The notes beneath the pieces were generated by a model. That model ran no database searches, was not told the origin of the DNA, and worked only from the letters and a program-made list of their open reading frames with translations. From Paraburkholderia sp. FT54 (GTDB lineage: Bacteria > Pseudomonadota > Gammaproteobacteria > Burkholderiales > Burkholderiaceae), in the NCBI RefSeq assembly GCF_031585635.1, contig NZ_CP134195.1:1922001-1986000 (forward strand): a stretch of 64,000 nucleotides of DNA, written 5' to 3'. Position numbers and translations under genes: made by a program. How positions within the stretch are numbered: position 1 is the first letter of the stretch; each line of letters starts with the position of its first letter. Below are positions 1 to 64,000 of the stretch, piece by piece.

Positions 1-2
1 TC

Positions 3-917
3 GAACTCGCGATCGACACGCGCGTGCACGGCAGCAATCTCAAGGTCAGCAATCTGATCAACATGGCGTCGCGGGCACGCCATGACGTGATCGTGATTGC
101 CGATAGCGACATTGCCGTCGAAGCCGATTATCTCGACAGCGTGGCCGCGCCGCTCGCGGATCCGCGAGTGGGCGTGGTCACGTGCCTCTATGTGGCGCGG
201 GGCATCGGCGGCTTCTGGCCGCGCGTGGGCGCGCTCTTCATCAACGAATGGTTCGCGCCGTCGGTGCGGGTCGCGCACGCGGCCGGCTCGCGTCGCTTCG
301 GCTTCGGTGCGACGCTCGCGTTGCGGCGCGCGACGCTCGAGCGCATCGGCGGTTTCGAGGCCCTGAAAAACTGTCTCGCGGACGATTACTGGCTGGCCGA
401 ACACGTGCGCGCCCTCGGTCTGCAAACCGTGCTCTCGCGCGTGATGGTGGCCACCGACGTGATCGAGCCGACCTTTTCCGCCTTGTGGCAGCGCGAAACA
501 CGCTGGCTGCGTACGATTCGCTCGGTGAATGCGCCGGGTTTCGCATTTCTCTTCATCACGTTTCCCACGCCCTGGCTGGTGGCCGGCGCGTGGCTCACCG
601 CCGGCCTCGCGTCCGGTTCGTCCGGCGCCATGCACGCGTGGGCCGCGTTCATGAGCGCAACCGGCACGGCCGCCGGCGTCGCCGCGCGTCTGTTGATGCA
701 TCTGCGCTCGGCGCGTCGTGAGCGTACGTTCTGGCGTGATCTGCCGCTGGTGCCGTTGCGTGATACGTTGCTGGCGTTACAGTGGTGCGTCGCCGTGTTC
801 GGTTCGCATGTGATATGGCGCGGTGCGCGCGTGCCCGTCGAGGCTTACACGTCGAGGGCCACGCGCAATGGCGCGTTGAAGGTGATGGATGTGATGGAGG
901 CGTCGGATGGCGGCTAA
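3..917 (+). CDS. hpnI: Hopanoid glycosyltransferase HpnI, 5' end outside the window
   Basis: Partial GT2-family glycosyltransferase; the frame is open to the left edge, so the start lies upstream. In Burkholderia, HpnI adds N-acetylglucosamine to bacteriohopanetetrol in the inner membrane. The visible part has the acidic DSD motif of the nucleotide-sugar site, a GFGATLALRR segment, an acidic acceptor region (LADDYW) and the RETRW form of the (Q/R)xxRW motif. Hydrophobic segments near the C-terminus fit membrane anchoring. It overlaps hpnK by 11 nt, so the two are translationally coupled. The pairing with hpnK makes the hopanoid assignment much stronger than a generic ceramide-glucosyltransferase call. 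Confidence 0.88.
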   Translation, partial: ELAIDTRVHGSNLKVSNLINMASRARHDVIVIADSDIAVEADYLDSVAAPLADPRVGVVTCLYVARGIGGFWPRVGALFINEWFAPSVRVAHAAGSRRFGFGATLALRRATLERIGGFEALKNCLADDYWLAEHVRALGLQTVLSRVMVATDVIEPTFSALWQRETRWLRTIRSVNAPGFAFLFITFPTPWLVAGAWLTAGLASGSSGAMHAWAAFMSATGTAAGVAARLLMHLRSARRERTFWRDLPLVPLRDTLLALQWCVAVFGSHVIWRGARVPVEAYTSRATRNGALKVMDVMEASDGG

Positions 918-1734
918 GCCACGCGCATTGATCGTGACCGCCGATGATTTCGGCTTGCACGCGCGAGTGAACCAGGCGGTCGAGCGGGCGCATCGCGAGG
1001 GCGTGCTGAGCGCCGCGAGCCTGATGATCGGCGCACCGGCTGCCGGCGACGCGGTGGCGCGCGCCCGTGCGTTGCCGCGGCTGCGCGTCGGCCTGCATCT
1101 GGTGCTGGCCGACGGCGACGCGGTCACGCCGCGCGCGGGCATTGCCGCGTTGCTCGACGAGCACGGCCGCTTCGGCGACAACATGGTGCGCGACGGCGTG
1201 CGGTTCTTCTTTTTACCGCATGTGCGCAAGCAGCTTGCGCGGGAAATTCGCGCGCAGTTCGATGCCTTTGCGCAGACCGGTCTGACGCTCGATCACGTCA
1301 ACACGCACAAGCATTTTCATGTGCACCCGACGGTGCTCGGACTGATTCTGGAGATCGGCCGCGAGTATGGGATGAAGGCGATGCGCCTGCCATTCGAGGC
1401 GAATGCGCCGCTGTGGTTGCGGCCGTGGATCGCGCGCGTCAAGGCGCGGCTGGATCGCGCCGGCATCGCGCATAACGATTATGTAGTGGGGATCGCGGAC
1501 AGCGGCCGGATGGACGAGGCGGCGTGGCTGGCGGCGCTTGCCGATCTGCCGCACGGGGTGGGGGAGATTTACTGCCATCCTGCCGTGGCGGGGGAAAGGG
1601 CGTTGAGTGACGGGATGAGGATGTATCGGCACGAGGACGAATTGCGTGCGTTGTTGTCGCCGAGGGTTGCGATGGCGATTCGGGCGGCGGGGGTGCGGGT
1701 GGGCGGGTTTGGAGACGTGCTGAACGCCAGCTGA
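907..1734 (+). CDS. hpnK: Hopanoid deacetylase HpnK (YdjC/ChbG family)
   Basis: 275-residue YdjC/ChbG-like carbohydrate deacetylase. In the hopanoid pathway HpnK removes the acetyl group from the GlcNAc added by HpnI, giving bacteriohopanetetrol glucosamine. The N-terminal TADDFG motif supplies the acidic metal ligands, and the HVNTHKHFH segment and the EIYCHPA segment near the C-terminus carry the family's histidines. The ATG lies inside the end of hpnI (11-nt overlap). It is the last gene of the operon visible here; the next gene is convergent. Confidence 0.88.
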   Translation: MAAKPRALIVTADDFGLHARVNQAVERAHREGVLSAASLMIGAPAAGDAVARARALPRLRVGLHLVLADGDAVTPRAGIAALLDEHGRFGDNMVRDGVRFFFLPHVRKQLAREIRAQFDAFAQTGLTLDHVNTHKHFHVHPTVLGLILEIGREYGMKAMRLPFEANAPLWLRPWIARVKARLDRAGIAHNDYVVGIADSGRMDEAAWLAALADLPHGVGEIYCHPAVAGERALSDGMRMYRHEDELRALLSPRVAMAIRAAGVRVGGFGDVLNAS

Positions 1735-1739
1735 TTCGC

Positions 1740-1771
1740 CTGTGCGCCCGCGGCGAACCACAGGCGCACAG
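1740..1771. terminator. Hairpin between convergent hpnK and RND pump gene
   Basis: CTGTGCGCC and GGCGCACAG form a perfect 9-bp stem around a 14-nt loop just after the hpnK stop. There is no U-tract, so the termination role is inferred only from its place between convergent genes. Confidence 0.3.
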
Positions 1772-1804
1772 ATGGGAAATGCCGCGCAGGCCGCGAATCG
1801 CAGC

Positions 1805-4800
1805 TTAAATCGCCTCCTTCTTCATCAACAACTTCAACAACACCGGCAGCAACAACAACACCAGCGGCAGCTGAACGATCAACCCGGAAATAATCGCGAT
1901 CGCCAGCGGCTGCTGCATCGCTGACCCTTGCCCCAATGCAAAAGCCAGCGGCAGCAGCGCCAGAATCGCGGCAATCGTCGTCATGGCGATAGGACGCAGG
2001 CGATTGCGCCCGGCGCTCAGCAGCGCTTCCTCGAACGGCATCTCGTCGTCGCGCACGAGCCCCTGCAACTCCGACACATAAAAGATCGCCACCTCGGTCA
2101 CGATGCCGATGATCATCGTCATCCCCATCATCGCGGAGATGTTCAACTCGATGCCGGTGATCCATAAGCCGATGAACACCGCGCCCGCCGCCAGCAACGG
2201 CATCGCCATGACCGCCAGCGCGACGCGAAAGCGCTCGTACAGAAACAGCAGCAAGCCGAACACCAGCGCGATTGCCGCGCCGAACACGCTCAGCAGCCCT
2301 TTGAACGCAATCTGCTGCTGCTGATACAGACCGCCCAATTCGTAGTACACGCCGCTCGGCAAAAGACTCTTGTCGCTGAGCGTCTTCTGCACGTCGGCAA
2401 TCGTCGAGCCCAGATCGCGGCCGTCGATGCGCGCGGTCACCGCCACCATCCGTTTCAGATTGTCGCGGCTGATTTCCGGCTGACCGGTCACCGTCACCTG
2501 ATCGGCGACGCGAGCGAGCGCGAACAGATGGCCGTCGGGCGCGCGAATCTGCAACTGTCCCAGTTGCGTATCGGTGAGCTTCATCGCGCCGGCCACGCGC
2601 ACACGCACGCCGACCGTTTTCGGCCCGCTCTGGAATTGTGTGGCCACATTGCCTTCCACCATATCGGACACGGCCTGCGCGATCGACTGCGGGTCCATGC
2701 CTTCGGCGGCCGCCGCTTCGGGACGGATGTGTAATTCGAGTGCGTCGCCGGCGGGATTGATGCCGTCGTTCACATCGACCACGCCCTGAATCTTGCCGAT
2801 CTGCGCCGCGACCTTGCGCGCGGTCGTGTCGAGCGTGTTCGGGTCGTCGGAATAGATCTTGATCTGGACCGGCTGCGGCACTGCCGTCAGGTCACCGATC
2901 AAGTCCTCCATCAACTGCGCGAGTTCGATACTCACGCCCGGCACCTGAGTTTCGACCTTCGAGCGGATTTCTTCCATCACGGTGTCGATCGGTTCGCGAT
3001 TGCCCGACTTCAGCCGCACGAAGAAGTCACCCTTGTTGGGTTCGTTCAGGTCGCCGCCGAGACCGGCGCCGGTACGGCGCGAATACGTCGCGACATTCGG
3101 ATTTGCGCGAATGATCCCTTCGATCTGCTTCATCAACCGGTCGGTCTCGGTCACCGACGTGCCCGGCTCAGTGTGATAGTCGAGCACGAAACCGCCTTCG
3201 TCCATGCTCGGCATGAAACCGCTGCCCACGCGCGTGAACGCGAACGCGGCCACCACGATCAGCGGCAGCAAACCGAGCAGCACAAGCACCGGCCGCGCCG
3301 TGACGCGCTCCACCAGAAACGCGTAGCGCCGGTTCATCCACGAGGCGAAGCGGGTTTCCTGGTGTTCCTCGGCGTCTTTCGGTTTCAGCCAGCGGTCGCA
3401 CAGAATCGGCACCGCGAGCCACGTGACGAGAAACGAAATGAACAGGGCGCTCGCCATGGTCACGGAGAGCGCCTTGAAGAACGCACCCGTCACGCCGGAG
3501 AGAAACGCCAACGGCACGAAAATGATCAGCGTCGCCGCCGACGACCCGGCGAGCGGGCGCGTGAATTCGAGCGCCGCCGCCATCACGCGGCCATGAAACG
3601 CGCGTGCGCCGCCTTCACGCATGCGTCGCACGATGTGTTCGATCATCACGATCGCATCGTCGATCACGAGACCGACGGCGGCGGCCATGCCGCCGAGCGT
3701 CATGATGTTAAAGCCCATGCCGAACACGTCGAGCAGCAGGATCGTCGCGGCCATCACCACCGGCACGAGCGCGACGGCGATCGCGGTGATCTTCCAGTTG
3801 CGCAGAAAGGCGAACAGCGTCAACGCCGCCAGCACCACGCCGATCATGATCGCGTCGCGCACGCTGGTGGCCGAGGCGATCACCAGTTCGCTCTGGTCGT
3901 ACCAATTCGACAGATGCACGCCGGCCGGCATCTGATGCTGGAAGTCGGCGAGCTTCGCGCGGATCGCCTTGGCCATCGCCACACTGTTCGCGCCCGGCTG
4001 CTGATACACGTTGATGAGCACGGCATCCTGGCCGTCGGCGGTGACGCGCATCCATTGCGGCACGACGCCCTGGCGCACGGTCGCGATGTCGCCGAGGCGG
4101 ATCTGCGTCGCGCCGCCGGCCGACACCACGACATTGCGCAGTTCGTCGAGCCGCGTAATGGTGGTGTTGGCGATCACGAGGTAGAGCTTGTAGTGATCCT
4201 CGATGCGGCCGTTCGCCATCAGCACATTGCTCGCGCCGATCGCCTTCGACACATCGGCGAGCGAGAGCTTGTAGGCGGCGAGACGCGCGGGATCGATCGC
4301 GACTTCGAACTCGTCCTGCGCGCCGCCCGTCACGTCGACGCGCGCCACGCCTTCTACCGACGACAGCAAAGGCCGCATCTGAAATTGCGCGAGATCGTGC
4401 AGCGCGGAGAGCGACTGCTGCTGCGAAGTGAGGCTATACGCCAGCACCGGAAACACGGTCGGGTCCATGCGCCGCACCTGCATCGAGGTGCCTTGCGGCA
4501 GCGTCGCGAGAATCTCGCTGATGGCCGACTGTGCCTGCAAGGTGGCTTGCGCCATGTCGGTGCCCCAGTCGAAGTTGATCGAGATTTCGGCCGCGCCGCG
4601 GCTCGTTTTCGATTCGACGTCGCGCACGTTGGGCACGCGCCGCAACGCTTCCTCGACGGGCATCGTGACGAGCGTGGCCATCTGTTCGGCGGGACGGTCG
4701 CCCGCGTCGAGGGAGACGACCGCGCGCGGAAAAGCGACGTTCGGGAACAGCGAGATCGGCAGACGGAACGCGGTCAGTGCGCCCGCGATCGCCAGCAACG

Positions 4801-4855
4801 CGATCACGAACAGCAGCGAGCGGCGGTGCTTCTGCATCCATTGACCGAAATTCAT
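1805..4855 (-). CDS. RND-family efflux pump, inner-membrane permease
   Basis: 1016-residue AcrB/CzcA-superfamily permease that uses the proton gradient to export substrates through a tripartite complex. The N-terminus is a cytoplasmic stub followed by TM1 (LLFVIALLAIAGALTAF). Two large periplasmic loops and two TM bundles follow, including the GLVIDDAIVMIEHI segment with the paired acidic residues of TM4. It ends in a hydrophobic segment and the short basic tail LLMKKEAI. Length and layout fit a complete pump. The sequence does not settle drug versus metal substrate; the adaptor's lack of a His-rich metal region argues mildly for organic compounds. It is the third gene of the operon and overlaps the adaptor gene by 4 nt (ATGA). 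Confidence 0.88.
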   Translation of the reverse strand: MNFGQWMQKHRRSLLFVIALLAIAGALTAFRLPISLFPNVAFPRAVVSLDAGDRPAEQMATLVTMPVEEALRRVPNVRDVESKTSRGAAEISINFDWGTDMAQATLQAQSAISEILATLPQGTSMQVRRMDPTVFPVLAYSLTSQQQSLSALHDLAQFQMRPLLSSVEGVARVDVTGGAQDEFEVAIDPARLAAYKLSLADVSKAIGASNVLMANGRIEDHYKLYLVIANTTITRLDELRNVVVSAGGATQIRLGDIATVRQGVVPQWMRVTADGQDAVLINVYQQPGANSVAMAKAIRAKLADFQHQMPAGVHLSNWYDQSELVIASATSVRDAIMIGVVLAALTLFAFLRNWKITAIAVALVPVVMAATILLLDVFGMGFNIMTLGGMAAAVGLVIDDAIVMIEHIVRRMREGGARAFHGRVMAAALEFTRPLAGSSAATLIIFVPLAFLSGVTGAFFKALSVTMASALFISFLVTWLAVPILCDRWLKPKDAEEHQETRFASWMNRRYAFLVERVTARPVLVLLGLLPLIVVAAFAFTRVGSGFMPSMDEGGFVLDYHTEPGTSVTETDRLMKQIEGIIRANPNVATYSRRTGAGLGGDLNEPNKGDFFVRLKSGNREPIDTVMEEIRSKVETQVPGVSIELAQLMEDLIGDLTAVPQPVQIKIYSDDPNTLDTTARKVAAQIGKIQGVVDVNDGINPAGDALELHIRPEAAAAEGMDPQSIAQAVSDMVEGNVATQFQSGPKTVGVRVRVAGAMKLTDTQLGQLQIRAPDGHLFALARVADQVTVTGQPEISRDNLKRMVAVTARIDGRDLGSTIADVQKTLSDKSLLPSGVYYELGGLYQQQQIAFKGLLSVFGAAIALVFGLLLFLYERFRVALAVMAMPLLAAGAVFIGLWITGIELNISAMMGMTMIIGIVTEVAIFYVSELQGLVRDDEMPFEEALLSAGRNRLRPIAMTTIAAILALLPLAFALGQGSAMQQPLAIAIISGLIVQLPLVLLLLPVLLKLLMKKEAI

Positions 4856-5973
4856 CGCGGCGCGCCTCCGCTGGTTTGCACCGCCATGCCGTCCTTCAAT
4901 TCATAGTTGCCGCTGACCACGAGTCCCTGGGCGGCGTCGAGCGGGCCATCCACGCCGTAACGCTCGCCGTTCTCGACCTCGGTGGTCACCGCCACGCGGC
5001 GCGCCTTGTTCTGCGGCGTGATCTGGAACACGTACGCACCTTTGTCGTCTTTCAGCACGGCGGCGCGCGGCACGATCCAGTGCGTGCCGTTGTGGGTGGC
5101 GATGTCGGCGCTCACGCGCGTGCCGGGAATGAAGGCTGTCTGTTCGAGCGGCACGTTCGCGCCGACATCGACGAGCTGGCTCTGCTGATCCACCGAAGCG
5201 CCGACCAGCGCCACGTGACCGTTCGCCGAAATCTTCGCGAGCGACGTGGACAGGCCGTGCAACGTGACGGTGTCGCCGGCGTGGATCGCGGCGGCGTCGG
5301 CGGGTTCGACGCCGAGCATCACGTTGGCGCGCGCGTCCTTGCCGCTGCCGCCGGCGAGTTGCAGGATCGCCGCGCCGGGCTGCACCTGGTCGCCCTGAGC
5401 GGCTGTGACTTGCAGCACCACGCCATCGTTGGGCGCCGTGATGATCTTGTTGCCGCTTGCCACGCCGGTCTGATTCTGCGCGGCGAGGGCCTGCTGCGCG
5501 TCGTCGGCGGCCTTGCGGGCGCCGGCGAGTTGCGATTGGGTTGCGAGCCCTTTGTCGTACAGCGATTGCGTGCGCGCCAGCTCGCCTTGTGCGAGCGTCA
5601 CGGCGCTCTTCGCCTGGGTGGCCGCGAGCACGGCGGCCGGGTCGGCTTGCACGACGAAGAGCGGCGCGCCGCGCGTCACGGTTTGCCCCGGTTGCACGCG
5701 CATCTGCGCGATGCGCGCGGTGTACGGCAGATTGACGGTGGTGAGGTTCGACGCGGATGCCGCGACGATGCCATAGGCCCGCACCGGCTGCGCGATCTCG
5801 GCGCGCTGCACGTGCACGGTCTGGACAGCGACCACGGGTTGCTCGGCGGCATCGGCGGCGGGCGCCGCGGCATGTGACGCATGAATGCCCGCGCATAGCA
5901 CCGTGGCGCCGGCAATCAGGATCGCGCCAGCGGCGATGCGCGGCCGCAGCGCTGAAGTGAGGCTATTTCGCAT
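4852..5973 (-). CDS. RND efflux periplasmic adaptor (membrane fusion protein)
   Basis: 373-residue HlyD/AcrA-type adaptor that links the inner-membrane pump to the outer-membrane channel. It starts with a hydrophobic export segment (IAAGAILIAGATVLCAG). A lipoyl half-motif, an alpha-helical hairpin (around residues 100-150, rich in Ala/Gln/Leu), the second lipoyl half (ITAPNDGVVLQVTAAQGDQV) and beta-barrel and membrane-proximal domains follow. Its start overlaps the outer-membrane-factor gene by 11 nt and its end overlaps the pump gene, so the three are one transcription unit. Confidence 0.87.
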   Translation of the reverse strand: MRNSLTSALRPRIAAGAILIAGATVLCAGIHASHAAAPAADAAEQPVVAVQTVHVQRAEIAQPVRAYGIVAASASNLTTVNLPYTARIAQMRVQPGQTVTRGAPLFVVQADPAAVLAATQAKSAVTLAQGELARTQSLYDKGLATQSQLAGARKAADDAQQALAAQNQTGVASGNKIITAPNDGVVLQVTAAQGDQVQPGAAILQLAGGSGKDARANVMLGVEPADAAAIHAGDTVTLHGLSTSLAKISANGHVALVGASVDQQSQLVDVGANVPLEQTAFIPGTRVSADIATHNGTHWIVPRAAVLKDDKGAYVFQITPQNKARRVAVTTEVENGERYGVDGPLDAAQGLVVSGNYELKDGMAVQTSGGAPR

Positions 5974-7441
5974 GGTTATCGGAGTAGGTCAAAGCGGAGG
6001 AATAGGCATCGGGAATCGCGCTGCCCAGCAGCGCCTGCAAGCCGACGCGTTGTTCGGCAAGCGACTCGCGCAACGTCGCGACGTCGATCTGTTTGGTGAG
6101 CGCGGCGCTTTGCGCATCGGTGTAGGCGCCGAGCGCGAGGTTGTGTTCCGCGTAGGCCGCGGCCGCGTGCCGGGCGGCAACGTCGACATCGGGCAAGGCG
6201 GCCTCGGTCTGCTGCAACTGCCGCGTGAGGATCGTGTTGTCCGCGCGCAGATGCGCGACGTCCGCGTAAGCGTTGTTCAGCCGCGCCTGATATTCATCGC
6301 GCAAGTGCTGGCGGGTCGCCTTCTCGATCGCGACGTTGCCCTGGTTGCGGTTGAAGATCGGCAGGCTGAGGTTGATCTGGAAGCCGCTCGTGTAGATGTT
6401 CGAGGTATCGCGTGCCCGCACGAAGCCCACGGACAGACTCGGAAACTGGCTGAGGATCGCGGCGCGATATTTCTGTTCCTGGGCCTCGTAGCCCGCTTGC
6501 AGCGCGATCAGATCAGGGCGCCGCCGAGGCAGTCCGGCGAGCGCGGCGTCGAGCGTCGTGTCGGCGAGCGGCTCGATGTCTTCGCTGCCGGTGAGTTGCA
6601 AGTGCACGTCGGGCGAAACACCGAGCAGCGCGTTCAGGTCGTGGTGCGTTTGCTCGGTTGCGCGCTCGGCATCGGTGAATTGCTTGCGTGCGTCGCTATA
6701 GGCGAGCAGCGCTGCATTCAGCGTGTCGTCGGTGAGGTTGCCGTCGCGGCGCGCTTCGGCCATGCGTTCGTAGCGCGTGCGCGCGAGGTCGCGCTCACGC
6801 TGCAAAAGCGGCAGCGTGTCCTGCTGGAAGCGCGTCTTGATGAACAGCTGCCGAGCCTGCGCGACGATCTGCCATTCCTGCCACAGCAGACCGAGATCGG
6901 TTTTGGCCACGGTGGCATCGGCGGATTGCTTGTTGGCGCTGCGCAGGACGATCGCCATCACGTCCATGCTCAACCCGTAGCTGAACGCGCGTACGGTGTC
7001 GAGCTGGCCGGGGTAATCGCTCGATACGCTCAATTGCGGATCCGGCAGCAGACCCGCCGAGTAGGCTTGCGCGCGGGCGATGCCGAGGTCGTCGCGGGCC
7101 AGCTTGAGGTCGGGATTGTTGGCCACCGCGAGCATGGCAACCTCGTCGATATCGAGCCCGTCGGACGGATCGAAGCGATGCGCGGCCAGCTCCGGCAACG
7201 GCATGCTCGACGAATCGATGCGGATGCGTTCGAGCGAATGGGCCGAGGTGGACGTGTCCTGCGGCGCGAGCGGCTCGCGGTGATACGACGCGCAGCCGCC
7301 CATCAGCAACACGCAGAGCGGCACGAACGCGCGCAGCCGTTCGTAGGGTCGCGGAGTGTGTTTGACCGCGGGCTTGGCCGCCGCGGCGAACACAGGCGCG
7401 CTCGCCGATATAGCCGCCGTCGCGGCATTGAGAACGGGCAA
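5963..7441 (-). CDS. TolC-family outer-membrane efflux lipoprotein
   Basis: 492-residue outer membrane factor of the TolC/CusC type, the exit duct of the tripartite pump. A lipobox-like stretch (VLLMGGC) near residue 50 follows a basic N-terminal region, so it is probably lipidated; a start closer to the hydrophobic segment is possible. Two internally related coiled-coil regions with many Ala/Gln/Leu/Arg residues give the usual duplicated OEP fold. First gene of the efflux operon, transcribed away from the two-component system across a gap holding the phased hexamer array. Confidence 0.85.
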   Translation of the reverse strand: MPVLNAATAAISASAPVFAAAAKPAVKHTPRPYERLRAFVPLCVLLMGGCASYHREPLAPQDTSTSAHSLERIRIDSSSMPLPELAAHRFDPSDGLDIDEVAMLAVANNPDLKLARDDLGIARAQAYSAGLLPDPQLSVSSDYPGQLDTVRAFSYGLSMDVMAIVLRSANKQSADATVAKTDLGLLWQEWQIVAQARQLFIKTRFQQDTLPLLQRERDLARTRYERMAEARRDGNLTDDTLNAALLAYSDARKQFTDAERATEQTHHDLNALLGVSPDVHLQLTGSEDIEPLADTTLDAALAGLPRRRPDLIALQAGYEAQEQKYRAAILSQFPSLSVGFVRARDTSNIYTSGFQINLSLPIFNRNQGNVAIEKATRQHLRDEYQARLNNAYADVAHLRADNTILTRQLQQTEAALPDVDVAARHAAAAYAEHNLALGAYTDAQSAALTKQIDVATLRESLAEQRVGLQALLGSAIPDAYSSALTYSDNHAK

Positions 7442-7519
7442 AGTCCGGCTCCTGAACGAAGAAGTGGGGAATCCGCGCAGGGATGCCGCGGAACAGGAGG
7501 CGATTCTGCGGATGGACTG

Positions 7520-7602
7520 CTTAAGACACGCTTAACCCCAATTTAAGCGTCCCTTCAGCGTCCCTTCAGCAAGACATAAGCAAGCCATAAGGAAGCGTTA
7601 AG
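7520..7602. promoter_or_regulatory. Eight hexamer half-sites phased at exactly 11 bp
   Basis: Hexamers CTTAAG, CTTAAC, TTTAAG, CTTCAG, CTTCAG, CATAAG, CATAAG and GTTAAG begin at 7520, 7531, 7542, 7553, 7564, 7575, 7586 and 7597, each separated by 5 nt. The first pairs match the YTTAAK-N5-YTTAAK type of box bound by PmrA/QseB-like OmpR-family regulators. The position between the efflux operon and the regulator gene suggests binding of the adjacent response regulator, probably as head-to-tail dimers along one DNA face. The binding role is inferred; the periodicity is directly visible. Confidence 0.75.
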
Positions 7603-7648
7603 CTACCGGGCTGGACAATGCCGGGGCCAACACGGGAGAGGAGAGGCC

Positions 7649-8308
7649 ATGCGTCTGCTACTGGTCGAAGACGACGACATGATTGCGGAAACGGTACTGG
7701 GCGCGATGCGCCGCGCCGGCTACGCGATCGACTGGGCCGAAGACGGCCGCGCGGCGGAGCTGTCGCTCGGCAACGGTGTGTACGACCTCGTGCTGCTCGA
7801 TCTCGGCTTGCCGAAGAAGGACGGCATCGACGTCCTCAACGTCTACCGCAAGAATGGCGGCGCCGCGCCGGTCATCATCCTGACGGCACGCGACGCCGTC
7901 GACGAACGCATTCGCGGCCTCGACGCAGGTGCCGACGACTATCTGATCAAGCCATTCGACCTCGACGAACTGGCCGCGCGCGTGCGCGCGCTGCTCAGGC
8001 GCCGCACCGGCCAGAAGCAGCCGGTGTACGCGCATGGCGAGCTCACACTCGACCCCGCCGCGCACGAAGTCACCAAATCGGGCGAATCGTTGCCGCTCGT
8101 GCCGCGCGAATTCGCGCTGCTGCAGGCATTGATCGAAGAGCCGACGCGAGTGTTCACCAAGGCCGAGCTCGAAGAAAAGCTGTACGGCTGGGGCGAGGAA
8201 GTGGGCAGCAATACCATCGAAGTGCACGTGCATAGTTTGCGGCGCAAGATCGGCGCGGATCAGGTGGTCACCGTGCGCGGCGTGGGCTACCGTCTGAAGA
8301 GGTGCTGA
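7649..8308 (+). CDS. OmpR-family response regulator (QseB/PmrA-like)
   Basis: 219-residue two-component response regulator. The receiver domain (1-115) has the acidic pocket EDDD at 7-10, the phospho-acceptor Asp51 in LVLLDLGLP, the conserved Thr in ILTARD and the Lys of IKPF. A winged-helix DNA-binding domain follows (about 125-217, ending GVGYRLKRC). An SD-like GGAGAGGAG precedes the ATG. It is translationally coupled to the kinase gene (TGATG). The closest named subfamily is QseB/PmrA/TctD; no exact orthology is claimed. It probably controls the divergent efflux operon and itself through the array at 7520-7602. Confidence 0.9.
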   Translation: MRLLLVEDDDMIAETVLGAMRRAGYAIDWAEDGRAAELSLGNGVYDLVLLDLGLPKKDGIDVLNVYRKNGGAAPVIILTARDAVDERIRGLDAGADDYLIKPFDLDELAARVRALLRRRTGQKQPVYAHGELTLDPAAHEVTKSGESLPLVPREFALLQALIEEPTRVFTKAELEEKLYGWGEEVGSNTIEVHVHSLRRKIGADQVVTVRGVGYRLKRC

Positions 8309-9672
8309 TGACGTCGATTCGCCGCTGGTTGCTGGGCTGGCTGATTTTCGGTCTGGCGGCTGCCTCGGGCGTGGCCGGCTATGGCATCTTCCATACGGCG
8401 CGCAAGGAGGCGAGCGAACTGTTCGACTACGAGCTGCGCACGATCGCGCTGTCGCTGCCGTCGAATCTCGCCGGCGTGGGCGACGGCGAACATCGCGATC
8501 CCGACCTCGGCGGGCTGGCCGACGACCGGGTCGTCATCGAAATCTGGGACGCTGCCGGCAAGCTGATCTATCACTCGCTGGAGGCGCCGGTGTTTCCGCG
8601 TCAGCCCGCGGGCTTCAACACGGTGGAGCGCGGCGAGTATCACTGGCGCACATTCGCCGTGCAGCAGGCGCAGCGTTATATCCAGGTGGCGCAGCCCATC
8701 TCCGTGCGCGAAGACCTCGCGATGCAACTCGCGCTGCACACGCTCTGGCCGCTCGGCGTGCTGGTGCCGGTCACGATCGTGCTGGTGCTGCTGGTGGTGG
8801 CGCGTGGGCTGGCGCCGATCGGCGGCTTGTCGCGCGCGCTGTCCACTCGTACGATCGATTCGCTCGAACCGCTGCGTCTGGACGGCAGCGTGCCGGTCGA
8901 AATCAAGCCGCTGGTGGAAGCGCTCAACGATATGTTGCAGCGGCTGCACACGGCGTCGCAGGCGCAGCGCACGTTTATCGCCGACGCCGCGCACGAGTTG
9001 CGCTCGCCGCTCGCCGCGCTGAAGCTGCAATTGCAGGCCGCGTCACGCGATGGTTCGCTAAAGGGCGAAGGGCAAACGCTGGAACGCGTCGAAGGGCGCG
9101 TCAACCGCATCATTCACCTGGTGCAGCAACTGCTGACGCTGGCGCGTGAAGACTCGCATCCGGTCACGTCGATGGTGCCGATCAGTTTGCGCCGGATCGG
9201 CGAGCAGGCCGTGGGTGATTTTTCGTTGCTGGCGGAAACGAAGGAGATCGACATCGGTCTGGAATGCGAGGGCGCGCGCACGGAGGGCGATGCTTATACC
9301 GTGCTGGCCGAGCCGCACGGCTTGAGCGTGCTGCTGGGCAATCTGATCAACAATGCGATCCGGCATACGCCGCGCGGCGGCCGCGTCGATGTGATATTGA
9401 AGCGAGCCGGTACGCGCGTCGGCTTCGAGGTCGTCGATACCGGCGCGGGCATTCCGGAGGCCGAACTCGAACGGGTCTTCGACCGTTTCTATCGCGGCGA
9501 AGAGGCGCAAGGCGAGGGTAGCGGCCTCGGGCTCGCGATCGTGTCGCGCATCGCCGAGCGGCATCAGATGGACCTTTCGCTGCGCAACAACGAGGGCCGG
9601 CGCGGCTTGCGTGTAACGGTGTCCGGTCTGAAGGCGCATGACGTCGACGCGCCGGTGGCCATCAAAAGCTGA
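8308..9672 (+). CDS. Sensor histidine kinase (QseC/PmrB-like)
   Basis: 454-residue membrane histidine kinase, partner of the upstream regulator. TM1 is at the N-terminus (WLLGWLIFGLAAASGVAGYG), with a periplasmic sensor region of about 130 residues and TM2 near residue 155. The HisKA H-box is AAHELRSPLAALK, the N-box NLINNAIRHTP, G1 DTGAGIP and G2 GSGLGLAI. I chose the ATG at 8308, which overlaps the regulator's stop and has GAAGAGG upstream; a GTG two codons earlier is also open. The sensed signal cannot be read from the sequence. Confidence 0.9.
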   Translation: MTSIRRWLLGWLIFGLAAASGVAGYGIFHTARKEASELFDYELRTIALSLPSNLAGVGDGEHRDPDLGGLADDRVVIEIWDAAGKLIYHSLEAPVFPRQPAGFNTVERGEYHWRTFAVQQAQRYIQVAQPISVREDLAMQLALHTLWPLGVLVPVTIVLVLLVVARGLAPIGGLSRALSTRTIDSLEPLRLDGSVPVEIKPLVEALNDMLQRLHTASQAQRTFIADAAHELRSPLAALKLQLQAASRDGSLKGEGQTLERVEGRVNRIIHLVQQLLTLAREDSHPVTSMVPISLRRIGEQAVGDFSLLAETKEIDIGLECEGARTEGDAYTVLAEPHGLSVLLGNLINNAIRHTPRGGRVDVILKRAGTRVGFEVVDTGAGIPEAELERVFDRFYRGEEAQGEGSGLGLAIVSRIAERHQMDLSLRNNEGRRGLRVTVSGLKAHDVDAPVAIKS

Positions 9673-9696
9673 CCGCGTTCAATCGCCGCGCCACGT

Positions 9697-10683
9697 TCAT
9701 GCGGTGCGTTCCCCGGGCAATGCCGCTGAACGCGGGTCGTTCGATGCATCACTGGACGACGCGTTCAGCGTCGCGTCCAGTTCCGACGCGCTCGACACCT
9801 GGCGCAACTCGTCGGCGATGATCGACACCAGCGCATCCGCCGCGGCACTCAACGGGCGTCGCGGATGGCTCACACACACGATGTGCCGCACGATGCGCGG
9901 CGCGAGAATCGGATAGGCACGCAGGCTGCCTCGACGCACCGCGCGTTGCACGGCGATGCGCGGCAGGATGGTCGCGAAGTGCGTGCTTTCCACCAGCTTC
10001 ACGATCGTGCTCAACACGTCGATCTCGAAGCGCGGCGCGAGCAGCACGTCTTCATGCTGCGCCGCTGTATCGAGCACGCCGCGCAAACCGTGGCGCTTGG
10101 TCGGCAGCACCAGCTCCAGTTCGGGCAATTGCGCGAGTTCGATCGCATGCGGCAACTCGGGGCCGTGCTCGGCGCTCGTCACCAGCACCATTTCCTCGTC
10201 GAGCAAAGGCTGCGCGTCGAGCGAAAGGCGTGCGCGCGGTTTGTTGATCAACGCCGCGTCGAGCTGGCCGCCCGCCACCCAATCGATGAAAGTCGCGCTG
10301 TAGCCGTCCGCCACCGTCACTTCGACATGGGGGTAGCGCGCGTGAAAACGCGACAACGCGTCGGCCAGCACGCTTTCCGTGACCGACGCGATCAGTCCGA
10401 TCGACACATGACCGGTCACCACCTCGTCGCGCTGCACGAGTTGCTGACGCGCATGAGCGAGGTCGCGCATGATCGGCAGAAAGAGCCGGTACATGAGGCG
10501 GCCGGCGGCCGTCGGCGCCATGCCGTGCGCGTTGCGCTCGAAGAGCTGCTGATGCAGTTCGTCCTCGAGTTTGGCGATCTGCATGCTGAGCGCGGGCTGC
10601 ACGATGTTCAGGCGCTTCGCCGCCCGCGTGACCGAGCCGTCTTCGAAGAGCGCGATGAAATACTGGATTTGCCTGAGGTCCAT
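9697..10683 (-). CDS. hmfR1: LysR regulator at the left end of the hmf locus
   Basis: 328-residue LysR-type regulator: winged HTH at residues 1-60 (MDLRQIQYFIALFEDGSVTR..) and a periplasmic-binding-like effector domain to about residue 295, with a longer Ser/Ala-rich tail. It is divergent from hmfF across 304 nt, the usual arrangement for an activator of that operon. It is closely similar in sequence to the LysR at 23220-24131; the HTH regions are nearly identical and the tail is longer here. HMF clusters of Cupriavidus basilensis also carry LysR genes, which supports the assignment. The effector is inferred to be a furan acid or its CoA ester. Confidence 0.75.
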   Translation of the reverse strand: MDLRQIQYFIALFEDGSVTRAAKRLNIVQPALSMQIAKLEDELHQQLFERNAHGMAPTAAGRLMYRLFLPIMRDLAHARQQLVQRDEVVTGHVSIGLIASVTESVLADALSRFHARYPHVEVTVADGYSATFIDWVAGGQLDAALINKPRARLSLDAQPLLDEEMVLVTSAEHGPELPHAIELAQLPELELVLPTKRHGLRGVLDTAAQHEDVLLAPRFEIDVLSTIVKLVESTHFATILPRIAVQRAVRRGSLRAYPILAPRIVRHIVCVSHPRRPLSAAADALVSIIADELRQVSSASELDATLNASSSDASNDPRSAALPGERTA

Positions 10684-10987
10684 GTTGGTATGAATAAAAC
10701 ATCAGCAAACGTAATGAGAATGGCACGTCGTATCAGATGGAAAACCTGAGCCGTCTGTTCCGGGCGCTGCGAATCCTCCGCCAACCCCGCCAGACGCACC
10801 GCTACCGTACCGTGTCTATTGATATGCTGCCTACAATTGCCTGTCATTGGTAGTAACGCGCATATCATCGGGAATGATTCGACGCATCAATAATCAATAT
10901 TAGAAGTTATAAGCCGATCTCGTTACGCTTCCATCATCAACTGGCGGTCCGGTTCGGACATGAAGCCAGGCAAAGATGGAGACGTAG
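10684..10987. promoter_or_regulatory. Divergent promoter region hmfR1 / hmfF
   Basis: 304 nt without a gene. The part nearest hmfF is AT-rich (about 10800-10920) against high-GC surroundings. ATCAT-N5-ATGAT at 10864-10878 is a short dyad of the size LysR proteins recognise. I found no convincing -35/-10 pair. An operator here for one or both LysR proteins is inferred. Confidence 0.4.
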
Positions 10988-12472
10988 ATGAATACTCGCG
11001 ATGCCGCATCGCACGGTACTTTCCACCTGACGTGGGCCGGTTCGCCGGGCGCGCTCACGCTGCGCGACTGGCTGGCGCATCTGGCGCGCACGGGCCGGGT
11101 CGCCACGATCGACAAGCCGGTGGCGCTCGAACACGAACTCGCCGCGATTGCCAAGCGCCTCGACGGCACGCAAGCCGCGTTCTTCACGCAGCCGGGCGGT
11201 CACGACATGCCGGTGGTGAGCGGTTTCATGTCGCGGCGTGGCTGGATCGCCGAAGCGATGGGCGTCGCCGAGGCGGATCTCCTGGCGCGCTTTCGCGACG
11301 CGGCCGATCAGCCGGTTCCCTCGAAGGAAATCCCGCGCGCCGAAGCGGCCTGTCAGCAGGTCGTGCATACCAGCGGCATCGATCTTCACAAGCTGCTGCC
11401 GATTCCCACCCATAGCGAACACGACAACGGGCCGTACATCACCGCGGGCCTCGTGATCGCGCGCAATCCGCGTACCGGGGTGCAGAACGTTTCGATCAAT
11501 CGCATTCAGGTGCATGGACCGGACCGCATGGCGATCCTGCTGTTGCCGCGCCATCTGTACGCATTCCAGAAGGCGGCGGAAGAGGCCGGCGACGCGCTCG
11601 ACGTCGCGATCGCCATCGGCGTCGATCCGCTGACGATGCTCGCCTCGCAAGCCATTTCCCCGATCGATTCCGACGAACTGGAAATCGCCGGCGCGCTGCA
11701 TGGCGCGCCCCTGCCGGTGGTCAAGTGCGTGAGCAACGGCGTGAACGTGCCGGCCTTCGCGGAGATCGTGATCGAAGGGCGCATTCTGCCCAACGTGCGC
11801 GAAATGGAAGGCCCGTTCGGCGAATTTCCGAAGTACTACAGCGCCCAGGAAGCGCGTGAAGTGATCGAGGTCACCGCGGTCACGCATCGCGAGAAGCCGA
11901 TCTTTCATACGATCGTGCCGGCGGAAATGGAGCATCTGCTGCTTGGCGCGATTCCGCGCGAGGCCACTTTGCTCGCGCATCTGCAACGTAGTCATCCTAA
12001 CGTGAAAGACGTGCATCTCTCCGTGGGCGGCGTATGCCGTTATCACCTGTGGGTGCAGTTCGAGAAGAAGCGCGAGGGCGAAGCGAAGAACGTGATTCTG
12101 TGCGCGTTCGGCGCGCACTACGACATCAAGCAGGTCGTGGTGGTCGATACCGATGTGGACGTGCACGATCCGGCCGAGATCGAATGGGCCATCGCCACGC
12201 GCTTTCAGGCCGATCGCGATCTGGTCGTGATCGAAGGCGCGCAAGGTTCGCCGCTCGATCCGTCGACCACCGTCGGCCAGCCCGAAGACGCGCCGCCGCA
12301 TCTGCAGGGCGTGAGCGCGAAGATGGGACTCGATGCCACGCGGCCGGTGGTGTACGCGTCGCACGTGTTTACGCGGGTGCGTATTCCGGGGCAGGACACG
12401 GTGGATCTGAACGAGCTCGTCGCCGCCGACAACACCGCGTTCGATACCTATCTGGGTGACGCTCATGTCTGA
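10988..12472 (+). CDS. hmfF: UbiD-family decarboxylase HmfF (2,5-furandicarboxylate)
   Basis: 494-residue UbiD-family (de)carboxylase, which needs prenylated FMN. In the HMF pathway HmfF with HmfG converts 2,5-furandicarboxylate to 2-furoate. Family features visible are the central GPFGEFPKYYS segment and Arg/Glu-rich active-site strands (e.g. QNVSINRIQV). Length is normal for bacterial UbiD proteins. First gene of the hmf operon; its last codons overlap hmfG by 8 nt. The specific substrate follows from the full hmf gene set around it; sequence alone would support only a UbiD-like decarboxylase. Confidence 0.85.
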   Translation: MNTRDAASHGTFHLTWAGSPGALTLRDWLAHLARTGRVATIDKPVALEHELAAIAKRLDGTQAAFFTQPGGHDMPVVSGFMSRRGWIAEAMGVAEADLLARFRDAADQPVPSKEIPRAEAACQQVVHTSGIDLHKLLPIPTHSEHDNGPYITAGLVIARNPRTGVQNVSINRIQVHGPDRMAILLLPRHLYAFQKAAEEAGDALDVAIAIGVDPLTMLASQAISPIDSDELEIAGALHGAPLPVVKCVSNGVNVPAFAEIVIEGRILPNVREMEGPFGEFPKYYSAQEAREVIEVTAVTHREKPIFHTIVPAEMEHLLLGAIPREATLLAHLQRSHPNVKDVHLSVGGVCRYHLWVQFEKKREGEAKNVILCAFGAHYDIKQVVVVDTDVDVHDPAEIEWAIATRFQADRDLVVIEGAQGSPLDPSTTVGQPEDAPPHLQGVSAKMGLDATRPVVYASHVFTRVRIPGQDTVDLNELVAADNTAFDTYLGDAHV

Positions 12473-13085
12473 ACTCAAGCGTGAGCGCATCGTCGTCGGC
12501 ATCTCCGGCGCGAGCGGCGCACTGATCGGCGTGCGTCTGCTCGCCGCGTTGCGGCGTCTCGGCACGCACGAAACGCATCTGATCGTATCGGCCTCGGGCG
12601 CGGTCACGGCGGCGCAGGAACTCGGCATGACGCGCGGCGATCTGGAGCGCCTCGCCGATGTGGTCTACAACGTACGCGACATCGGCGCGGCCGTGGCGAG
12701 CGGTTCGTTCATCACGGCCGGCATGGTGATCGCGCCGTGCTCGATGAAAACCCTCGCGAGCGTGGCCAACGGTTTCGCCGACAACCTGCTCACGCGCGCC
12801 GCCGACGTGATGCTCAAGGAGCGCCGCCGGCTGGTGCTGGTCGCGCGCGAAACGCCGCTCAATCTCGCGCATCTGCGCAACATGACTTCCGTCACCGAGA
12901 TGGGCGCTATCGTCATGCCGCCGGTGCCCGCTTTCTATGCGCATCCCAAGACCATCGAGGACGTGGTCGATCACACGGTGGGGCGGATTCTGGATCTGTT
13001 CGGCATCGAGCATCGCGAGATCGCGCAGCGCTGGAGCGGACTCGCCGGCGAATTCGCGGAGCGCCGCTCGGGAGCGGACGAATGA
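12465..13085 (+). CDS. hmfG: UbiX-family flavin prenyltransferase HmfG
   Basis: 206 residues; makes prenylated FMN, the cofactor of HmfF. The N-terminus IVVGISGASGALIGVRLL is the FMN-binding Rossmann start of UbiX/Pad1 proteins, and VIAPCSMKTLASVANG and ETPLNLAHLRNM are the other family signatures. I chose the ATG at 12465, which overlaps the hmfF stop (ATGTCTGA), over an in-frame GTG at 12456. The 3' end overlaps hmfA by 4 nt. The co-encoded decarboxylase/prenyltransferase pair explains the catalysis without a UbiX elsewhere. Confidence 0.87.
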   Translation: MSELKRERIVVGISGASGALIGVRLLAALRRLGTHETHLIVSASGAVTAAQELGMTRGDLERLADVVYNVRDIGAAVASGSFITAGMVIAPCSMKTLASVANGFADNLLTRAADVMLKERRRLVLVARETPLNLAHLRNMTSVTEMGAIVMPPVPAFYAHPKTIEDVVDHTVGRILDLFGIEHREIAQRWSGLAGEFAERRSGADE

Positions 13086-16000
13086 ATCAGCGCGACTTGC
13101 TCCACGCAGGCGACACGGCGACGCGGGAACGCGAGCCGGAGTTGGAAAAACGCCAGCAACGTCATCTCGGCCGCCCGATGGAGCGCCTGGAAGATCCCGC
13201 GATTCTCACCGGCCGTGGCCGTTACGGCGACGACATCGGCATCCGGCCCGGCACGCTGCACGCCGCGATCCTGCGCTCGCCGCACGCGCACGCGGAACTG
13301 GTGTCGATCGACACGAACGCGGCCTTGAAACTGCCCGGCGTGCGCGCGATCCTGACACGCGACGACCTGCGCGCCTGGTCGCGGCCCTTCGTGGTGGGCG
13401 TGAAATCGCCGATGGAACAGTGGGCGCTGGCGATGGACCGCGTGCGCTACGTCGGCGAACCGGTGGCGGTGGTGCTGGCGCAATCGCGTGCCATCGCGGA
13501 AGACGCGCTCGATCTGCTGAAGGTGGAATACGCGACGCTCGATCCGGTCACCTCGATCGACCAGGCGGCGAGCGACGAGTCGCCGGTATTGCACGAGAAA
13601 GTGGGCAGCAACGTGATCAGCGACCGGCATTTCCGTTACGGCGAGCCGGAAGCCGCGTTCGAGAAAGCACCGCATCGCGTGAAACTGGTCGCGCATTATC
13701 CGCGCAATAGCTGCGCGCCGATCGAGTGCGGCGTGGTGATCGCGGAGTATCTGGCGGGCGACGAAGGCTACGACGTCACGTCGAATTTCATGGGCCCGTT
13801 CTCGCTGCACGCGGTGATGGCGATGGCGCTGAACGTGCCCGCCAACCGTCTGCGTCACAAGGCGCCGCGCGATTCGGGCGGCAGCTTCGGGGTGAAGCAG
13901 GCGGTGTTTCCGTACGTGGTGCTGATGTGCCTCGCCTCGCGCAAAGCCGGCGCGCCGGTGAAGTGGGTCGAGGACCGGCTCGAACATCTGAGCGCGGCCA
14001 CCTCCGCGACCGCGCGCGTCTCGACGCTCGAAGCGGCCGTGGAATACGACGGCCGCATCACGGCGCTCGCCTACGACCAACTCGAAGATTGCGGCGGCTA
14101 TCTGCGCGCGCCGGAACCGGCCACGTTCTATCGCATGCATGGCTGCCTGACCGGCGCGTATGCGATCGACAATCTGCTGGTGCGCAACCGTGTCGTGCTG
14201 ACCAACAAGACGCCGACGGGTCTGGTACGCGGCTTCGGCGGACCGCAGGTGTACTTCGCGCTTGAGCGGCTGATGCAGCGCATCGCGCTCGAATTGAAGC
14301 TCGATGTGCTCGACGTGTACCGCCGCAATTTCGTCGCCGCCGATGCGTTCCCGTATCGCGCCGCGGCTGGCGCGCTGCTCGACTCGGGCAACTATCAGGA
14401 GGCGCTGCGCCGCGCGCTCGACGAAGGCGGCTATGACGAGCTGCGTGCGCGCCGCGAGGCGGCACGCAAGGAAGGGCGGCTGTACGGCATCGGCTTTGCG
14501 GCGATCGTCGAGCCGTCGGTGTCGAACATGGGCTACATCACGACCGTGATGCCCGCCGACGCGCGCAAGAAGGCCGGGCCGAAGAGCGGCGCGATCGCGA
14601 GCGCGACGGTCAGTGTCGATCTGCTCGGCGGCGTGGTGGTGACGATTGCGTCGACGCCCGCGGGCCAGGGGCATATGACGGTGTGCGCGCAAGTGGTCGC
14701 GGACGTGCTCGGCGTCGCGCCGCACGATGTCATCGTCAATGTCGAATTCGATACGCACAAGGACGCGTGGTCGGTGGCGGCGGGCAATTATTCGAGCCGC
14801 TTCGCCGGCGCTGTGGCGGGCACGGTGCATCTGGCGGCCGTGCGCGTGCGCGACAAGATCGCGCGCATCGTGTCGAAGCAGTTGGGCTGCGCGCCGGAAG
14901 ATATCCGCTTTGAAGAGGGCCGCATCTTTGCAAAGGGCGCCGAGGATCGCGCGCAGCCGTTCGGCCGCGTCGCCGCCAATGCGCCGCATTGGGCGCCCGC
15001 GCTGTTGCCCGAAGGTGAAGAGCCGGGTCTACGCGAGACGGTGTTCTGGAATCCGCCGAACATGGCCGCGCCGGACGAGAACGATCGCGTCAACACGTCG
15101 GCGGCCTACGGGTTTGCTTTCGACATGTGCGGCGTCGAAGTGGATCGCGCCACCGGCCGCGTGCGGATCGACCGCTACGTCACCGCGCACGACGCCGGCA
15201 CGCTGCTGAACCCCGCGCTCGCCGATGGCCAGATTCGCGGCGCCTTCGCGCAAGGGCTCGGCGCGGCGCTGATGGAAGAGTTCCGCTACGGCGCGGACGG
15301 CAGCTTCCAGTCCGGCACGCTCGCCGACTATCTGATGCCGACCACCTGCGAGGTGCCCGATCCGGTGATCGTGCATCTGGAAACGCCGTCGCCGTTCACG
15401 CCGCTCGGTGCGAAAGGACTCGGCGAGGGCAACAACATGAGCACGCCGCCGTGCATCGCGAATGCGGTGGCGGATGCGCTCGGCGTCGACGATATTCGCT
15501 TGCCGCTGACGCCTTCGAAGGTGATGGCGCTGATCGGCATCGACGATCCCGCGCCGTCGCGTCCTGAGTTGCGTGAAGCGCCGGCGGCCAAACCGGCGAC
15601 GCCGGGCGGCGGCAAGGCGCTCACTGCGCAGGGCAGCGTCGATCTGCCGGCCTCGCCGGAAGCGATTTTTGCGGTGCTGCTCGATCCGAATGCGCTCGCC
15701 AAGGTGATTCCCGGCTGTCATGCGCTCGAAGCAGAAGGCACGAACCAGTATCGCGCCGATGTGACGGTCGGCGTCGGCATGATCAAGGCGCGCTTCGAAG
15801 CGAAGATCGGCCTGTCGGAAATCGACGCGCCGCATCGGCTGCGTTTGGCGGGTGCAGGCATGTCGTCGCTCGGCAGTGCACGCGGCAGCGGCCTCGTCGA
15901 ATTGACGCCGATTGAAAACGGCACGCGTCTTTCGTACGACTACGAAGCCCAGGTGTCGGGCAAGGTCGCGGCAGTGGGCGGCCGCATGCTCGAAGGCGCG

Positions 16001-16120
16001 GCCAAGGTCGTGTTGCGGCAACTGTTCGAATCGCTCGGCCGTCAGGCGGCCGGCAAGCCGCTTCGCGCTGGCGGCTCGTGGCTCTCGCGCCTCTTCGCCC
16101 GTTTCAGGAGACAGGCATGA
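13082..16120 (+). CDS. hmfA: 2-furoyl-CoA dehydrogenase large (Mo) subunit HmfA fused to a CoxG-like domain
   Basis: 1012-residue molybdopterin-binding subunit of the xanthine oxidase family; with HmfB and HmfC it hydroxylates 2-furoyl-CoA at C5. Residues about 30-810 are the two-part CoxL-like region (GRPMERLEDPAILTGRGRY, GGSFGVKQAVFP, LGAKGLGEGNN). Residues about 845-990 are an SRPBCC/CoxG-like domain (GSVDLPASPEAIFAVLLDP.., VIPGC) normally encoded separately. The ATG at 13082 overlaps the hmfG stop (ATGA); the frame is open further upstream inside hmfG, but that is not coding here. The 3' end overlaps hmfB by 4 nt. Confidence 0.85.
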   Translation: MNQRDLLHAGDTATREREPELEKRQQRHLGRPMERLEDPAILTGRGRYGDDIGIRPGTLHAAILRSPHAHAELVSIDTNAALKLPGVRAILTRDDLRAWSRPFVVGVKSPMEQWALAMDRVRYVGEPVAVVLAQSRAIAEDALDLLKVEYATLDPVTSIDQAASDESPVLHEKVGSNVISDRHFRYGEPEAAFEKAPHRVKLVAHYPRNSCAPIECGVVIAEYLAGDEGYDVTSNFMGPFSLHAVMAMALNVPANRLRHKAPRDSGGSFGVKQAVFPYVVLMCLASRKAGAPVKWVEDRLEHLSAATSATARVSTLEAAVEYDGRITALAYDQLEDCGGYLRAPEPATFYRMHGCLTGAYAIDNLLVRNRVVLTNKTPTGLVRGFGGPQVYFALERLMQRIALELKLDVLDVYRRNFVAADAFPYRAAAGALLDSGNYQEALRRALDEGGYDELRARREAARKEGRLYGIGFAAIVEPSVSNMGYITTVMPADARKKAGPKSGAIASATVSVDLLGGVVVTIASTPAGQGHMTVCAQVVADVLGVAPHDVIVNVEFDTHKDAWSVAAGNYSSRFAGAVAGTVHLAAVRVRDKIARIVSKQLGCAPEDIRFEEGRIFAKGAEDRAQPFGRVAANAPHWAPALLPEGEEPGLRETVFWNPPNMAAPDENDRVNTSAAYGFAFDMCGVEVDRATGRVRIDRYVTAHDAGTLLNPALADGQIRGAFAQGLGAALMEEFRYGADGSFQSGTLADYLMPTTCEVPDPVIVHLETPSPFTPLGAKGLGEGNNMSTPPCIANAVADALGVDDIRLPLTPSKVMALIGIDDPAPSRPELREAPAAKPATPGGGKALTAQGSVDLPASPEAIFAVLLDPNALAKVIPGCHALEAEGTNQYRADVTVGVGMIKARFEAKIGLSEIDAPHRLRLAGAGMSSLGSARGSGLVELTPIENGTRLSYDYEAQVSGKVAAVGGRMLEGAAKVVLRQLFESLGRQAAGKPLRAGGSWLSRLFARFRRQA

Positions 16121-16938
16121 AACCCGCGCCGTTCGACTATCTGCGCGCCATGACCACCCAGCATGCGCTCGACGCCCTTGCGCAAAGCGGCGAGGACGCA
16201 CGCGTGCTGGCCGGCGGCCAGTCGCTGATGGCGGTGCTGAACATGCGGCTCGCGCAGCCGCGCATGCTGATCGATATCTCGCGCACCGACGAGCTGAACT
16301 CGGTGCGCGCCGATCACAAGGCGGGCTTGCTGGTGGTAGGCGCGGCGGCCACGCAAGGCAGCGTCGAGTGGCGTGAATCGCTGCGCGACGAAGTGCCGTT
16401 GCTGGCGATGGCGTTCCCGCACATCTCGCACTTCCAGATCCGCAATCGCGGCACGGTGTGCGGCTCGATAGCGCACGCCGACCCCAGCGCGGAACTGCCG
16501 CTGGTGCTGGCCGCGCTCGGCGGCGACGTGATGCTGCGTTCGAAAAAGAAGCACCGTGTGCTGCCCGCAAGCGAGTTTTTCCAGGGCATGTTGATGACCG
16601 CGCGCGAGCCGGATGAACTGGTCGAAGCCGTGCGCTTTCCGTTCAAGCGGCCGGGCGAATGCTACGGCTTCACGGAATTCTCCTCGCGCCACGGCGACTT
16701 CGCGATGGTCGCCTGTGCGGCCGTCGTGACGAGCGATTCGATCCGCCTCGCGGTGGGCGGTGTCGCGGACAGGCCGGTGGTCGAGCAATGGCCGCGTCTG
16801 CGCGACGAGGATCTGCGCAGCGCATTGAACGATTTGAGCTGGAAGCTGGGCGCGCAGGACGACGCGCATATCAGCGCGACCTATCGCCGGCATCTGGTCC
16901 GGCAACTCGGATGGCGCGTGATCGAGGAGGCGAAGTGA
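16117..16938 (+). CDS. hmfB: 2-furoyl-CoA dehydrogenase FAD subunit HmfB
   Basis: 273-residue CoxM-like FAD-binding subunit that passes electrons from the iron-sulfur subunit to an acceptor. FAD-binding motifs are AGGQSLMAVLNMRLAQP near residue 30 and IRNRGTVCGSIAHADPSAE near residue 110, both typical of PF00941 proteins, followed by the CO-dehydrogenase flavoprotein C-terminal domain. Start chosen at the ATG overlapping the hmfA stop, with AGGAG in the upstream gene. The 3' end overlaps the GTG of hmfC by 4 nt, so all three subunits are coupled. Confidence 0.87.
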   Translation: MKPAPFDYLRAMTTQHALDALAQSGEDARVLAGGQSLMAVLNMRLAQPRMLIDISRTDELNSVRADHKAGLLVVGAAATQGSVEWRESLRDEVPLLAMAFPHISHFQIRNRGTVCGSIAHADPSAELPLVLAALGGDVMLRSKKKHRVLPASEFFQGMLMTAREPDELVEAVRFPFKRPGECYGFTEFSSRHGDFAMVACAAVVTSDSIRLAVGGVADRPVVEQWPRLRDEDLRSALNDLSWKLGAQDDAHISATYRRHLVRQLGWRVIEEAK

Positions 16939-17492
16939 GCAACACATCGAACGGCAATGTCGTGCACGTCATGAGGCAGGGCGAGCAGCAGCGTGTCACG
17001 CTGACGCTCAATGGCCGTGAACGCAGCGGCTATTGCGAGCCGCGCGAACTGCTGTCGGATTTCATCCGTCACGAACTGGGCGCGACCGGCACGCACGTCG
17101 GCTGCGAGCACGGCGTGTGCGGCGCGTGCACGGTGCACGTGGATGGCGTGGCGGGACGCTCGTGCCTGATGCTGGCGGTGCAGGCCGACGGCCGCCGCAT
17201 CGACACCGTCGAGGGACTCGCGCCCGACATGAAACTCGGCGATCTGCAGCAGGCGTTCCAGCGTCATCATGCGTTGCAGTGCGGGTTCTGCACGGCCGGG
17301 ATTCTGATGTCGTGCGCGGACTATCTGCAACGCGTGCCCGATCCGAGCGAAGCGCAGGTGCGCGACATGCTCTCGGGACATCTGTGCCGCTGTACGGGCT
17401 ATACGCCGATCGTCGCCGCGGTGCTCGACGTGGCGGCACGGCGCCGCCAGGGCAACTCGGCGGGCGAGACTGTGGAGGCCGTTCATGCTTGA
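16935..17492 (+). CDS. hmfC: 2-furoyl-CoA dehydrogenase [2Fe-2S] subunit HmfC
   Basis: 185-residue CoxS-like subunit with two [2Fe-2S] clusters. The plant-ferredoxin-like N-terminal cluster uses Cys57, Cys62, Cys65 and Cys77 (GCEHGVCGACTVHVDG..C). The C-terminal four-helix domain has CGFCTAGILMSC and the CRCTGY motif. The GTG start overlaps the hmfB stop (GTGA); an ORF extending upstream into hmfB is an artefact of frame. The end overlaps hmfD by 8 nt. Confidence 0.88.
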   Translation: MSNTSNGNVVHVMRQGEQQRVTLTLNGRERSGYCEPRELLSDFIRHELGATGTHVGCEHGVCGACTVHVDGVAGRSCLMLAVQADGRRIDTVEGLAPDMKLGDLQQAFQRHHALQCGFCTAGILMSCADYLQRVPDPSEAQVRDMLSGHLCRCTGYTPIVAAVLDVAARRRQGNSAGETVEAVHA

Positions 17493-19062
17493 TCTCGGCC
17501 GAACCTTTCTGCAGAGCGTGGAACGCAGCCCCGACGCGTTGGCCCTGGTCGACGGCGAACTGACGCTGACGTATGCGCAGTGGCACCGGCTCATCGTGAA
17601 CGTTGCCGAAGGCCTGCGCCGTTTGGGGCTCGTGCATGGCGACCGCTTGCTGGTGGTGCTGCAAAACCGCTGGGAAATGGCGACCCTGCACTGGGCCTGT
17701 CAATTTGCGGGCGTGGTGATCGTGCCGCTGAACTGGCGCGCGAAACCGGAGGAGCTCGAATACTGCGTGACCGACGCCGGTGTAAATGCCATCGTCTACG
17801 AACCGGTCTGCGCCGATGCGGTCGCGCAAAGTCCCGCAGCGCAACGTCTGCCGCGTATCGGTCTCGACGACGCGCAAGGCTGCACCGCGAGCTTCGCAAC
17901 GCTGACGGAGCAAAGTACGCCCGATACGCCGGGCGCCGGGCAAACACGCGCGACTGCCGACGACCACTCACTGATTCTTTACACCTCGGGCACCACCGGC
18001 AAGGCGAAAGGCGTGCCGCGCCGCCATCGTCACGAACGCGCCGCCGCGCTCGCGCACGTCGCGCAGAATCTGTATGGCCACGGCGAACGCACGCTCGGCG
18101 TGATGCCGCTTTATCACACGATGGGCGTGCGTTCGCTGCTCTCGATGGCGCTGGTGGACGGCCTGTTCGTCTGCGTGCGCCGCTGGAATGCGCGCTTCGC
18201 ACTCGATGCCATCGCGCGGCACAAGCTCACCTGTCTCTATCTGGTGCCGACGCTGTATCACGATCTGCTTGCCGATCCGGCATTCGCGTCGATCGATACG
18301 TCGACGGTGAAGAAGCTCGGCTTTGCCGGCGCGCCGATGAACGATGGTCTGCTCAAGCGCCTCACGGCGGCGTTCAAGCCGGATCTGTTCGTCAATCACT
18401 ACGGCTCGTCCGAGGTCTACACCTTCAGCATCGATCAGGACGCCACGCGCAAGCCGGGCAGTGCGGGTCGCGCGGGCATCAACACGCGTTTGCGCGTCGT
18501 CAGGCTCGACGCGCATACACCCGAAGACCTCGCGCAAGTGGGAGAGGAAGGCCAGATCATCGCCGACCTGCTTGGCGACGAAGCCTTCGAAGGCTACTGG
18601 AACCGTCCCGATGCGAACGCCAAGTCGTTGCGCGAGGGCTGGTACTTCACGGGCGACACCGGGTTCTTCGACGCGGAAGGTGACCTGTACGTATCGGGCC
18701 GCGTCGATGACATGATCATCAGCGGTGGCGAGAACATCTCGCCGGTCGATATCGAGTCGGTGCTGTCGCTGCATCCCGCCGTCGACGAGGTCGCGGTGGC
18801 CGGCGTGAAGGACGAGCGCTGGGGGCAACGCGTGGTCGCCTTCGTCAAGCGCCGCGACTACGTCGATGCCGAGACGCTCGATGCGCATTGCCGCACGTCC
18901 GACCTCGTCAACTTCAAGCGTCCGCGCGAATACGTGTTCGTCGACGACATACCGAAGTCGCCAGTCGGCAAGATTCTGCGCCGCAAGCTGTCGGCGGGCG
19001 AGTACCAACGCGACACGTGCGGCGAAGCCATTGCACATCACACGCAAACCACCAAGGAGTAA
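17485..19062 (+). CDS. hmfD: Acyl-CoA synthetase HmfD (2-furoyl-CoA synthetase)
   Basis: 525-residue class I adenylate-forming enzyme. It activates 2-furoate with ATP and CoA, the step before HmfABC. Visible are the P-loop-like LILYTSGTTGKAKG (about residue 160), the A5 region HYGSSEVY, the A7 motif GWYFTGDTGF, SGRVDDMIISGGENISP and the catalytic A10 region PKSPVGKILRRKL. The basic run after the P-loop (PRRHRHERAA) is unusual for the family. ATG inside the end of hmfC. Substrate assignment comes from the operon. Confidence 0.82.
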   Translation: MLDLGRTFLQSVERSPDALALVDGELTLTYAQWHRLIVNVAEGLRRLGLVHGDRLLVVLQNRWEMATLHWACQFAGVVIVPLNWRAKPEELEYCVTDAGVNAIVYEPVCADAVAQSPAAQRLPRIGLDDAQGCTASFATLTEQSTPDTPGAGQTRATADDHSLILYTSGTTGKAKGVPRRHRHERAAALAHVAQNLYGHGERTLGVMPLYHTMGVRSLLSMALVDGLFVCVRRWNARFALDAIARHKLTCLYLVPTLYHDLLADPAFASIDTSTVKKLGFAGAPMNDGLLKRLTAAFKPDLFVNHYGSSEVYTFSIDQDATRKPGSAGRAGINTRLRVVRLDAHTPEDLAQVGEEGQIIADLLGDEAFEGYWNRPDANAKSLREGWYFTGDTGFFDAEGDLYVSGRVDDMIISGGENISPVDIESVLSLHPAVDEVAVAGVKDERWGQRVVAFVKRRDYVDAETLDAHCRTSDLVNFKRPREYVFVDDIPKSPVGKILRRKLSAGEYQRDTCGEAIAHHTQTTKE

Positions 19063-19065
19063 CTC

Positions 19066-19872
19066 ATGACCGATTTGACTCACCGCGGCCAGAGCCTGCT
19101 GCAAGACCTCGACGGCTTTTCCATCGAGATCGACGCGCAACGCGAGCGGGCCGACATCATCCTGCACCGGCCGCCGCTGAACGTGATCTCGATGCATGCG
19201 CGCGACCAGTTGCGCGCCGCCTTCGAGGCGCTCGACGAAGACCCGCGCGTGCGCGTGATCGTGGTGCGCGCCAAGGGTGAACATTTTTCTAGCGGTGGCG
19301 ACATCAAGGGCTTTCTCGAAGCATCGCCGGAAACCGTGTCGAAGCTCGCCTGGAACATCGCCGCGCCCGCGCGCTGCTCGAAGCCGGTGATCGCCGCCAA
19401 TCGCGGCTTCTGCTTTGGCGTGGGCTTCGAACTGTCGCTCGCGTGCGACTTCCGCATTGCCACCGACACCACCTTTTACGCGCTGCCGGAACAGAAGCTC
19501 GGCCAGATTCCGGGTTCCGGCGGCTCGGCCCGTTTGCAGCAGATGGTCGGCATTGGCCGCACCAAGGACATCGTGATGCGCTCGCGCCGCATTCCGGGCA
19601 AGCAGGCTTACGAGTGGGGCATCGCGGTCGAATGCGTGGCCGACTCCGAACTCGAAGCGACGACCGACGCGCTGGTGGACGAACTGCGCGCCTTCTCGCC
19701 GCTCGCGCAACGCACCGCGAAGAAGCTGCTCAACGATACCGAGGACGCGCCGCTATCGATCGCGATCGAACTCGAAGGACACTGCTATAGCCGCCTGCGC
19801 ACCTCCGACGATTTCCGCGAAGGCGTCGAGGCATTTCACGGCAAGCGCAAGCCGGTGTTCCGCGGCAGTTGA
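19066..19872 (+). CDS. hmfE: Enoyl-CoA hydratase/isomerase-family HmfE (2-oxoglutaroyl-CoA hydrolase)
   Basis: 268-residue crotonase-fold protein starting 3 nt after hmfD with SD AAGGAG. In the pathway HmfE releases 2-oxoglutarate from its CoA ester after ring opening. Crotonase signatures include the oxyanion-hole segment FSSGGDIKGFLE, KPVIAANRGFCFGVGFELSLACD and LPEQKLGQIPGSGGSARL. Length is normal. The hydrolase activity is inferred from pathway context; the fold alone also fits hydratase or isomerase activity. Confidence 0.8.
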   Translation: MTDLTHRGQSLLQDLDGFSIEIDAQRERADIILHRPPLNVISMHARDQLRAAFEALDEDPRVRVIVVRAKGEHFSSGGDIKGFLEASPETVSKLAWNIAAPARCSKPVIAANRGFCFGVGFELSLACDFRIATDTTFYALPEQKLGQIPGSGGSARLQQMVGIGRTKDIVMRSRRIPGKQAYEWGIAVECVADSELEATTDALVDELRAFSPLAQRTAKKLLNDTEDAPLSIAIELEGHCYSRLRTSDDFREGVEAFHGKRKPVFRGS

Positions 19873-19922
19873 AGCGAACCCCACGCAACGGCGAACAGAA
19901 CAGAACCTCAGGAGACAGGTGG

Positions 19923-21662
19923 ATGGAGCGCTTCGACTACGTGATCGTCGGCGGCGGATCGGCTGGGTGCGTGCTCGCGCATCGCCTGTCGGCGGATGCG
20001 TCGTTGCGGGTCGCGCTGATCGAAGCGGGCGCGGATACGCCGCCGGGCAAGGTGCCGGCGGCGATTCTCGACAGCTATCCGATGCCGGTTTTCTACGGTG
20101 ACAAGTACATCTGGCCGGCCCTTAAGGCGAGCGCCACCCGCACCGCCGCGCCTCGCGTGTACGAGCAGGGCCGCGTGATGGGCGGCGGTTCGAGCATCAA
20201 CGTGCAGTCGGCCAATCGCGGCCTGCCGCGCGACTACGATGACTGGGCCGCCAACGGTGCGAGCGGCTGGGCATGGCAGGACGTGCTGCCGTATTTCCGC
20301 AAGCTCGAAAGCGATGTGAATTTTCCCGGCAGTGAGTTGCACGGCAGCGATGGCCCGGTGCCGATCCGCCGTATTCAGCCCGCGCAGTGGCCGGCGTTCT
20401 GCCATGCCTTCGCCAACGGCATGCGGGAAAACGGTTTTGAAGCACTGCAGGATCAGAACGCTGAATTCGGCGACGGCTATTTTCCCGGCGCGTTTTCGAA
20501 CCTCGACGACCGGCGCGTATCGAGCGCAGCAGCATATCTCGACGAGGCGACGCGCCAACGCCGCAATCTGCACATCTATGCGGACTTGCGCGTCGAGTCG
20601 ATCGTCATGGTAGGGCGTGTCGCGCGCGGCGTGGTCGCGGTGGAGCGCAGCGGTGTACGTATCCGTTTCGATGCGAACGAGGTCGTGTTAAGCGCGGGCG
20701 CGTTGCAATCCCCCGCGTTGCTGATGCGGGCCGGCATCGGCGCGAAGGCGGAACTCGACGCGCTCGGCATCGAGTGCCGGGTCGATCTGCCGGGCGTGGG
20801 ACGCAATCTGCAGGACCATCCGTCGCTCACGTTCTGTCATTTTCTCGAGCGGCGTTTTCGCATGCCGCTCTCGCGCCGTCGCGCGAGCATGACAGCCGCG
20901 CGCTTTAGCTCGGGCGTCGCCGGTTGCGATGAGTCCGATCTGTATCTGTCGAGTGCGACGCGCGCCGCCTGGCATGCGCTCGGCAACCGGCTCGGTCTGT
21001 TTTTTCTCTGGTGCAACCGGCCTTATTCGCGCGGCCGCGTGCAACTCGCGTCCGCTGATCCAGCCGTAGCGCCGCGTGTCGATCTGAATCTGCTCGACGA
21101 TCCGCGCGATCTCGCGCGCCTCGCGTACGGCGTGCGGATGCTGGCGAAGATCGTCGAGGCGTCGGGTCTCGGCGATAACCCGCGCGACTTTTTTCCGGCC
21201 GCGTTTTCACCGCGCGTGAAAGCGCTGAGCCGGGTCGGCGCGGGCAATGCGATGCTGATTTCGCTGCTCGGCACGCTGCTCGATACGCCGGCGCCGCTGC
21301 GGCGGCTGCTGATCGAGCAGTTCTTCACGCGGGGCCAGCGCATGTCCGCCCTGCTGGGCGAGCCAGGCGCGCTCGAAGACTTCATCCGCGCGAATGTGTT
21401 CGGCGTCTGGCACGCCAGCGGTACTTGCCGCATGGGCGACCCGAACGACGTCATGGCGGTGACCGACACTTCGGGCAGCGTGCACGGCGCGCAGGGCCTG
21501 CGGGTCGTCGACGCGTCGCTGATGCCGCGCCTGCCCTCGGCGAATACGAATATCCCGACCATCATGATGGCCGAAAAAATCGCCGACGCGATGCTCGCGC
21601 GGCACGCGGCAAATGCGGCAAATGCGGCGTCGAACACGCCGTTCGCCATGGCCCAGCCATAA
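19923..21662 (+). CDS. hmfH: GMC-family oxidoreductase HmfH (HMF/furfural oxidase)
   Basis: 579-residue glucose-methanol-choline flavoenzyme. HmfH oxidises hydroxymethylfurfural to furandicarboxylate and furfural to furoate. The N-terminal FAD motif is DYVIVGGGSAGCVLAHRLS with an acidic LIEAG. GRVMGGGSSINVQ is GMC signature 1, VVLSAGALQSPALLMRAGIG signature 2, and the active-site His is in FGVWHASGTCRMG. I took the ATG at 19923 (preceded by AGGAGACAGGTGG); the open frame extends 18 codons upstream. It sits 50 nt after hmfE on the same strand. Confidence 0.83.
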   Translation: MERFDYVIVGGGSAGCVLAHRLSADASLRVALIEAGADTPPGKVPAAILDSYPMPVFYGDKYIWPALKASATRTAAPRVYEQGRVMGGGSSINVQSANRGLPRDYDDWAANGASGWAWQDVLPYFRKLESDVNFPGSELHGSDGPVPIRRIQPAQWPAFCHAFANGMRENGFEALQDQNAEFGDGYFPGAFSNLDDRRVSSAAAYLDEATRQRRNLHIYADLRVESIVMVGRVARGVVAVERSGVRIRFDANEVVLSAGALQSPALLMRAGIGAKAELDALGIECRVDLPGVGRNLQDHPSLTFCHFLERRFRMPLSRRRASMTAARFSSGVAGCDESDLYLSSATRAAWHALGNRLGLFFLWCNRPYSRGRVQLASADPAVAPRVDLNLLDDPRDLARLAYGVRMLAKIVEASGLGDNPRDFFPAAFSPRVKALSRVGAGNAMLISLLGTLLDTPAPLRRLLIEQFFTRGQRMSALLGEPGALEDFIRANVFGVWHASGTCRMGDPNDVMAVTDTSGSVHGAQGLRVVDASLMPRLPSANTNIPTIMMAEKIADAMLARHAANAANAASNTPFAMAQP

Positions 21663-21753
21663 GGTTTCTTAACACCACCAAGAGCACGTGCAAGAGAACG
21701 TGCCTGAACGGGGACGATCGAGAGACGGCCCGATGATAGTCAAGGAGATGACG

Positions 21754-23130
21754 ATGTCTGTAGCAGCGCAAAATGGCGCCGCCTTGCCCGCGGTAGACCA
21801 GCGGCAAGTGATGGGTGCGGTAATGGCCTCGTGCCTCGGCTGGGCACTGGATCTGTTCGATCTGTTCGTGTTGCTGTTCGTCGCGCCGGTGGTCGGGCGG
21901 CTGTTCTTCCCGTCCGAGCACGCGATGCTTTCGCTGGCCGCGGTCTATGCGTCGTTTGCCGTGACGCTGCTGATGCGACCGCTCGGCTCGGCATGGTTCG
22001 GTTCCTATGCGGACCGTCACGGACGCAAGGGCGCGATGATCATCGCGGTGGTCGGCGTGGGTCTCTCCACGGCCACGTTCGGCGTGCTGCCGACCGTCGC
22101 GCAAGTCGGCCTCGTCGCGCCGATCCTGTTCCTCGTGCTGCGCCTCGTGCAGGGCGTGTTCGTGGGCGGCGTGGTGGCGTCGACGCATACCATCGGCACC
22201 GAATCGGTCGCGCCGAAATATCGCGGCGCGGTGTCGGGGCTGATCGGCGGCGGCGGAGCGGGGCTCGGCGCGTTGCTCGCCTCGCTCACGTATCTGGCAA
22301 TGTCGGCGCTGTTCCCCGGCCCGGCGTTCGATGTGTGGGGCTGGCGCTGCATGTTCTTCACCGGCATCATCAGTTCGGTGCTCGGGCTGTTCGTCTTCAG
22401 CAGTCTCGAAGAGTCGCCGCTGTGGAAAAAGCTCGCCGCCGAAAAGGCCGCCAAGGCCGCGGCTCAGAAGTCCGACACGCCGGTCGAAATCGTGCGCTCG
22501 CCGGTGCGTACGCTGTTCTCGCGCGACTATCGCTCGATCCTGCTGGTCAACCTGCTGCTGACCATCGGCGGCGGTAGCGGCTACTACCTGACCTCGGGCT
22601 ATCTGCCCACCTTCCTCAAGGTGGTGAGCCACGCGCCGAACGGCGCCGCGGCGGCGATCCTGCTGATCTGCAGCGTGGCGGTGGTGATTGCATCGGTGGC
22701 GGCGGGGCATCTGAGCACGTTCATCGGGCGCAAGAGCGCTTTCATCTGGCTCGGCCTGATTCGCCTGTTCGCGTTGCCCGCGCTGTTCCTGCTGCTGCCC
22801 ACGGCGCAAAGCATCACGATGATCGGCGTGTACGCGGTGATTCTCAGCGCGCTCGGCAGTGCGGGCTACGCGCCGATCCTGATCTTCCTGAACGAACGGT
22901 TCCCGACCGCGATTCGCGCGACGGGCACGGGGCTCTCGTGGAACATCGGTTTTGCGATCGGCGGCATGATGCCGACCGCCGTGTCGCTGGTGGCCAAAGA
23001 TGCGAGCGAGTTGCCGATGACGCTGGCGATCTTCGTCGGAGCGATCAGCGTGATTTTCCTGATCGGCGCGTTCGTCGTGCCGGAGACGCGCGGCAGGCTC
23101 GAACAGGGCGCGGTGCGCGGAACGGTCTAG
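21754..23130 (+). CDS. hmfT: MFS transporter of the hmf locus
   Basis: 458-residue major facilitator with about 12 membrane segments; probably imports furan acids or HMF. MFS signatures are the DLFDLF segment in TM1 (aromatic-acid/sialate-type), the loop 2-3 motif YADRHGRKGAM and PETRG near the C-terminus. Three in-frame ATGs are possible; I chose 21754 because AAGGAG lies 6 nt upstream, while 21733 and 21748 lack suitable spacing. Last gene of the hmf series, 91 nt after hmfH, and convergent with the second LysR. Confidence 0.78.
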   Translation: MSVAAQNGAALPAVDQRQVMGAVMASCLGWALDLFDLFVLLFVAPVVGRLFFPSEHAMLSLAAVYASFAVTLLMRPLGSAWFGSYADRHGRKGAMIIAVVGVGLSTATFGVLPTVAQVGLVAPILFLVLRLVQGVFVGGVVASTHTIGTESVAPKYRGAVSGLIGGGGAGLGALLASLTYLAMSALFPGPAFDVWGWRCMFFTGIISSVLGLFVFSSLEESPLWKKLAAEKAAKAAAQKSDTPVEIVRSPVRTLFSRDYRSILLVNLLLTIGGGSGYYLTSGYLPTFLKVVSHAPNGAAAAILLICSVAVVIASVAAGHLSTFIGRKSAFIWLGLIRLFALPALFLLLPTAQSITMIGVYAVILSALGSAGYAPILIFLNERFPTAIRATGTGLSWNIGFAIGGMMPTAVSLVAKDASELPMTLAIFVGAISVIFLIGAFVVPETRGRLEQGAVRGTV

Positions 23131-23219
23131 TTCGCGGATCTGGCGGCCGGCTGGCGGCGGCTCGGGCAGCGTTCAGACGGTAGCGCGCACAGCGGGTCAG
23201 AAGGCGGTTCGGCCGGCAG

Positions 23220-24131
23220 TCAGGCAACCGGTACACCCGTCGTCACACGCCGGATCTCTTCGCCGATGATGTCGATCAGCGCGTGCGCCGCCGGCCCGAT
23301 CGGCCGCTTGGGATGGCTCACGCGGATGATGTGCCGCACGATCGGCGGCGATGTGATGGTGCGCGCGCACAGCACGCCTTCGTCGACCTTGCGCTGAACC
23401 ACCACGCGCGGCAGGATCGTCGCGACGCCGCTCTGCTCGACGAACTGCACGATGGTGTTCAGCAGGTCGATCTCGAACTTCGGCTTGATGACCACGTCGG
23501 CGGCCAGCAGCGCCGCGTCCAGCACGCCGCGCAGGCCATTGCGGCGGGTCGGCAGCACCAGTTCGATGCCGGCCAGAGTCGCGAGATCGATGGCTGGCGG
23601 CAGGTCGGGCCCGAGCGCGGCGCTCGTCACCAGCACCATTTCCTCGTCGAGCAGGGGCACCACGTCGAGTGCGAGGCGCCCGCGCGGCTTGTTGATGATG
23701 GCCGCATCCAACCGGCCCGCTTCGACCGCGTCGATCAACTGCGCGCTGAAACCGTCGGCGACCGACACCTCGACCTGCGGGAACATAGCGTTGAACCTGG
23801 CGAGCGACTCCGGCAGCACGCTCTCCGCCTCCGAGGACACCATGCCGAGCGACACGCGCCCCGTGACGATCGCATCCTGCCGGCTCAGCTGATCGCGCGC
23901 CCGCTCGATGTCGCGCATGATCGGCGTGTACAGGCGGTACATCTGGCGCGCCGCGTCGGTCGGCGTCATGCCGTGCGGCCCGCGTTCGAAGAGTTTCTGG
24001 CGCAATTCGGTTTCGAGCTTCGAAATCTGCATGCTGAGCGCGGGTTGCACGATATTGAGCCGTTTCGCGGCGCGCGTGACGGAGCCGTCTTCGAAAAGCG
24101 CGATGAAATACTGGATTTGCTTGAGGTCCAT
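23220..24131 (-). CDS. hmfR2: LysR regulator at the right end of the hmf locus
   Basis: 303-residue LysR protein, close relative of the one at 9697-10683: both start MDL(R/K)QIQYFIALFEDGSVTR and share most of the HTH and much of the effector domain, so one probably arose by duplication. It is convergent with the transporter gene. The upstream open frame adds 30 residues of Pro/Phe/Arg repeats encoded by a 12-bp DNA repeat; I regard these as leader DNA and start at the MDLKQ methionine. Target promoters are unknown; hmf control is inferred from position and similarity. Confidence 0.75.
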   Translation of the reverse strand: MDLKQIQYFIALFEDGSVTRAAKRLNIVQPALSMQISKLETELRQKLFERGPHGMTPTDAARQMYRLYTPIMRDIERARDQLSRQDAIVTGRVSLGMVSSEAESVLPESLARFNAMFPQVEVSVADGFSAQLIDAVEAGRLDAAIINKPRGRLALDVVPLLDEEMVLVTSAALGPDLPPAIDLATLAGIELVLPTRRNGLRGVLDAALLAADVVIKPKFEIDLLNTIVQFVEQSGVATILPRVVVQRKVDEGVLCARTITSPPIVRHIIRVSHPKRPIGPAAHALIDIIGEEIRRVTTGVPVA

Positions 24132-24156
24132 GACGCGCGGGAACGGGGGGTGGAAA

Positions 24157-24202
24157 GGGCTGAAACGGGGTTGAAAACGGGGTTGAAAACGGGGTTGAAA
24201 AG
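24157..24202. repeat. 12-bp tandem repeat in the leader of hmfR2
   Basis: Three copies of GGGGTTGAAAA(C/G) at 24167, 24179 and 24191, preceded by a shorter degenerate copy (GGGCTGAAAC at 24157). It lies 36-71 bp upstream of the hmfR2 start. A role as regulator sites or simple slippage DNA cannot be told apart. Confidence 0.7.
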
Positions 24203-24324
24203 GGGGCGGGAAGCGCCGCAAACACTGAGTTTAACCGTGCCGTGCCGAGCTTACACGGAACCCCGCGCGCAAGCCCGAGCGGCGTGGCTCGCAGCGCAGT
24301 CACGAGCGTGTTTCCTTACGCTGC

Positions 24325-24330
24325 TACAAT
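24325..24330 (+). promoter_or_regulatory. Possible -10 element of the ProQ-family gene
   Basis: TACAAT lies 28 bp before the ATG at 24358. No good -35 hexamer is seen at the matching distance, so this is a weak call. Confidence 0.3.
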
Positions 24331-24357
24331 CTCGTCTTTCTCGATCGATTGTGCGCT

Positions 24358-25215
24358 ATGGGTTTCGAACAACTCGCTGAATTGAAGAAGCAATTGGCCG
24401 CGGCTCGCCGCGAGGCTGCGCCTGCCGCGAAGTCCGGCGCGAAGCCTGGCTCGAGGCCTGCTTCGAAGGACGCTCCCAAGCCTGCTGCCAAGCCGGCTGC
24501 CAAGGATGCTTCCAAGCCGGGCGCGAGGCCGGCCCGCAAGCCCGCGCCGCCGCGCCGTGCTGCGCCTGCCGCCGCGCCCGCCGCTGCGTCCGACGCCAAA
24601 CCGGTGGTGGAGGCGAAGCCGGTGGACCCGGTGGTGAAATCGATCGGGCGGCTGCAGAAGCGCTTCCCCATTGCCTTCCCCAAGAATCCGGCGCCCAAGC
24701 TGCCGCTCAAGGTCGGTATTTTCGAAGACCTCGTGGCGCACGCTAAGGAACTGTCGTTGAGCGAAGCCGAATTGCGCGACGCGATCAAGACGTGGTGCCG
24801 TGGCAGCCGCTACTGGAAATGTCTCGTGGAAGGCGCGGCTCGCGTCGATCTGACGGGCGCGGAGGCGGGCAAGGTCACGGCGCAGGAGGCCGCGGGCGCG
24901 CAGCGTCTGCAGGCGCATCGCGCGGGCAAGGGTGCGAAGGCGGCAGCCGGCGCGCCGAACGCGCATGCAAACGCGACCGCCGAAGCGGCCACGGAAGCGG
25001 GCGCTCAGCCCGCCGCCGAGGCAGCGAACGCGCCGGCCGAAGCGCCGAATGCGTCAGCCGGGACAGCGAATGCGCCGGCCGAGGCCGTCGCGGCCTCGCA
25101 AGCGGGCGAAGCGGGCAGTGCGCAGACCGGCTCGACGGATACGCCGGCGGTCCACGAAACCGCCCACGAAGCCGCCGCTGAACCGGCGACCTCGCCGGCC
25201 ACTCGCGAAGCGTAA
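24358..25215 (+). CDS. ProQ/FinO-domain RNA-binding protein with long low-complexity arms
   Basis: 285 residues. A ProQ/FinO domain at about 90-185 (SIGRLQKRFPIAFPKN.., WCRGSRYWKCL) is an RNA chaperone fold that binds structured RNAs and 3' hairpins. It is flanked by an N-terminal Lys/Ala/Pro-rich arm (residues 10-90, imperfect KPAAK-type repeats) and an Ala/Glu-rich acidic C-terminal arm (about 190-285, AxAPAEA-type repeats). So the chain runs basic arm, domain, acidic arm. The ATG at 24358 is preferred over an in-frame TTG 9 nt upstream. The repeats make length variation between strains likely. Confidence 0.82.
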   Translation: MGFEQLAELKKQLAAARREAAPAAKSGAKPGSRPASKDAPKPAAKPAAKDASKPGARPARKPAPPRRAAPAAAPAAASDAKPVVEAKPVDPVVKSIGRLQKRFPIAFPKNPAPKLPLKVGIFEDLVAHAKELSLSEAELRDAIKTWCRGSRYWKCLVEGAARVDLTGAEAGKVTAQEAAGAQRLQAHRAGKGAKAAAGAPNAHANATAEAATEAGAQPAAEAANAPAEAPNASAGTANAPAEAVAASQAGEAGSAQTGSTDTPAVHETAHEAAAEPATSPATREA

Positions 25216-25220
25216 AACCC

Positions 25221-25241
25221 GCCACCCCGCCTAGGGGTGGC
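25221..25241. terminator. Hairpin between convergent proQ-like and TAXI genes
   Basis: GCCACCCC and GGGGTGGC form an 8-bp perfect stem with a 5-nt loop. The loop includes part of the stop codon of the minus-strand gene. There is no U-tract on either side, so efficiency is doubtful. Confidence 0.45.
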
Positions 25242-26583
25242 TGCCTTGCCGCGACGCAGCCCCCAGCCGGCTGCGCACGAAGCCGACGTGTTCGCGCAGC
25301 ACATAGAACGCGTCGGCGTAAGCGAGCGGCATGCGCAGCCGATTCAACGAATCCTCGATCTGATCCAGTTCCGCGAAGAGCCGTTTGCGCTCATCCTCGG
25401 TCGAATCGGCGAGCGCGCCGCGTTCGATCGCAATCAGCGAACCGTAATAACGATAGATGCGCGAGCGCACCCGCCAGCGGTAAAGCGCCGGAATCAGCCG
25501 CATGGACGGGAACAGCAGCACGGCCATCGGCAGTAGCAGAACCAGCGTGCGGTCGCCGATGCTCGCCAGCCAGAACGGCAGCGTGCGGTACAGAAAGCTC
25601 TTGCCCGTCTTGTAGTAGCGCTGCGCGTCCTCGCTGATCTGATATTCACGCGCGACCGGACTCGGAAATTCTCCCGCGCGCTGCAACAGGCCCGGCATGC
25701 CATGCACCTCCTGTGCCGCTTCGATCAGCAGATCGGAGATGGCCGGATGCAACGTGGTGCGCGCCACCAGTTCGACGGTCGGGCTGATCAGATGCACGGT
25801 TTCAGGCGGAATCCTGCGCCGCAGATCCAGCACGCCGGCCGGCAGGTCGATCTGGTCCAGATAGGGAAACAGACGCGTATAGGCGCTCGCTTCGGCGAAG
25901 TTCATCACCGACACGCCGGGCACCTTGAGCAGGCGCAGCATCAGGCCGCGCGTGGCCGAGTCGCCGTTCAGGATCGCCGCGTCCACGTCGCCCGCGACCA
26001 GTTGGGTGGCGGCCTGCAAGCCGTCGCTCGGCACCAGCGTGGTGTCGCCGCCCGGCTCGATGCCGTTGGCATCCAGCAGTTTGAGGGCCAGCAGGCGCGT
26101 GCCGCTCCCTTCGCGGCCCACCGCGATCCGTTTGCCTTCCAGTTGCGAAAGCTGGCTCAGGCCCGTGCCGCGATAGAACACCACCACCGGAATATAAAAC
26201 ACGCTGCCGAGCGACATCAGCGATGAGGTGTCGTGGCCGTCGGCCACACCGCCTTGCACGAGCGCGACGTCGACGTGCTGCTTCGGGTCCAGCAGACGTT
26301 GCAGGTTCTGCACGGAGCCGTCGGACTCCAGCACGTTCAGCTTGATGCCGTTGCGGGCGAGGATCTTCCTGTACTGCTCGGCGGCGACCAGAAACGAGCT
26401 GTCATGCGGACCGGCGCTCAGGGTGATCGTCTTGGGCGGCGCCGGATCGACCAGCCAGACGACCAGCGTGACCATGAGTATGATGAGCGCGGCCACGACG
26501 GCATAGAGCAGGGTGTGATCGCGCCACTCGGCATGCGGCTCTTCGCCGGGAAAATGCGGGGGACGCACGCGCTGCGCTTTCAT
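25231..26583 (-). CDS. TAXI-family TRAP solute-binding protein, membrane anchored, orphan
   Basis: 450 residues. The TAXI-family domain (about 45-330) has the usual beginning TITLSAGPHDSSFLVAAEQY and a GKRIAVGREGSGTR segment. The N-terminal hydrophobic stretch (VVAALIILMVTLVVWLV) is followed by DPAPPK and looks like an uncleaved anchor. A second hydrophobic segment near 345-375 (LVLLLPMAVLLFPSM) precedes a basic cytoplasmic tail. No TRAP permease gene is adjacent, so a sensing or scavenging role, or a permease elsewhere, must be supposed. Confidence 0.8.
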   Translation of the reverse strand: MKAQRVRPPHFPGEEPHAEWRDHTLLYAVVAALIILMVTLVVWLVDPAPPKTITLSAGPHDSSFLVAAEQYRKILARNGIKLNVLESDGSVQNLQRLLDPKQHVDVALVQGGVADGHDTSSLMSLGSVFYIPVVVFYRGTGLSQLSQLEGKRIAVGREGSGTRLLALKLLDANGIEPGGDTTLVPSDGLQAATQLVAGDVDAAILNGDSATRGLMLRLLKVPGVSVMNFAEASAYTRLFPYLDQIDLPAGVLDLRRRIPPETVHLISPTVELVARTTLHPAISDLLIEAAQEVHGMPGLLQRAGEFPSPVAREYQISEDAQRYYKTGKSFLYRTLPFWLASIGDRTLVLLLPMAVLLFPSMRLIPALYRWRVRSRIYRYYGSLIAIERGALADSTEDERKRLFAELDQIEDSLNRLRMPLAYADAFYVLREHVGFVRSRLGAASRQGSHP

Positions 26584-26843
26584 GGATACTCCGTGCCGGG
26601 AGCCGGGATGATCGCATTGTCCACTGTCCGCGGCGGGTTTGCCGTCGGCAGTTTGCTCTATTGACCGGGCGGCCCGCGAAGCTCTTGCCGGTGTGGTGGC
26701 CGACGCGGCACGTTCGAAGACGCGCGCTGCCTACGCGGCGCGCGAGTGAAATGCCCAGCATAACTGCCGCTGTCACGACCGGACTGCGGGGTTGGTCATG
26801 GCATAATCCGCGACAGCTTCCCCTTCGTGTCGCCGGGCGCATC

Positions 26844-27305
26844 GTGAGTCGTTTCTATCGGAAGATCGGCAGTTGGCTGGGATTGTTCGCGATCCTGATG
26901 GCCTCGCTCGCGCCGACGATCTCGCACACGCTCGCCGCACGCAGCGATGAAAGCGCCATGTCAGCCGAGCATTGCGACATGCCGTCGATGGCGTCCATGG
27001 GTTCGATGGACTCGATGGACTCGATGGACTCGATGCAGGACGACACGCCGGACGCGACATCGGTCGCGTCCAACGCGGCCGATCAGACAGGCGGCAAACA
27101 CACCCCTCACACCGTCATGTCCGACGGCGACGCCTGCGGCTACTGCAGCCTGCTTGCCCACATGCCCGTCGTGCCGAGCGTCGAGGCACTGTTCGTCGTC
27201 ACCGTCCGCGCTTTGCAGCACACCGTCGCGACCCGCTTCGAGAGCGTGCGCCGCGTCGAGCCGCTCACCCCCGCTCAACCCCGCGCCCCTCCGTTCGCAT
27301 CCTGA
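26844..27305 (+). CDS. DUF2946-family secreted or membrane protein
   Basis: 153 residues from the GTG at 26844; the frame is open to 26661, but the hydrophobic export segment (WLGLFAILMASLAPTIS) begins 10 residues after this GTG, which suits it as the start. After the signal comes HCDMPS, then an S-M-x repeat (six triplets) encoded by a 9-bp tandem repeat, then the family motif DACGYCSLLAHMP with its CxxC. DUF2946 proteins are often found beside copper or other metal transport genes. The Met, His and Cys residues fit metal binding; function is not established. Confidence 0.7.
   Translation: MSRFYRKIGSWLGLFAILMASLAPTISHTLAARSDESAMSAEHCDMPSMASMGSMDSMDSMDSMQDDTPDATSVASNAADQTGGKHTPHTVMSDGDACGYCSLLAHMPVVPSVEALFVVTVRALQHTVATRFESVRRVEPLTPAQPRAPPFAS
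27003..27029 (+). repeat. Three perfect 9-bp repeats inside the DUF2946 gene
   Basis: TCGATGGAC occurs at 27003, 27012 and 27021, with diverged copies on both sides, coding for S-M-D triplets. Slippage would change length in frame. Confidence 0.8.
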
Positions 27306-27410
27306 TTCGAGTCACCACGGCGCGATGCATCGAATGCATCGCGGTTGCCGCCGCGCGTCCACGCGACTGTGCGCGCCGGCAGTGTCACGACCCATGAAAC
27401 AGGATGAATC

Positions 27411-28307
27411 ATGCCTATCCAAAGAACGCGCAGCGGGCAACCGCTGCGCGCGGCAACGCTTGCCGCAGCCACCGCCAGCGCATTGTTGTGCGCATCTTCA
27501 CCGGCCAGTGCACACGCGATTGCGGGCAACCGCGTCTTCCCAGCGACGATGGCCGTCGACGACCCCGGCGTCGGGGACGAAGCCAACTTCGAGTTCGGCC
27601 ATCAACGCGTGCCGGGCGACAACGGCGACCAGAGCATCAACACCTTCGACTTCGAGTACGACAAGCTGATCACGCCGCGGCTCGCGGTATCCGTCGACGG
27701 CACCTATGCAATGCAGAACAATCCGCAGGCGCACGGCTTCGACAACTTCGGCGTTGGCCTGAAGTACCTGCTGTACGTCAACGACGCGCACGAGTTCATG
27801 ACCTCGATCGGCGTGGAGGCCGAACTCGGCGGCACGGGCAGCCGCGCGATCGCCGACAACTTCTCGACGATCTCGCCGACCGTCTTTGCCGGCAAGGGCA
27901 TGGGCGATCTGCCCGACTCGCTGGCGTATCTGCGGCCGATCGCCATCACGGGTGAAGCGGGACCGGCGCTGACCACCGGCGCGGGACAGCCGAACGCGTT
28001 CAACTACGGCTTCACCCTGCAATACAGCTTGCCGTATCTGCAGCAGCATGTGCGCGATGTCGGCCTGCCGCAGCCGTTCGCCAATCTGATTCCGCTGGTG
28101 GAGATTCCGCTGTCCCGCAGCCAGGGGCAGACGACCGGCACGGTCAATCCAGGCTTTATCTGGATCAACCGTTATGGACAGTTCGGCGTGGAGGCGCAAA
28201 TCCCGATCAATCGCGCGAGCGGCTCGCATGTGGGCATTCTGGTCCAGGCGCATATCTTCTTCGACGATGTCGCGCCGACCACGATCGGCAAACCGCTGTT
28301 CCAGTAA
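27411..28307 (+). CDS. Secreted protein of unknown function (possible outer-membrane barrel)
   Basis: 298 residues with a clear signal peptide (basic start, AATLAAATASALLCASSPASA with AxA cleavage near residue 34). The mature part starts HAIAGNRVFPATMAVDDP and has alternating short hydrophobic/aromatic strands and an aromatic near-terminal region, compatible with an outer-membrane beta-barrel or porin-like transporter. I recognise no named family with certainty. It lies between the DUF2946 gene and copC and before a nickel transporter, so a role in metal passage across the outer membrane is a reasonable guess only. Confidence 0.6.
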   Translation: MPIQRTRSGQPLRAATLAAATASALLCASSPASAHAIAGNRVFPATMAVDDPGVGDEANFEFGHQRVPGDNGDQSINTFDFEYDKLITPRLAVSVDGTYAMQNNPQAHGFDNFGVGLKYLLYVNDAHEFMTSIGVEAELGGTGSRAIADNFSTISPTVFAGKGMGDLPDSLAYLRPIAITGEAGPALTTGAGQPNAFNYGFTLQYSLPYLQQHVRDVGLPQPFANLIPLVEIPLSRSQGQTTGTVNPGFIWINRYGQFGVEAQIPINRASGSHVGILVQAHIFFDDVAPTTIGKPLFQ

Positions 28308-28322
28308 AGCAGGAGAGTGATG

Positions 28323-28718
28323 ATGAATGGCACGATGATGAAACACCAACGCTTGCGCGGGTTCGGCGCTACCGCGAAGCTAACGGCGCTGTTTGCCGGT
28401 CTCGCACTCGCGAGCGGGGCCTTCGCGCATGTATTCCCTCAAAAGCAGGAGCCGGGAGCAGGCGCGACGGTAGCATCGCCCGCTCAGGTGCGGGTGATTT
28501 TCGACGGGCCGCTCGAAGCGGCGTTCAGCTCGCTGACGGTGACCGACGCGAGCGGCAAGCAGGTCAACACGCAGAAGGCCGCGGTCGATGCGCATCAACC
28601 GGCGCTGATCGTCGTGCCCTTGCCGCCGCTCGCGGCGGGTCACTACACGGTGCATTGGGTGGCCGTGGCGTCGGACGGACATCGCACCCATGGCGACTAC
28701 GCGTTCAATGTGAAGTAG
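28323..28718 (+). CDS. copC: CopC-domain periplasmic metal-binding protein
   Basis: 131 residues: signal peptide (AKLTALFAGLALASGAFA) followed directly by H, the N-terminal His of the mature CopC copper site (AHVFPQKQEPGAGATV). The CopC fold continues to the motif HWVAVASDGHRTHGDYAF with the other metal-site histidines. Several ATGs are close together; 28323 lies 7 nt after AGGAG. CopC usually pairs with CopD; none is adjacent. Here it sits between a secreted protein and NiCoT, so copper or nickel handling are both possible. Confidence 0.82.
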   Translation: MNGTMMKHQRLRGFGATAKLTALFAGLALASGAFAHVFPQKQEPGAGATVASPAQVRVIFDGPLEAAFSSLTVTDASGKQVNTQKAAVDAHQPALIVVPLPPLAAGHYTVHWVAVASDGHRTHGDYAFNVK

Positions 28719-28848
28719 CCCGAAGCGGTGATGCGCTGCGTCATCCATCGAGCGATGGCGCAGCGTCTGAAAAGGTCTATTATCGAAAAGACGCATCGAG
28801 CGCCTAGCCGTGCAACGCAGCCGTCCTCGCCTTCGGGGAGAAGAACAC

Positions 28849-29904
<1,056 letters not shown>

Positions 29905-30241
29905 TTGCGATGCAATGACAGCAAGGCCTGGCTCAAACCCTTAAGGGCTATCGTCAGAGAATTGAATAAGGCGTGTGGATGCGGCTATCGCAATGCGCGA
30001 AGCTTCGCGAATAAGCTATGAAAATTGGGTTATTCCGAATCGCTGAACTATACTCGAAAAAGTTTTTCGGGCTCATTGCGATGAGCACCATTCAAACGAA
30101 AACATGCAGCAAATCCGATCCTTTTAACCGCCCCCTCAAGCGGAAATTACCCCGATCGATTGCTGGACACGTGACTGCCGTGCGGCGCTCGCCACGTATC
30201 TTTGTCTGTCCAAAAGAACGTGAACGCAGTGGAGACACATC
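29905..30241 (+). promoter_or_regulatory. Upstream region and candidate promoter of the hydrogenase operon
   Basis: 337 nt without a gene. TTGGGT (30025-30030) and TATACT (30049-30054) are separated by 18 bp and form the best sigma70-like pair. Just after the -10 lies the near-perfect palindrome CGAAAAAGTTTTTCG (30055-30069), at the expected transcription start. A second palindrome, CGCGAAGCTTCGCG, is at 29996-30009. No -24/-12 sigma54 promoter is evident. The leader to the hhyS ATG would be about 180 nt. Confidence 0.45.
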
Positions 30242-31300
<1,059 letters not shown>

Positions 31301-31353
31301 GCGGGCGGAATTCGCGCAGTCAGTGTCGTCAGTGTCGTCAGCAGGAGAAGGTC

Positions 31354-33168
31354 ATGGCCGTCAGCACCGCACCTGAAGCGACCCGCACCACCCAGGCAGC
31401 ACCGGGCAAGCTGGTCGAAATGAACTGGGATCCGATCACGCGGATCGTCGGCAGTCTGGGGATTTACACCAAGATCGATTTTGCGAACCGCCGGGTGGCG
31501 GAATGCTACAGCACGTCGTCGATCTTTCGTGGCTATAGCATTTTCATGAAGGGCAAGGACCCGCGCGACGCGCATTTCATCACGAGCCGGATCTGCGGCA
31601 TCTGTGGCGACAATCACGCGACCTGTTCGGTCTACGCGCAGAACATGGCCTACGGCGTGAAGCCGCCGATGATCGCCGAGTGGATCGTCAATCTCGGCGA
31701 AGCGGCTGAATACATGTTCGATCACAACATCTTCCAGGACAACCTGGTGGGCGTGGACTTCTGCGAGACGATGGTCAAGGAGACCAATCCGGGCGTGTGG
31801 GCCAAGGCGCAGAAAACGCCGGCGCCGCACGCGGACAAGCACGGCTATCAGACGATCGCGGAGATCATGACCGCGCTCAATCCGTTTACCGGCGAGTTCT
31901 ACCGCGAGACGCTGATGGTGAGCCGCTATACGCGCGAAATGTTCTGCCTGATGGAAGGACGCCACGTGCATCCGTCGACGCTGTATCCGGGCGGCGTGGG
32001 CACTGTGCCGACCATTCAGCTGTTCACCGACTACATCACGCGTTTGATGAAATACGTGGAGTTCATGAAGAAGGTCGTGCCGCTGCACGACGATCTGTTC
32101 GACTTCTTCTACGAGGCACTGCCCGGTTATGAAGAGGTGGGCCGGCGCCGTGTACTGCTCGGCTGCTGGGGTTCGTTCCAGGACCCGAACGTGTGCGATT
32201 ACAACTACAACACCATGACGCAATGGGGCCGCGGCATGTTCGTCACGCCAGGCGTGGTGGTGGACGGCGAACTGGTCACGACCGACCTCGTCGACATCAA
32301 CCTGAACATCCGCATCCTGCTCGGCAGCTCCTATTACGACGACTGGGATCACGAAGAAACCTTCGTAAAGAACGACCCGCTCGGCAATCCGGTGGACCGC
32401 AAGCATCCGTGGAATCAGACCACGCTGCCGCATCCGCAGAAGCGCAAATTCGACGGCAACTATACGTGGGTGATGTCGCCGCGCTGGCTCGACAAACGCA
32501 CGGGCGACCACCTCGCGCTCGATACCGGCGGCGGTCCGATTGCGCGCCTGTGGGCCACTGCGTTGGCGGGACTGGTGGATATCGGCTATATCAAGGCGAC
32601 CGGTCACAGCGTGAAGATCTATTTGCCGAAGACCGCGCTCAAGCCCGAAGTCGAATTCGAGTGGAAGATTCCGAAGTGGAGCAACGCGCTCGAACGCGAT
32701 CGCGCCCGCACGTATTTTCAGGCTTATTCGGCAGCGGCGGCGTTGTATTTCGCGGAGCAGGCGCTCGCCGAATTGCACGCGGGGCGCACCCGCACGTTCA
32801 GCGATTTCACCGTGCCGGAAGAAGGCCTCGGTTGCGGCTTCCATGAGGCGGTGCGCGGCGTGCTCTCGCATCACCTCGTGATCCGCGAGGGCAAGATCGC
32901 CAACTATCATCCATATCCGCCTACGCCGTGGAACGCCAATCCACGCGATATCTACGGCACGCCCGGACCCTATGAAGACGCGGTGCAGAACACGCCGATC
33001 TTCGAAGAGAACGGTCCCGACAGGTTCAAGGGCATCGACATCATGCGCGCCGTGCGCAGCTTCGATCCATGCGTGCCGTGCGGCGTGCATATGTATGTGG
33101 GCAACGGCAAGACCATCGACACCTCGCATTCGCCGACCTTCGGCGTGATGCAGGGAGCGCATACGTGA
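31354..33168 (+). CDS. hhyL: Group 1h [NiFe]-hydrogenase large subunit
   Basis: 604 residues; holds the NiFe(CN)2CO active site. The L1 motif is RICGICGDNHATC with Cys81 and Cys84; the L2 motif near the C-terminus is DPCVPCGVH with Cys573 and Cys576. The 25 residues after His579 are the extension expected to be removed by the maturation protease. The ATG at 31354 has GGAGAAGG upstream; the open frame runs back into hhyS but is not coding there. The stop overlaps the GTG of the next gene. Group 1h enzymes oxidise H2 at sub-atmospheric concentrations in air. Confidence 0.92.
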   Translation: MAVSTAPEATRTTQAAPGKLVEMNWDPITRIVGSLGIYTKIDFANRRVAECYSTSSIFRGYSIFMKGKDPRDAHFITSRICGICGDNHATCSVYAQNMAYGVKPPMIAEWIVNLGEAAEYMFDHNIFQDNLVGVDFCETMVKETNPGVWAKAQKTPAPHADKHGYQTIAEIMTALNPFTGEFYRETLMVSRYTREMFCLMEGRHVHPSTLYPGGVGTVPTIQLFTDYITRLMKYVEFMKKVVPLHDDLFDFFYEALPGYEEVGRRRVLLGCWGSFQDPNVCDYNYNTMTQWGRGMFVTPGVVVDGELVTTDLVDINLNIRILLGSSYYDDWDHEETFVKNDPLGNPVDRKHPWNQTTLPHPQKRKFDGNYTWVMSPRWLDKRTGDHLALDTGGGPIARLWATALAGLVDIGYIKATGHSVKIYLPKTALKPEVEFEWKIPKWSNALERDRARTYFQAYSAAAALYFAEQALAELHAGRTRTFSDFTVPEEGLGCGFHEAVRGVLSHHLVIREGKIANYHPYPPTPWNANPRDIYGTPGPYEDAVQNTPIFEENGPDRFKGIDIMRAVRSFDPCVPCGVHMYVGNGKTIDTSHSPTFGVMQGAHT

Positions 33169-33779
33169 GCGCCCAGCTGAGCGACCAGCGTGCGGTCGCC
33201 GCCCAGCAACGCCGCATCGAGGAACTGATTGCGGCGCTCGAATCGCTCGACGATCCGCGTGCGCGCGAGAGTGCCCAGGAACTGCTGCAGGTTGTGCTCG
33301 ATCTGCACGCTAGCGGGCTCGCGCGCCTGATCGAAATCGTCTCGTGCGCCGGTGCGATGGATGACGCCATGGTCGAAGCGTTCGAACGCGATGCCAGTGT
33401 ATCGGCGCTGCTGCTGTTGCACGGTTTGCATCCGCAAGACCTGCCGACGCGCGTGTCGCGCGCGGTGGAGAAGATGCGGCCGCTGCTCGGCGTGCAGGGC
33501 ATCCAGATCGAATTGCTCGACGCCGCCGAAGAAGCGGTGCGCGTGAAAGTGGCCGGGCGGCTGCAAGGAAAGCACAACTCGGTTGGCGAATTGCAGCAGG
33601 AAATCGAACTTGTGATTTTCGAGGCGGCGCCCGAGGCGATGCGCGTCGATATTGCCGGCTTGCAGGACGTCAATGTGCATGAACTGCGCTTCGTGCCTGG
33701 TGCGCGCACTGAGGTGCACACCGAAGCGCACCCAGAGCAAACCGAGGTAGCCCGCCGGACCGAGGCCGGCGCGCAATGA
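33165..33779 (+). CDS. NifU C-terminal-like protein lacking the CxxC motif
   Basis: 204 residues from a GTG overlapping the hhyL stop. The middle region (MRPLLGVQGIQIELLDAAEEAVRVKVAG, then a helix and PEAMRVDIAGL) aligns by eye with the NifU C-terminal domain, but the place of the cluster-binding CGSC motif is occupied by RLQGKHNSVGEL, and the only Cys lies earlier (SCAGAMDD). NifU-like proteins accompany many group 1h hydrogenases. This copy is unlikely to carry an Fe-S cluster in the canonical way and may act as a scaffold or assembly partner. Overlaps the next gene by 4 nt. Confidence 0.65.
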   Translation: MSAQLSDQRAVAAQQRRIEELIAALESLDDPRARESAQELLQVVLDLHASGLARLIEIVSCAGAMDDAMVEAFERDASVSALLLLHGLHPQDLPTRVSRAVEKMRPLLGVQGIQIELLDAAEEAVRVKVAGRLQGKHNSVGELQQEIELVIFEAAPEAMRVDIAGLQDVNVHELRFVPGARTEVHTEAHPEQTEVARRTEAGAQ

Positions 33780-34414
33780 CGCCCGCCGCCGCCCCGACGC
33801 GCGGCTGGGTCGCGGGCGTGCGCCATTTCGTGAGCCGAGCCGATGACACACACTGCGAGTTGTGCGGCGCGCTGCTGCTGGCCGATCATCCTCATCTGTT
33901 CGAAATCGGCAAACGGACACTGCATTGCTGCTGCCGTGCCTGCGCACTGCTGTTCGGCAGCCAGCAGAATGCGCGCTATCGGCCAGTACCGCGCGACGCG
34001 CGTTATCTCAACGGCTTTTGCATGAGCGACGCGCAGTGGGACGCGCTGGCGATTCCCATCGATATTGCTTTCTTCTTTCACGACAGTTCGGCGCAACGTA
34101 TCGTCGCGTTTTATCCCGGACCAGCAGGCGGCACGCAATCGCTGCTGGATCTGCAGGCGTGGACCGAACTCGTCGCCGATAATCCATGGCTCGCGCAACT
34201 CGAGCCCGACGTCGAGGCGCTGCTCGTGAACCGCAGCGAGGGCGCGCGCGAGTACTACCGTGTGCCGATCGACCAATGTTATGCGCTGACCGGCGTGATT
34301 CGCGCGCGTTGGCGCGGCATATCGGGCGGACGGCAGGCGTGGGACGCGATTCATCGTTTCTTCGCCGCGCTGAAGACCCTGGGCCGCGTACCGGAGGGCC
34401 TGCTCCATGCCTGA
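33776..34414 (+). CDS. DUF5947-like hydrogenase-cluster protein with Cys cluster
   Basis: 212 residues. Near the N-terminus CELCG is followed about 25 residues later by HCCCRAC, a set of Cys/His able to bind zinc, an Fe-S cluster or heme. The rest includes FYPGPAGGTQS and a conserved-looking PDVEALLVNR segment. The protein resembles the DUF5947 family, known to me from the same position in actinobacterial group 1h loci. No signal peptide. Coupled to both neighbours (4-nt and 8-nt overlaps). Role in cluster assembly or electron transfer is a guess. Confidence 0.6.
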   Translation: MTPAAAPTRGWVAGVRHFVSRADDTHCELCGALLLADHPHLFEIGKRTLHCCCRACALLFGSQQNARYRPVPRDARYLNGFCMSDAQWDALAIPIDIAFFFHDSSAQRIVAFYPGPAGGTQSLLDLQAWTELVADNPWLAQLEPDVEALLVNRSEGAREYYRVPIDQCYALTGVIRARWRGISGGRQAWDAIHRFFAALKTLGRVPEGLLHA

Positions 34415-35066
34415 TCTCGGATTCACCGTCGAGGCGGCGGAAATGGCGCCGTTTGCCGCGGCGCCGCTACTGGTGTTCAGGCTGCATATCGTCGATGCGG
34501 CGACGGGTACATCGGCGCGCCGCGAGATTGCCAGCATCACGCTGCAATGCCAGATCCAGATCGAGGCCACGAAACGCCGCTACGCGCCCGCCGAGCAGTA
34601 CGGTCTCGAAGACCTGTTCGGCATTCCACCGCGTTGGGGAGACACGTTACGCACGATGCTGTGGACCCATACGTCGGCGGTCGTGCCGCCCTTTACCGGC
34701 GAATGCACGCTCGATTTGCCCGTGCCTTGCAGCTACGACTTCAATGTGGCCGCCACCAAATATTTTCACGGACTCGAAGAGGGCGAGATTCCGCTGATGC
34801 TGCAGTTCAGCGGCACGGTGTTCTATCGCGAAGCCGATGGCGCGTTGCAGGCCGCGCCGATTCCGTGGCACAAGGAGGCGCCGTACCGTCTGCCGGTGGC
34901 GCTATGGCGCGACATGATGGCTCGCTATTACCCGAACGGCGCGTGGCTGTGCCTGCACCGCGATGTATTCGATCGCCTCTCGCGCTTTAAAACCCGCGGG
35001 GGTCTGACGAGTTGGGAGCAGGCGGTCACGAGCCTGCTCGACAAGCTCGAGGAGGACATATCGTGA
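34407..35066 (+). CDS. DUF6084-like hydrogenase-cluster protein
   Basis: 219 residues, soluble, no Cys-rich motif. It begins LGFTVEAAEMAPFAAAPLLVFRL and contains LEDLFGIPPRW and a CSYDFNVAATKYFHGLEEGEIPL segment suggesting a beta-rich fold. It resembles DUF6084, which sits beside DUF5947 genes in group 1h hydrogenase loci. Start overlaps the previous gene by 8 nt; the end overlaps the next GTG by 4 nt, so it is made in step with the hydrogenase. No function is established. Confidence 0.6.
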   Translation: MPDLGFTVEAAEMAPFAAAPLLVFRLHIVDAATGTSARREIASITLQCQIQIEATKRRYAPAEQYGLEDLFGIPPRWGDTLRTMLWTHTSAVVPPFTGECTLDLPVPCSYDFNVAATKYFHGLEEGEIPLMLQFSGTVFYREADGALQAAPIPWHKEAPYRLPVALWRDMMARYYPNGAWLCLHRDVFDRLSRFKTRGGLTSWEQAVTSLLDKLEEDIS

Positions 35067-36475
35067 ACGCGGTCGAGAGCGTGGTGCAGGCGGTGCTGTA
35101 CGAAGGCTACATGCTGTATCCGTACCGCCCGACTTCGGTGAAGAACCGGCAGCGCTGGACCTTCGGCGGCGTGTATCCGCGCGCCTATGCGGAGGCATCC
35201 GGCAGCGATCCGTGGGTGACGCAAAGCGAGTGTCTGCTGCGCGGCGGCGAGCACACGCGCGTGGCAGTGCGTCCCGGATTTTTGCAGGTGATCGAACGGA
35301 CGGTGCTGGACGTATCGGAGAACGCCGCGGTGCGGCCGGAGTCGGGCGAGCCCGCGTGGCGCACGGTGCCCGTGCTCGATATCGACGAACGGCGCTATAC
35401 GCCGTGGCAGGAAGCGGCTGAACGGCACCTCGCGCTGCCCGTACTGGCGCTGGGCGAATTGCTGGACGCGCCGCGCGATATGCCCTTTTCATTCGACGGC
35501 GGCAACGAACTTGAACCGCTGGCGGACCGGCACGGCACACTGCGTGGCGCGTTGCGCCGCACGCGCGCGGCGTTGCAAGGCCGCGTCGAAGTAAGCGCGG
35601 CGGGCGTGGCGGCGGGTGTCTACCGGCTGAAAGTGCGCATCGTCAACGAGACGCCGCTCGATCATGCGCGCAGCCTTACGCGCGACGCCGCTTCGCTGTA
35701 TGCGCTGGTCTCGTGCCATACCGTGCTGACCATCGACCGCGGCACATGGATCTCGTCGATCGATCCACCCGACGAGCTCGCGGCGGCGTCGGCCGCATGC
35801 CGCAATATCGGCGTATGGCCGGTGCTGGTCGGCGATGAACAGCGGCCCGACACCATGCTCGCCTCGCCGATCATCCTCTACGATTTCCCGCAGATCGCGC
35901 CCGAGAGCGCCGGCGATCTGTTCGACGCCACGGAGATCGATGAAATTCTCACGCTGCGCATTCTCACCATGACGGACGAAGAAAAGCGCGAAGTGATCGC
36001 CACCGACGAGCGCGCTCGCGCCTTGCTCGCGCGCACCGAAGGTCTGGACGCCGAGCAGATGCGCAAGCTGCACGGCACCTTGCGGCAAGTGCGCGCGCTC
36101 GACGCGGCGAGCGTGGGTGCCTCCGTCTGCGCGACGCAGATCGCCATGCCCGTCTCGCCGTGGGCCGAACTCGATGCGCGACCGCATCTCGCGTGTGTGC
36201 GGGTCGCGGGCGTGGAGATTCGCATCGGCGATCAGGTGCGCTTGCGCCCGCGCGGCCGCGCGGACATCTTCGATATCGCGCTGAGCGGCATGGTCGCGAC
36301 GATCGAATCGATCGAACGCGATTTCGACGACCACGTGCATGTTGCCGTGACCATCGACGACGACCCCGGCAAGGACTTCGGCGAGCAGCGCATGCCGGGC
36401 CATCGGTTCTTCTTCGGCCCGGATGAGATCGAGCCGCTCGGCCACGCTGCCGGCTCCCGGCGGGGGCTGGTATGA
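35063..36475 (+). CDS. Conserved hydrogenase-cluster protein of unknown function
   Basis: 470 residues starting at a GTG that overlaps the preceding stop. No signal peptide or membrane segment. The first part begins VVQAVLYEGYMLYPYRPTSV; a central acidic stretch (DLFDATEIDEILTLRILTMTDEEK) is typical of helical assembly proteins; the C-terminal part holds GDQVRLRPRGRADIFD and a DDDPGKDFGEQRMPGHRFFF segment. I do not recognise a named domain. It lies between the DUF6084-like gene and the protease gene with overlaps on both sides, so a role in maturation or complex assembly is likely from context. Confidence 0.55.
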   Translation: MNAVESVVQAVLYEGYMLYPYRPTSVKNRQRWTFGGVYPRAYAEASGSDPWVTQSECLLRGGEHTRVAVRPGFLQVIERTVLDVSENAAVRPESGEPAWRTVPVLDIDERRYTPWQEAAERHLALPVLALGELLDAPRDMPFSFDGGNELEPLADRHGTLRGALRRTRAALQGRVEVSAAGVAAGVYRLKVRIVNETPLDHARSLTRDAASLYALVSCHTVLTIDRGTWISSIDPPDELAAASAACRNIGVWPVLVGDEQRPDTMLASPIILYDFPQIAPESAGDLFDATEIDEILTLRILTMTDEEKREVIATDERARALLARTEGLDAEQMRKLHGTLRQVRALDAASVGASVCATQIAMPVSPWAELDARPHLACVRVAGVEIRIGDQVRLRPRGRADIFDIALSGMVATIESIERDFDDHVHVAVTIDDDPGKDFGEQRMPGHRFFFGPDEIEPLGHAAGSRRGLV

Positions 36476-37023
36476 GCGCGATCCTGGTGGCCGGCATCGG
36501 CAACGTGTTTCTCGGCGACGACGGCTTTGGCGTCGAAGTGGTGCGGCGTTTGCAGGAACAGTTGGCCGCGGGCGAGTTGCCGGCATTCGCGGCGGGCGTG
36601 AGCGTCGCGGACTTCGGCATTCGCGGCGTCGATCTGTGTTACGCGCTGCTCGACGGCGTGGACAGCGCGATCCTGATCGACGCGACGCAGCGTGGCGGCG
36701 CGCCTGGCACGCTGTATGTGATCGAGCCGTCTCTCGAAGAGTTGGACGGCGCTGCAAACGGCGATCCCTATGCCGTCCCGATCCTGATGTCACCGCACGA
36801 GATGGACCCGGCCAAGGTGCTGCAAACCGTGCGCATGCTCGGCGGCGGTTGCGAGGACATTGTCGTGCTCGGCTGCGAGCCGCAGGACTTCGGTTGCGAA
36901 GAGGGCGAAGAAGGACGGATGAGTTTGAGCCGCCCCGTGGCGGCCGCGGTGGAGCAGGCCGCCGAGGTGGTGGTGCGGCTCGTGACGGCGAGGCTGGCAC
37001 AGCGCGCCGTGCGCGTGGCCTGA
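36472..37023 (+). CDS. [NiFe]-hydrogenase maturation protease (HyaD/HycI family)
   Basis: 183-residue endopeptidase expected to cut the HhyL C-terminal extension after nickel insertion. The family start ILVAGIGNVFLGDDGFGVEVV contains the GxGN motif and the first metal-binding Asp; a second acidic residue lies in SAILIDATQRGG and the third ligand is probably His in SPHEMDP. Length is normal. It overlaps the preceding gene by 4 nt. Being the only such protease in the window, it is assigned to HhyL. Confidence 0.88.
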   Translation: MSAILVAGIGNVFLGDDGFGVEVVRRLQEQLAAGELPAFAAGVSVADFGIRGVDLCYALLDGVDSAILIDATQRGGAPGTLYVIEPSLEELDGAANGDPYAVPILMSPHEMDPAKVLQTVRMLGGGCEDIVVLGCEPQDFGCEEGEEGRMSLSRPVAAAVEQAAEVVVRLVTARLAQRAVRVA

Positions 37024-37083
37024 CATACCGGGTGCGCCGGCACGCCAGCGATACGGTGTGAAATAACCGAAGCGGGAGACATC

Positions 37084-37185
37084 ATGAAAGGATTCCTGAA
37101 GTATCTCTTGTTGCCGGCATTGGTGGTCGGCGTGTTGGCGAATATGAAGGACATCAAGCGCTATATCCGCATCCGCAACATGTAG
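37084..37185 (+). CDS. 33-residue membrane peptide of the hydrogenase operon
   Basis: Starts MKGFLKYLLLPALVVG, a basic end followed by one hydrophobic helix of about 15 residues, and finishes with a strongly basic tail (KDIKRYIRIRNM). GGGAGA lies 5 nt before the ATG, so translation is credible. It resembles the small DUF6893-type proteins seen in actinobacterial hydrogenase loci. It could anchor the soluble hydrogenase to the membrane. It sits 60 nt after the protease gene and 24 nt before hypF. Confidence 0.65.
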   Translation: MKGFLKYLLLPALVVGVLANMKDIKRYIRIRNM

Positions 37186-37209
37186 GCGACAACAGCCAGG
37201 GAGATGGCT

Positions 37210-39621
37210 ATGAGCACGCATGCACAGCCCGGCGGGCAGGGTTCGACGCAGCATCCGGCGGTCGTGGGACCGGTCGGCGAAGAAATCCGCGTGCGCGGAC
37301 TGGTGCAGGGCGTCGGCTTCCGGCCGACCGTGTGGCGGCTCGCGCATGCCTGCGGCGTGGTCGGCGACGTGTGCAACGACAGCGACGGCGTGCTGATTCA
37401 TGCATGGGGCGACGCGTGGACGCTGCAGCGCTTCATCGACAGCCTGAGCGCCGAGTGTCCGCCGCTTGCGCGCATCGACGCGATCGAGCGCCATCAGTTG
37501 AACGCGGCGGCCGAGGCGAACGACTTTCGTATCGTGCCGAGCGTGAGCGGCCATGTGCAAACCGGCGTCACGCCCGACGCGGTGATCTGCGCCGACTGCG
37601 CGGCGGACCTCGCCGACCCGGCGAACCGCCGCTACCGTTATCCGTTTACCAACTGCACGCACTGCGGACCGCGGCTGTCGATCGTGCAGGCCATTCCCTA
37701 CGATCGCGCCAATACGACGATGGCGGCGTTCGCCATGTGCGACGCGTGTCGCGCGGAATACGACGATCCCGCTGACCGGCGCTTTCACGCGCAACCGGTT
37801 GCGTGCCCGGCATGCGGCCCGCGTGTCTGGCTGGAGAGCCGCGACGGCGCCCGTGTCAACGGCGACGACCCGTGCCGCGCGGCGAGCCAGTTGTTGCGGC
37901 ACGGCGCGATCGTCGCGATCAAGGGCCTAGGTGGTTTTCAACTGGCCTGCGATGCGGGCGACGAAACCGCGGTCGCGCGTCTGCGGCGGCTGAAGCGGCG
38001 CGAGCGCAAACCCTTCGCCCTGATGGCGCGCGATCTGCAAGCCGTGCGCCGGTATTGCACGCCGACCGAAGCCGAACGCGCGCTGCTCGCGAGCGCGGGC
38101 GGACCGATCGTGATCATGTCCGCCGACGGCGCCGAATGCGTTGCGCCGAGTGTCGCGCCGGGCGTCGGCACGTTGGGCTTCATGCTGCCGTCCACGCCGC
38201 TGCATCGGCTGCTGACGGAGTCGACGGATTCCGCGCTCGTGATGACGAGCGGCAATACCAGCGACGAGCCGCCGTGCATCGACAACGCGGACGCCCGCGC
38301 GCGGCTCGGCCGTATCGCCGATGTATTCCTGATGCACGATCGCGACATTTCGCGCCGGGTCGACGATTCCGTGGCGCGCGTGGTGCAGGGGAGCGCGCGG
38401 ATCGTGCGGCGCGCGCGCGGCTATGCGCCGGCGCCGCTGCTGTTGCCCGAAGGTTTCGCCGACACCCCCGCGGTATTGGCGATGGGCGGCGAGCTCAAGA
38501 ACACCTTCTGCCTTGCGCACGACGCGCAGGCGATCGTCTCGCATCACATCGGCGATCTGGAAGACGCGCTGACGTATGCGGACTATCGCCGCGCGGTGGC
38601 GCAGTATCTGCGTCTGTTCGAGCATGAACCGCAGGTGGTCGCGCTCGACCTGCATCCGGAGTATCTGTCGCGCAAGATCGGCTACGAGCTCGCGCAAGCC
38701 TCGCGGATTCCGGTGGTCGAAGTGCAGCATCACCACGCGCATCTCGCTGCGTGCATGGCGGAAAACGGCGTCGCCTTCGATGCCTCGCCGATGCTCGGCG
38801 TCGCGCTCGACGGCCTGGGTTACGGCGACGACGGCACACTGTGGGGCGGCGAATTCATGCTGGCCGACTATCGCGGCTATACGCGGCTCGGCCGCTTCAA
38901 GCCGGTCGCGATGCCGGGCGGCACGCGCGCTATCGACGAGCCGTGGCGCAATGCCTACGCGCATCTGCGGGCGGCTTTCGACTGGCATGGCTTTACGCGC
39001 CACTACAGCGGTCTGGACATGCAGCAGTTCCTGGGCAGCCGTCCGCGCGCCGCGCTCGACTCGATGATCGCGCAGCGCGTGAACAGCCCGCTCGCGAGTT
39101 CGGCTGGGCGTCTGTTCGACGCGGTGGCGGCCACGCTCGGCGTGTGCCGCGAGCGTGTGCTTTACGAAGGCCAGGCCGCGATCGAACTGGAGGCGCTGGT
39201 CGATCAGCACACGCTGCGCAACGATAGCGACGCGCATGCCTATCCGTTCGAGTTGACCAACACCATGCCGGGCGGCTTGCGCTGCATCGAACCCCGGCCG
39301 ATGTGGGAAGCCTTGCTGGACGATCTGCTGCGCTGTACGCCCGTGCCCGTGATTGCGGCGCGTTTTCACAAGGGCGTGGCGATTGCGATCGTGCGCATGG
39401 TGGAGTGTCTTGCCGATCTGCTGACTGGTCCGGCCGACGCGCGCAGCGTCGCGCTATCGGGTGGCGTGTTCCAGAACCGCATCCTGTTCGAGCAGGTTGT
39501 CACGCGCCTTGGCGAAGCAGGGTTTCGCGTGCTGACGCACCGCCAGGTGCCGGCCAACGACGGTGGATTGTCGCTCGGGCAGGCGGTCGTCGCGGCGGCG
39601 CGGCAGCGCGGCGAGGCTTGA
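37210..39621 (+). CDS. hypF: HypF carbamoyltransferase
   Basis: 803 residues; makes the thiocarboxamide precursor of the CN ligands from carbamoyl phosphate. An N-terminal acylphosphatase domain (IRVRGLVQGVGFRPTVWRLA), two zinc-finger pairs (CADC..CTHC, CDAC..CPAC), a YrdC-like domain and a Kae1-like C-terminal domain (EVQHHHAHLAACMAENG, ALSGGVFQNR) are all present. I prefer the ATG at 37210, 6 nt after AGGGAG, over 37204, which directly abuts it. Starts the hyp gene series. Confidence 0.93.
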   Translation: MSTHAQPGGQGSTQHPAVVGPVGEEIRVRGLVQGVGFRPTVWRLAHACGVVGDVCNDSDGVLIHAWGDAWTLQRFIDSLSAECPPLARIDAIERHQLNAAAEANDFRIVPSVSGHVQTGVTPDAVICADCAADLADPANRRYRYPFTNCTHCGPRLSIVQAIPYDRANTTMAAFAMCDACRAEYDDPADRRFHAQPVACPACGPRVWLESRDGARVNGDDPCRAASQLLRHGAIVAIKGLGGFQLACDAGDETAVARLRRLKRRERKPFALMARDLQAVRRYCTPTEAERALLASAGGPIVIMSADGAECVAPSVAPGVGTLGFMLPSTPLHRLLTESTDSALVMTSGNTSDEPPCIDNADARARLGRIADVFLMHDRDISRRVDDSVARVVQGSARIVRRARGYAPAPLLLPEGFADTPAVLAMGGELKNTFCLAHDAQAIVSHHIGDLEDALTYADYRRAVAQYLRLFEHEPQVVALDLHPEYLSRKIGYELAQASRIPVVEVQHHHAHLAACMAENGVAFDASPMLGVALDGLGYGDDGTLWGGEFMLADYRGYTRLGRFKPVAMPGGTRAIDEPWRNAYAHLRAAFDWHGFTRHYSGLDMQQFLGSRPRAALDSMIAQRVNSPLASSAGRLFDAVAATLGVCRERVLYEGQAAIELEALVDQHTLRNDSDAHAYPFELTNTMPGGLRCIEPRPMWEALLDDLLRCTPVPVIAARFHKGVAIAIVRMVECLADLLTGPADARSVALSGGVFQNRILFEQVVTRLGEAGFRVLTHRQVPANDGGLSLGQAVVAAARQRGEA

Positions 39622-39651
39622 GGGTTTGCATGGGGCAGAGGAGAGAGCGAC

Positions 39652-39927
39652 ATGTGTTTAGGCATCCCAGGGCAGATCGTCGAAGTGACGGATGCGGCGA
39701 ACGATCTCGCGCTCGTCAACGTCGGCGGTGTGCGGCGCGTGATCAACATCGCGTTCGTGACCGACGCAGACCGGCCGGCGAGCGCGTGCGTCGGCGAATG
39801 GGTGCTGGTGCATGTCGGCTTTGCGATGAGCCGGCTCGACGAGCAGGAAGCGGCGCGCACGCTTGCGCTGCTGCACGAACTGGGCGTCGCGCAGGGCGAG
39901 ATGGATGAGCTGAGCGGCGCGCCGTGA
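39652..39927 (+). CDS. hypC: HypC hydrogenase assembly chaperone
   Basis: 91-residue HypC/HybG/HupF protein. The N-terminal MCLGIPGQIVEV provides the essential Cys2 that binds the Fe(CN)2CO unit together with HypD. Small beta-barrel followed by an acidic C-terminal helix (DEQEAARTLALLHELGV). AGGAGAG precedes the start. It serves HhyL; no second hypC is present in the window. Confidence 0.93.
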   Translation: MCLGIPGQIVEVTDAANDLALVNVGGVRRVINIAFVTDADRPASACVGEWVLVHVGFAMSRLDEQEAARTLALLHELGVAQGEMDELSGAP

Positions 39928-39958
39928 GCGCGCTCCCGCCAGCACACGGAGACCGGTC

Positions 39959-40666
39959 ATGCCCGAACATGAATCGCTGCAAGCGCTGTATCCGTTCCTG
40001 CATGGCGCGCATCAGGACGCGCAGCGGCTCGACGCCGCCCTGCTCGAATCGGTGCGTCGCAAGGCACAGGACAGCGTGGACGCGAAGACGCGTTTCTTCG
40101 AGGAAAGCGCGCCCGAGGTCGTGCGCGTTGCTCACGCCATTGCCGACGTGTATCGCCGCGGCGGCCGGCTCTTCGCGATGGGCAACGGCGGTTCGAGTTG
40201 CGACGCGGCGCATATCGCCGTCGAATTTCTGCATCCCGTGACGACGGGACGCCCCGCGCTCACCGCCATCAATCTCGTCGCCGACATGGCCATGTTGACG
40301 GCGGTCGGCAACGACGTCGGCTTCAATCACATTTTCGTCCGGCAACTGGTGGCGCAGGCGCGGCGCGGCGATGCGCTGATCGGCGTGTCGACGAGCGGCA
40401 ATTCGGAGAACCTGCTGGCCGCGTTCGCGAAGGCGAAAGAAATGGAACTGCTGACCGTCGGACTCTCCGGTCACGACGGCGGACGCATGGCGACGAGCGC
40501 CGCGCTCGATCATTGCCTCGTGGTGAGAAGCGACAGCATCCATCGCGTGCAGGAAACGCATGTCGCGATCTATCACATTCTGTGGGACCTCGTGCATACG
40601 CTGCTCGCCGACGACCGTGGCGGTCTCGGCGCTTCGGCCACGGCGGCTGCGGGAGGCACGCCATGA
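39959..40666 (+). CDS. SIS-domain phosphosugar isomerase-like protein within the hyp operon
   Basis: 235 residues of the GmhA-like SIS family. The sugar-phosphate site is MGNGGSSCDAAHIAVEF near residue 80 and GVSTSGNSENLLAAF near residue 145. The ATG follows CGGAGACCGGTC; the stop overlaps the hypD ATG by 4 nt, so it is embedded between hypC and hypD. Phosphoheptose isomerase would have no obvious role here. SIS proteins occur in the same place in some group 1h loci, which suggests a role in maturation or in sensing a metabolite. Confidence 0.8.
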   Translation: MPEHESLQALYPFLHGAHQDAQRLDAALLESVRRKAQDSVDAKTRFFEESAPEVVRVAHAIADVYRRGGRLFAMGNGGSSCDAAHIAVEFLHPVTTGRPALTAINLVADMAMLTAVGNDVGFNHIFVRQLVAQARRGDALIGVSTSGNSENLLAAFAKAKEMELLTVGLSGHDGGRMATSAALDHCLVVRSDSIHRVQETHVAIYHILWDLVHTLLADDRGGLGASATAAAGGTP

Positions 40667-41922
40667 AATATGTCGATGAGTTTCGCGACCCGGAGAAGGC
40701 GAAAACGCTCGCGAGGGAGATCCGCGCGCTGGTGTCGCGCATCGAACGCGCGAAGCAACGGCCGTTGCAAATCATGGAAGTGTGCGGTGGCCACACGCAT
40801 ACGATTTTCCGCTACGGCATCCAGCAACTGCTGCCGGACGCCGTGGAGTTCGTGCACGGTCCCGGCTGCCCGGTGTGCGTGCTACCGATGGGCCGCGTCG
40901 ACGATTGCGTCGCGCTGGCGGAGCGCCCGGAGGTGATTTTCACGACGTTCGGCGACGCGATGCGCGTGCCCGGTTCGAAGAAAAGCCTGCTCAAGGCGAA
41001 AGCCGACGGCGCCGACGTGCGCATGGTCTATTCGCCGCTCGACGCATTGAAGATCGCGCAACTCAATCCGCAACGCGAGGTGATCTTCTTCGGCCTTGGC
41101 TTCGAGACGACGATGCCGAGCACCGCCATGACCGTCTTGCAGGCGCACGCGCGAGAGGTCACGAATTTCTCGCTGTTCTGCAATCACATCACGATCATTC
41201 CGACCATCAAGGCGATTCTCGATTCGCCGGACTTGCACCTCGACGGCTTTCTCGGGCCCGGACATGTCAGCATGGTGATCGGCACGCGGCCGTATGACTT
41301 CATCGCGCGGCATTATCGCAAGCCGATTACGGTGGCCGGCTTCGAACCGCTCGACGTGCTGCAATCGATGTGGATGGTGCTCAGGCAGATCGCGGATGGC
41401 CGCTGCGAGGTCGAGAACCAGTACGGCCGCATCGTGCCTGAGGATGGCAACGCGCAGGCGTTGTCGGCGGTGGCGCGCGTGTTCGAGACGCGCGAGTTCT
41501 TCGAGTGGCGTGGACTCGGCTCGATCGATCATTCCGGCGTGCGCATGCGCGAGGCGTTTGCGGGATTCGATGCGGAGCGCAAGTTCGCGGTGCCGAACCT
41601 GAAGATCGCGGATCCGAAAGCCTGTCAATGTGGCGAGGTGCTCAAGGGCGTGATCAAACCGCATCAATGCAAGGTGTTCGGCACCGCGTGCACGCCCGAG
41701 TCGCCGCTCGGTTCGCTGATGGTGTCGAGCGAGGGCGCTTGTGCCGCGTATTACAACTACGGACGGATTGATACGTCGCGTATCGATGAGCGCCGCCTCG
41801 CGCGCCAAGCGGTAGCGTCGGCCACCAGTGCGGGCGCGGCATGTCCTGGTGCCGGCGGCCTGGCCGGGGCGGCAGCGACGGCCGACGCGCTCGCCACCTC
41901 CACCGCGCGAGGCGGCCTGTGA
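40663..41922 (+). CDS. hypD: HypD hydrogenase maturation protein
   Basis: 419 residues; the [4Fe-4S] protein on which Fe(CN)2CO is assembled with HypC and HypE. Signatures: MEVCGGHTHTIFRYGI, HGPGCPVCVLP, GLGFETTMPSTA and the C-terminal cluster-binding cysteines (CQCGEVLKGVIKPHQC..C). A roughly 35-residue Ala/Gly/Ser-rich tail after the usual end is an extra. Start overlaps the SIS gene, end overlaps the hypE GTG. The frame open upstream to 40198 is not coding. Confidence 0.93.
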   Translation: MKYVDEFRDPEKAKTLAREIRALVSRIERAKQRPLQIMEVCGGHTHTIFRYGIQQLLPDAVEFVHGPGCPVCVLPMGRVDDCVALAERPEVIFTTFGDAMRVPGSKKSLLKAKADGADVRMVYSPLDALKIAQLNPQREVIFFGLGFETTMPSTAMTVLQAHAREVTNFSLFCNHITIIPTIKAILDSPDLHLDGFLGPGHVSMVIGTRPYDFIARHYRKPITVAGFEPLDVLQSMWMVLRQIADGRCEVENQYGRIVPEDGNAQALSAVARVFETREFFEWRGLGSIDHSGVRMREAFAGFDAERKFAVPNLKIADPKACQCGEVLKGVIKPHQCKVFGTACTPESPLGSLMVSSEGACAAYYNYGRIDTSRIDERRLARQAVASATSAGAACPGAGGLAGAAATADALATSTARGGL

Positions 41923-43010
41923 ACGACCGCGCCGCCACTTCCATCGAACCCGGCACACCGCATCGCGTGCGGCGCGTGCGAGACGCTTCCGTCAATCTGG
42001 CGCACGGCAGCGGCGGCCGCGCAATGCGCGATCTGATTGAAGACGTGTTCGTCTCGACCTTCGACAATCCCACGCTCGCGGCGCTGGAAGATCAGGCCGT
42101 CTTCGCGCTTGCCGATCTCGCCGCGCACGGCGACCGGCTCGCCTTGACGACCGATAGTTACGTGGTCGATCCGCTGTTCTTCCCCGGTGGCGACATCGGC
42201 ACGCTGGCCGTGTCCGGTACGGTGAACGATCTGGCGGTGTGCGGCGCGACGCCTCTCTATCTGACGTGCGCGGTGGTGATCGAGGAGGGCTTCTCCGTCG
42301 ATCTGCTGCGCCGCGTCGCGGCGAGCATGCAGCGCGTCGCGCTCGAAGCCGGCGTCGCGATCGTCACGGGTGACACTAAAGTGGTGGAACGCGGTTGCGC
42401 GGACAAGCTGTTCATCAACACCGCGGGCATTGGCGTGGTGCGGCCCGATGTCGCGATCTCAGCGCGCAATGCAAGTCCGGGTGACGTGGTGATCGTCAAC
42501 GGCTATCTCGGCGATCACGGCGCGGCGATTCTGGTGGCGCGTCAACAGCTTGCACTCGAAGCCGACGTAGAGAGCGATTGTCGGCCCCTGAACGGCCTGA
42601 TCGCGGCGATGCTCGACGCGTGCCCGCGGATTCGCTGTCTGCGCGATGCGACGCGCGGCGGCGTTGCGACCGTGCTCAACGAATTCGCGCAAAGTTCGAA
42701 CGTGACGATACGGATCGAGGAAGCCGCGCTGCCGTTGCGCGAACAGGTACAGGGCGCCTGCGAAATTCTCGGGCTGGATCCGCTGTATCTGGCCAATGAA
42801 GGCAAGCTGGTGGCCGTCGTGCCCGCCGATGCCGCCGAACGCGTGCTGGCCGTCATGCGCGCGCATCCGGCGGGACGCGAGGCTGCGGCGATCGGTGTGG
42901 TTGAACGGAGCGAGGCGGATGCGCGCGGGCTCGTCGTCATGCGGACCGTGTTCGGCGGGCAACGCATCGTCGATATGCTGGTGGGCGAACAACTGCCGCG
43001 CATCTGCTGA
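41919..43010 (+). CDS. hypE: HypE, dehydrates the thiocarboxamide to cyanide
   Basis: 363 residues of the PurM/AIR-synthetase superfamily. The N-terminal VNLAHGSGGRAMRDLI is the HypE ATP-binding start, FFPGGDIGTLAVSGTVNDLAVCG the dimer core, and the C-terminus ends PRIC, with the terminal Cys that carries the thiocarboxamide from HypF. GTG start overlapping the hypD stop by 4 nt. About 25 residues precede the usual beginning of the protein. Confidence 0.93.
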   Translation: MNDRAATSIEPGTPHRVRRVRDASVNLAHGSGGRAMRDLIEDVFVSTFDNPTLAALEDQAVFALADLAAHGDRLALTTDSYVVDPLFFPGGDIGTLAVSGTVNDLAVCGATPLYLTCAVVIEEGFSVDLLRRVAASMQRVALEAGVAIVTGDTKVVERGCADKLFINTAGIGVVRPDVAISARNASPGDVVIVNGYLGDHGAAILVARQQLALEADVESDCRPLNGLIAAMLDACPRIRCLRDATRGGVATVLNEFAQSSNVTIRIEEAALPLREQVQGACEILGLDPLYLANEGKLVAVVPADAAERVLAVMRAHPAGREAAAIGVVERSEADARGLVVMRTVFGGQRIVDMLVGEQLPRIC

Positions 43011-43030
43011 GCGGCCAAAGGGAGCGCGCC

Positions 43031-43360
43031 GTGCACGAGTTGAGTATTGCGAGCAGCGTCGTCGAGATTTGCGCGGAACAGGCGCACGGCGCGCGCGTCC
43101 GACGCGTGACGCTGGAGATCGGGCAGTTATCGGCGGTGATGCCGGAGGCGATCCGGTTCTGCTTCGACGTGTGCGCGAAAGACACGGCGGTGGAGGGTGC
43201 GACGCTGGATATCGTCGTGATACCGGGCGAGGCGCGTTGTCTTACCTGTGGCGCGACGCTCGCGGTCGATGTGCCGTTCGGGCAATGCGCTTGCGGCAGC
43301 GAGAGTCTCGAACTGATTTCCGGCCAGCAGTTGAAGATCCGGCAGATGGAGGTGGTGTGA
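43031..43360 (+). CDS. hypA: HypA nickel chaperone
   Basis: 109-residue nickel-insertion protein. The N-terminal M-H-E (His2) is the nickel ligand; a zinc site is formed by CLTCG and CACG near the C-terminus. It begins with GTG preceded by AAAGGGAG. The stop overlaps the hypB ATG (TGATG). It works with HypB to load nickel into HhyL. Confidence 0.92.
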   Translation: MHELSIASSVVEICAEQAHGARVRRVTLEIGQLSAVMPEAIRFCFDVCAKDTAVEGATLDIVVIPGEARCLTCGATLAVDVPFGQCACGSESLELISGQQLKIRQMEVV

Positions 43361-44415
43361 TGTGCACGACATGCGGATGCTCGAACACGCAGAGCGCGGC
43401 GGTGACCGATCTGGAGGAGCCGCAGGCGATGAAGCGGCAGGCCGCGGGCGGCGGTTCGCCTGAAACTGCCTATCGGCGAGTAAGCGGGCAGGCTCATGCT
43501 CACGTGAGCGCGAGCGTGCACGCGCATGGTCATTCGCATGCACACTCGCACGGCCAGTCTGAGCCGGATGAGCATGCGCATCATCATGACCATGCGCATG
43601 ACGACGGCCACGTACATGCACGCTCGCATGCGCATTCGAATGTGCATTCGAATGCACCCGATCACGCGCATGACCATGCACACGATCATCACCATGAAGT
43701 CGAACATGGCACATCGGTCACATTGGAACGCGACATTCTGGCAAAAAACCAGTTGCTGGCGGAGCGCAATCGCGGCTGGCTCGCCGGCCGTTCGATACTG
43801 GCGCTGAATCTGATGAGCTCGCCGGGCGCCGGCAAGACGACATTGCTGGAACGAACGATCCGCGATCTGGGTCACGCGTTCCCGCTCACTGTGATCGAAG
43901 GCGATCAGGCCACGCTCAACGACGCCGAGCGGATTCGCGCAACCGGCGCGCGCGTGGTGCAGATCAACACCGGCACCGGCTGTCACCTCGACGCCGAGAT
44001 GGCGTCGAGGGCGCTGACGCAACTCGACCCGCCGTTGCATTCGGTGGTGATGATCGAAAACGTCGGCAACCTGGTGTGTCCGGCGTTATTCGATCTCGGC
44101 GAAGCGGCAAAAGTATTGATTCTTTCGGTGACTGAAGGCGAGGACAAGCCGATCAAATATCCGCATATGTTCCGCGCGTGTTCCCTGTTGCTGCTGAACA
44201 AGATCGATTTGCTGCCATATTTGCGCTTCGATGTAGAGCGGTGCATCGAGTACGCGAAACGTGTCAATCCCGAGATGCAGATTCTTCAGGTGTCGGCGCA
44301 GAGCGGAGCGGGGATGGAAGGGTGGTATGGATGGTTGCGCAGCCGCGCTGCGACGGTGCGTGAGGTGATGGTGGTGCGCGATGACGATGCGGCCACAAGC
44401 AGCATGCTGCGTTGA
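43360..44415 (+). CDS. hypB: HypB GTPase with a long His-rich nickel-binding region
   Basis: 351 residues. The N-terminal MCTTCGC is the high-affinity nickel motif. Residues 46-116 are a His-rich segment with 27 histidines in H-A-H and H-D-H patterns, able to store nickel. The GTPase domain follows: P-loop SSPGAGKTT, the GTGCHLDAEM metal site and NKIDLLP. The ATG at 43360 overlaps the hypA stop; the longer open frame reaching to 42796 lies inside hypE and hypA and is not used. Last gene of the hydrogenase locus, convergent with iacE. Confidence 0.93.
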   Translation: MCTTCGCSNTQSAAVTDLEEPQAMKRQAAGGGSPETAYRRVSGQAHAHVSASVHAHGHSHAHSHGQSEPDEHAHHHDHAHDDGHVHARSHAHSNVHSNAPDHAHDHAHDHHHEVEHGTSVTLERDILAKNQLLAERNRGWLAGRSILALNLMSSPGAGKTTLLERTIRDLGHAFPLTVIEGDQATLNDAERIRATGARVVQINTGTGCHLDAEMASRALTQLDPPLHSVVMIENVGNLVCPALFDLGEAAKVLILSVTEGEDKPIKYPHMFRACSLLLLNKIDLLPYLRFDVERCIEYAKRVNPEMQILQVSAQSGAGMEGWYGWLRSRAATVREVMVVRDDDAATSSMLR

Positions 44416-44448
44416 TGCATGCCGCTGTGGTCTACCCACGCATCCGTA

Positions 44449-45192
44449 TCAGCGCATGAACAGCCCGCCGTTCACATCCCAGCACGCGCCGTTCGCGAAG
44501 TAAGCATTTTCCGCGGCGAGCATCACCGCGACATCGGCGACATAATCGGCCGAGCCTAGACGTCCCGCCGGAATGTTCGCGATCACCGCCTTCAGCTTGT
44601 CGGGCGCGACGCTTTCATGCACGATCGGCAGATCCATCGGTCCGGGCGAAATGGCGTTGACGGTCACGCCCGCAGCACCGAGATCGCGCGCGAAGACCTT
44701 GGTGAGCGTGATCACACCGCCTTTCGCCGCCGCATAGTGCGCGCCGGTTGCCGCTCCCCCGTTCTGTCCCGCCAGCGACGCGATGTTGACGATGCGGCCC
44801 GCGCCCGCGTCGGCGAAATGCTGGCCGAACACCTGGCAGCCGAACAGCACGCTGCGCAAGTTGACGTTGATGACCTGATCGAATTGCTCCGCGGTAATGT
44901 CCATCACGGACACGACTTTGGAGGCGCCAGCATTGTTGACCAACGCATCGACGCGCCCCCAGCGTTGCAGGATCGCGTCGCGCGCAGCGATGAATGCTTC
45001 TTTTGCGGTGACGTCGAGATGCAGCGCGAACGCAGTGGAACCGTCGGCGCTCAGATCACGCGCGAGGGCTGTGGCTGCTTCGAACGCGATATCGCCGATG
45101 GCGACTGCGTAACCCGCCGCATGAAAGCGCGTGGCGATCGCGGCGCCCAGGCCGCGCGCGGCGCCGGTGACAAGAACGACTCTTTTCTGCAT
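44449..45192 (-). CDS. iacE: SDR-family oxidoreductase (IacE-like)
   Basis: 247-residue classical short-chain dehydrogenase. Rossmann glycines TGAARGLGAAI, the NNAG motif, a Ser and the YxxxK pair (HYAAAKGG). It follows iacH by 57 nt on the minus strand; with iacH, I and B and the downstream dioxygenase it forms an indole-3-acetate degradation-like set. IacE is proposed to act on an oxidised indole intermediate. The SDR class is certain; the IAA role comes from context. Confidence 0.75.
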   Translation of the reverse strand: MQKRVVLVTGAARGLGAAIATRFHAAGYAVAIGDIAFEAATALARDLSADGSTAFALHLDVTAKEAFIAARDAILQRWGRVDALVNNAGASKVVSVMDITAEQFDQVINVNLRSVLFGCQVFGQHFADAGAGRIVNIASLAGQNGGAATGAHYAAAKGGVITLTKVFARDLGAAGVTVNAISPGPMDLPIVHESVAPDKLKAVIANIPAGRLGSADYVADVAVMLAAENAYFANGACWDVNGGLFMR

Positions 45193-45249
45193 TGTCTCGA
45201 CTCCACTTCGAAAAAAAACGGCCGCTGTTCGCGCGGCCCGAGGCGTGGG

Positions 45250-46374
45250 TCAAGCGGCAAGGGCGGCTTCGAAACGCGCCGCGATGGCGCACACCTGCTC
45301 ATCCTGACCCTTGCGTCCAACGATCTGCAAACCTGCCTTGAGCGGCGAACTGTCGATCGGCAACGGCAAGCTCAACGCCGGATGGCCGCTCAGATTGAAC
45401 GGCCGGATCAGCGAGGACATCGCGATCACCGGCGCGCCGCCGCGTGCCTGTTCGAGTGTGATCGGTAAGGCGGGCAGCGTGGGCAGAATCAGCACATCGA
45501 CGTTCTCGAGCGCCTGATCGACCGCCGCCGTGAATTGGCGGCGCACCTGTTCGGCTGCGTCGAGTTGCGCGGCGGTGGTGTTGGCCGCGGCGCGCAGGCG
45601 CGCGTCGAGATCCGCACCGAGTTTTCCGCTTGCCACCAGATGGCCGAACGCACGCGAGGTTTCGGCGTTGATGACGACGAGGCCCGCGTCGAAGGCGGCG
45701 GCAAGCCCGGCGAGCGGCAGCGGGTGCGCGACGCAGCCGGCTCTATCGGCCGCGCGTGTTACGGCTTCGAGGATGTCGGTCGCGGCCTCGGCCTGCACGA
45801 TGCCGACCTTGCACGCGCCTTGCCAGACATGCGCGGCGTTCGCGTCGAAGTCCGCGGTGATCGCCTGCATGGCGGCAACGAGCATGCGCATGTCGCGTGC
45901 AAACGGCCCGACGCAATCGAGCGTGGATTCTCGCGGCGCCACGCCGAGACGCGATACGCGCCCGAAGGTAGGCTTCAAACCAATCACGCCGCAGCACGCG
46001 GCGGGGCCGCGAATCGAGCCGCCGGTGTCGGTGCCGAGCGCGGCGTCGGCGAGCTTCAGTCCGACCGCCGCCGCCGACCCGCTCGACGATCCGCCCGGAA
46101 TGCGGGCCGCGTCCTGCGGATTGCGCGGCGTGCCGGTGTAGTCGTTGATGCCGGTCATGCCGAACGCCAGCTCATGCATGTTGGCCTTGCCGACGATGTG
46201 CCAGCCGGCCGCAAGCAATCGTTCGACGACTTGCGCATACCGTGGCGCGGGCGGCGTCCCGGCCAGTGCGCGACTCGCAGCCGTGGTGGCGTAACCGGCG
46301 ATGTCGATCGTGTCCTTGATCGCGATGCTCGGACCGCTACCGCCTAATGACAGCGTCTGGATAAACTCGTTCAT
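45250..46374 (-). CDS. iacH: Amidase-signature hydrolase (IacH-like)
   Basis: 374 residues of the amidase-signature family. The Ser-Ser-Lys triad is in IAIKDTID (Lys), GGSSSGSAAAV (cis-Ser) and GTDTGGSIRGPA (nucleophile). At 374 residues it is short for the family, as in iac clusters. IacH is thought to cleave the amide of an opened or dihydroxylated indole ring. The start is the ATG that overlaps the upstream iacI stop (ATGA); a frame open further upstream is not coding. Confidence 0.78.
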   Translation of the reverse strand: MNEFIQTLSLGGSGPSIAIKDTIDIAGYATTAASRALAGTPPAPRYAQVVERLLAAGWHIVGKANMHELAFGMTGINDYTGTPRNPQDAARIPGGSSSGSAAAVGLKLADAALGTDTGGSIRGPAACCGVIGLKPTFGRVSRLGVAPRESTLDCVGPFARDMRMLVAAMQAITADFDANAAHVWQGACKVGIVQAEAATDILEAVTRAADRAGCVAHPLPLAGLAAAFDAGLVVINAETSRAFGHLVASGKLGADLDARLRAAANTTAAQLDAAEQVRRQFTAAVDQALENVDVLILPTLPALPITLEQARGGAPVIAMSSLIRPFNLSGHPALSLPLPIDSSPLKAGLQIVGRKGQDEQVCAIAARFEAALAA

Positions 46375-46904
46375 GGGTTTGGTTTCCTTCCATTGACCTG
46401 CCACGGCGCGTCGAACAGGCGCTCCGTGCGAAAGTGCGTGATGAGCCAGTCTCGGCCGTTGCCCGCTGGCGCGAAATCCACCTCGAGGCGCGCGGAGATC
46501 AATTCGGCTTGCGCATCGACATAGCCCGACGCCTGCAGCATGATCCAGCGACCCTTTGCGCTCGCGCTGCGCACGTCGATGGTTTCCGAAGTGAGGAAGT
46601 GCACGTTCACCGAGAAATGCGGCGACGGCGGCAGGTAGCGCGTGAGCATCGCGAGAATGCCGGCGTGGCCCGTCAGGCGGCCGAACTTGCTCGCGTACTG
46701 TGGGCCGATGCCTTCCCAGATGGCGTCGGCGGAAAAGAGCGCCGCGAGCGTCTCGCCTGCGAGCGCGCCGGACGGCACGTCGCACAGCGCCATATAGCGC
46801 GCCATCGTGCGGCGCACCGCTGATTCGGCTTCGAGCGCGGCGAGGCGCCCGGTCAACATGGCAAGCGTATCCTGGTTTGGGTTCATCGCATCACGCTCCG
46901 TCAT
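46371..46904 (-). CDS. iacI: SnoaL/NTF2-like protein (IacI-like)
   Basis: 177 residues with an NTF2-like cone fold (RRTMARYMALCDVPSG.., HFSVNVHFLTSE.., SGYVDAQAELISARLEVDF). I took the ATG 2 nt after the iacB stop; an alternative start at 46886 (MNPNQD) has GGAG upstream and is also plausible. The end overlaps iacH by 4 nt. Small proteins of this fold accompany ring-cleavage enzymes in iac clusters, but their exact step is not settled. Confidence 0.68.
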   Translation of the reverse strand: MTERDAMNPNQDTLAMLTGRLAALEAESAVRRTMARYMALCDVPSGALAGETLAALFSADAIWEGIGPQYASKFGRLTGHAGILAMLTRYLPPSPHFSVNVHFLTSETIDVRSASAKGRWIMLQASGYVDAQAELISARLEVDFAPAGNGRDWLITHFRTERLFDAPWQVNGRKPNP

Positions 46905-46906
46905 GC

Positions 46907-47284
46907 TCAAGCCGCACTGGCATGTTGCGGCGGCACTTGCAGCGCGCGTCCAACACGGGCTTCGATCCTGCCGAACCGCCACAGGTTGTATTCGCCGACC
47001 GGCGTGGTGCGATACAGGTTGCACACGGCTACGGTGGTGTCGAAATCGCGCACGTCGGCCATGATGTAGAAGGTCCACGGCGAGTTGTCGGCGTGGCCCA
47101 CGGTGAGGCGGTCGTCATCCATGATGCCGAGCACCTTGACGCCTTCCATCGACTCGATCGCGGCCAGCATCTTGCCGTAGGCCTGCCAGACTTCGCCGAT
47201 CTGCTCGCGCGGCAGGTCGAAGAAATTCTGCGTGACGCCGCAGCAGAACAGAACTCGCAGCGGCAGTGTTGACGTATCGGACAT
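46907..47284 (-). CDS. iacB: Small conserved IacB-like protein
   Basis: 125 residues, soluble, with RVLFCCGVTQNFFDLP at the start and SPWTFYIMADVRDFDTT and VCNLYRTTPVG later; probably a ferredoxin-like alpha/beta fold. The resemblance to IacB of IAA-degrading pseudomonads is from memory of the family; biochemical function is unknown. GGAATCTCTC precedes the ATG, a weak ribosome site. First gene of the B-I-H-E series. The 10-mer GATCAACCGG lies about 40 bp upstream (47323-47332). Confidence 0.65.
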   Translation of the reverse strand: MSDTSTLPLRVLFCCGVTQNFFDLPREQIGEVWQAYGKMLAAIESMEGVKVLGIMDDDRLTVGHADNSPWTFYIMADVRDFDTTVAVCNLYRTTPVGEYNLWRFGRIEARVGRALQVPPQHASAA

Positions 47285-47472
47285 GAGAGATTCCTGCTTG
47301 AAATTCTGGTTGTGCGGATCGTGATCAACCGGAAAGTGGCTTACAGCTAGCCCGGAATCGGCGGCACGCCCACGAACACCGCACGGCGCCGTCGCGAATC
47401 CGCGCGGCGCAGCGAAGCGCGTCTACTCGAATATGCTGCCGCTCGTTGCCGCGCCGGCCGGCCGATCTCGGC

Positions 47473-48789
47473 TCAATCATGCGTGGTGCTGGTGTTGCGG
47501 GGAATCGTCACGAGCGTGAGGGCGGTGATCACGCCGAAGCCGATCAGCATCAACGCGACCGGCCACGGCGCGCGCACTTTTGCATACAGCGCGGTGGCGA
47601 CGAGCGGCGCGAGTCCACCGGAAAATACCGAAGCGATTTCGTGACCGAGCGCCATGCCCGAGTAGCGCACTTCCGTGGGGAACAGTTCGCCCATCAACGC
47701 GGGTTGTGTGCCGATCATCGCAGCGTGGCAGAAGGGCAAGCCGAGCGCGAGCGAGACGAACACGAGCATCGGCTGATGCGTGTCGATCAGCCAGAAAGCG
47801 GGAAACGCGATCACCACCAACCCGAGCGCGCCGATCATGTACACCGGCCGCCGCCCGATCACATCCGACAGACGCCCCCACAGTACGATCGTCACGAGTT
47901 CGAGCAGCATGGCGACCATCACGCCGCCGAGCATCACTGAAACCGGCACACCGATCGTCTTGCCGTACACCAGCACGAACGAAAGAAAGATATACGTCCC
48001 GCCGTTTTCGGCGACGCGCAGCCCCATCGCCTGCAAGACCTGCTTCGGATGATTGCGCAACACCGTCAGAACGGGCATGTGTTTCGGTTTGGCAGCCGTG
48101 AAGTCGCGGCTTTCCGGCAAGCGCCGGCGAATGTACACGCCCACGCCGAAAATCAGCACGCTGGCAAGAAACGGTACGCGCCAGCCCCACGACATGAAGC
48201 TTTCGACCGGCAAGCGCTGCACCAGATAGAACGCGGCCGCCGACAACACGAAGCCCCCCGCCACGCCCAGCTGACTGAACGCCGCATAGTAGCCGCGACG
48301 ATTGGCCGGCGCGCTCTCGCTGATCAACAACACGCCGCCGCCCCATTCGCCGCCTGACGCGATGCCTTGCACGACCCGCAGACACACGAGCGCGGCCGGC
48401 GCGAGAAAGCCGACTTGCGAGAATGTCGGCAGCAGGCCGATGCCGAAGGTCGCCACGCCCATCATCATCAACGTGACGACGAGCGCGCGTTTGCGGCCGT
48501 GCCGGTCGCCGATATGGCCGAACACGATGCCGCCCAGCGGTCGCGCCAGGAACCCGATCGCGAAGCCGGCGAAAGCGGCGAGCGTGCCGAGCAGCGGGTC
48601 GCCATGCAGCGGGAAGAACAGCGGTCCGAAGATCAGCGCGGCAGCGGTACCGTACAGAAAAAAGTCGTACCACTCGAGCGCATTGCCGAGGACCGAGGCG
48701 ATGATGATGCGCCGCAACGTCCGCGAGGTGGCCGGCGCCGCGGGCAAAGGGGGCGATCCGGCCGTGGGAGAAAGCGTGTCGTTTTGCAT
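47473..48789 (-). CDS. MFS transporter (metabolite:H+ symporter type)
   Basis: 438 residues, about 12 membrane segments, ShiA/MHS-type. Signatures: GNALEWYDFFLYGTAAALIF in TM1, GHIGDRHGRKRAL in loop 2-3, GIASGGEWGGGVLL in TM4 and RRLPESRDF. Its place between the iacB group and iacD/iacC suggests uptake of indole-3-acetate or another aromatic acid. It follows the tautomerase remnant. Substrate not readable from sequence. Confidence 0.82.
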   Translation of the reverse strand: MQNDTLSPTAGSPPLPAAPATSRTLRRIIIASVLGNALEWYDFFLYGTAAALIFGPLFFPLHGDPLLGTLAAFAGFAIGFLARPLGGIVFGHIGDRHGRKRALVVTLMMMGVATFGIGLLPTFSQVGFLAPAALVCLRVVQGIASGGEWGGGVLLISESAPANRRGYYAAFSQLGVAGGFVLSAAAFYLVQRLPVESFMSWGWRVPFLASVLIFGVGVYIRRRLPESRDFTAAKPKHMPVLTVLRNHPKQVLQAMGLRVAENGGTYIFLSFVLVYGKTIGVPVSVMLGGVMVAMLLELVTIVLWGRLSDVIGRRPVYMIGALGLVVIAFPAFWLIDTHQPMLVFVSLALGLPFCHAAMIGTQPALMGELFPTEVRYSGMALGHEIASVFSGGLAPLVATALYAKVRAPWPVALMLIGFGVITALTLVTIPRNTSTTHD

Positions 48790-48831
48790 GATCGTGCCCG
48801 CTGGTTCGCGTTAATTGATAAGGGGAAGGCG

Positions 48832-48933
48832 CTAGCGCCCGAGTGCTTTCGCGGTCTGCCCGCCGATGCCGAAATCGGTATCCGGAATGTCCTTGATCAT
48901 CACGCAGGCGGTGGCAAGCGGCGTGTCGAGCAC
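48832..48933 (-). pseudogene. C-terminal remnant of a tautomerase-family protein
   Basis: A 33-codon frame between iacD and the transporter. It reads TPLATACVMIKDIPDTDFGI then GGQTAKALGR and a TAG stop. The VxIxDxPxxxxGIGG pattern matches the end of 4-oxalocrotonate-tautomerase-like proteins (about 65-130 residues). The N-terminal half with the catalytic Pro1 is missing; the frame runs upstream straight into the iacD coding sequence without a start. I interpret this as a gene truncated by deletion, but a short new ORF from the GTG at 48933 cannot be ruled out. Confidence 0.5.
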
Positions 48934-48946
48934 GCGGTTTCGAGGA

Positions 48947-49447
48947 TCAGAGCAGGAAGCCGATCGCGCTCAACGCTTCGGTCGAGTCGATCAGGCGGAT
49001 TACCTTTTGCACGATGCGCGCCTCGCCGCTACTGAAACTGATGCGATGCGTGAGGTCCGCCGCGAACAGCGTGGACTTGCCGCGCTTGTACGCGACGATG
49101 ACTTGCGCGGAATTCACCGTCACTTCATCGCTGGCGTCGCTCGTGAGCGTGAAACGCGACACGGTGCGCACGGTGCGCGCGGCGTCGCTCGCCGATGCCG
49201 AATAGCCGGACGTCATGCGTTGCACGCGTTTTTCGCGCATGCCCTGGTCGTCGTACGCGTAGTTCAGCGTGGCGGCGAAGTCGGTGGTGTCGTGATCGAT
49301 CGGCACCACGTAGAAGCCCGTCGGGTCCCACAGCGTGAGCCACTCGCGATAGTCCTTGCGGTCCAGCAGTTCGGCTTCGCGCCAGATGAGTTCGATCGCG
49401 CCGGCAAATGTCTTCTGCGAAAACAGCGTGTTCCTGTCGTCCATCAT
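48947..49447 (-). CDS. iacD: Ring-hydroxylating dioxygenase small subunit (IacD-like)
   Basis: 166-residue beta subunit of a Rieske non-heme-iron oxygenase (SnoaL-like fold): AELLDRKDYREWLTLWDPTGFYVVPIDHD and a conserved-looking IVAYKRGKSTLFAADLTHR near the end. The first of two adjacent ATGs overlaps the iacC stop (ATGA). It has a structural role in the oxygenase hexamer with IacC. The remnant at 48832-48933 starts almost at its stop codon. Confidence 0.82.
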   Translation of the reverse strand: MMDDRNTLFSQKTFAGAIELIWREAELLDRKDYREWLTLWDPTGFYVVPIDHDTTDFAATLNYAYDDQGMREKRVQRMTSGYSASASDAARTVRTVSRFTLTSDASDEVTVNSAQVIVAYKRGKSTLFAADLTHRISFSSGEARIVQKVIRLIDSTEALSAIGFLL

Positions 49448-50727
49448 GCTTGCTCCATCATCGTGCGCCATTGCGCGTACGCTTCGCGCATGCCGGTTTC
49501 GTCGGTGGCGTGGGCGGTCTTTTCGCCGTTCGGTGCCGTGCTCTCGCGATTCAAACCGCGGTTCACGAGAATCGGCAGATCGGGGCCGGCCTGCGAGCCG
49601 CGCTGCACGCGCTCCCAAGCTTCGGCGTCGTCCGGGCTGCCGAAACCGAACGGCCCCTGGAAGTGTTCGTGAATGCGCAGGCGCACGCGGTTCGCTTCTT
49701 CGGGACCGCCGTCCATGGCGAGGGCGACGTGGCGGATCTCGGTCTCGTTCGCGGAGATGGGCCGCAGCACACGGAAAAAAGCCATCGACAGCGCGAGGTT
49801 CGGAAACAGATTCAGATTGAAGCCGACGCCCATCAGCGAGCGCACGATCCGGCGCACTTCGTCCGGCGCATGGTCCCTGGCGAGCGAGGCCGCAAGTGCT
49901 TCGAAGCGTTCGGGAATCGGCGCGCCGTCATCGCGGTCGAGGTCGACGATTTCCGGCACCAGCACGGCGAGGCTATGGCCGTTGCCGAGGGAGCGGCAGA
50001 ACGCTTCGTCGCTCGTCATGAAGCTCGTGATCGCGGCGGCGGTTTCGTCGTCGATCGATTTCATCCACGACTTGTGGACCACCGGGAAATGATAGAGGTC
50101 GGTGGTGTTCTCGAGCTGGATCTTCCAGTTGCCGTTAAAGCGGAAGCGATGTTCGCCGTTGGCCTTGATCGGATAGCCCGCGCCCTGTTTCATGAACAGA
50201 TCGATCCACGGCTTCGCGCCGCCGAGGAAATCTTCGAGCGGCTCGATCTCCTGATTGAAGCTCGCGAAGATCAGTCCTTGATAAATGCCCACGCGCAGGC
50301 TGGCGAGCGGCAGTTCGGTCTTGTCGACCACGCCTTCGTAGCCGTCGCCGTATGGCAGCGCGCGCAACGCGCCGTCGAGGCCGTAGGTCCAGCTGTGATA
50401 CGGGCACGTGAAGCCTTTCGCATTGCCCTTGTGCTGTTCGCACACGGTCGCGCCGCGGTGGCGGCAGCGGTTCTGCAAGACGTTGACCGCGCCGGTCTTG
50501 TCGCGCACCACGATCACCGGCTGACGGCCGATCGTGGTGGTGCGGAAGTCGCCAGGATTCGGCAGTTCGCTTTCGTGCGCGACCCAGATCCACGTCTTGT
50601 AGAAAATGCGTTCGAGCTCCGCTTCGAAGACGGCCGGGTCGTAGTACAGCGACGGGGCCACGCGATCGGACTGGGCGCGCTGATACAGCGCGCTCGTGTC
50701 GACGGTCTGATATGAGGATTCGCTCAT
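49444..50727 (-). CDS. iacC: Ring-hydroxylating dioxygenase large subunit (IacC-like)
   Basis: 427-residue Rieske oxygenase alpha subunit. The Rieske [2Fe-2S] ligands are Cys88, His90, Cys108 and His111 (NRCRHRGA, CPYHSW). The mononuclear iron site is in ENTTDLYHFPVVHKS with its two His and a later Asp. In the IAA pathway IacC/D, with the reductase IacF, acts late and leads to catechol. The nearby catBAC genes and iacF agree with this. The 34-bp shared element lies 59-92 bp upstream of its start. Confidence 0.82.
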   Translation of the reverse strand: MSESSYQTVDTSALYQRAQSDRVAPSLYYDPAVFEAELERIFYKTWIWVAHESELPNPGDFRTTTIGRQPVIVVRDKTGAVNVLQNRCRHRGATVCEQHKGNAKGFTCPYHSWTYGLDGALRALPYGDGYEGVVDKTELPLASLRVGIYQGLIFASFNQEIEPLEDFLGGAKPWIDLFMKQGAGYPIKANGEHRFRFNGNWKIQLENTTDLYHFPVVHKSWMKSIDDETAAAITSFMTSDEAFCRSLGNGHSLAVLVPEIVDLDRDDGAPIPERFEALAASLARDHAPDEVRRIVRSLMGVGFNLNLFPNLALSMAFFRVLRPISANETEIRHVALAMDGGPEEANRVRLRIHEHFQGPFGFGSPDDAEAWERVQRGSQAGPDLPILVNRGLNRESTAPNGEKTAHATDETGMREAYAQWRTMMEQA

Positions 50728-50785
50728 GGCTCTTGCAGGTGGGGTGGTCGATGAAGCGAAGTCTGGCCGAGCCGTTGATATGCGT

Positions 50786-50819
50786 CAAATTGATCTAAAA
50801 TGAAATATAAGATCAACCG
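50786..50819. promoter_or_regulatory. 34-bp conserved operator-like element, copy 1 (iacC / LysR)
   Basis: Blocks CAAAT, GAT, AAAATG and AGATCAACCG occur in the same order and spacing as at 56450-56483; 24 of 34 positions are identical by eye. Within it TTGATCT (50790) and AGATCAA (50810) form a 7-bp dyad with 13 nt between the arms, typical for LysR binding. It lies between divergent iacC and the LysR gene and contains the first possible ATG of the latter, an argument against that ATG. Confidence 0.7.
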
Positions 50820-50832
50820 CATGGATATCTCG

Positions 50833-51753
50833 ATGAACTCGCTGGATCATGTCGACCTCAACCTGCTGCGCGTTTTTCAGGCAATTGTCGAAGAGCGCAG
50901 TCTTACTCGCGCGGGCGAGCGGCTGGCGCTCTCGCAGCCCGCCATCAGCTATTCGCTAGGGCGTTTGCGCACGCTGTTCGACGATCCGCTCTTCATTCGC
51001 ACGCGCGCCGGCATGCAGCCCACGCCGATCGCGCTGGAACTGTCGACCATCGTGTCCCGCGCGCTCGACACCGTGCGCGAAGCGCTGCGTTACGCGGAGC
51101 ATTTCGACCCGGCGGTGAGCACGCGCACGTTCCGGCTGTCGTTATCGGATGCGGGTGAATTGGCGTATCTGCCGCCGATTTGCGAGGCTTTGCACCGCGA
51201 GGCGCCGCGTGTGAGATTGCGTATCGAGCCGTTGCCGGTCGAAGAAATGGAAGACGCACTGCGCGCGAGCCGGCTCGATTTCGCCATCGGCAATCTGCCC
51301 GCGCTGACCGCGCGCACGCGGCATCAGGCGTTGTTCGAGGAGACATATGTGTGTATGACGCGTAAGCGCCACGGCTTGCCGCGCACGAAGGAGCTGAGTC
51401 TGAAGGCGTTTCTGGATGCGTCGCATGTGCAGATCACCTCGGTCGAGCACAGCCACCACGCGCTCGACGACGAATTCCGCGCGCAAGGCGTCGGGCGTCA
51501 TATCGCGCTGGAACTACCGCATTTCGTGGCGTTGCCGAGCGTTTTGGCTGTCACGGATCTGTTCGCCACGCTGCCACGGCGCCTCGCGCACATCTTCAAC
51601 CGCGACGGCGGTTTTCAGATCTATGAACTGCCCGTGACCTTGCCGATCGCGGCGGTCACAATGCATTGGCACGAGCACTTCGATCAGGACGAGGGCAACG
51701 TGTGGCTGCGCAACCTGATGGCCGATATCGTGCGGCGCTTCGACGAGAAGTGA
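50833..51753 (+). CDS. LysR regulator divergent from iacC
   Basis: 306 residues from the methionine of MNSLDHVDLNLLRVFQ, about 8 residues before the HTH, which is usual for LysR proteins. ATGs at 50800 and 50821 are also in frame; the one at 50800 falls inside the conserved 34-bp element and is therefore unlikely. HTH at about 10-65 (SLTRAGERLALSQPAISYSL), effector domain after residue 90. It probably controls iacC/iacD and iacF through the shared element. IAA-cluster regulators in pseudomonads are of the MarR type, so this differs from that arrangement. Confidence 0.78.
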   Translation: MNSLDHVDLNLLRVFQAIVEERSLTRAGERLALSQPAISYSLGRLRTLFDDPLFIRTRAGMQPTPIALELSTIVSRALDTVREALRYAEHFDPAVSTRTFRLSLSDAGELAYLPPICEALHREAPRVRLRIEPLPVEEMEDALRASRLDFAIGNLPALTARTRHQALFEETYVCMTRKRHGLPRTKELSLKAFLDASHVQITSVEHSHHALDDEFRAQGVGRHIALELPHFVALPSVLAVTDLFATLPRRLAHIFNRDGGFQIYELPVTLPIAAVTMHWHEHFDQDEGNVWLRNLMADIVRRFDEK

Positions 51754-51757
51754 GGTG

Positions 51758-52645
51758 TCAGGCCCGTTTGAACAGATCCCGGGCGAGTGAACATAGCAGC
51801 GTGGTGGTCGGCGACTCGTCCTGCAAGCGGCGGCTCATGATGATCGGCGAAGCGACGTTGGCCGCCGGAATCGGCCGGTACACGACGCCGTGCGCGCGCA
51901 AGCCTTCGACGCTTTCCGGCACGAGGCAGACGCCCACCTGCGCCGCCACCAGGCCCAAGGCGGTCTGCAATTCACGCACTTCATGAATCGCCTTCGGCTC
52001 GAGCGCATGGTCGTGCATGGCCGATAACTGCTGGTCGGCGTAGCTCGGACGCGGCGTGCTCGGGTAGACAATCAAGGTTTCCTGCGCGAGCGCCGCCAAG
52101 GTTAGCGGCTTCTTCTGCCGGGCGAGCGGATGGTCTTGCGGCAGCGCGGCAATCATTCTTTCTTCCAGAAGGACCTCGCGCGCGAGTTGCGCGTCGTCGA
52201 AACGCAAGCGGCCGAAGCCGACGTCGATCCGGCCGCCCTTGAGCGCCGCGAGCTGTTCGATCGTGAACATTTCGATCAGCGACAGTTCGATATGCGGCGC
52301 GGCCTCGCGAAACGCGCGAATCACGGCGGGCAGCGCGCCGTACAGCGTGGACGGCACGAAACCGATCACCACGCGCTCGGCCAGTTGCGCAAGCCGGCGC
52401 GTGAGCGGGGCGAGTTCGTCCGCTTCGTCGACGAGGCGCCTTGCTTGCGTGTAGAAAATGCGGCCGGCTTCGGTCAGGCGCAGCGGCCGCGAACCGCGTT
52501 CGAACAGCGCCAGACCGACGCTTTCCTCGATCTGCTGGATCTGACGGCTGAGCGGCGGCTGCGTCATGTGCAGGCGCTGGGCGGCCCGCGTGATGTTCAT
52601 TTCTTCCGCGACCGCGATGAAGTAGCGGAGTTGGCGAAGTTCCAT
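51758..52645 (-). CDS. catR: CatR LysR-type activator of catechol genes
   Basis: 295-residue CatR/BenM/CatM-type regulator that responds to cis,cis-muconate. It starts MELRQLRYFIAVAEEMNITR with the classical HTH RLHMTQPPLSRQIQQIEE. The open frame extends 89 codons upstream across the operator and is not used. Divergent from catB, with an ATAC-N7-GTAT operator directly upstream of its own ATG, which also suggests autoregulation. Its 3' end lies 5 nt from the convergent LysR gene. Confidence 0.85.
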   Translation of the reverse strand: MELRQLRYFIAVAEEMNITRAAQRLHMTQPPLSRQIQQIEESVGLALFERGSRPLRLTEAGRIFYTQARRLVDEADELAPLTRRLAQLAERVVIGFVPSTLYGALPAVIRAFREAAPHIELSLIEMFTIEQLAALKGGRIDVGFGRLRFDDAQLAREVLLEERMIAALPQDHPLARQKKPLTLAALAQETLIVYPSTPRPSYADQQLSAMHDHALEPKAIHEVRELQTALGLVAAQVGVCLVPESVEGLRAHGVVYRPIPAANVASPIIMSRRLQDESPTTTLLCSLARDLFKRA

Positions 52646-52647
52646 GC

Positions 52648-52662
52648 ATACCCCTGAGGTAT
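52648..52662. promoter_or_regulatory. CatR operator ATAC-N7-GTAT
   Basis: ATACCCCTGAGGTAT is an exact match to the ATAC-N7-GTAT site described for CatM/BenM/CatR proteins. The dyad extends one base on each side (C..G). A weak promoter (TTGGAC at 52683, TATTAT at 52708) lies between it and catB. Centre about 94 bp before the catB start. Confidence 0.7.
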
Positions 52663-52748
52663 GGAAGTAGTCGGAATCGGTGTTGGACTGCTTCGCGTGT
52701 TTGTTTCTATTATGGGGCTCCCGTTCAGGCAGTTCAGGAGAGCAACGA

Positions 52749-53906
52749 ATGATAGCAACACCCGTGAAGATCGAGAGCGTGGAGACGATTCTCGTCGACG
52801 TACCGACGATCCGTCCGCACCGCCTCTCGGTCGCAACGATGAATTGCCAGACGCTGGTGCTGGTGCGCATCCGTTGCGCCGACGGGTTGGTCGGCGTGGG
52901 CGAGGGCACCACGATCGGCGGCCTCGCTTATGGCGAGGAGAGCCCGGAAAGTATCAAGGTCAACATCGACACTTATTTCGCGCCGCTGCTCAAAGGGTTG
53001 GACGCCACGCGTCCGGGCGCCGCGATGGCGAAACTGCGCGAGCTCTTTCAGGGCAACCGGTTTGCGAAATCCGCGCTGGAAACGGCGTTGTTCGATGCCC
53101 AGGCGCAGCGCCTCGGCGTGCCGCTGTCGGAGTTGTTCGGCGGCCGTGTGCGCGATTCCGTGGACGTGGCTTGGACGCTCGCGAGCGGCGACACGCAGCG
53201 CGATATCGACGAAGCGGAGCAGGTGTACGAGACGAAGCGTCATCGCGTGTTCAAGCTGAAGATCGGCACGCGCGCGGTGGCGGACGACGTAGCGCATGTC
53301 GTCGCGATTCGGAAAGCGCTGGAAGGACGCGGTGAAGTGCGCGTCGATGTGAATCAGGCGTGGAGCGAATCGGAGGCGATCTGGGCCGCGCGGCGTTTTG
53401 CCGATGCGGGCGTGACGCTGATCGAACAGCCGATCGCCGCGGAGAACCGTGCGGGACTCAAGCGTCTGACCGACCTCGCGCAGGTACCGATCATGGCCGA
53501 TGAAGCCTTGCATGGCCCGGCCGATGCGTTCGCCGTTGCCAGCGCGCGCGCCGCCGATGTCTTCGCGGTGAAGATCGCGCAATCGGGCGGCCTCCTGGGT
53601 GCCGCGCAGGTGGCGGCCATCGCGTGCGCCGCGAATATCGACCTGTATGGCGGCACGATGCTCGAAGGCGCGGTCGGCACGATCGCCTCGGCGCAGCTCT
53701 TCAGCACCTTCGGCGAGTTGAAGTGGGGCACGGAACTGTTCGGCCCCTTGCTGCTGACCGAAGAAATTCTCACCGAACCGCTGCGCTACGAGAATTTCGC
53801 GCTGCATCTGCCGCACGGTCCGGGTCTTGGCATCGCGCTCGACTGGGACAAGATCGACCGCCTGCGGCGCGACACGCGCAAAGGCGCCAGCGTCACCACG
53901 AACTGA
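52749..53906 (+). CDS. catB: CatB muconate cycloisomerase
   Basis: 385-residue enolase-superfamily enzyme converting cis,cis-muconate to muconolactone. The lid region is near VDVPTIRPHRLSVATM, the catalytic lysine in FKLKIGT, the Mg ligands in VDVNQ, IEQPI and MADEA, and a second Lys in FAVKIAQSGG. I took the ATG at 52749, preceded by AGGAGAG; the frame is open to 52680. First gene of the catBAC series. Confidence 0.92.
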   Translation: MIATPVKIESVETILVDVPTIRPHRLSVATMNCQTLVLVRIRCADGLVGVGEGTTIGGLAYGEESPESIKVNIDTYFAPLLKGLDATRPGAAMAKLRELFQGNRFAKSALETALFDAQAQRLGVPLSELFGGRVRDSVDVAWTLASGDTQRDIDEAEQVYETKRHRVFKLKIGTRAVADDVAHVVAIRKALEGRGEVRVDVNQAWSESEAIWAARRFADAGVTLIEQPIAAENRAGLKRLTDLAQVPIMADEALHGPADAFAVASARAADVFAVKIAQSGGLLGAAQVAAIACAANIDLYGGTMLEGAVGTIASAQLFSTFGELKWGTELFGPLLLTEEILTEPLRYENFALHLPHGPGLGIALDWDKIDRLRRDTRKGASVTTN

Positions 53907-53961
53907 AGCACCGAAGGCTCATCCGTTAGCCATCCAGAACATCAAACGAAGGAGATATCCC

Positions 53962-54870
53962 ATGAACAAGCAAACTATCGACGCACTGCTCAACAAGATC
54001 AACGACAGCGCCACCAGCGAAGGCAATCCGCGCACCAAGCAGATCGTCAACCGGATCGTGCAGGATCTGTTCTATACGATTGAAGATCTCGACGTGCAGC
54101 CCGCCGAATTCTGGACCGCGCTGAACTATCTTGGCGACGCCGGCAAGAGCGGCGAACTCGGTTTGCTGGCCGCGGGTCTGGGTTTCGAACATTTTCTCGA
54201 CCTGCGTCTGGATGAAGCGGAAACCAGGGCCGGTATCGAAGGCGGCACGCCGCGCACGATCGAAGGCCCGTTGTATGTGGCCGGCGCGCCGGTCTCCGAC
54301 GCGCATGCGCGTCTCGACGACGGCACCGATCCGGGCCAGACGCTGATCATGCGCGGCCGCGTGCTCGGCGAAGATGGCAAGCCGCTCGCTCATGCGCTCG
54401 TCGAAGTGTGGCACGCGAACCATCTCGGCAACTATTCGTACTTCGACAAATCGCAGCCGGCTTTCAATCTGCGTCGTTCGATCCGTACCGACGCCGAAGG
54501 CAAGTACAGCTTCCGCAGCGTCGTGCCGGTCGGCTATAGCGTGCCGCCGCAGGGCCAGACGCAACTGTTGCTCGATCAGTTGGGCCGTCATGGACATCGT
54601 CCGGCGCATATTCACTTCTTCGTTTCCGCGCCGGGTTTCCGCAAGCTGACCACGCAGATCAACATCGACGGCGATCCGTATCTGTGGGACGACTTCGCCT
54701 TCGCCACGCGCGACGGCCTCGTGCCGGCGCTCAAGCAGGCCGAGGGCGCCGAAGGCAAACCGTATGGCGTGGACGGCAATTTCGCGCTGATCGATTTCGA
54801 CTTCACGCTGTTCAAGGACCGCGACAATCTGCCGGACGCCGAAGTGGAGCGTCTGCGCGCTGAAGCCTGA
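53962..54870 (+). CDS. catA: CatA catechol 1,2-dioxygenase
   Basis: 302-residue intradiol dioxygenase that opens catechol to cis,cis-muconate. Ferric-iron ligands are Tyr158 (GNYSYFD), Tyr192 (GYSVP), His216 and His218 (RPAHIHFF). The N-terminal helical dimerisation domain has the expected length. AAGGAGATAT precedes the ATG. It follows catB by 55 nt. Confidence 0.93.
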   Translation: MNKQTIDALLNKINDSATSEGNPRTKQIVNRIVQDLFYTIEDLDVQPAEFWTALNYLGDAGKSGELGLLAAGLGFEHFLDLRLDEAETRAGIEGGTPRTIEGPLYVAGAPVSDAHARLDDGTDPGQTLIMRGRVLGEDGKPLAHALVEVWHANHLGNYSYFDKSQPAFNLRRSIRTDAEGKYSFRSVVPVGYSVPPQGQTQLLLDQLGRHGHRPAHIHFFVSAPGFRKLTTQINIDGDPYLWDDFAFATRDGLVPALKQAEGAEGKPYGVDGNFALIDFDFTLFKDRDNLPDAEVERLRAEA

Positions 54871-55009
54871 TGCCGCTTGCGCAGGGCTGAAGCCGGGCAC
54901 CTGAGAGAAAACGCCCGGGCGTATCGCACGAATCTGTCGGCCCTGGTTGCGCGGCGCGATTGGCCGGGCCGCCGGGGCCTTTTGTTACCGATCAGAGAGG
55001 AGAGCAAGC

Positions 55010-55300
55010 ATGCTGTTTCACGTTGAGATGACCGTCAACCTGCCGGCCGATATGGATGCCGAACGCGCCGCGCGCCTGAAGGCCGATGAAAAGGCGATGT
55101 CGCAAAGGCTGCAACAGGAGGGCGTGTGGCGGCATTTGTGGCGCATTGCCGGCCGCTACGCGAATATCAGCGTGTTCGACGTGGACAGCCCCGCGCATCT
55201 GCACGACGTGCTGAGCCAGTTGCCGCTGTTTCCGTATATGGATGTCGAAGTGCGCGCGCTGTGCCGGCATGCGTCGTCGATTCGCGACGACGACCGGTAA
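55010..55300 (+). CDS. catC: CatC muconolactone delta-isomerase
   Basis: 96-residue small isomerase making 3-oxoadipate enol-lactone. Start MLFHVEMTVNLPADMD and later RIAGRYANISVFDVDS, SQLPLFPYMDVEV are characteristic. GAGGAGAG precedes the start. 139 nt separate it from catA; that gap has GC-rich inverted repeats but no gene. A strong terminator follows. Confidence 0.93.
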   Translation: MLFHVEMTVNLPADMDAERAARLKADEKAMSQRLQQEGVWRHLWRIAGRYANISVFDVDSPAHLHDVLSQLPLFPYMDVEVRALCRHASSIRDDDR

Positions 55301-55315
55301 GAAGAGGCGCGTGTG

Positions 55316-55343
55316 AAAGGTGCTGCGAATGCAGCACCTTTTT
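55316..55343 (+). terminator. Rho-independent terminator after catC
   Basis: AAAGGTGCTGC and GCAGCACCTTT form a perfect 11-bp stem with a GAAT loop, followed by TT. The A-run before the stem makes it able to work on both strands, suiting the convergent iacF gene. Confidence 0.9.
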
Positions 55344-55383
55344 GTTTCGCGGTTGAAAAGGCTCGGCGTGCCGGTGATCAGCC

Positions 55384-56361
55384 TTAGAGGTCCAGTACCA
55401 GAACCGGCGAAGCGGCGCGCGAGATGCAGCAGCAGATCACCTTGCCGCTCGCCCGTTCCGCCTTGCTCAGACAATGGTCGCGATGTTCGGGCGTGCCGCT
55501 CACCACGTCGACCATGCAGGTGCCGCACACACCTTCGCCGCACGACGTATCCACTTCAATGCCGATCGACGCCAGCGCCGCGACGATGGTCGTGTCCTTG
55601 TCCACGCGCACGGTCGCGCCGCTGCTCGCGATCCGCACGTCGAATGTGTCGAGCGTGGCGGATTCGGCACTTGTGGCCGAAGCCGGTTGCGCGGCGAATC
55701 GTTCGAGATGGATCGCTTCGGACGCGACAAGCGTTTCGCCGATCGCCACCACACGCTCCATGAAAGGCGCGGGCCCGCAGGTATAGAGGTGCGCGCCGTC
55801 ACGCGCCTTGGCGAGGCAATCGCCGAGCACCGCGTCGAGCCCCTCGCGCGCAACGCCGAAGTGAAGCTTGACGTAATCGCTGAACGGCGCGCGCGAGAGC
55901 AGCGGCAAAAACGCCGCGTGCTCCGCGCTGCGCGCGAAATAGTGCAACACGAAACGCTGTTGTTGCCTGAGCAGACGGTACGCCATGCTCAGGAGCGGTG
56001 TCACGCCGATACCGGCTGCGATCAGAATATGTTCTGTGGCGTCCGGCGCGAGTTGGAACAGATTGCGCGGCGCACCGATGGTCAATTCGCTGCCGACCGT
56101 GACCTCGTCATGCAGCGAACGCGAGCCGCCGCGCGACGTCGCTTCGCGCTTCACGGCGAACAGATGCGCGTCGCGCTGATCCGGGTCGCCGCACAACGAA
56201 TATTGCCGCGTGACGCCGGATGGGCCGGTGACATCGATGTGTGCGCCGGGTTCGTAGTGGTCGAACGGTTGCCCGTCCAGACGCGACACGCTGAACGAGC
56301 GCACGCCATGCGCTTCGTCGCGGACGCGGTCGACGCGCACGTTGAAGGTGGTTCTTTCCAT
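55384..56361 (-). CDS. iacF: Dioxygenase reductase, FNR-type with C-terminal [2Fe-2S] (IacF-like)
   Basis: 325-residue phthalate-dioxygenase-reductase-type protein: flavin domain (RQYSLCGDP), NAD domain (LIAAGIGVTPLLSMA and LYTCGPAPFM) and a plant-type ferredoxin end with CGEGVCGTC and a distal Cys (DHCL). It supplies electrons to IacC/IacD. Start at MERTTF; the frame is open 21 codons further. The shared 34-bp element lies about 90 bp upstream in the same orientation as at iacC, linking it to that regulon although 5 kb of cat genes intervene. Confidence 0.85.
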   Translation of the reverse strand: MERTTFNVRVDRVRDEAHGVRSFSVSRLDGQPFDHYEPGAHIDVTGPSGVTRQYSLCGDPDQRDAHLFAVKREATSRGGSRSLHDEVTVGSELTIGAPRNLFQLAPDATEHILIAAGIGVTPLLSMAYRLLRQQQRFVLHYFARSAEHAAFLPLLSRAPFSDYVKLHFGVAREGLDAVLGDCLAKARDGAHLYTCGPAPFMERVVAIGETLVASEAIHLERFAAQPASATSAESATLDTFDVRIASSGATVRVDKDTTIVAALASIGIEVDTSCGEGVCGTCMVDVVSGTPEHRDHCLSKAERASGKVICCCISRAASPVLVLDL

Positions 56362-56449
56362 GATCTTGCCGGCAAAAAAGGAGCGGACGGCGCATGCAGC
56401 GAGCCGCATGCGGTTGTGCGTCAAGGATAAGAAACCGCAATAAATCAGG

Positions 56450-56490
56450 CAAATCGATTAAAAATGGTTTGTTAGATCAACCGGGTTGAT
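56450..56490. promoter_or_regulatory. 34-bp conserved operator-like element, copy 2 (iacF), with palindrome
   Basis: 56450-56483 matches 50786-50819 with no insertion or deletion. Its right end runs into the perfect 7-1-7 palindrome ATCAACCGGGTTGAT (56476-56490), not present in copy 1. The only gene it can serve is iacF, 89 bp away on the minus strand, since the neighbouring LysR gene is transcribed towards it. Confidence 0.68.
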
Positions 56491-56522
56491 AATAGGTGGT
56501 GCAGGCGTGCCGGACCGTAGCT

Positions 56523-57407
56523 TCAAATCCCGGCCAGATGCCGCACCAGCGCCTTTTCGGGGCGCGGCATCGCGTTCAGGTCGCGCGTGCAGATCAGCAA
56601 TTGGCGCGCGGCCCAGCTATCGGTCAGCTCGATCGTGCGGATGCCGGGCGTGCCGCGATAGCGCTTCGCCGCCGTCGCCGGCACGATGCCCAAGCCGGCG
56701 CCTTGTTCGACCATGCAGCAGATGGCGTCGAATGTCCGCACGTGGGTGCGCAAGCGAAGCGGCTGGCCGGCCAGCAGCGCACGCTCGCCAAGGTAGGCTT
56801 GCAACGCGCTGTCCGCGCTCAGTCCGATGAATTCCCTGTCCGCCACTTCCGCCAGCGTCGTGCGGCGGCGGGCGGCGAGCGTGTCGTCGCGGCTCGTGAT
56901 CAACACCAGTTTGTCGATGGCGAAGGGGAAAGTCTGCAACGCGCCGTGATCAACCGCATCGGAAATGATGCCGATTTCAGCCGCGCCGGTCAGCACCGCC
57001 TTGACCGTTTCGCTGCTTTGACGCTCCTTCAGGTCGATCTGCACGTTGGTGTGGTCGCGCAGAAAGAGGCCGATCGCAGAAGGCAGGAACTCGGTGATGG
57101 CCGCCGTGTTGGTCCACAGCCGTATGCAGGCTTTGCGGCCTTCCTGATGCTCGCCCAGTTCGCCCTGCATTCTTTCGATTTGCCCGAGTACGAGTCGCGC
57201 GTCATGCGCGAGCGTGTCGCCGGTCGGGGTGGATTCGACGCCGCGTCGGCCGCGTTCGAGCAGCGGCATGCCGAGGGCGTCTTCCATGCCGCGTAGCCGC
57301 GCGCTCGCCGACGGCAACGACATGTTGGCGCGCGTAGCTCCGTGGGTGATGCTGCCGGTTTCGAGGACGTACAGAAAAAGGCGGAGGTCGATGAGGTCGA
57401 AGCGCAT
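56523..57407 (-). CDS. LysR-family regulator of unknown target
   Basis: 294 residues. HTH MRFDLIDLRLFLYVLETGSITHGATRANMS followed by the usual linker helix and an effector domain with KERQSSETVKAVLTGAAEIG. It is transcribed divergently from the TauE/SafE gene across 159 nt that hold a 12-bp repeat, so control of the exporter is a reasonable inference. It also lies upstream of iacF on the same strand, but with 160 nt and a separate promoter element between. Confidence 0.85.
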   Translation of the reverse strand: MRFDLIDLRLFLYVLETGSITHGATRANMSLPSASARLRGMEDALGMPLLERGRRGVESTPTGDTLAHDARLVLGQIERMQGELGEHQEGRKACIRLWTNTAAITEFLPSAIGLFLRDHTNVQIDLKERQSSETVKAVLTGAAEIGIISDAVDHGALQTFPFAIDKLVLITSRDDTLAARRRTTLAEVADREFIGLSADSALQAYLGERALLAGQPLRLRTHVRTFDAICCMVEQGAGLGIVPATAAKRYRGTPGIRTIELTDSWAARQLLICTRDLNAMPRPEKALVRHLAGI

Positions 57408-57445
57408 GGGGAACGGATTGTCGTGTGGTTGCCGGTGAGGTTCAG

Positions 57446-57493
57446 CTGAGTTGCAGCCTGAGTTGCTGCCTTAGCCCCAGCCTAAGTCACAGT
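57446..57493. repeat. Four imperfect 12-bp repeats between LysR and exporter genes
   Basis: CTGAGTTGCAGC, CTGAGTTGCTGC, CTTAGCCCCAGC and CTAAGTCACAGT follow one another at 57446, 57458, 57470 and 57482. The first overlaps a TCAGCTGA palindrome. Regulatory role suggested by position only. Confidence 0.6.
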
Positions 57494-57566
57494 AAGTATC
57501 TTACGCATTGTGGCCGGCCTTGCGGCGATTGAAAATTGCCGACATCACTTCAATCACAACATTCCG

Positions 57567-58343
57567 ATGATCTCTTCGTTTGCGATGCGTGCGGGCGTGG
57601 TCGCCGCGACCTTTGTGGTCGCCGGCTTCGTCAAGGGAGTGACCGGCATGGGACTGCCGACTGTCGCCATGGGCGTGCTCGGCACGCTGATGCTGCCGGC
57701 GCAGGCCGCCGCGATGCTGCTGCCGGCGCAGGCCGCCGCGATGCTGCTGTTGCCGTCGTTCGTGACGAACGTCTGGCAACTGTTCGCGGGGCCGAGCGTG
57801 CGGGCGCTCCTCAGACGCTTGTGGCCGATGATGCTGGGCATCGTCGCCGGCACGGTCGCGGCCGCGTCGTTCATTGCGGGCGGGGGCGGCGAATGGGCCG
57901 TGGTCGGACTCGGCGCCGCGTTGACGCTTTACGCCGTAGCCGGTTTGCTGGCGTGGCGCTTCTCGGTGCCGCCGCGGCACGAGCGCTGGCTGTCGCCGTC
58001 GATCGGCGCGGTGACGGGCGTCGTCACCGGCGGCACTGGCGTGTTTGTGGTGCCGGCAGTACCGTATCTGCAAGGGCTGGCGTTGAAGAAAGAGGATCTG
58101 GTGCAGGCGCTCGGCTTGTCGTTCACGGTCTCGACCATCGCGCTCGCGATCGGACTCACACGAGAGCACGCGTTTGCCGCCGGCGATCTGGGCGAGTCGC
58201 TTTTCGCCGTGGTCCCGGCGCTGCTCGGCATGTGGATCGGACAGCGCGTGCGCGGACGCATCGGCGCGCAAACCTTCAGGCGCTGGTTCTTTATCTGTCT
58301 GCTTGGACTGGGCATTCAATTGATGGCGCGCGCATTCGTTTAA
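57567..58343 (+). CDS. TauE/SafE (TSUP)-family exporter with internal 9-residue duplication
   Basis: 258 residues with 7-8 membrane segments of the sulfite/organosulfonate exporter family: GFVKGVTGMGLP near the N-terminus and GAVTGVVTGGTGVFVVP in the second half are the duplicated TSUP motif. The first half carries LPAQAAAML twice in a row, from a 27-bp duplication, lengthening TM2. Start ATG at 57567, though the frame is open 19 codons upstream. Substrate unknown. The small ORF at 58383 follows after 39 nt. Confidence 0.82.
   Translation: MISSFAMRAGVVAATFVVAGFVKGVTGMGLPTVAMGVLGTLMLPAQAAAMLLPAQAAAMLLLPSFVTNVWQLFAGPSVRALLRRLWPMMLGIVAGTVAAASFIAGGGGEWAVVGLGAALTLYAVAGLLAWRFSVPPRHERWLSPSIGAVTGVVTGGTGVFVVPAVPYLQGLALKKEDLVQALGLSFTVSTIALAIGLTREHAFAAGDLGESLFAVVPALLGMWIGQRVRGRIGAQTFRRWFFICLLGLGIQLMARAFV
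57692..57745 (+). repeat. Perfect 27-bp in-frame tandem duplication
   Basis: 57692-57718 and 57719-57745 are identical. The duplication keeps frame and adds nine residues in a predicted membrane helix. Confidence 0.9.
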
Positions 58344-58382
58344 TCAGGCAGCGGTGAAAGCGAACGTGGAAGGAGCAATATC

Positions 58383-58469
58383 GTGTGGCCCATTATTCTG
58401 GATACGCTCGGCGCGCTGGCGGTGCTGGCCAGCGTGGCCGCGCAGATCATGTTGCTGCGTAAGTGCTGA
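58383..58469 (+). CDS. 28-residue hydrophobic small ORF
   Basis: GTG start with AAGGAG 7 nt upstream, nearly ideal spacing. The product WPIILDTLGALAVLASVA.. is one hydrophobic helix ending in LLRKC. It begins 39 nt after the exporter stop on the same strand, so it may be co-transcribed and act as a small membrane partner. No homologue known to me; high GC makes chance ORFs common, but the ribosome site and composition favour translation. Confidence 0.45.
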   Translation: MWPIILDTLGALAVLASVAAQIMLLRKC

Positions 58470-58875
58470 ATTCATTGCGCCGTAAGCCGTGTCATTGGCA
58501 TTGCCGGCATCGAGCCGTTCTCGCAGGAGCGCGTCCATGCACGCCCCGGAACGGTTTGGTCGGCAGATACTTGCACTTGCCGTCCAGCGTGATCCGAGAG
58601 TGGAGATCGCCGATCGGTGTTATGTGCGCGCTTACTCGTGATCCACCCATGCGCGTCAGTAGACGGCGCCGCCTTTCGTATCAAGCCTTCCAGCCATCCG
58701 CGTTGCCTGTCGTCCGATTGTTCGGCTCAACCGACGTATCTATTCGCCTTCAGCCGCTTTATCCACACGGCCGACGTCCCTACATTGTCACCAGTGTCAG
58801 CGCCAGTGCATTTCCACCGCAACCCGCGAATCTTCGCGACAGCGTCGGCGCGAATCCCATTTAAAGGAATCGATC
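58470..58875. other. 406-nt intergenic region before the SDR gene
   Basis: No convincing gene. A 34-codon frame at 58537-58641 has AGGAG 7 nt before its ATG but an unremarkable sequence. AAGGAA 6 nt before the ATG at 58876 is the ribosome site of the next gene. No clear promoter hexamers found. Confidence 0.5.
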
Positions 58876-59622
58876 ATGAGCAAGCTCACAGGTAAAGTTG
58901 CAGTCGTAACCGGTGCATCGAAAGGTATTGGCGCGGCGATCGCCAAGGCATTGGCGGCGCAAGGCGCTTCAGTGGTGGTGAACTATTCGTCGAGCAAGGC
59001 GGGCGCCGACAGCGTCGTCGATGCGATCACCGCTGCGGGCGGCAAGGCGGTGGCCGTTGCGGGTGACGTGTCGAAAGCGGCGGACGCGCAAGGCATCATC
59101 GATTCGGCGGTGGAAACGTATGGCCGTCTCGACATTCTCGTCAACAACTCGGGTGTGTATGAGTTCGCGCCGATCGAAGAGATCACCGAAGAGCATTTCC
59201 ATAAGCACTTCAACGTGAACGTGCTCGGTCTGCTGTTGACTACGCAGGCGGCGGTCAAGCATCTCGGCGAAGGCGCGAGCATCGTCAATATCAGTTCAGT
59301 GGTGAGCCGCATCACGCCGCCGGGCAGCGCGGTCTATACGGCCACCAAGGGCGCCGTCGATGGCATCACGGGCGTGCTTGCACGCGAGCTCGGCCCGCGC
59401 AAGATCCGCGTCAATTCCGTGAATCCTGGCATGGTTGCAACCGAAGGCACGCATACCGGGGGCATCCTCGGCTCCGACTTCGAAACCTGGGCCGTCAGCA
59501 CGACGCCGCTCGGCCGTATCGGCCAGCCTGACGATATCGCCGATGTCGTCACCTTCCTCGCTTCCGACGACGCACGCTGGCTGACGGGTGAAAGCCTGAT
59601 CGCGAGCGGTGGATCGCGGTAA
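58876..59622 (+). CDS. SDR-family oxidoreductase
   Basis: 248-residue classical SDR: TGASKGIGAAIAKAL cofactor loop, NNSG in place of NNAG, catalytic Ser in ISSVVS, and YTATKGA for the Tyr/Lys pair. It ends GESLIASGGSR, as glucose-1-dehydrogenase-like and FabG-like members do. It stands alone between an intergenic gap and a double hairpin. The substrate cannot be told. Confidence 0.87.
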   Translation: MSKLTGKVAVVTGASKGIGAAIAKALAAQGASVVVNYSSSKAGADSVVDAITAAGGKAVAVAGDVSKAADAQGIIDSAVETYGRLDILVNNSGVYEFAPIEEITEEHFHKHFNVNVLGLLLTTQAAVKHLGEGASIVNISSVVSRITPPGSAVYTATKGAVDGITGVLARELGPRKIRVNSVNPGMVATEGTHTGGILGSDFETWAVSTTPLGRIGQPDDIADVVTFLASDDARWLTGESLIASGGSR

Positions 59623-59641
59623 GCGGTTCGGCGCGAAAGTT

Positions 59642-59671
59642 TGTGGCGTGACGAGCTAGCGTCACGCCACA
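59642..59671. terminator. 12-bp hairpin after the SDR gene
   Basis: TGTGGCGTGACG and CGTCACGCCACA pair perfectly around AGCTAG. No U-tract follows; it may stabilise the mRNA end or act with the second hairpin 27 nt on. Confidence 0.55.
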
Positions 59672-59698
59672 TTGCGCCACATTGCGTGACAACGAAGA

Positions 59699-59730
59699 AA
59701 GCCGTCCGCAGGCATGCCTGCGGACGGCTT
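59699..59730. terminator. Bidirectional terminator between convergent SDR and LysR genes
   Basis: AAGCCGTCCGCAGG and CCTGCGGACGGCTT form a 14-bp perfect stem with a CATG loop. An A-run before and T-rich DNA after suit termination in both directions. Confidence 0.8.
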
Positions 59731-59736
59731 ACTGTT

Positions 59737-60621
59737 TCATCCCGCCGGCGTAACCGCACCCGGCTTCGTCAACTCCACAGCGAACAACGCATCCAGCAGA
59801 TTCGATCCCGGCCGCTCGGCGAGCCGCGTGAGCGATTCGATCATCCGCACCTGACAGTCCTGTAGCGGAATCATTCTGATCCGCCGCGATTCGTTGAATT
59901 CGGCGCGCGCGATCACCCCCACGCCCATGCCCTGCGCGACCGCTTCTTCGAGCGCCTCGCGGCCGTCCACGTACATCACCGGTTCCACCTGCAACGATTC
60001 GCGCACCAGTTCGATTTCGAGCAGCTGCTGCGTGACGGATTGCGACTCGCGGAAAATCATTGGCTGCCGCACCAGTTCGGTGTAGCTCAGTTTGCGTTTC
60101 TTCGCCACCGGATAGCTCATCGGCACCATCGCCACCAGCGGATCGCGCCGCAACACGCGCGCTTCGAGACGGCTGTGCACTTGCGGCGCGGCGGTAATGG
60201 CCGCGTCGACGGCGCTCGAAAGCACGCGTTGCATGCAGTCCGCAGCGTTGGCGATGGACAGCGTCACGACAATACCCGGATGCAGCTTGCGAAATGCGCT
60301 GATCAGCGCGACCGCCAGATCGGGCGCGTCCGCGGCCAGCGAGAGCGAGCCGGATTCGAGGCCGCCCGCCGATTCGAGCAGCTGCCGCGCGTCGCGTTCG
60401 CAACCGAGCATTTGCCGCGTCACGCTGAACAGGCGCAGACCGAGTTCCGTGGTCTCGACGCCACGCGGCCCGCGTTCGAACAGTTTGACGCCGTAATCCT
60501 GTTCCAGCCGCCGCACGTGATCTGACACGGCCGGCTGGGTGAGCGAGAGCGCCTGCGCCGCCTTGGAGAACCCGCCATGTTCCGCAACCGCATGAAACGC
60601 CCGCAATTGCGCGTATTGCAC
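59737..60621 (-). CDS. LysR regulator of the phosphonate genes
   Basis: 294 residues, HTH MQYAQLRAFHAVAEHGGFSKAA.. and an effector domain to the end. Divergent from phnW across 119 nt that hold three 9-bp-spaced ATCGAT-like repeats. The arrangement indicates it activates phnW/phnX in response to 2-aminoethylphosphonate or a product. Confidence 0.85.
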   Translation of the reverse strand: MQYAQLRAFHAVAEHGGFSKAAQALSLTQPAVSDHVRRLEQDYGVKLFERGPRGVETTELGLRLFSVTRQMLGCERDARQLLESAGGLESGSLSLAADAPDLAVALISAFRKLHPGIVVTLSIANAADCMQRVLSSAVDAAITAAPQVHSRLEARVLRRDPLVAMVPMSYPVAKKRKLSYTELVRQPMIFRESQSVTQQLLEIELVRESLQVEPVMYVDGREALEEAVAQGMGVGVIARAEFNESRRIRMIPLQDCQVRMIESLTRLAERPGSNLLDALFAVELTKPGAVTPAG

Positions 60622-60659
60622 GTATGCCTCGCTAGCCTATAAGTTATTGCGATACCCAC

Positions 60660-60686
60660 ATCGATTATATCGATTTTACCGATGCC
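60660..60686. promoter_or_regulatory. Three 9-bp repeats upstream of phnW
   Basis: ATCGAT at 60660 and 60669 and ACCGAT at 60678. The first two with TAT between form a dyad (ATCGATTATATCGAT). Candidate site for the divergent LysR. Confidence 0.45.
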
Positions 60687-60740
60687 ACGTATTTCTGTAC
60701 TGTGTGAGGCACCGAAACAGCGATACCGGAGATTCCGAAC

Positions 60741-61973
60741 ATGGACAGCGTGATCGACCGTTCCTCAGCCGTGAACGCCGCAGCTGCCGCCGCCGTCACG
60801 TGCGCGCCGCCGGCGAAGGGCGAGCCGTATCTGTTGACGCCCGGGCCGCTCACCACGGCGTTCTCGACCAAGGAAGCGATGCTGCGCGACTGGGGCTCCT
60901 GGGACGGCGATTTCCGCGCGATGACCGCGCTGCTGCGTGGCAGCCTGCTGGAGATCGCAGGCGACACAACCGGCGAATACGACTGCGTGCCGCTGCAAGG
61001 CAGCGGCAGCTATTGCGTCGAGGCGATGCTCGGCAGCCTGATTCCACGCGACGGCCACGCGCTCGTGCTGGCCAACGGCGCGTACGGCAAACGCACCGCG
61101 ACCACGCTCGGCTATCTCGGCCGCGCCTGCACGGTGCTCGACAAGGGTGACTACCTGCCGCCGCGCGGCGCCGAGGTGGAACGCATGCTGGACGCCGATC
61201 CGCGCATTACGCACGTGGTCGCCGTGCATTGCGAAACCAGCTCGGGGATTCTCAACCCGATCGAGGAGATCGCCGCCGCCACCGCGAAGAAGGGCCGCAA
61301 GCTGCTGATCGATTCGATGAGCGCCTTCGGCGCGGTGCCGCTCGACGTGCGCGAGATTGCCTGCGAGGCGTTCGTGTCGTCGGCGAACAAGTGCATCGAG
61401 GGCGTGCCAGGTTTCGGTTTCGTGATTGCACGTAAGCGTGCGTTGCAGGAGGCGAAGGGCCGCAGTCACTCGCTCGCGCTCGACGTCTACGATCAATGGG
61501 ACGTGATGAACCGCACCGGGCAGTGGCGTTTCACGCCGCCCACCCACACGGTGGCCGCGTTTATCGAGGCACTGCGTCTGCACAAACTAGAAGGCGGGCA
61601 GGCCGGACGTCTTGCGCGTTACGCGAGCAATCGCGACGTGCTGGTGGCCGGCATGCACGAACTCGGCTTCGAGCCGTTGCTGAACGCACGCTGGCGCTCG
61701 CCGATCATCGTGACGTTTTTCGCGCCGGCGCATCCGTCGTTCAAGTTCGAGCGCTTCTATGAATTGATGAAGCAGCAGGGCTTCATCATCTATCCGGGCA
61801 AATTGACGGTGGTGGACAGCTTCCGTATCGGCTGCATCGGCCAGGTGGATGAGCACGTGATGCGCCGCGTCGTGGCGGCGTGCGGCAGTTCGCTGCGGAC
61901 CATGGGCGTCGGGCATGCCGCGCCGCCGGCGGCCGCGATCGAAGAACGCAAGAGATTGGCCGCAGCGGCCTGA
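60741..61973 (+). CDS. phnW: 2-aminoethylphosphonate:pyruvate aminotransferase PhnW
   Basis: 410-residue PLP enzyme (class V fold) converting 2-aminoethylphosphonate and pyruvate to phosphonoacetaldehyde and alanine. YLLTPGPLTTAFSTKEAMLRDWGSWD at the start is a PhnW signature; the PLP lysine is in SSANKCIEGVPGFG; HCETSSGILNPIEEI is conserved too. The N-terminus has about 25 additional residues rich in Ala. phnX follows 12 nt later. Confidence 0.92.
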   Translation: MDSVIDRSSAVNAAAAAAVTCAPPAKGEPYLLTPGPLTTAFSTKEAMLRDWGSWDGDFRAMTALLRGSLLEIAGDTTGEYDCVPLQGSGSYCVEAMLGSLIPRDGHALVLANGAYGKRTATTLGYLGRACTVLDKGDYLPPRGAEVERMLDADPRITHVVAVHCETSSGILNPIEEIAAATAKKGRKLLIDSMSAFGAVPLDVREIACEAFVSSANKCIEGVPGFGFVIARKRALQEAKGRSHSLALDVYDQWDVMNRTGQWRFTPPTHTVAAFIEALRLHKLEGGQAGRLARYASNRDVLVAGMHELGFEPLLNARWRSPIIVTFFAPAHPSFKFERFYELMKQQGFIIYPGKLTVVDSFRIGCIGQVDEHVMRRVVAACGSSLRTMGVGHAAPPAAAIEERKRLAAAA

Positions 61974-61985
61974 GGAACGAAGTCA

Positions 61986-62789
61986 ATGAAACACGTCAAA
62001 GCAGTGATTTTCGATTGGGCCGGCACGGTGGTCGATTACGGTTCGCTGGCGCCGATGGGCGCTTTCGTCGAGACATTCGAACAGTTCGGCGTGTCGATCA
62101 CGATCGACGAAGCGCGCGGCCCGATGGGCATGGCCAAGCGTCCGCATATCGCGGCGCTGATGGCGTTGCCGCGCGTCGCGCAAGCCTGGGCCGACAAATA
62201 CGGGCACGCGCCGGGCGAAGCGGATATCGACGCCGTGTACGACGTATTCGTGCCGAAGAACATCGCGGTGGCCGCGAGCTACAGTTCGGTGATTCCCGGT
62301 GTGGCGGAAGTAGCGAGCGCATTGCGCGGCGACGACATCCGCATTGGCACGACCACCGGCTACACGCGCGAGATCATGGCCGAGATCGTGCCGGGCGCGG
62401 CGGCGCAGGGCTTTTCGCCGGACAGCATCGTGTGCACCGGCGATACGCCGGAAGGGCGGCCGTCACCGTACATGATCTATAAGACGTTGCCGGAACTGGG
62501 CGTCTGGCGCGCGAAGGATGCGATCAAGGTCGACGACACCGAGGTCGGCATCGAAGAGGGCATCAATGGCGGCACGTGGGCGGTCGGAGTCGCGGTGAGC
62601 GGCAACGCGTTCGGCATGGCCGAAGACGACGTCAAGGCGTTGGCGCCGGATGAATTCGCATGGCGTCGCAAGGCGGCGATCGAGAAGCTGCAGGCGGCGG
62701 GCGCGCATTATGTGATCGACAGCGTCGCTGATCTGATGCCGGTGGTCTACGACATCGAAGCACGCCTCGCGCGCGGCGAGCGGCCTTGA
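61986..62789 (+). CDS. phnX: Phosphonoacetaldehyde hydrolase PhnX (phosphonatase)
   Basis: 267-residue HAD enzyme that splits phosphonoacetaldehyde into acetaldehyde and phosphate. Nucleophile Asp10 in VIFDWAGTVVDYG; the Schiff-base Lys in MGMAKRPHI in the cap; later HAD motifs TTTGYTREI and KVDDTEVGIEEG. Normal length. Together with phnW this lets the cell use 2-aminoethylphosphonate as N, P or C source. Confidence 0.92.
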   Translation: MKHVKAVIFDWAGTVVDYGSLAPMGAFVETFEQFGVSITIDEARGPMGMAKRPHIAALMALPRVAQAWADKYGHAPGEADIDAVYDVFVPKNIAVAASYSSVIPGVAEVASALRGDDIRIGTTTGYTREIMAEIVPGAAAQGFSPDSIVCTGDTPEGRPSPYMIYKTLPELGVWRAKDAIKVDDTEVGIEEGINGGTWAVGVAVSGNAFGMAEDDVKALAPDEFAWRRKAAIEKLQAAGAHYVIDSVADLMPVVYDIEARLARGERP

Positions 62790-62826
62790 TGGGTTGAGGG
62801 GCGGGGGAGCTCGTTGTGGTTCGTGG

Positions 62827-62859
62827 AAGGCGCACCGGTTTTTGAGCGGTGCACCTTTT
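62827..62859 (+). terminator. Terminator after phnX
   Basis: AAGGCGCACCG and CGGTGCACCTT pair with one mismatch around a 9-nt loop and run into TTTT. Confidence 0.7.
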
Positions 62860-63028
62860 CCGTTGATGATATTCGACGGCAACTGGTTTTTATGGTGCGG
62901 TCCAGCTAAAGCCGTTGACGGTGAATCCATATTTCAGAAATTTCCAGCCGGTATGCCGCCGAATCCTACAGAAATGCTCCGCCGACATTGAGCAAGATTG
63001 ATGACGTCACACTTGGCGGAGTCAATCA

Positions 63029-63931
63029 ATGGGCGGCACCGAACTGAAACGCGACGCCTCGCATCGGTACACGTTGTATCGCACTGACAGAGCGTTTATG
63101 CCATTTGCGTCGCGCGACGACCAGCACCGGGCCGTCGACGAAGGCAAACGGTTCACATTGGCGGCCTATGCGGACGCATGGGCCAAAGACGCTGGCCTGG
63201 TAAAACGAGTACGCACCTTCCTGCACCGGAACTTCTATTGGCACGACCGGCTGGCGAAGAACGGCAGCGCTCTGGACGTTGTTCGGACTTTGCAGGACAT
63301 GGTGCGCGGCGACAGCGTCGTGGTCATTCCCGAGCGCCTTACCGGAACCGCGAGCGTGATGCGTTCGCAGCGCAACCCAGCATCGCCGTTTTGGGGCACC
63401 GTGGACGGCGATGAAAAGCCTTTTGTTTCCATCGCGGATCGTTACCGCGCCCAATTGGAACAGATGAATGCTGACCCATTGACGTGGGCCGAAATTCGAG
63501 CGCTGCAGGACGGCATCAACGTGGATTTCATGCAGGCGATGTTCCAGACCGTCCCCGTTGCCAGCGCGGTCATCTTCTCCAAAGCAGGGTGGATCAGCAA
63601 GTATGGCGTCCCGGATCTATCGGAGGCCGGACCGGTTGATACTATCGCAACCAGTCGCAGCGCGTTCGGTGGTGCGCGGCCGTTTGAGTTCGGCGACGGC
63701 AGACTGCCTGCCGGCACGATGGCACTGGCCGGCATACCGTTTGACGGAGAGCCGAACGCTTGGGCGGAGAGCGCGCCCGGGAAGAAGAAACAATGGCGCA
63801 TGTATGGGCCGGATGGTGCGCCCGTGGTTGATATCGATTTCGACAACCATCACGGTCAACCGAACCCACACGCGCATAACTGGGACGATTGGGGCCGCGA
63901 TCATGGCTGGCCGGTCTCAGTACTTCCGTAG
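63029..63931 (+). CDS. Candidate orphan polymorphic-toxin protein
   Basis: 300 residues, no signal peptide; GGAG 7 nt before the ATG. The N-terminal part (about 1-210) is not recognised. The C-terminal 52 residues (KKQWRMYGPDGAPVVDIDFD then NHHGQPNPHAHNWDDW) have a Gly/Asp/His pattern seen at the ends of polymorphic toxin proteins, with Asp268, Asp270, Asp272, His274, His275, His281 and His283 as candidate metal or catalytic residues. It is immediately followed by a small gene start (63943), as toxin-immunity pairs are. Toxin identity is an inference; no named domain is claimed. Confidence 0.5.
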   Translation: MGGTELKRDASHRYTLYRTDRAFMPFASRDDQHRAVDEGKRFTLAAYADAWAKDAGLVKRVRTFLHRNFYWHDRLAKNGSALDVVRTLQDMVRGDSVVVIPERLTGTASVMRSQRNPASPFWGTVDGDEKPFVSIADRYRAQLEQMNADPLTWAEIRALQDGINVDFMQAMFQTVPVASAVIFSKAGWISKYGVPDLSEAGPVDTIATSRSAFGGARPFEFGDGRLPAGTMALAGIPFDGEPNAWAESAPGKKKQWRMYGPDGAPVVDIDFDNHHGQPNPHAHNWDDWGRDHGWPVSVLP

Positions 63932-63942
63932 GACGAGACGAC

Positions 63943-64000
63943 ATGACAATCGCAGATGAGTTGGAGAAATTCGGTAACTTTCATGACTGGTACATCGACA
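63943..64000 (+). CDS. Start of a possible immunity gene, cut by the window edge
   Basis: Only 19 codons are visible (MTIADELEKFGNFHDWYID..), 11 nt after the candidate toxin stop, with GGACGAGACG upstream. The beginning resembles small proteins paired with polymorphic toxins, but that is a weak impression. Confidence 0.4.
   Translation, partial: MTIADELEKFGNFHDWYID

Follow-up and report, generated by a model that had tools for sequence, protein, structure and literature searches.

The window, by which we mean the whole 64-kb stretch of DNA analysed, carries auxin-catabolism iac genes in the order iacF-catCABR-iacRCDT1BIHE, which equals the order published for P. xenovorans LB400 (PMC11676955, excerpt). 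Between the divergently oriented iacC and iacR, and once more upstream of iacF, lies a probable 47-bp operator composed of two LysR boxes, with the overall layout AT-N11-AT-N17-AT-N11-AT (Table 1). The iacR product harbours an N-terminal HTH_1 domain (PF00126, 1.8e-18) and a LysR_substrate domain (PF03466, 1.2e-24), and its closest solved relatives are the LysR regulators 5ae5/1utb, which we take to be DntR (E 6e-67 over residues 4-299). The gene is an orthologue of iacR that keeps the published Paraburkholderia gene order and is divergent from iacC; the LB400 iacR sits in locus L016 of our comparison (94% identical), and its product is a LysR-type protein 96% identical to that of P. phytofirmans PsJN (PMC11676955, excerpt). 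A second LysR gene is located upstream of iacF, at 56523-57407, with counterparts in 12/61 of the relatives' loci.

The sequence-only reading of this DNA had used the shared element to settle the start of the LysR gene at 50833, and the comparison of loci agreed with it, as an ATG was present at that position in 61 of 62 loci, the remaining one being masked. A more upstream start at 50800 was rejected, since it falls within the operator and is present in 7/62 loci only; it would give a protein of 317 aa in the window, which is the length listed for the LB400 IacR (PMC11676955, excerpt). A GGAGG motif was found within 18 bases upstream of the 50833-type start in 22 of 24 Burkholderia-group loci, and the same search gave no match in the window or in its closest relatives.

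Table 1. Genes, probable operator elements and putative promoter hexamers in the window.
Feature	Position	Strand	Basis or remark
iacR, LysR-type regulator, 306 aa	50833..51753	+	HTH_1 and LysR_substrate; start by 62-locus comparison
iacC, Rieske dioxygenase large subunit, adjoins the first site	49444..50727	-	Domains; gene order as published for LB400
iacF, ferredoxin-type reductase	55384..56361	-	Fer2 and NAD_binding_1; putative partner role
Complete operator at iacC/iacR	50780..50826		Layout in 62/62 iacC sites; one of two window matches
Box 1, ATGCGTCAAATTGAT, proximal (putative activation site)	50780..50794		Overlaps putative iacC -35; AT-N11-AT in 62/62
17-bp linker with A-tract (50798-50800)	50795..50811		AAA at those positions in 120/120 sites, the search core having asked for A there, with up to 2 mismatches
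Box 2, ATCAACCGCATGGAT, distal (putative recognition site)	50812..50826		AT-N11-AT in 62/62; unused in site selection
Complete operator at iacF, identical layout	56444..56490		58/58 iacF sites; second of two window matches
iacF box 1, ATCAGGCAAATCGAT	56444..56458		Site alignment and layout scan
iacF box 2, ATCAACCGGGTTGAT	56476..56490		7-bp arms exactly complementary about one central base
Putative iacC -35, TTGACG	50783..50788	-	TTGACG in 53/62, TTGACC in 9/62; 17 bp from putative -10
Putative iacC -10, CAGACT; putative +1 near 50753	50760..50765	-	GAGACT in 51/62; fixed distance from box 1
Putative iacF -35, TTGCCT	56447..56452	-	Begins TTG in 56/58; 17 bp from putative -10
Putative iacF -10, TATCCT; putative +1 near 56417	56424..56429	-	TAT-N-CT in 47/58; offset as for iacC -10
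Possible iacR -10, TAAAAT, with TTGATA at 50775-50780, 15-bp spacer	50796..50801	+	Sequence only; weak

Architecture and conservation of the two sites

The element had originally been described as 34 bp shared by the iacC and iacF promoters without indels, and in this respect the description was borne out: positions 50786-50819 and 56450-56483 were identical at 26 of 34 places in an ungapped alignment on the same strand, a level that none of 1,000 promoter-region pairs simulated with a first-order Markov model attained (best 34-mer; mean 18.3, maximum 23). Its boundaries had to be redrawn, the conserved unit being the 47-bp pair of boxes; the 34 bases start within box 1 and stop halfway through box 2. 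The distances, which had been taken as fixed, are identical within the element and up to the putative -10 hexamers; those to the start codons differ, box 1 beginning 53 bp from the iacC ATG vs 83 bp from the iacF ATG (with the iacF start chosen at 56361). The 10-bp block AGATCAACCG could not be upheld as a conserved recognition unit, as it was found exact at its place in only 3/120 sites (2/62 iacC sites, those of the window and L014, and 1/58 iacF sites, that of the window); the letters that stay fixed are the AT at both ends of each 15-bp box. A half-site suspected upstream of iacB fared no better: GATCAACCG occurs in five copies in the window, the copy upstream of iacB was exact in 0/56 relatives with iacB (L016 has a near match), and window scans found no profile or two-box architecture match there.

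Within its own 8.65-Mb genome the element is scarce. A pattern search allowing up to 3 mismatches returned these two places only, and a looser 18-base core, also with up to 3 mismatches, returned 30 matches, among which these two sites were the only ones with 0 or 1 mismatch. Two profiles were built from the sites of the relatives' comparison described below, R1 from 58 of the 120 sites and R2 from 32 sites of Caballeronia, Burkholderia and Trinickia, with no Paraburkholderia among them. R1 found the window sites with E values of 1.3e-14 and 4.3e-12, the next match being at 0.23, and R2 likewise ranked them at the top (1.9e-8 and 2.2e-5, next 0.50). The outcome that the sequence-only reading had named as a refutation, a profile occurring at many unrelated loci, was thus not seen in this genome, where only these two sites rise above the noise, and the probable LysR regulon proposed in the sequence-only reading gained the support of both profiles. 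The two-box layout itself matched exactly twice in the 64-kb window, vs a mean of 0.37 in 60 first-order simulations of it.

Conservation was assessed in 61 loci of Paraburkholderia, Caballeronia, Burkholderia and Trinickia, which had been fetched by means of close relatives of the divergent LysR protein. The conserved core was present upstream of iacC in 61/61 relatives and upstream of iacF in the 57/57 where iacF was found; in the other 4/61, the fetched DNA yielded neither iacF nor an iacF site. With the window included, 62 iacC and 58 iacF sites were thus available, defined as core matches with at most 2 mismatches that lay where expected on the + strand of their locus, and their ungapped alignment revealed AT at four fixed places in 120/120. 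L004, L007, L011 and L031 contained four more core matches, with 2 mismatches apiece, which were left out of this set. The right end of box 1 is inside the search core, and the left end of box 1 and the whole of box 2 are outside it; CAAAT was found in box 1 of 62/62 iacC sites, for which the search had required a similar core. A layout scan made without any selection of sites over the 61 relatives' loci (1,226,865 bp) gave 126 matches, corresponding to 118 iacC or iacF sites, 3 sites before iacR, 4 before catB homologues and 1 unexplained. These 126 matches were obtained with a gap of 17 and a box width of 11; in the same loci, each of the other gaps between 5 and 29 gave no more than 26 matches, and each of the other widths between 5 and 17 no more than 30. 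The loci are related, so neither the 120 sites nor the layout counts represent independent events; more weight falls on the agreement between distinct promoters.

In three relatives (L050, L055 and L058) iacC is 5.2 kb away from iacR; the site lies at iacC in these loci, and another one of identical layout is found before iacR. Four related loci (L020, L021, L022 and L060) harbour a reversed two-box copy facing a catB homologue, which would suit a control of catechol breakdown by IacR there as well. Because the 17-bp pattern itself served to find these 3 iacR and 4 catB sites, their gap does not count as independent evidence.

The window also retains, at 47339-47400 between iacT1 and iacB, what appear to be the last codons of an iacA copy. 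An operonic iacA is present in 55/61 relatives, and another iacA (68% identical) is located on the genome's own contig C2 beside iacT2- and iacG-like genes, with a LysR gene 41% identical to IacR behind iacT2-iacA-iacG (L129:10290-11240). A third operator before iacT2-iacA-iacG was considered and rejected, as the iacT2 promoter showed no two-box layout with a gap of 14-20 and no R1 or R2 match; the 300 bp upstream of the L129 LysR gene likewise contained no two-box site with a gap of 14-20 and no profile match.

Putative promoters and the probable regulator

The promoter hexamers proposed in Table 1 for iacC and iacF were drawn from the comparison of loci, since a sigma-70 consensus scan reported neither of these promoters and nothing at all at iacF. 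Its sole match near iacC, a minus-strand candidate at 50833-50804, was rejected because its -10 would fall in the poorly conserved linker. An iacR promoter at 50796-50801 is weakly supported, and the TTGATA that might serve as its -35 is not conserved across the aligned sites. If the proposed -10 hexamers are right, the centre of box 1 would lie near -34 and that of box 2 near -66. T-N11-A is present in 120/120 copies of box 2, its placement at -66 depending on the putative -10; the -34 of box 1 is likewise counted from that hexamer, itself absent from the output of the consensus scan.

LysR regulators usually have a T-N11-A recognition site near -65 and activation sites at -35/-10, and divergent negative autoregulation is usual among them (PMC8407307, excerpt). 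We consider it highly probable that each of the two sites is the operator of a LysR-type activator, and the protein binding both would most probably be the product of 50833-51753, that is, IacR, already known as a LysR-type iac regulator. An IacR tetramer would place one dimer on box 2, whose centre would be at about -66 relative to the start of iacC or iacF, and its second dimer on box 1, centred near -34, where it would cover the -35. With 32 bp from centre to centre, about three helical turns, and an A-tract between the boxes, one protein could bridge both and bend the DNA. An indolic intermediate, presumably dioxindole-3-acetate in strain PsJN, would then shift the proximal dimer, whereupon polymerase would start iacC(D...) and iacF; the LysR-type IacR of PsJN is said to respond to this compound, as Donoso et al. 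reportedly described in 2017. The first operator may in addition limit the expression of iacR, because it overlies the start region of this divergent gene.

Other regulators encoded in the cluster could in principle occupy these boxes, as LysR boxes are generic and the genes of two further LysR proteins, CatR and the product of 56523-57407, lie close to the sites. However, a CatR-type site (ATACC-CCTGA-GGTAT) is found at 52648-52662, between catR and catB, and is unlike these boxes; moreover, the fetched DNA contained neither catA nor catB in 39/61 loci and the 56523 LysR gene in just 12/61, vs an iacC site in 61/61. On the type of site and this patchy presence, both proteins were rejected as the general binder, and we regard such an assignment as very improbable. 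As for the direction of regulation, box 1 covers the putative -35 and in Enterobacter soli a MarR-type IacR acts as a repressor (PMC9613470, excerpt), so that IacR might be thought to repress here and to leave or reshape once the inducer is present. Yet box 2, placed at about -66, lies beyond the core promoter and keeps a strict distance to box 1, and the putative iacC -10 (of the GAGACT type) departs widely from consensus, as is seen in promoters that depend on an activator; repression seems to us unlikely.

It could also be argued that the similarity reflects a core promoter plus an A-tract and involves no specific regulator, given that the element is AT-rich and overlaps the putative -35 hexamers. 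This we find hardly credible, as conservation of the distal box extends past any core promoter and different promoters all keep a gap of exactly 17 bp; besides, the window LysR gene adjoining the iacF site is co-directional with iacF, so no divergent gene explains the distal half there. Very probably, then, both sites are where IacR switches on the auxin-breakdown genes, by a switch of an ordinary type.

Occurrence in other genomes and spacing in related LysR genes

A survey of 150 Burkholderiaceae genomes was carried out, in which at most 15 or 32 candidates per genome were scored, depending on the step. Among the candidates scored, 24/150 genomes had an IacR that was at least 74% identical along its length, and an R1 match was located nearby in 24/24; in 23 of them its start was between -65 and -85, counted from the first LysR residue of the protein match, and in one (G073) it was at -5226. 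R1 reported a second site in 21/24 genomes, and the layout scan revealed one in G051 and G013; G053 had no second R1 match, and a search of the 8.5 kb fetched from it did not find iacF. In G015 and G006, iacF is directly upstream of iacC and a single site precedes iacF. All 64 listed R1 matches were then joined with LysR rows down to 45% identity, and 6 of those 64 were near no entered LysR gene of at least 45% identity. An R1 match was found in 34 genomes, three of which (G019, G021 and G120; E 4.5e-4 to 6.2e-4) had no LysR protein at or above 45% identity. In seven genomes a LysR protein of 49-62% identity was present and R1 gave no match; among the five examined, the gap of the layout is 17 bp in one and 16 bp in four. 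Two-box sites were also seen about 190 bp upstream of an AraC-type-looking regulator gene in G065 (L130:4524-4570), where no LysR gene of the IacR group was found in the 9 kb fetched around the site, and, at L136:4442 and L137:14769 in two congeneric genomes, within about 1 kb of amidase-like (iacH-related) genes.

Other LysR genes, whose identity to IacR is about half to three fifths, were associated with the same half-site and a 16-bp gap; within this set of 20 genes, which partly overlaps the 30 loci considered next, two (the second copies in G133 and G140) had no site. In a sister clade of 30 loci (L150-L179, 29 usable), a gap of 16 was found upstream of the LysR gene in 27/29, 26 of them with the CAAA core and 1 without it, and the other 2 had neither; several of these loci gave matches at further gaps too, 9 of them having the core at gap 22. 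In L131, the one locus inspected, the divergent gene resembles by eye an AMP-forming acyl-CoA ligase and is followed by an iacT1-related MFS gene. A protein tree of 65 rows, which includes 24 of the 61 relatives, separated the spacing groups imperfectly, gap 17 requiring 2 changes and gap 16 requiring 4; the exceptions are LysR genes of G133 and G140, which fall inside the IacR clade with gap 16, and a reversed gap-16 site in G017. The fork uniting the sister clade was weak (80/53). Both kinds of LysR gene coexist in several genomes, such as G124, G073 and G051.

One reading of these data, which we put forward tentatively and regard as rather doubtful, is that spacing acts as a one-base-pair code on a common half-site, ATNNGTCAAATNNAT, IacR taking a gap of 17 (120/120) vs 16 in the sister clade (27/29). 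If true, a single base pair, equivalent to a rotation of about 34 degrees, would keep two coexisting paralogues from cross-regulating. A literature search covering titles and abstract openings returned nothing on one-base-pair spacing between LysR paralogues.

Relation to known systems and significance

The two sites resemble classical LysR activator operators in having two T-N11-A boxes about three turns apart, placed at what would be -66 and -34, and a divergent regulator (PMC8407307, excerpt), and differ from them in that both predicted boxes keep T-N11-A in every site. The nod box of NodD, also a LysR-type regulator, is 47 bp long as well and carries ATC-N9-GAT (PMC5596368, excerpt), a motif that box 2 fits at both window sites and box 1 at iacF too. 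The comparison covered the length, which fits, and the palindromic ends, which fit in part; the sites were not classed as nod boxes, as the adjoining genes are auxin-catabolism iac genes instead of nod genes. CatR/BenM sites share the LysR family and T-N11-A with the present ones and have a different half-site; the CatR-type consensus AkACC-N5-GGTAT (PMC6449761, excerpt), read by eye, is in neither site and present at 52648-52662, and the sites were therefore not classed as CatR operators. The MarR-type IacR/IadR operators of other auxin degraders concern the same substrate and an unrelated family of regulators (PMC9613470, excerpt).

Among the papers listed by our literature search, which covered titles and abstract openings of mostly open literature, none described an operator for the LysR-type IacR. 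None is given in the available excerpts of PMC11676955 and PMC9613470, and the words iac, indole and auxin are absent from the main text of PMC6449761, a comparative study of aromatic regulators in Betaproteobacteria.

For a regulator that has been named but little characterised, the analysis provides an exact operator, putative promoters and a target list that make LysR-controlled auxin degradation testable in Burkholderia-like bacteria, and it corrects the start of iacR. The LysR arrangement, on account of which PsJN has been called an exception (PMC9613470, excerpt), is common to 61 Burkholderiaceae loci, all of them fetched by this LysR. The spacings of 17 and 16 bp constitute a clean natural pair for asking how paralogous LysR proteins stay apart.
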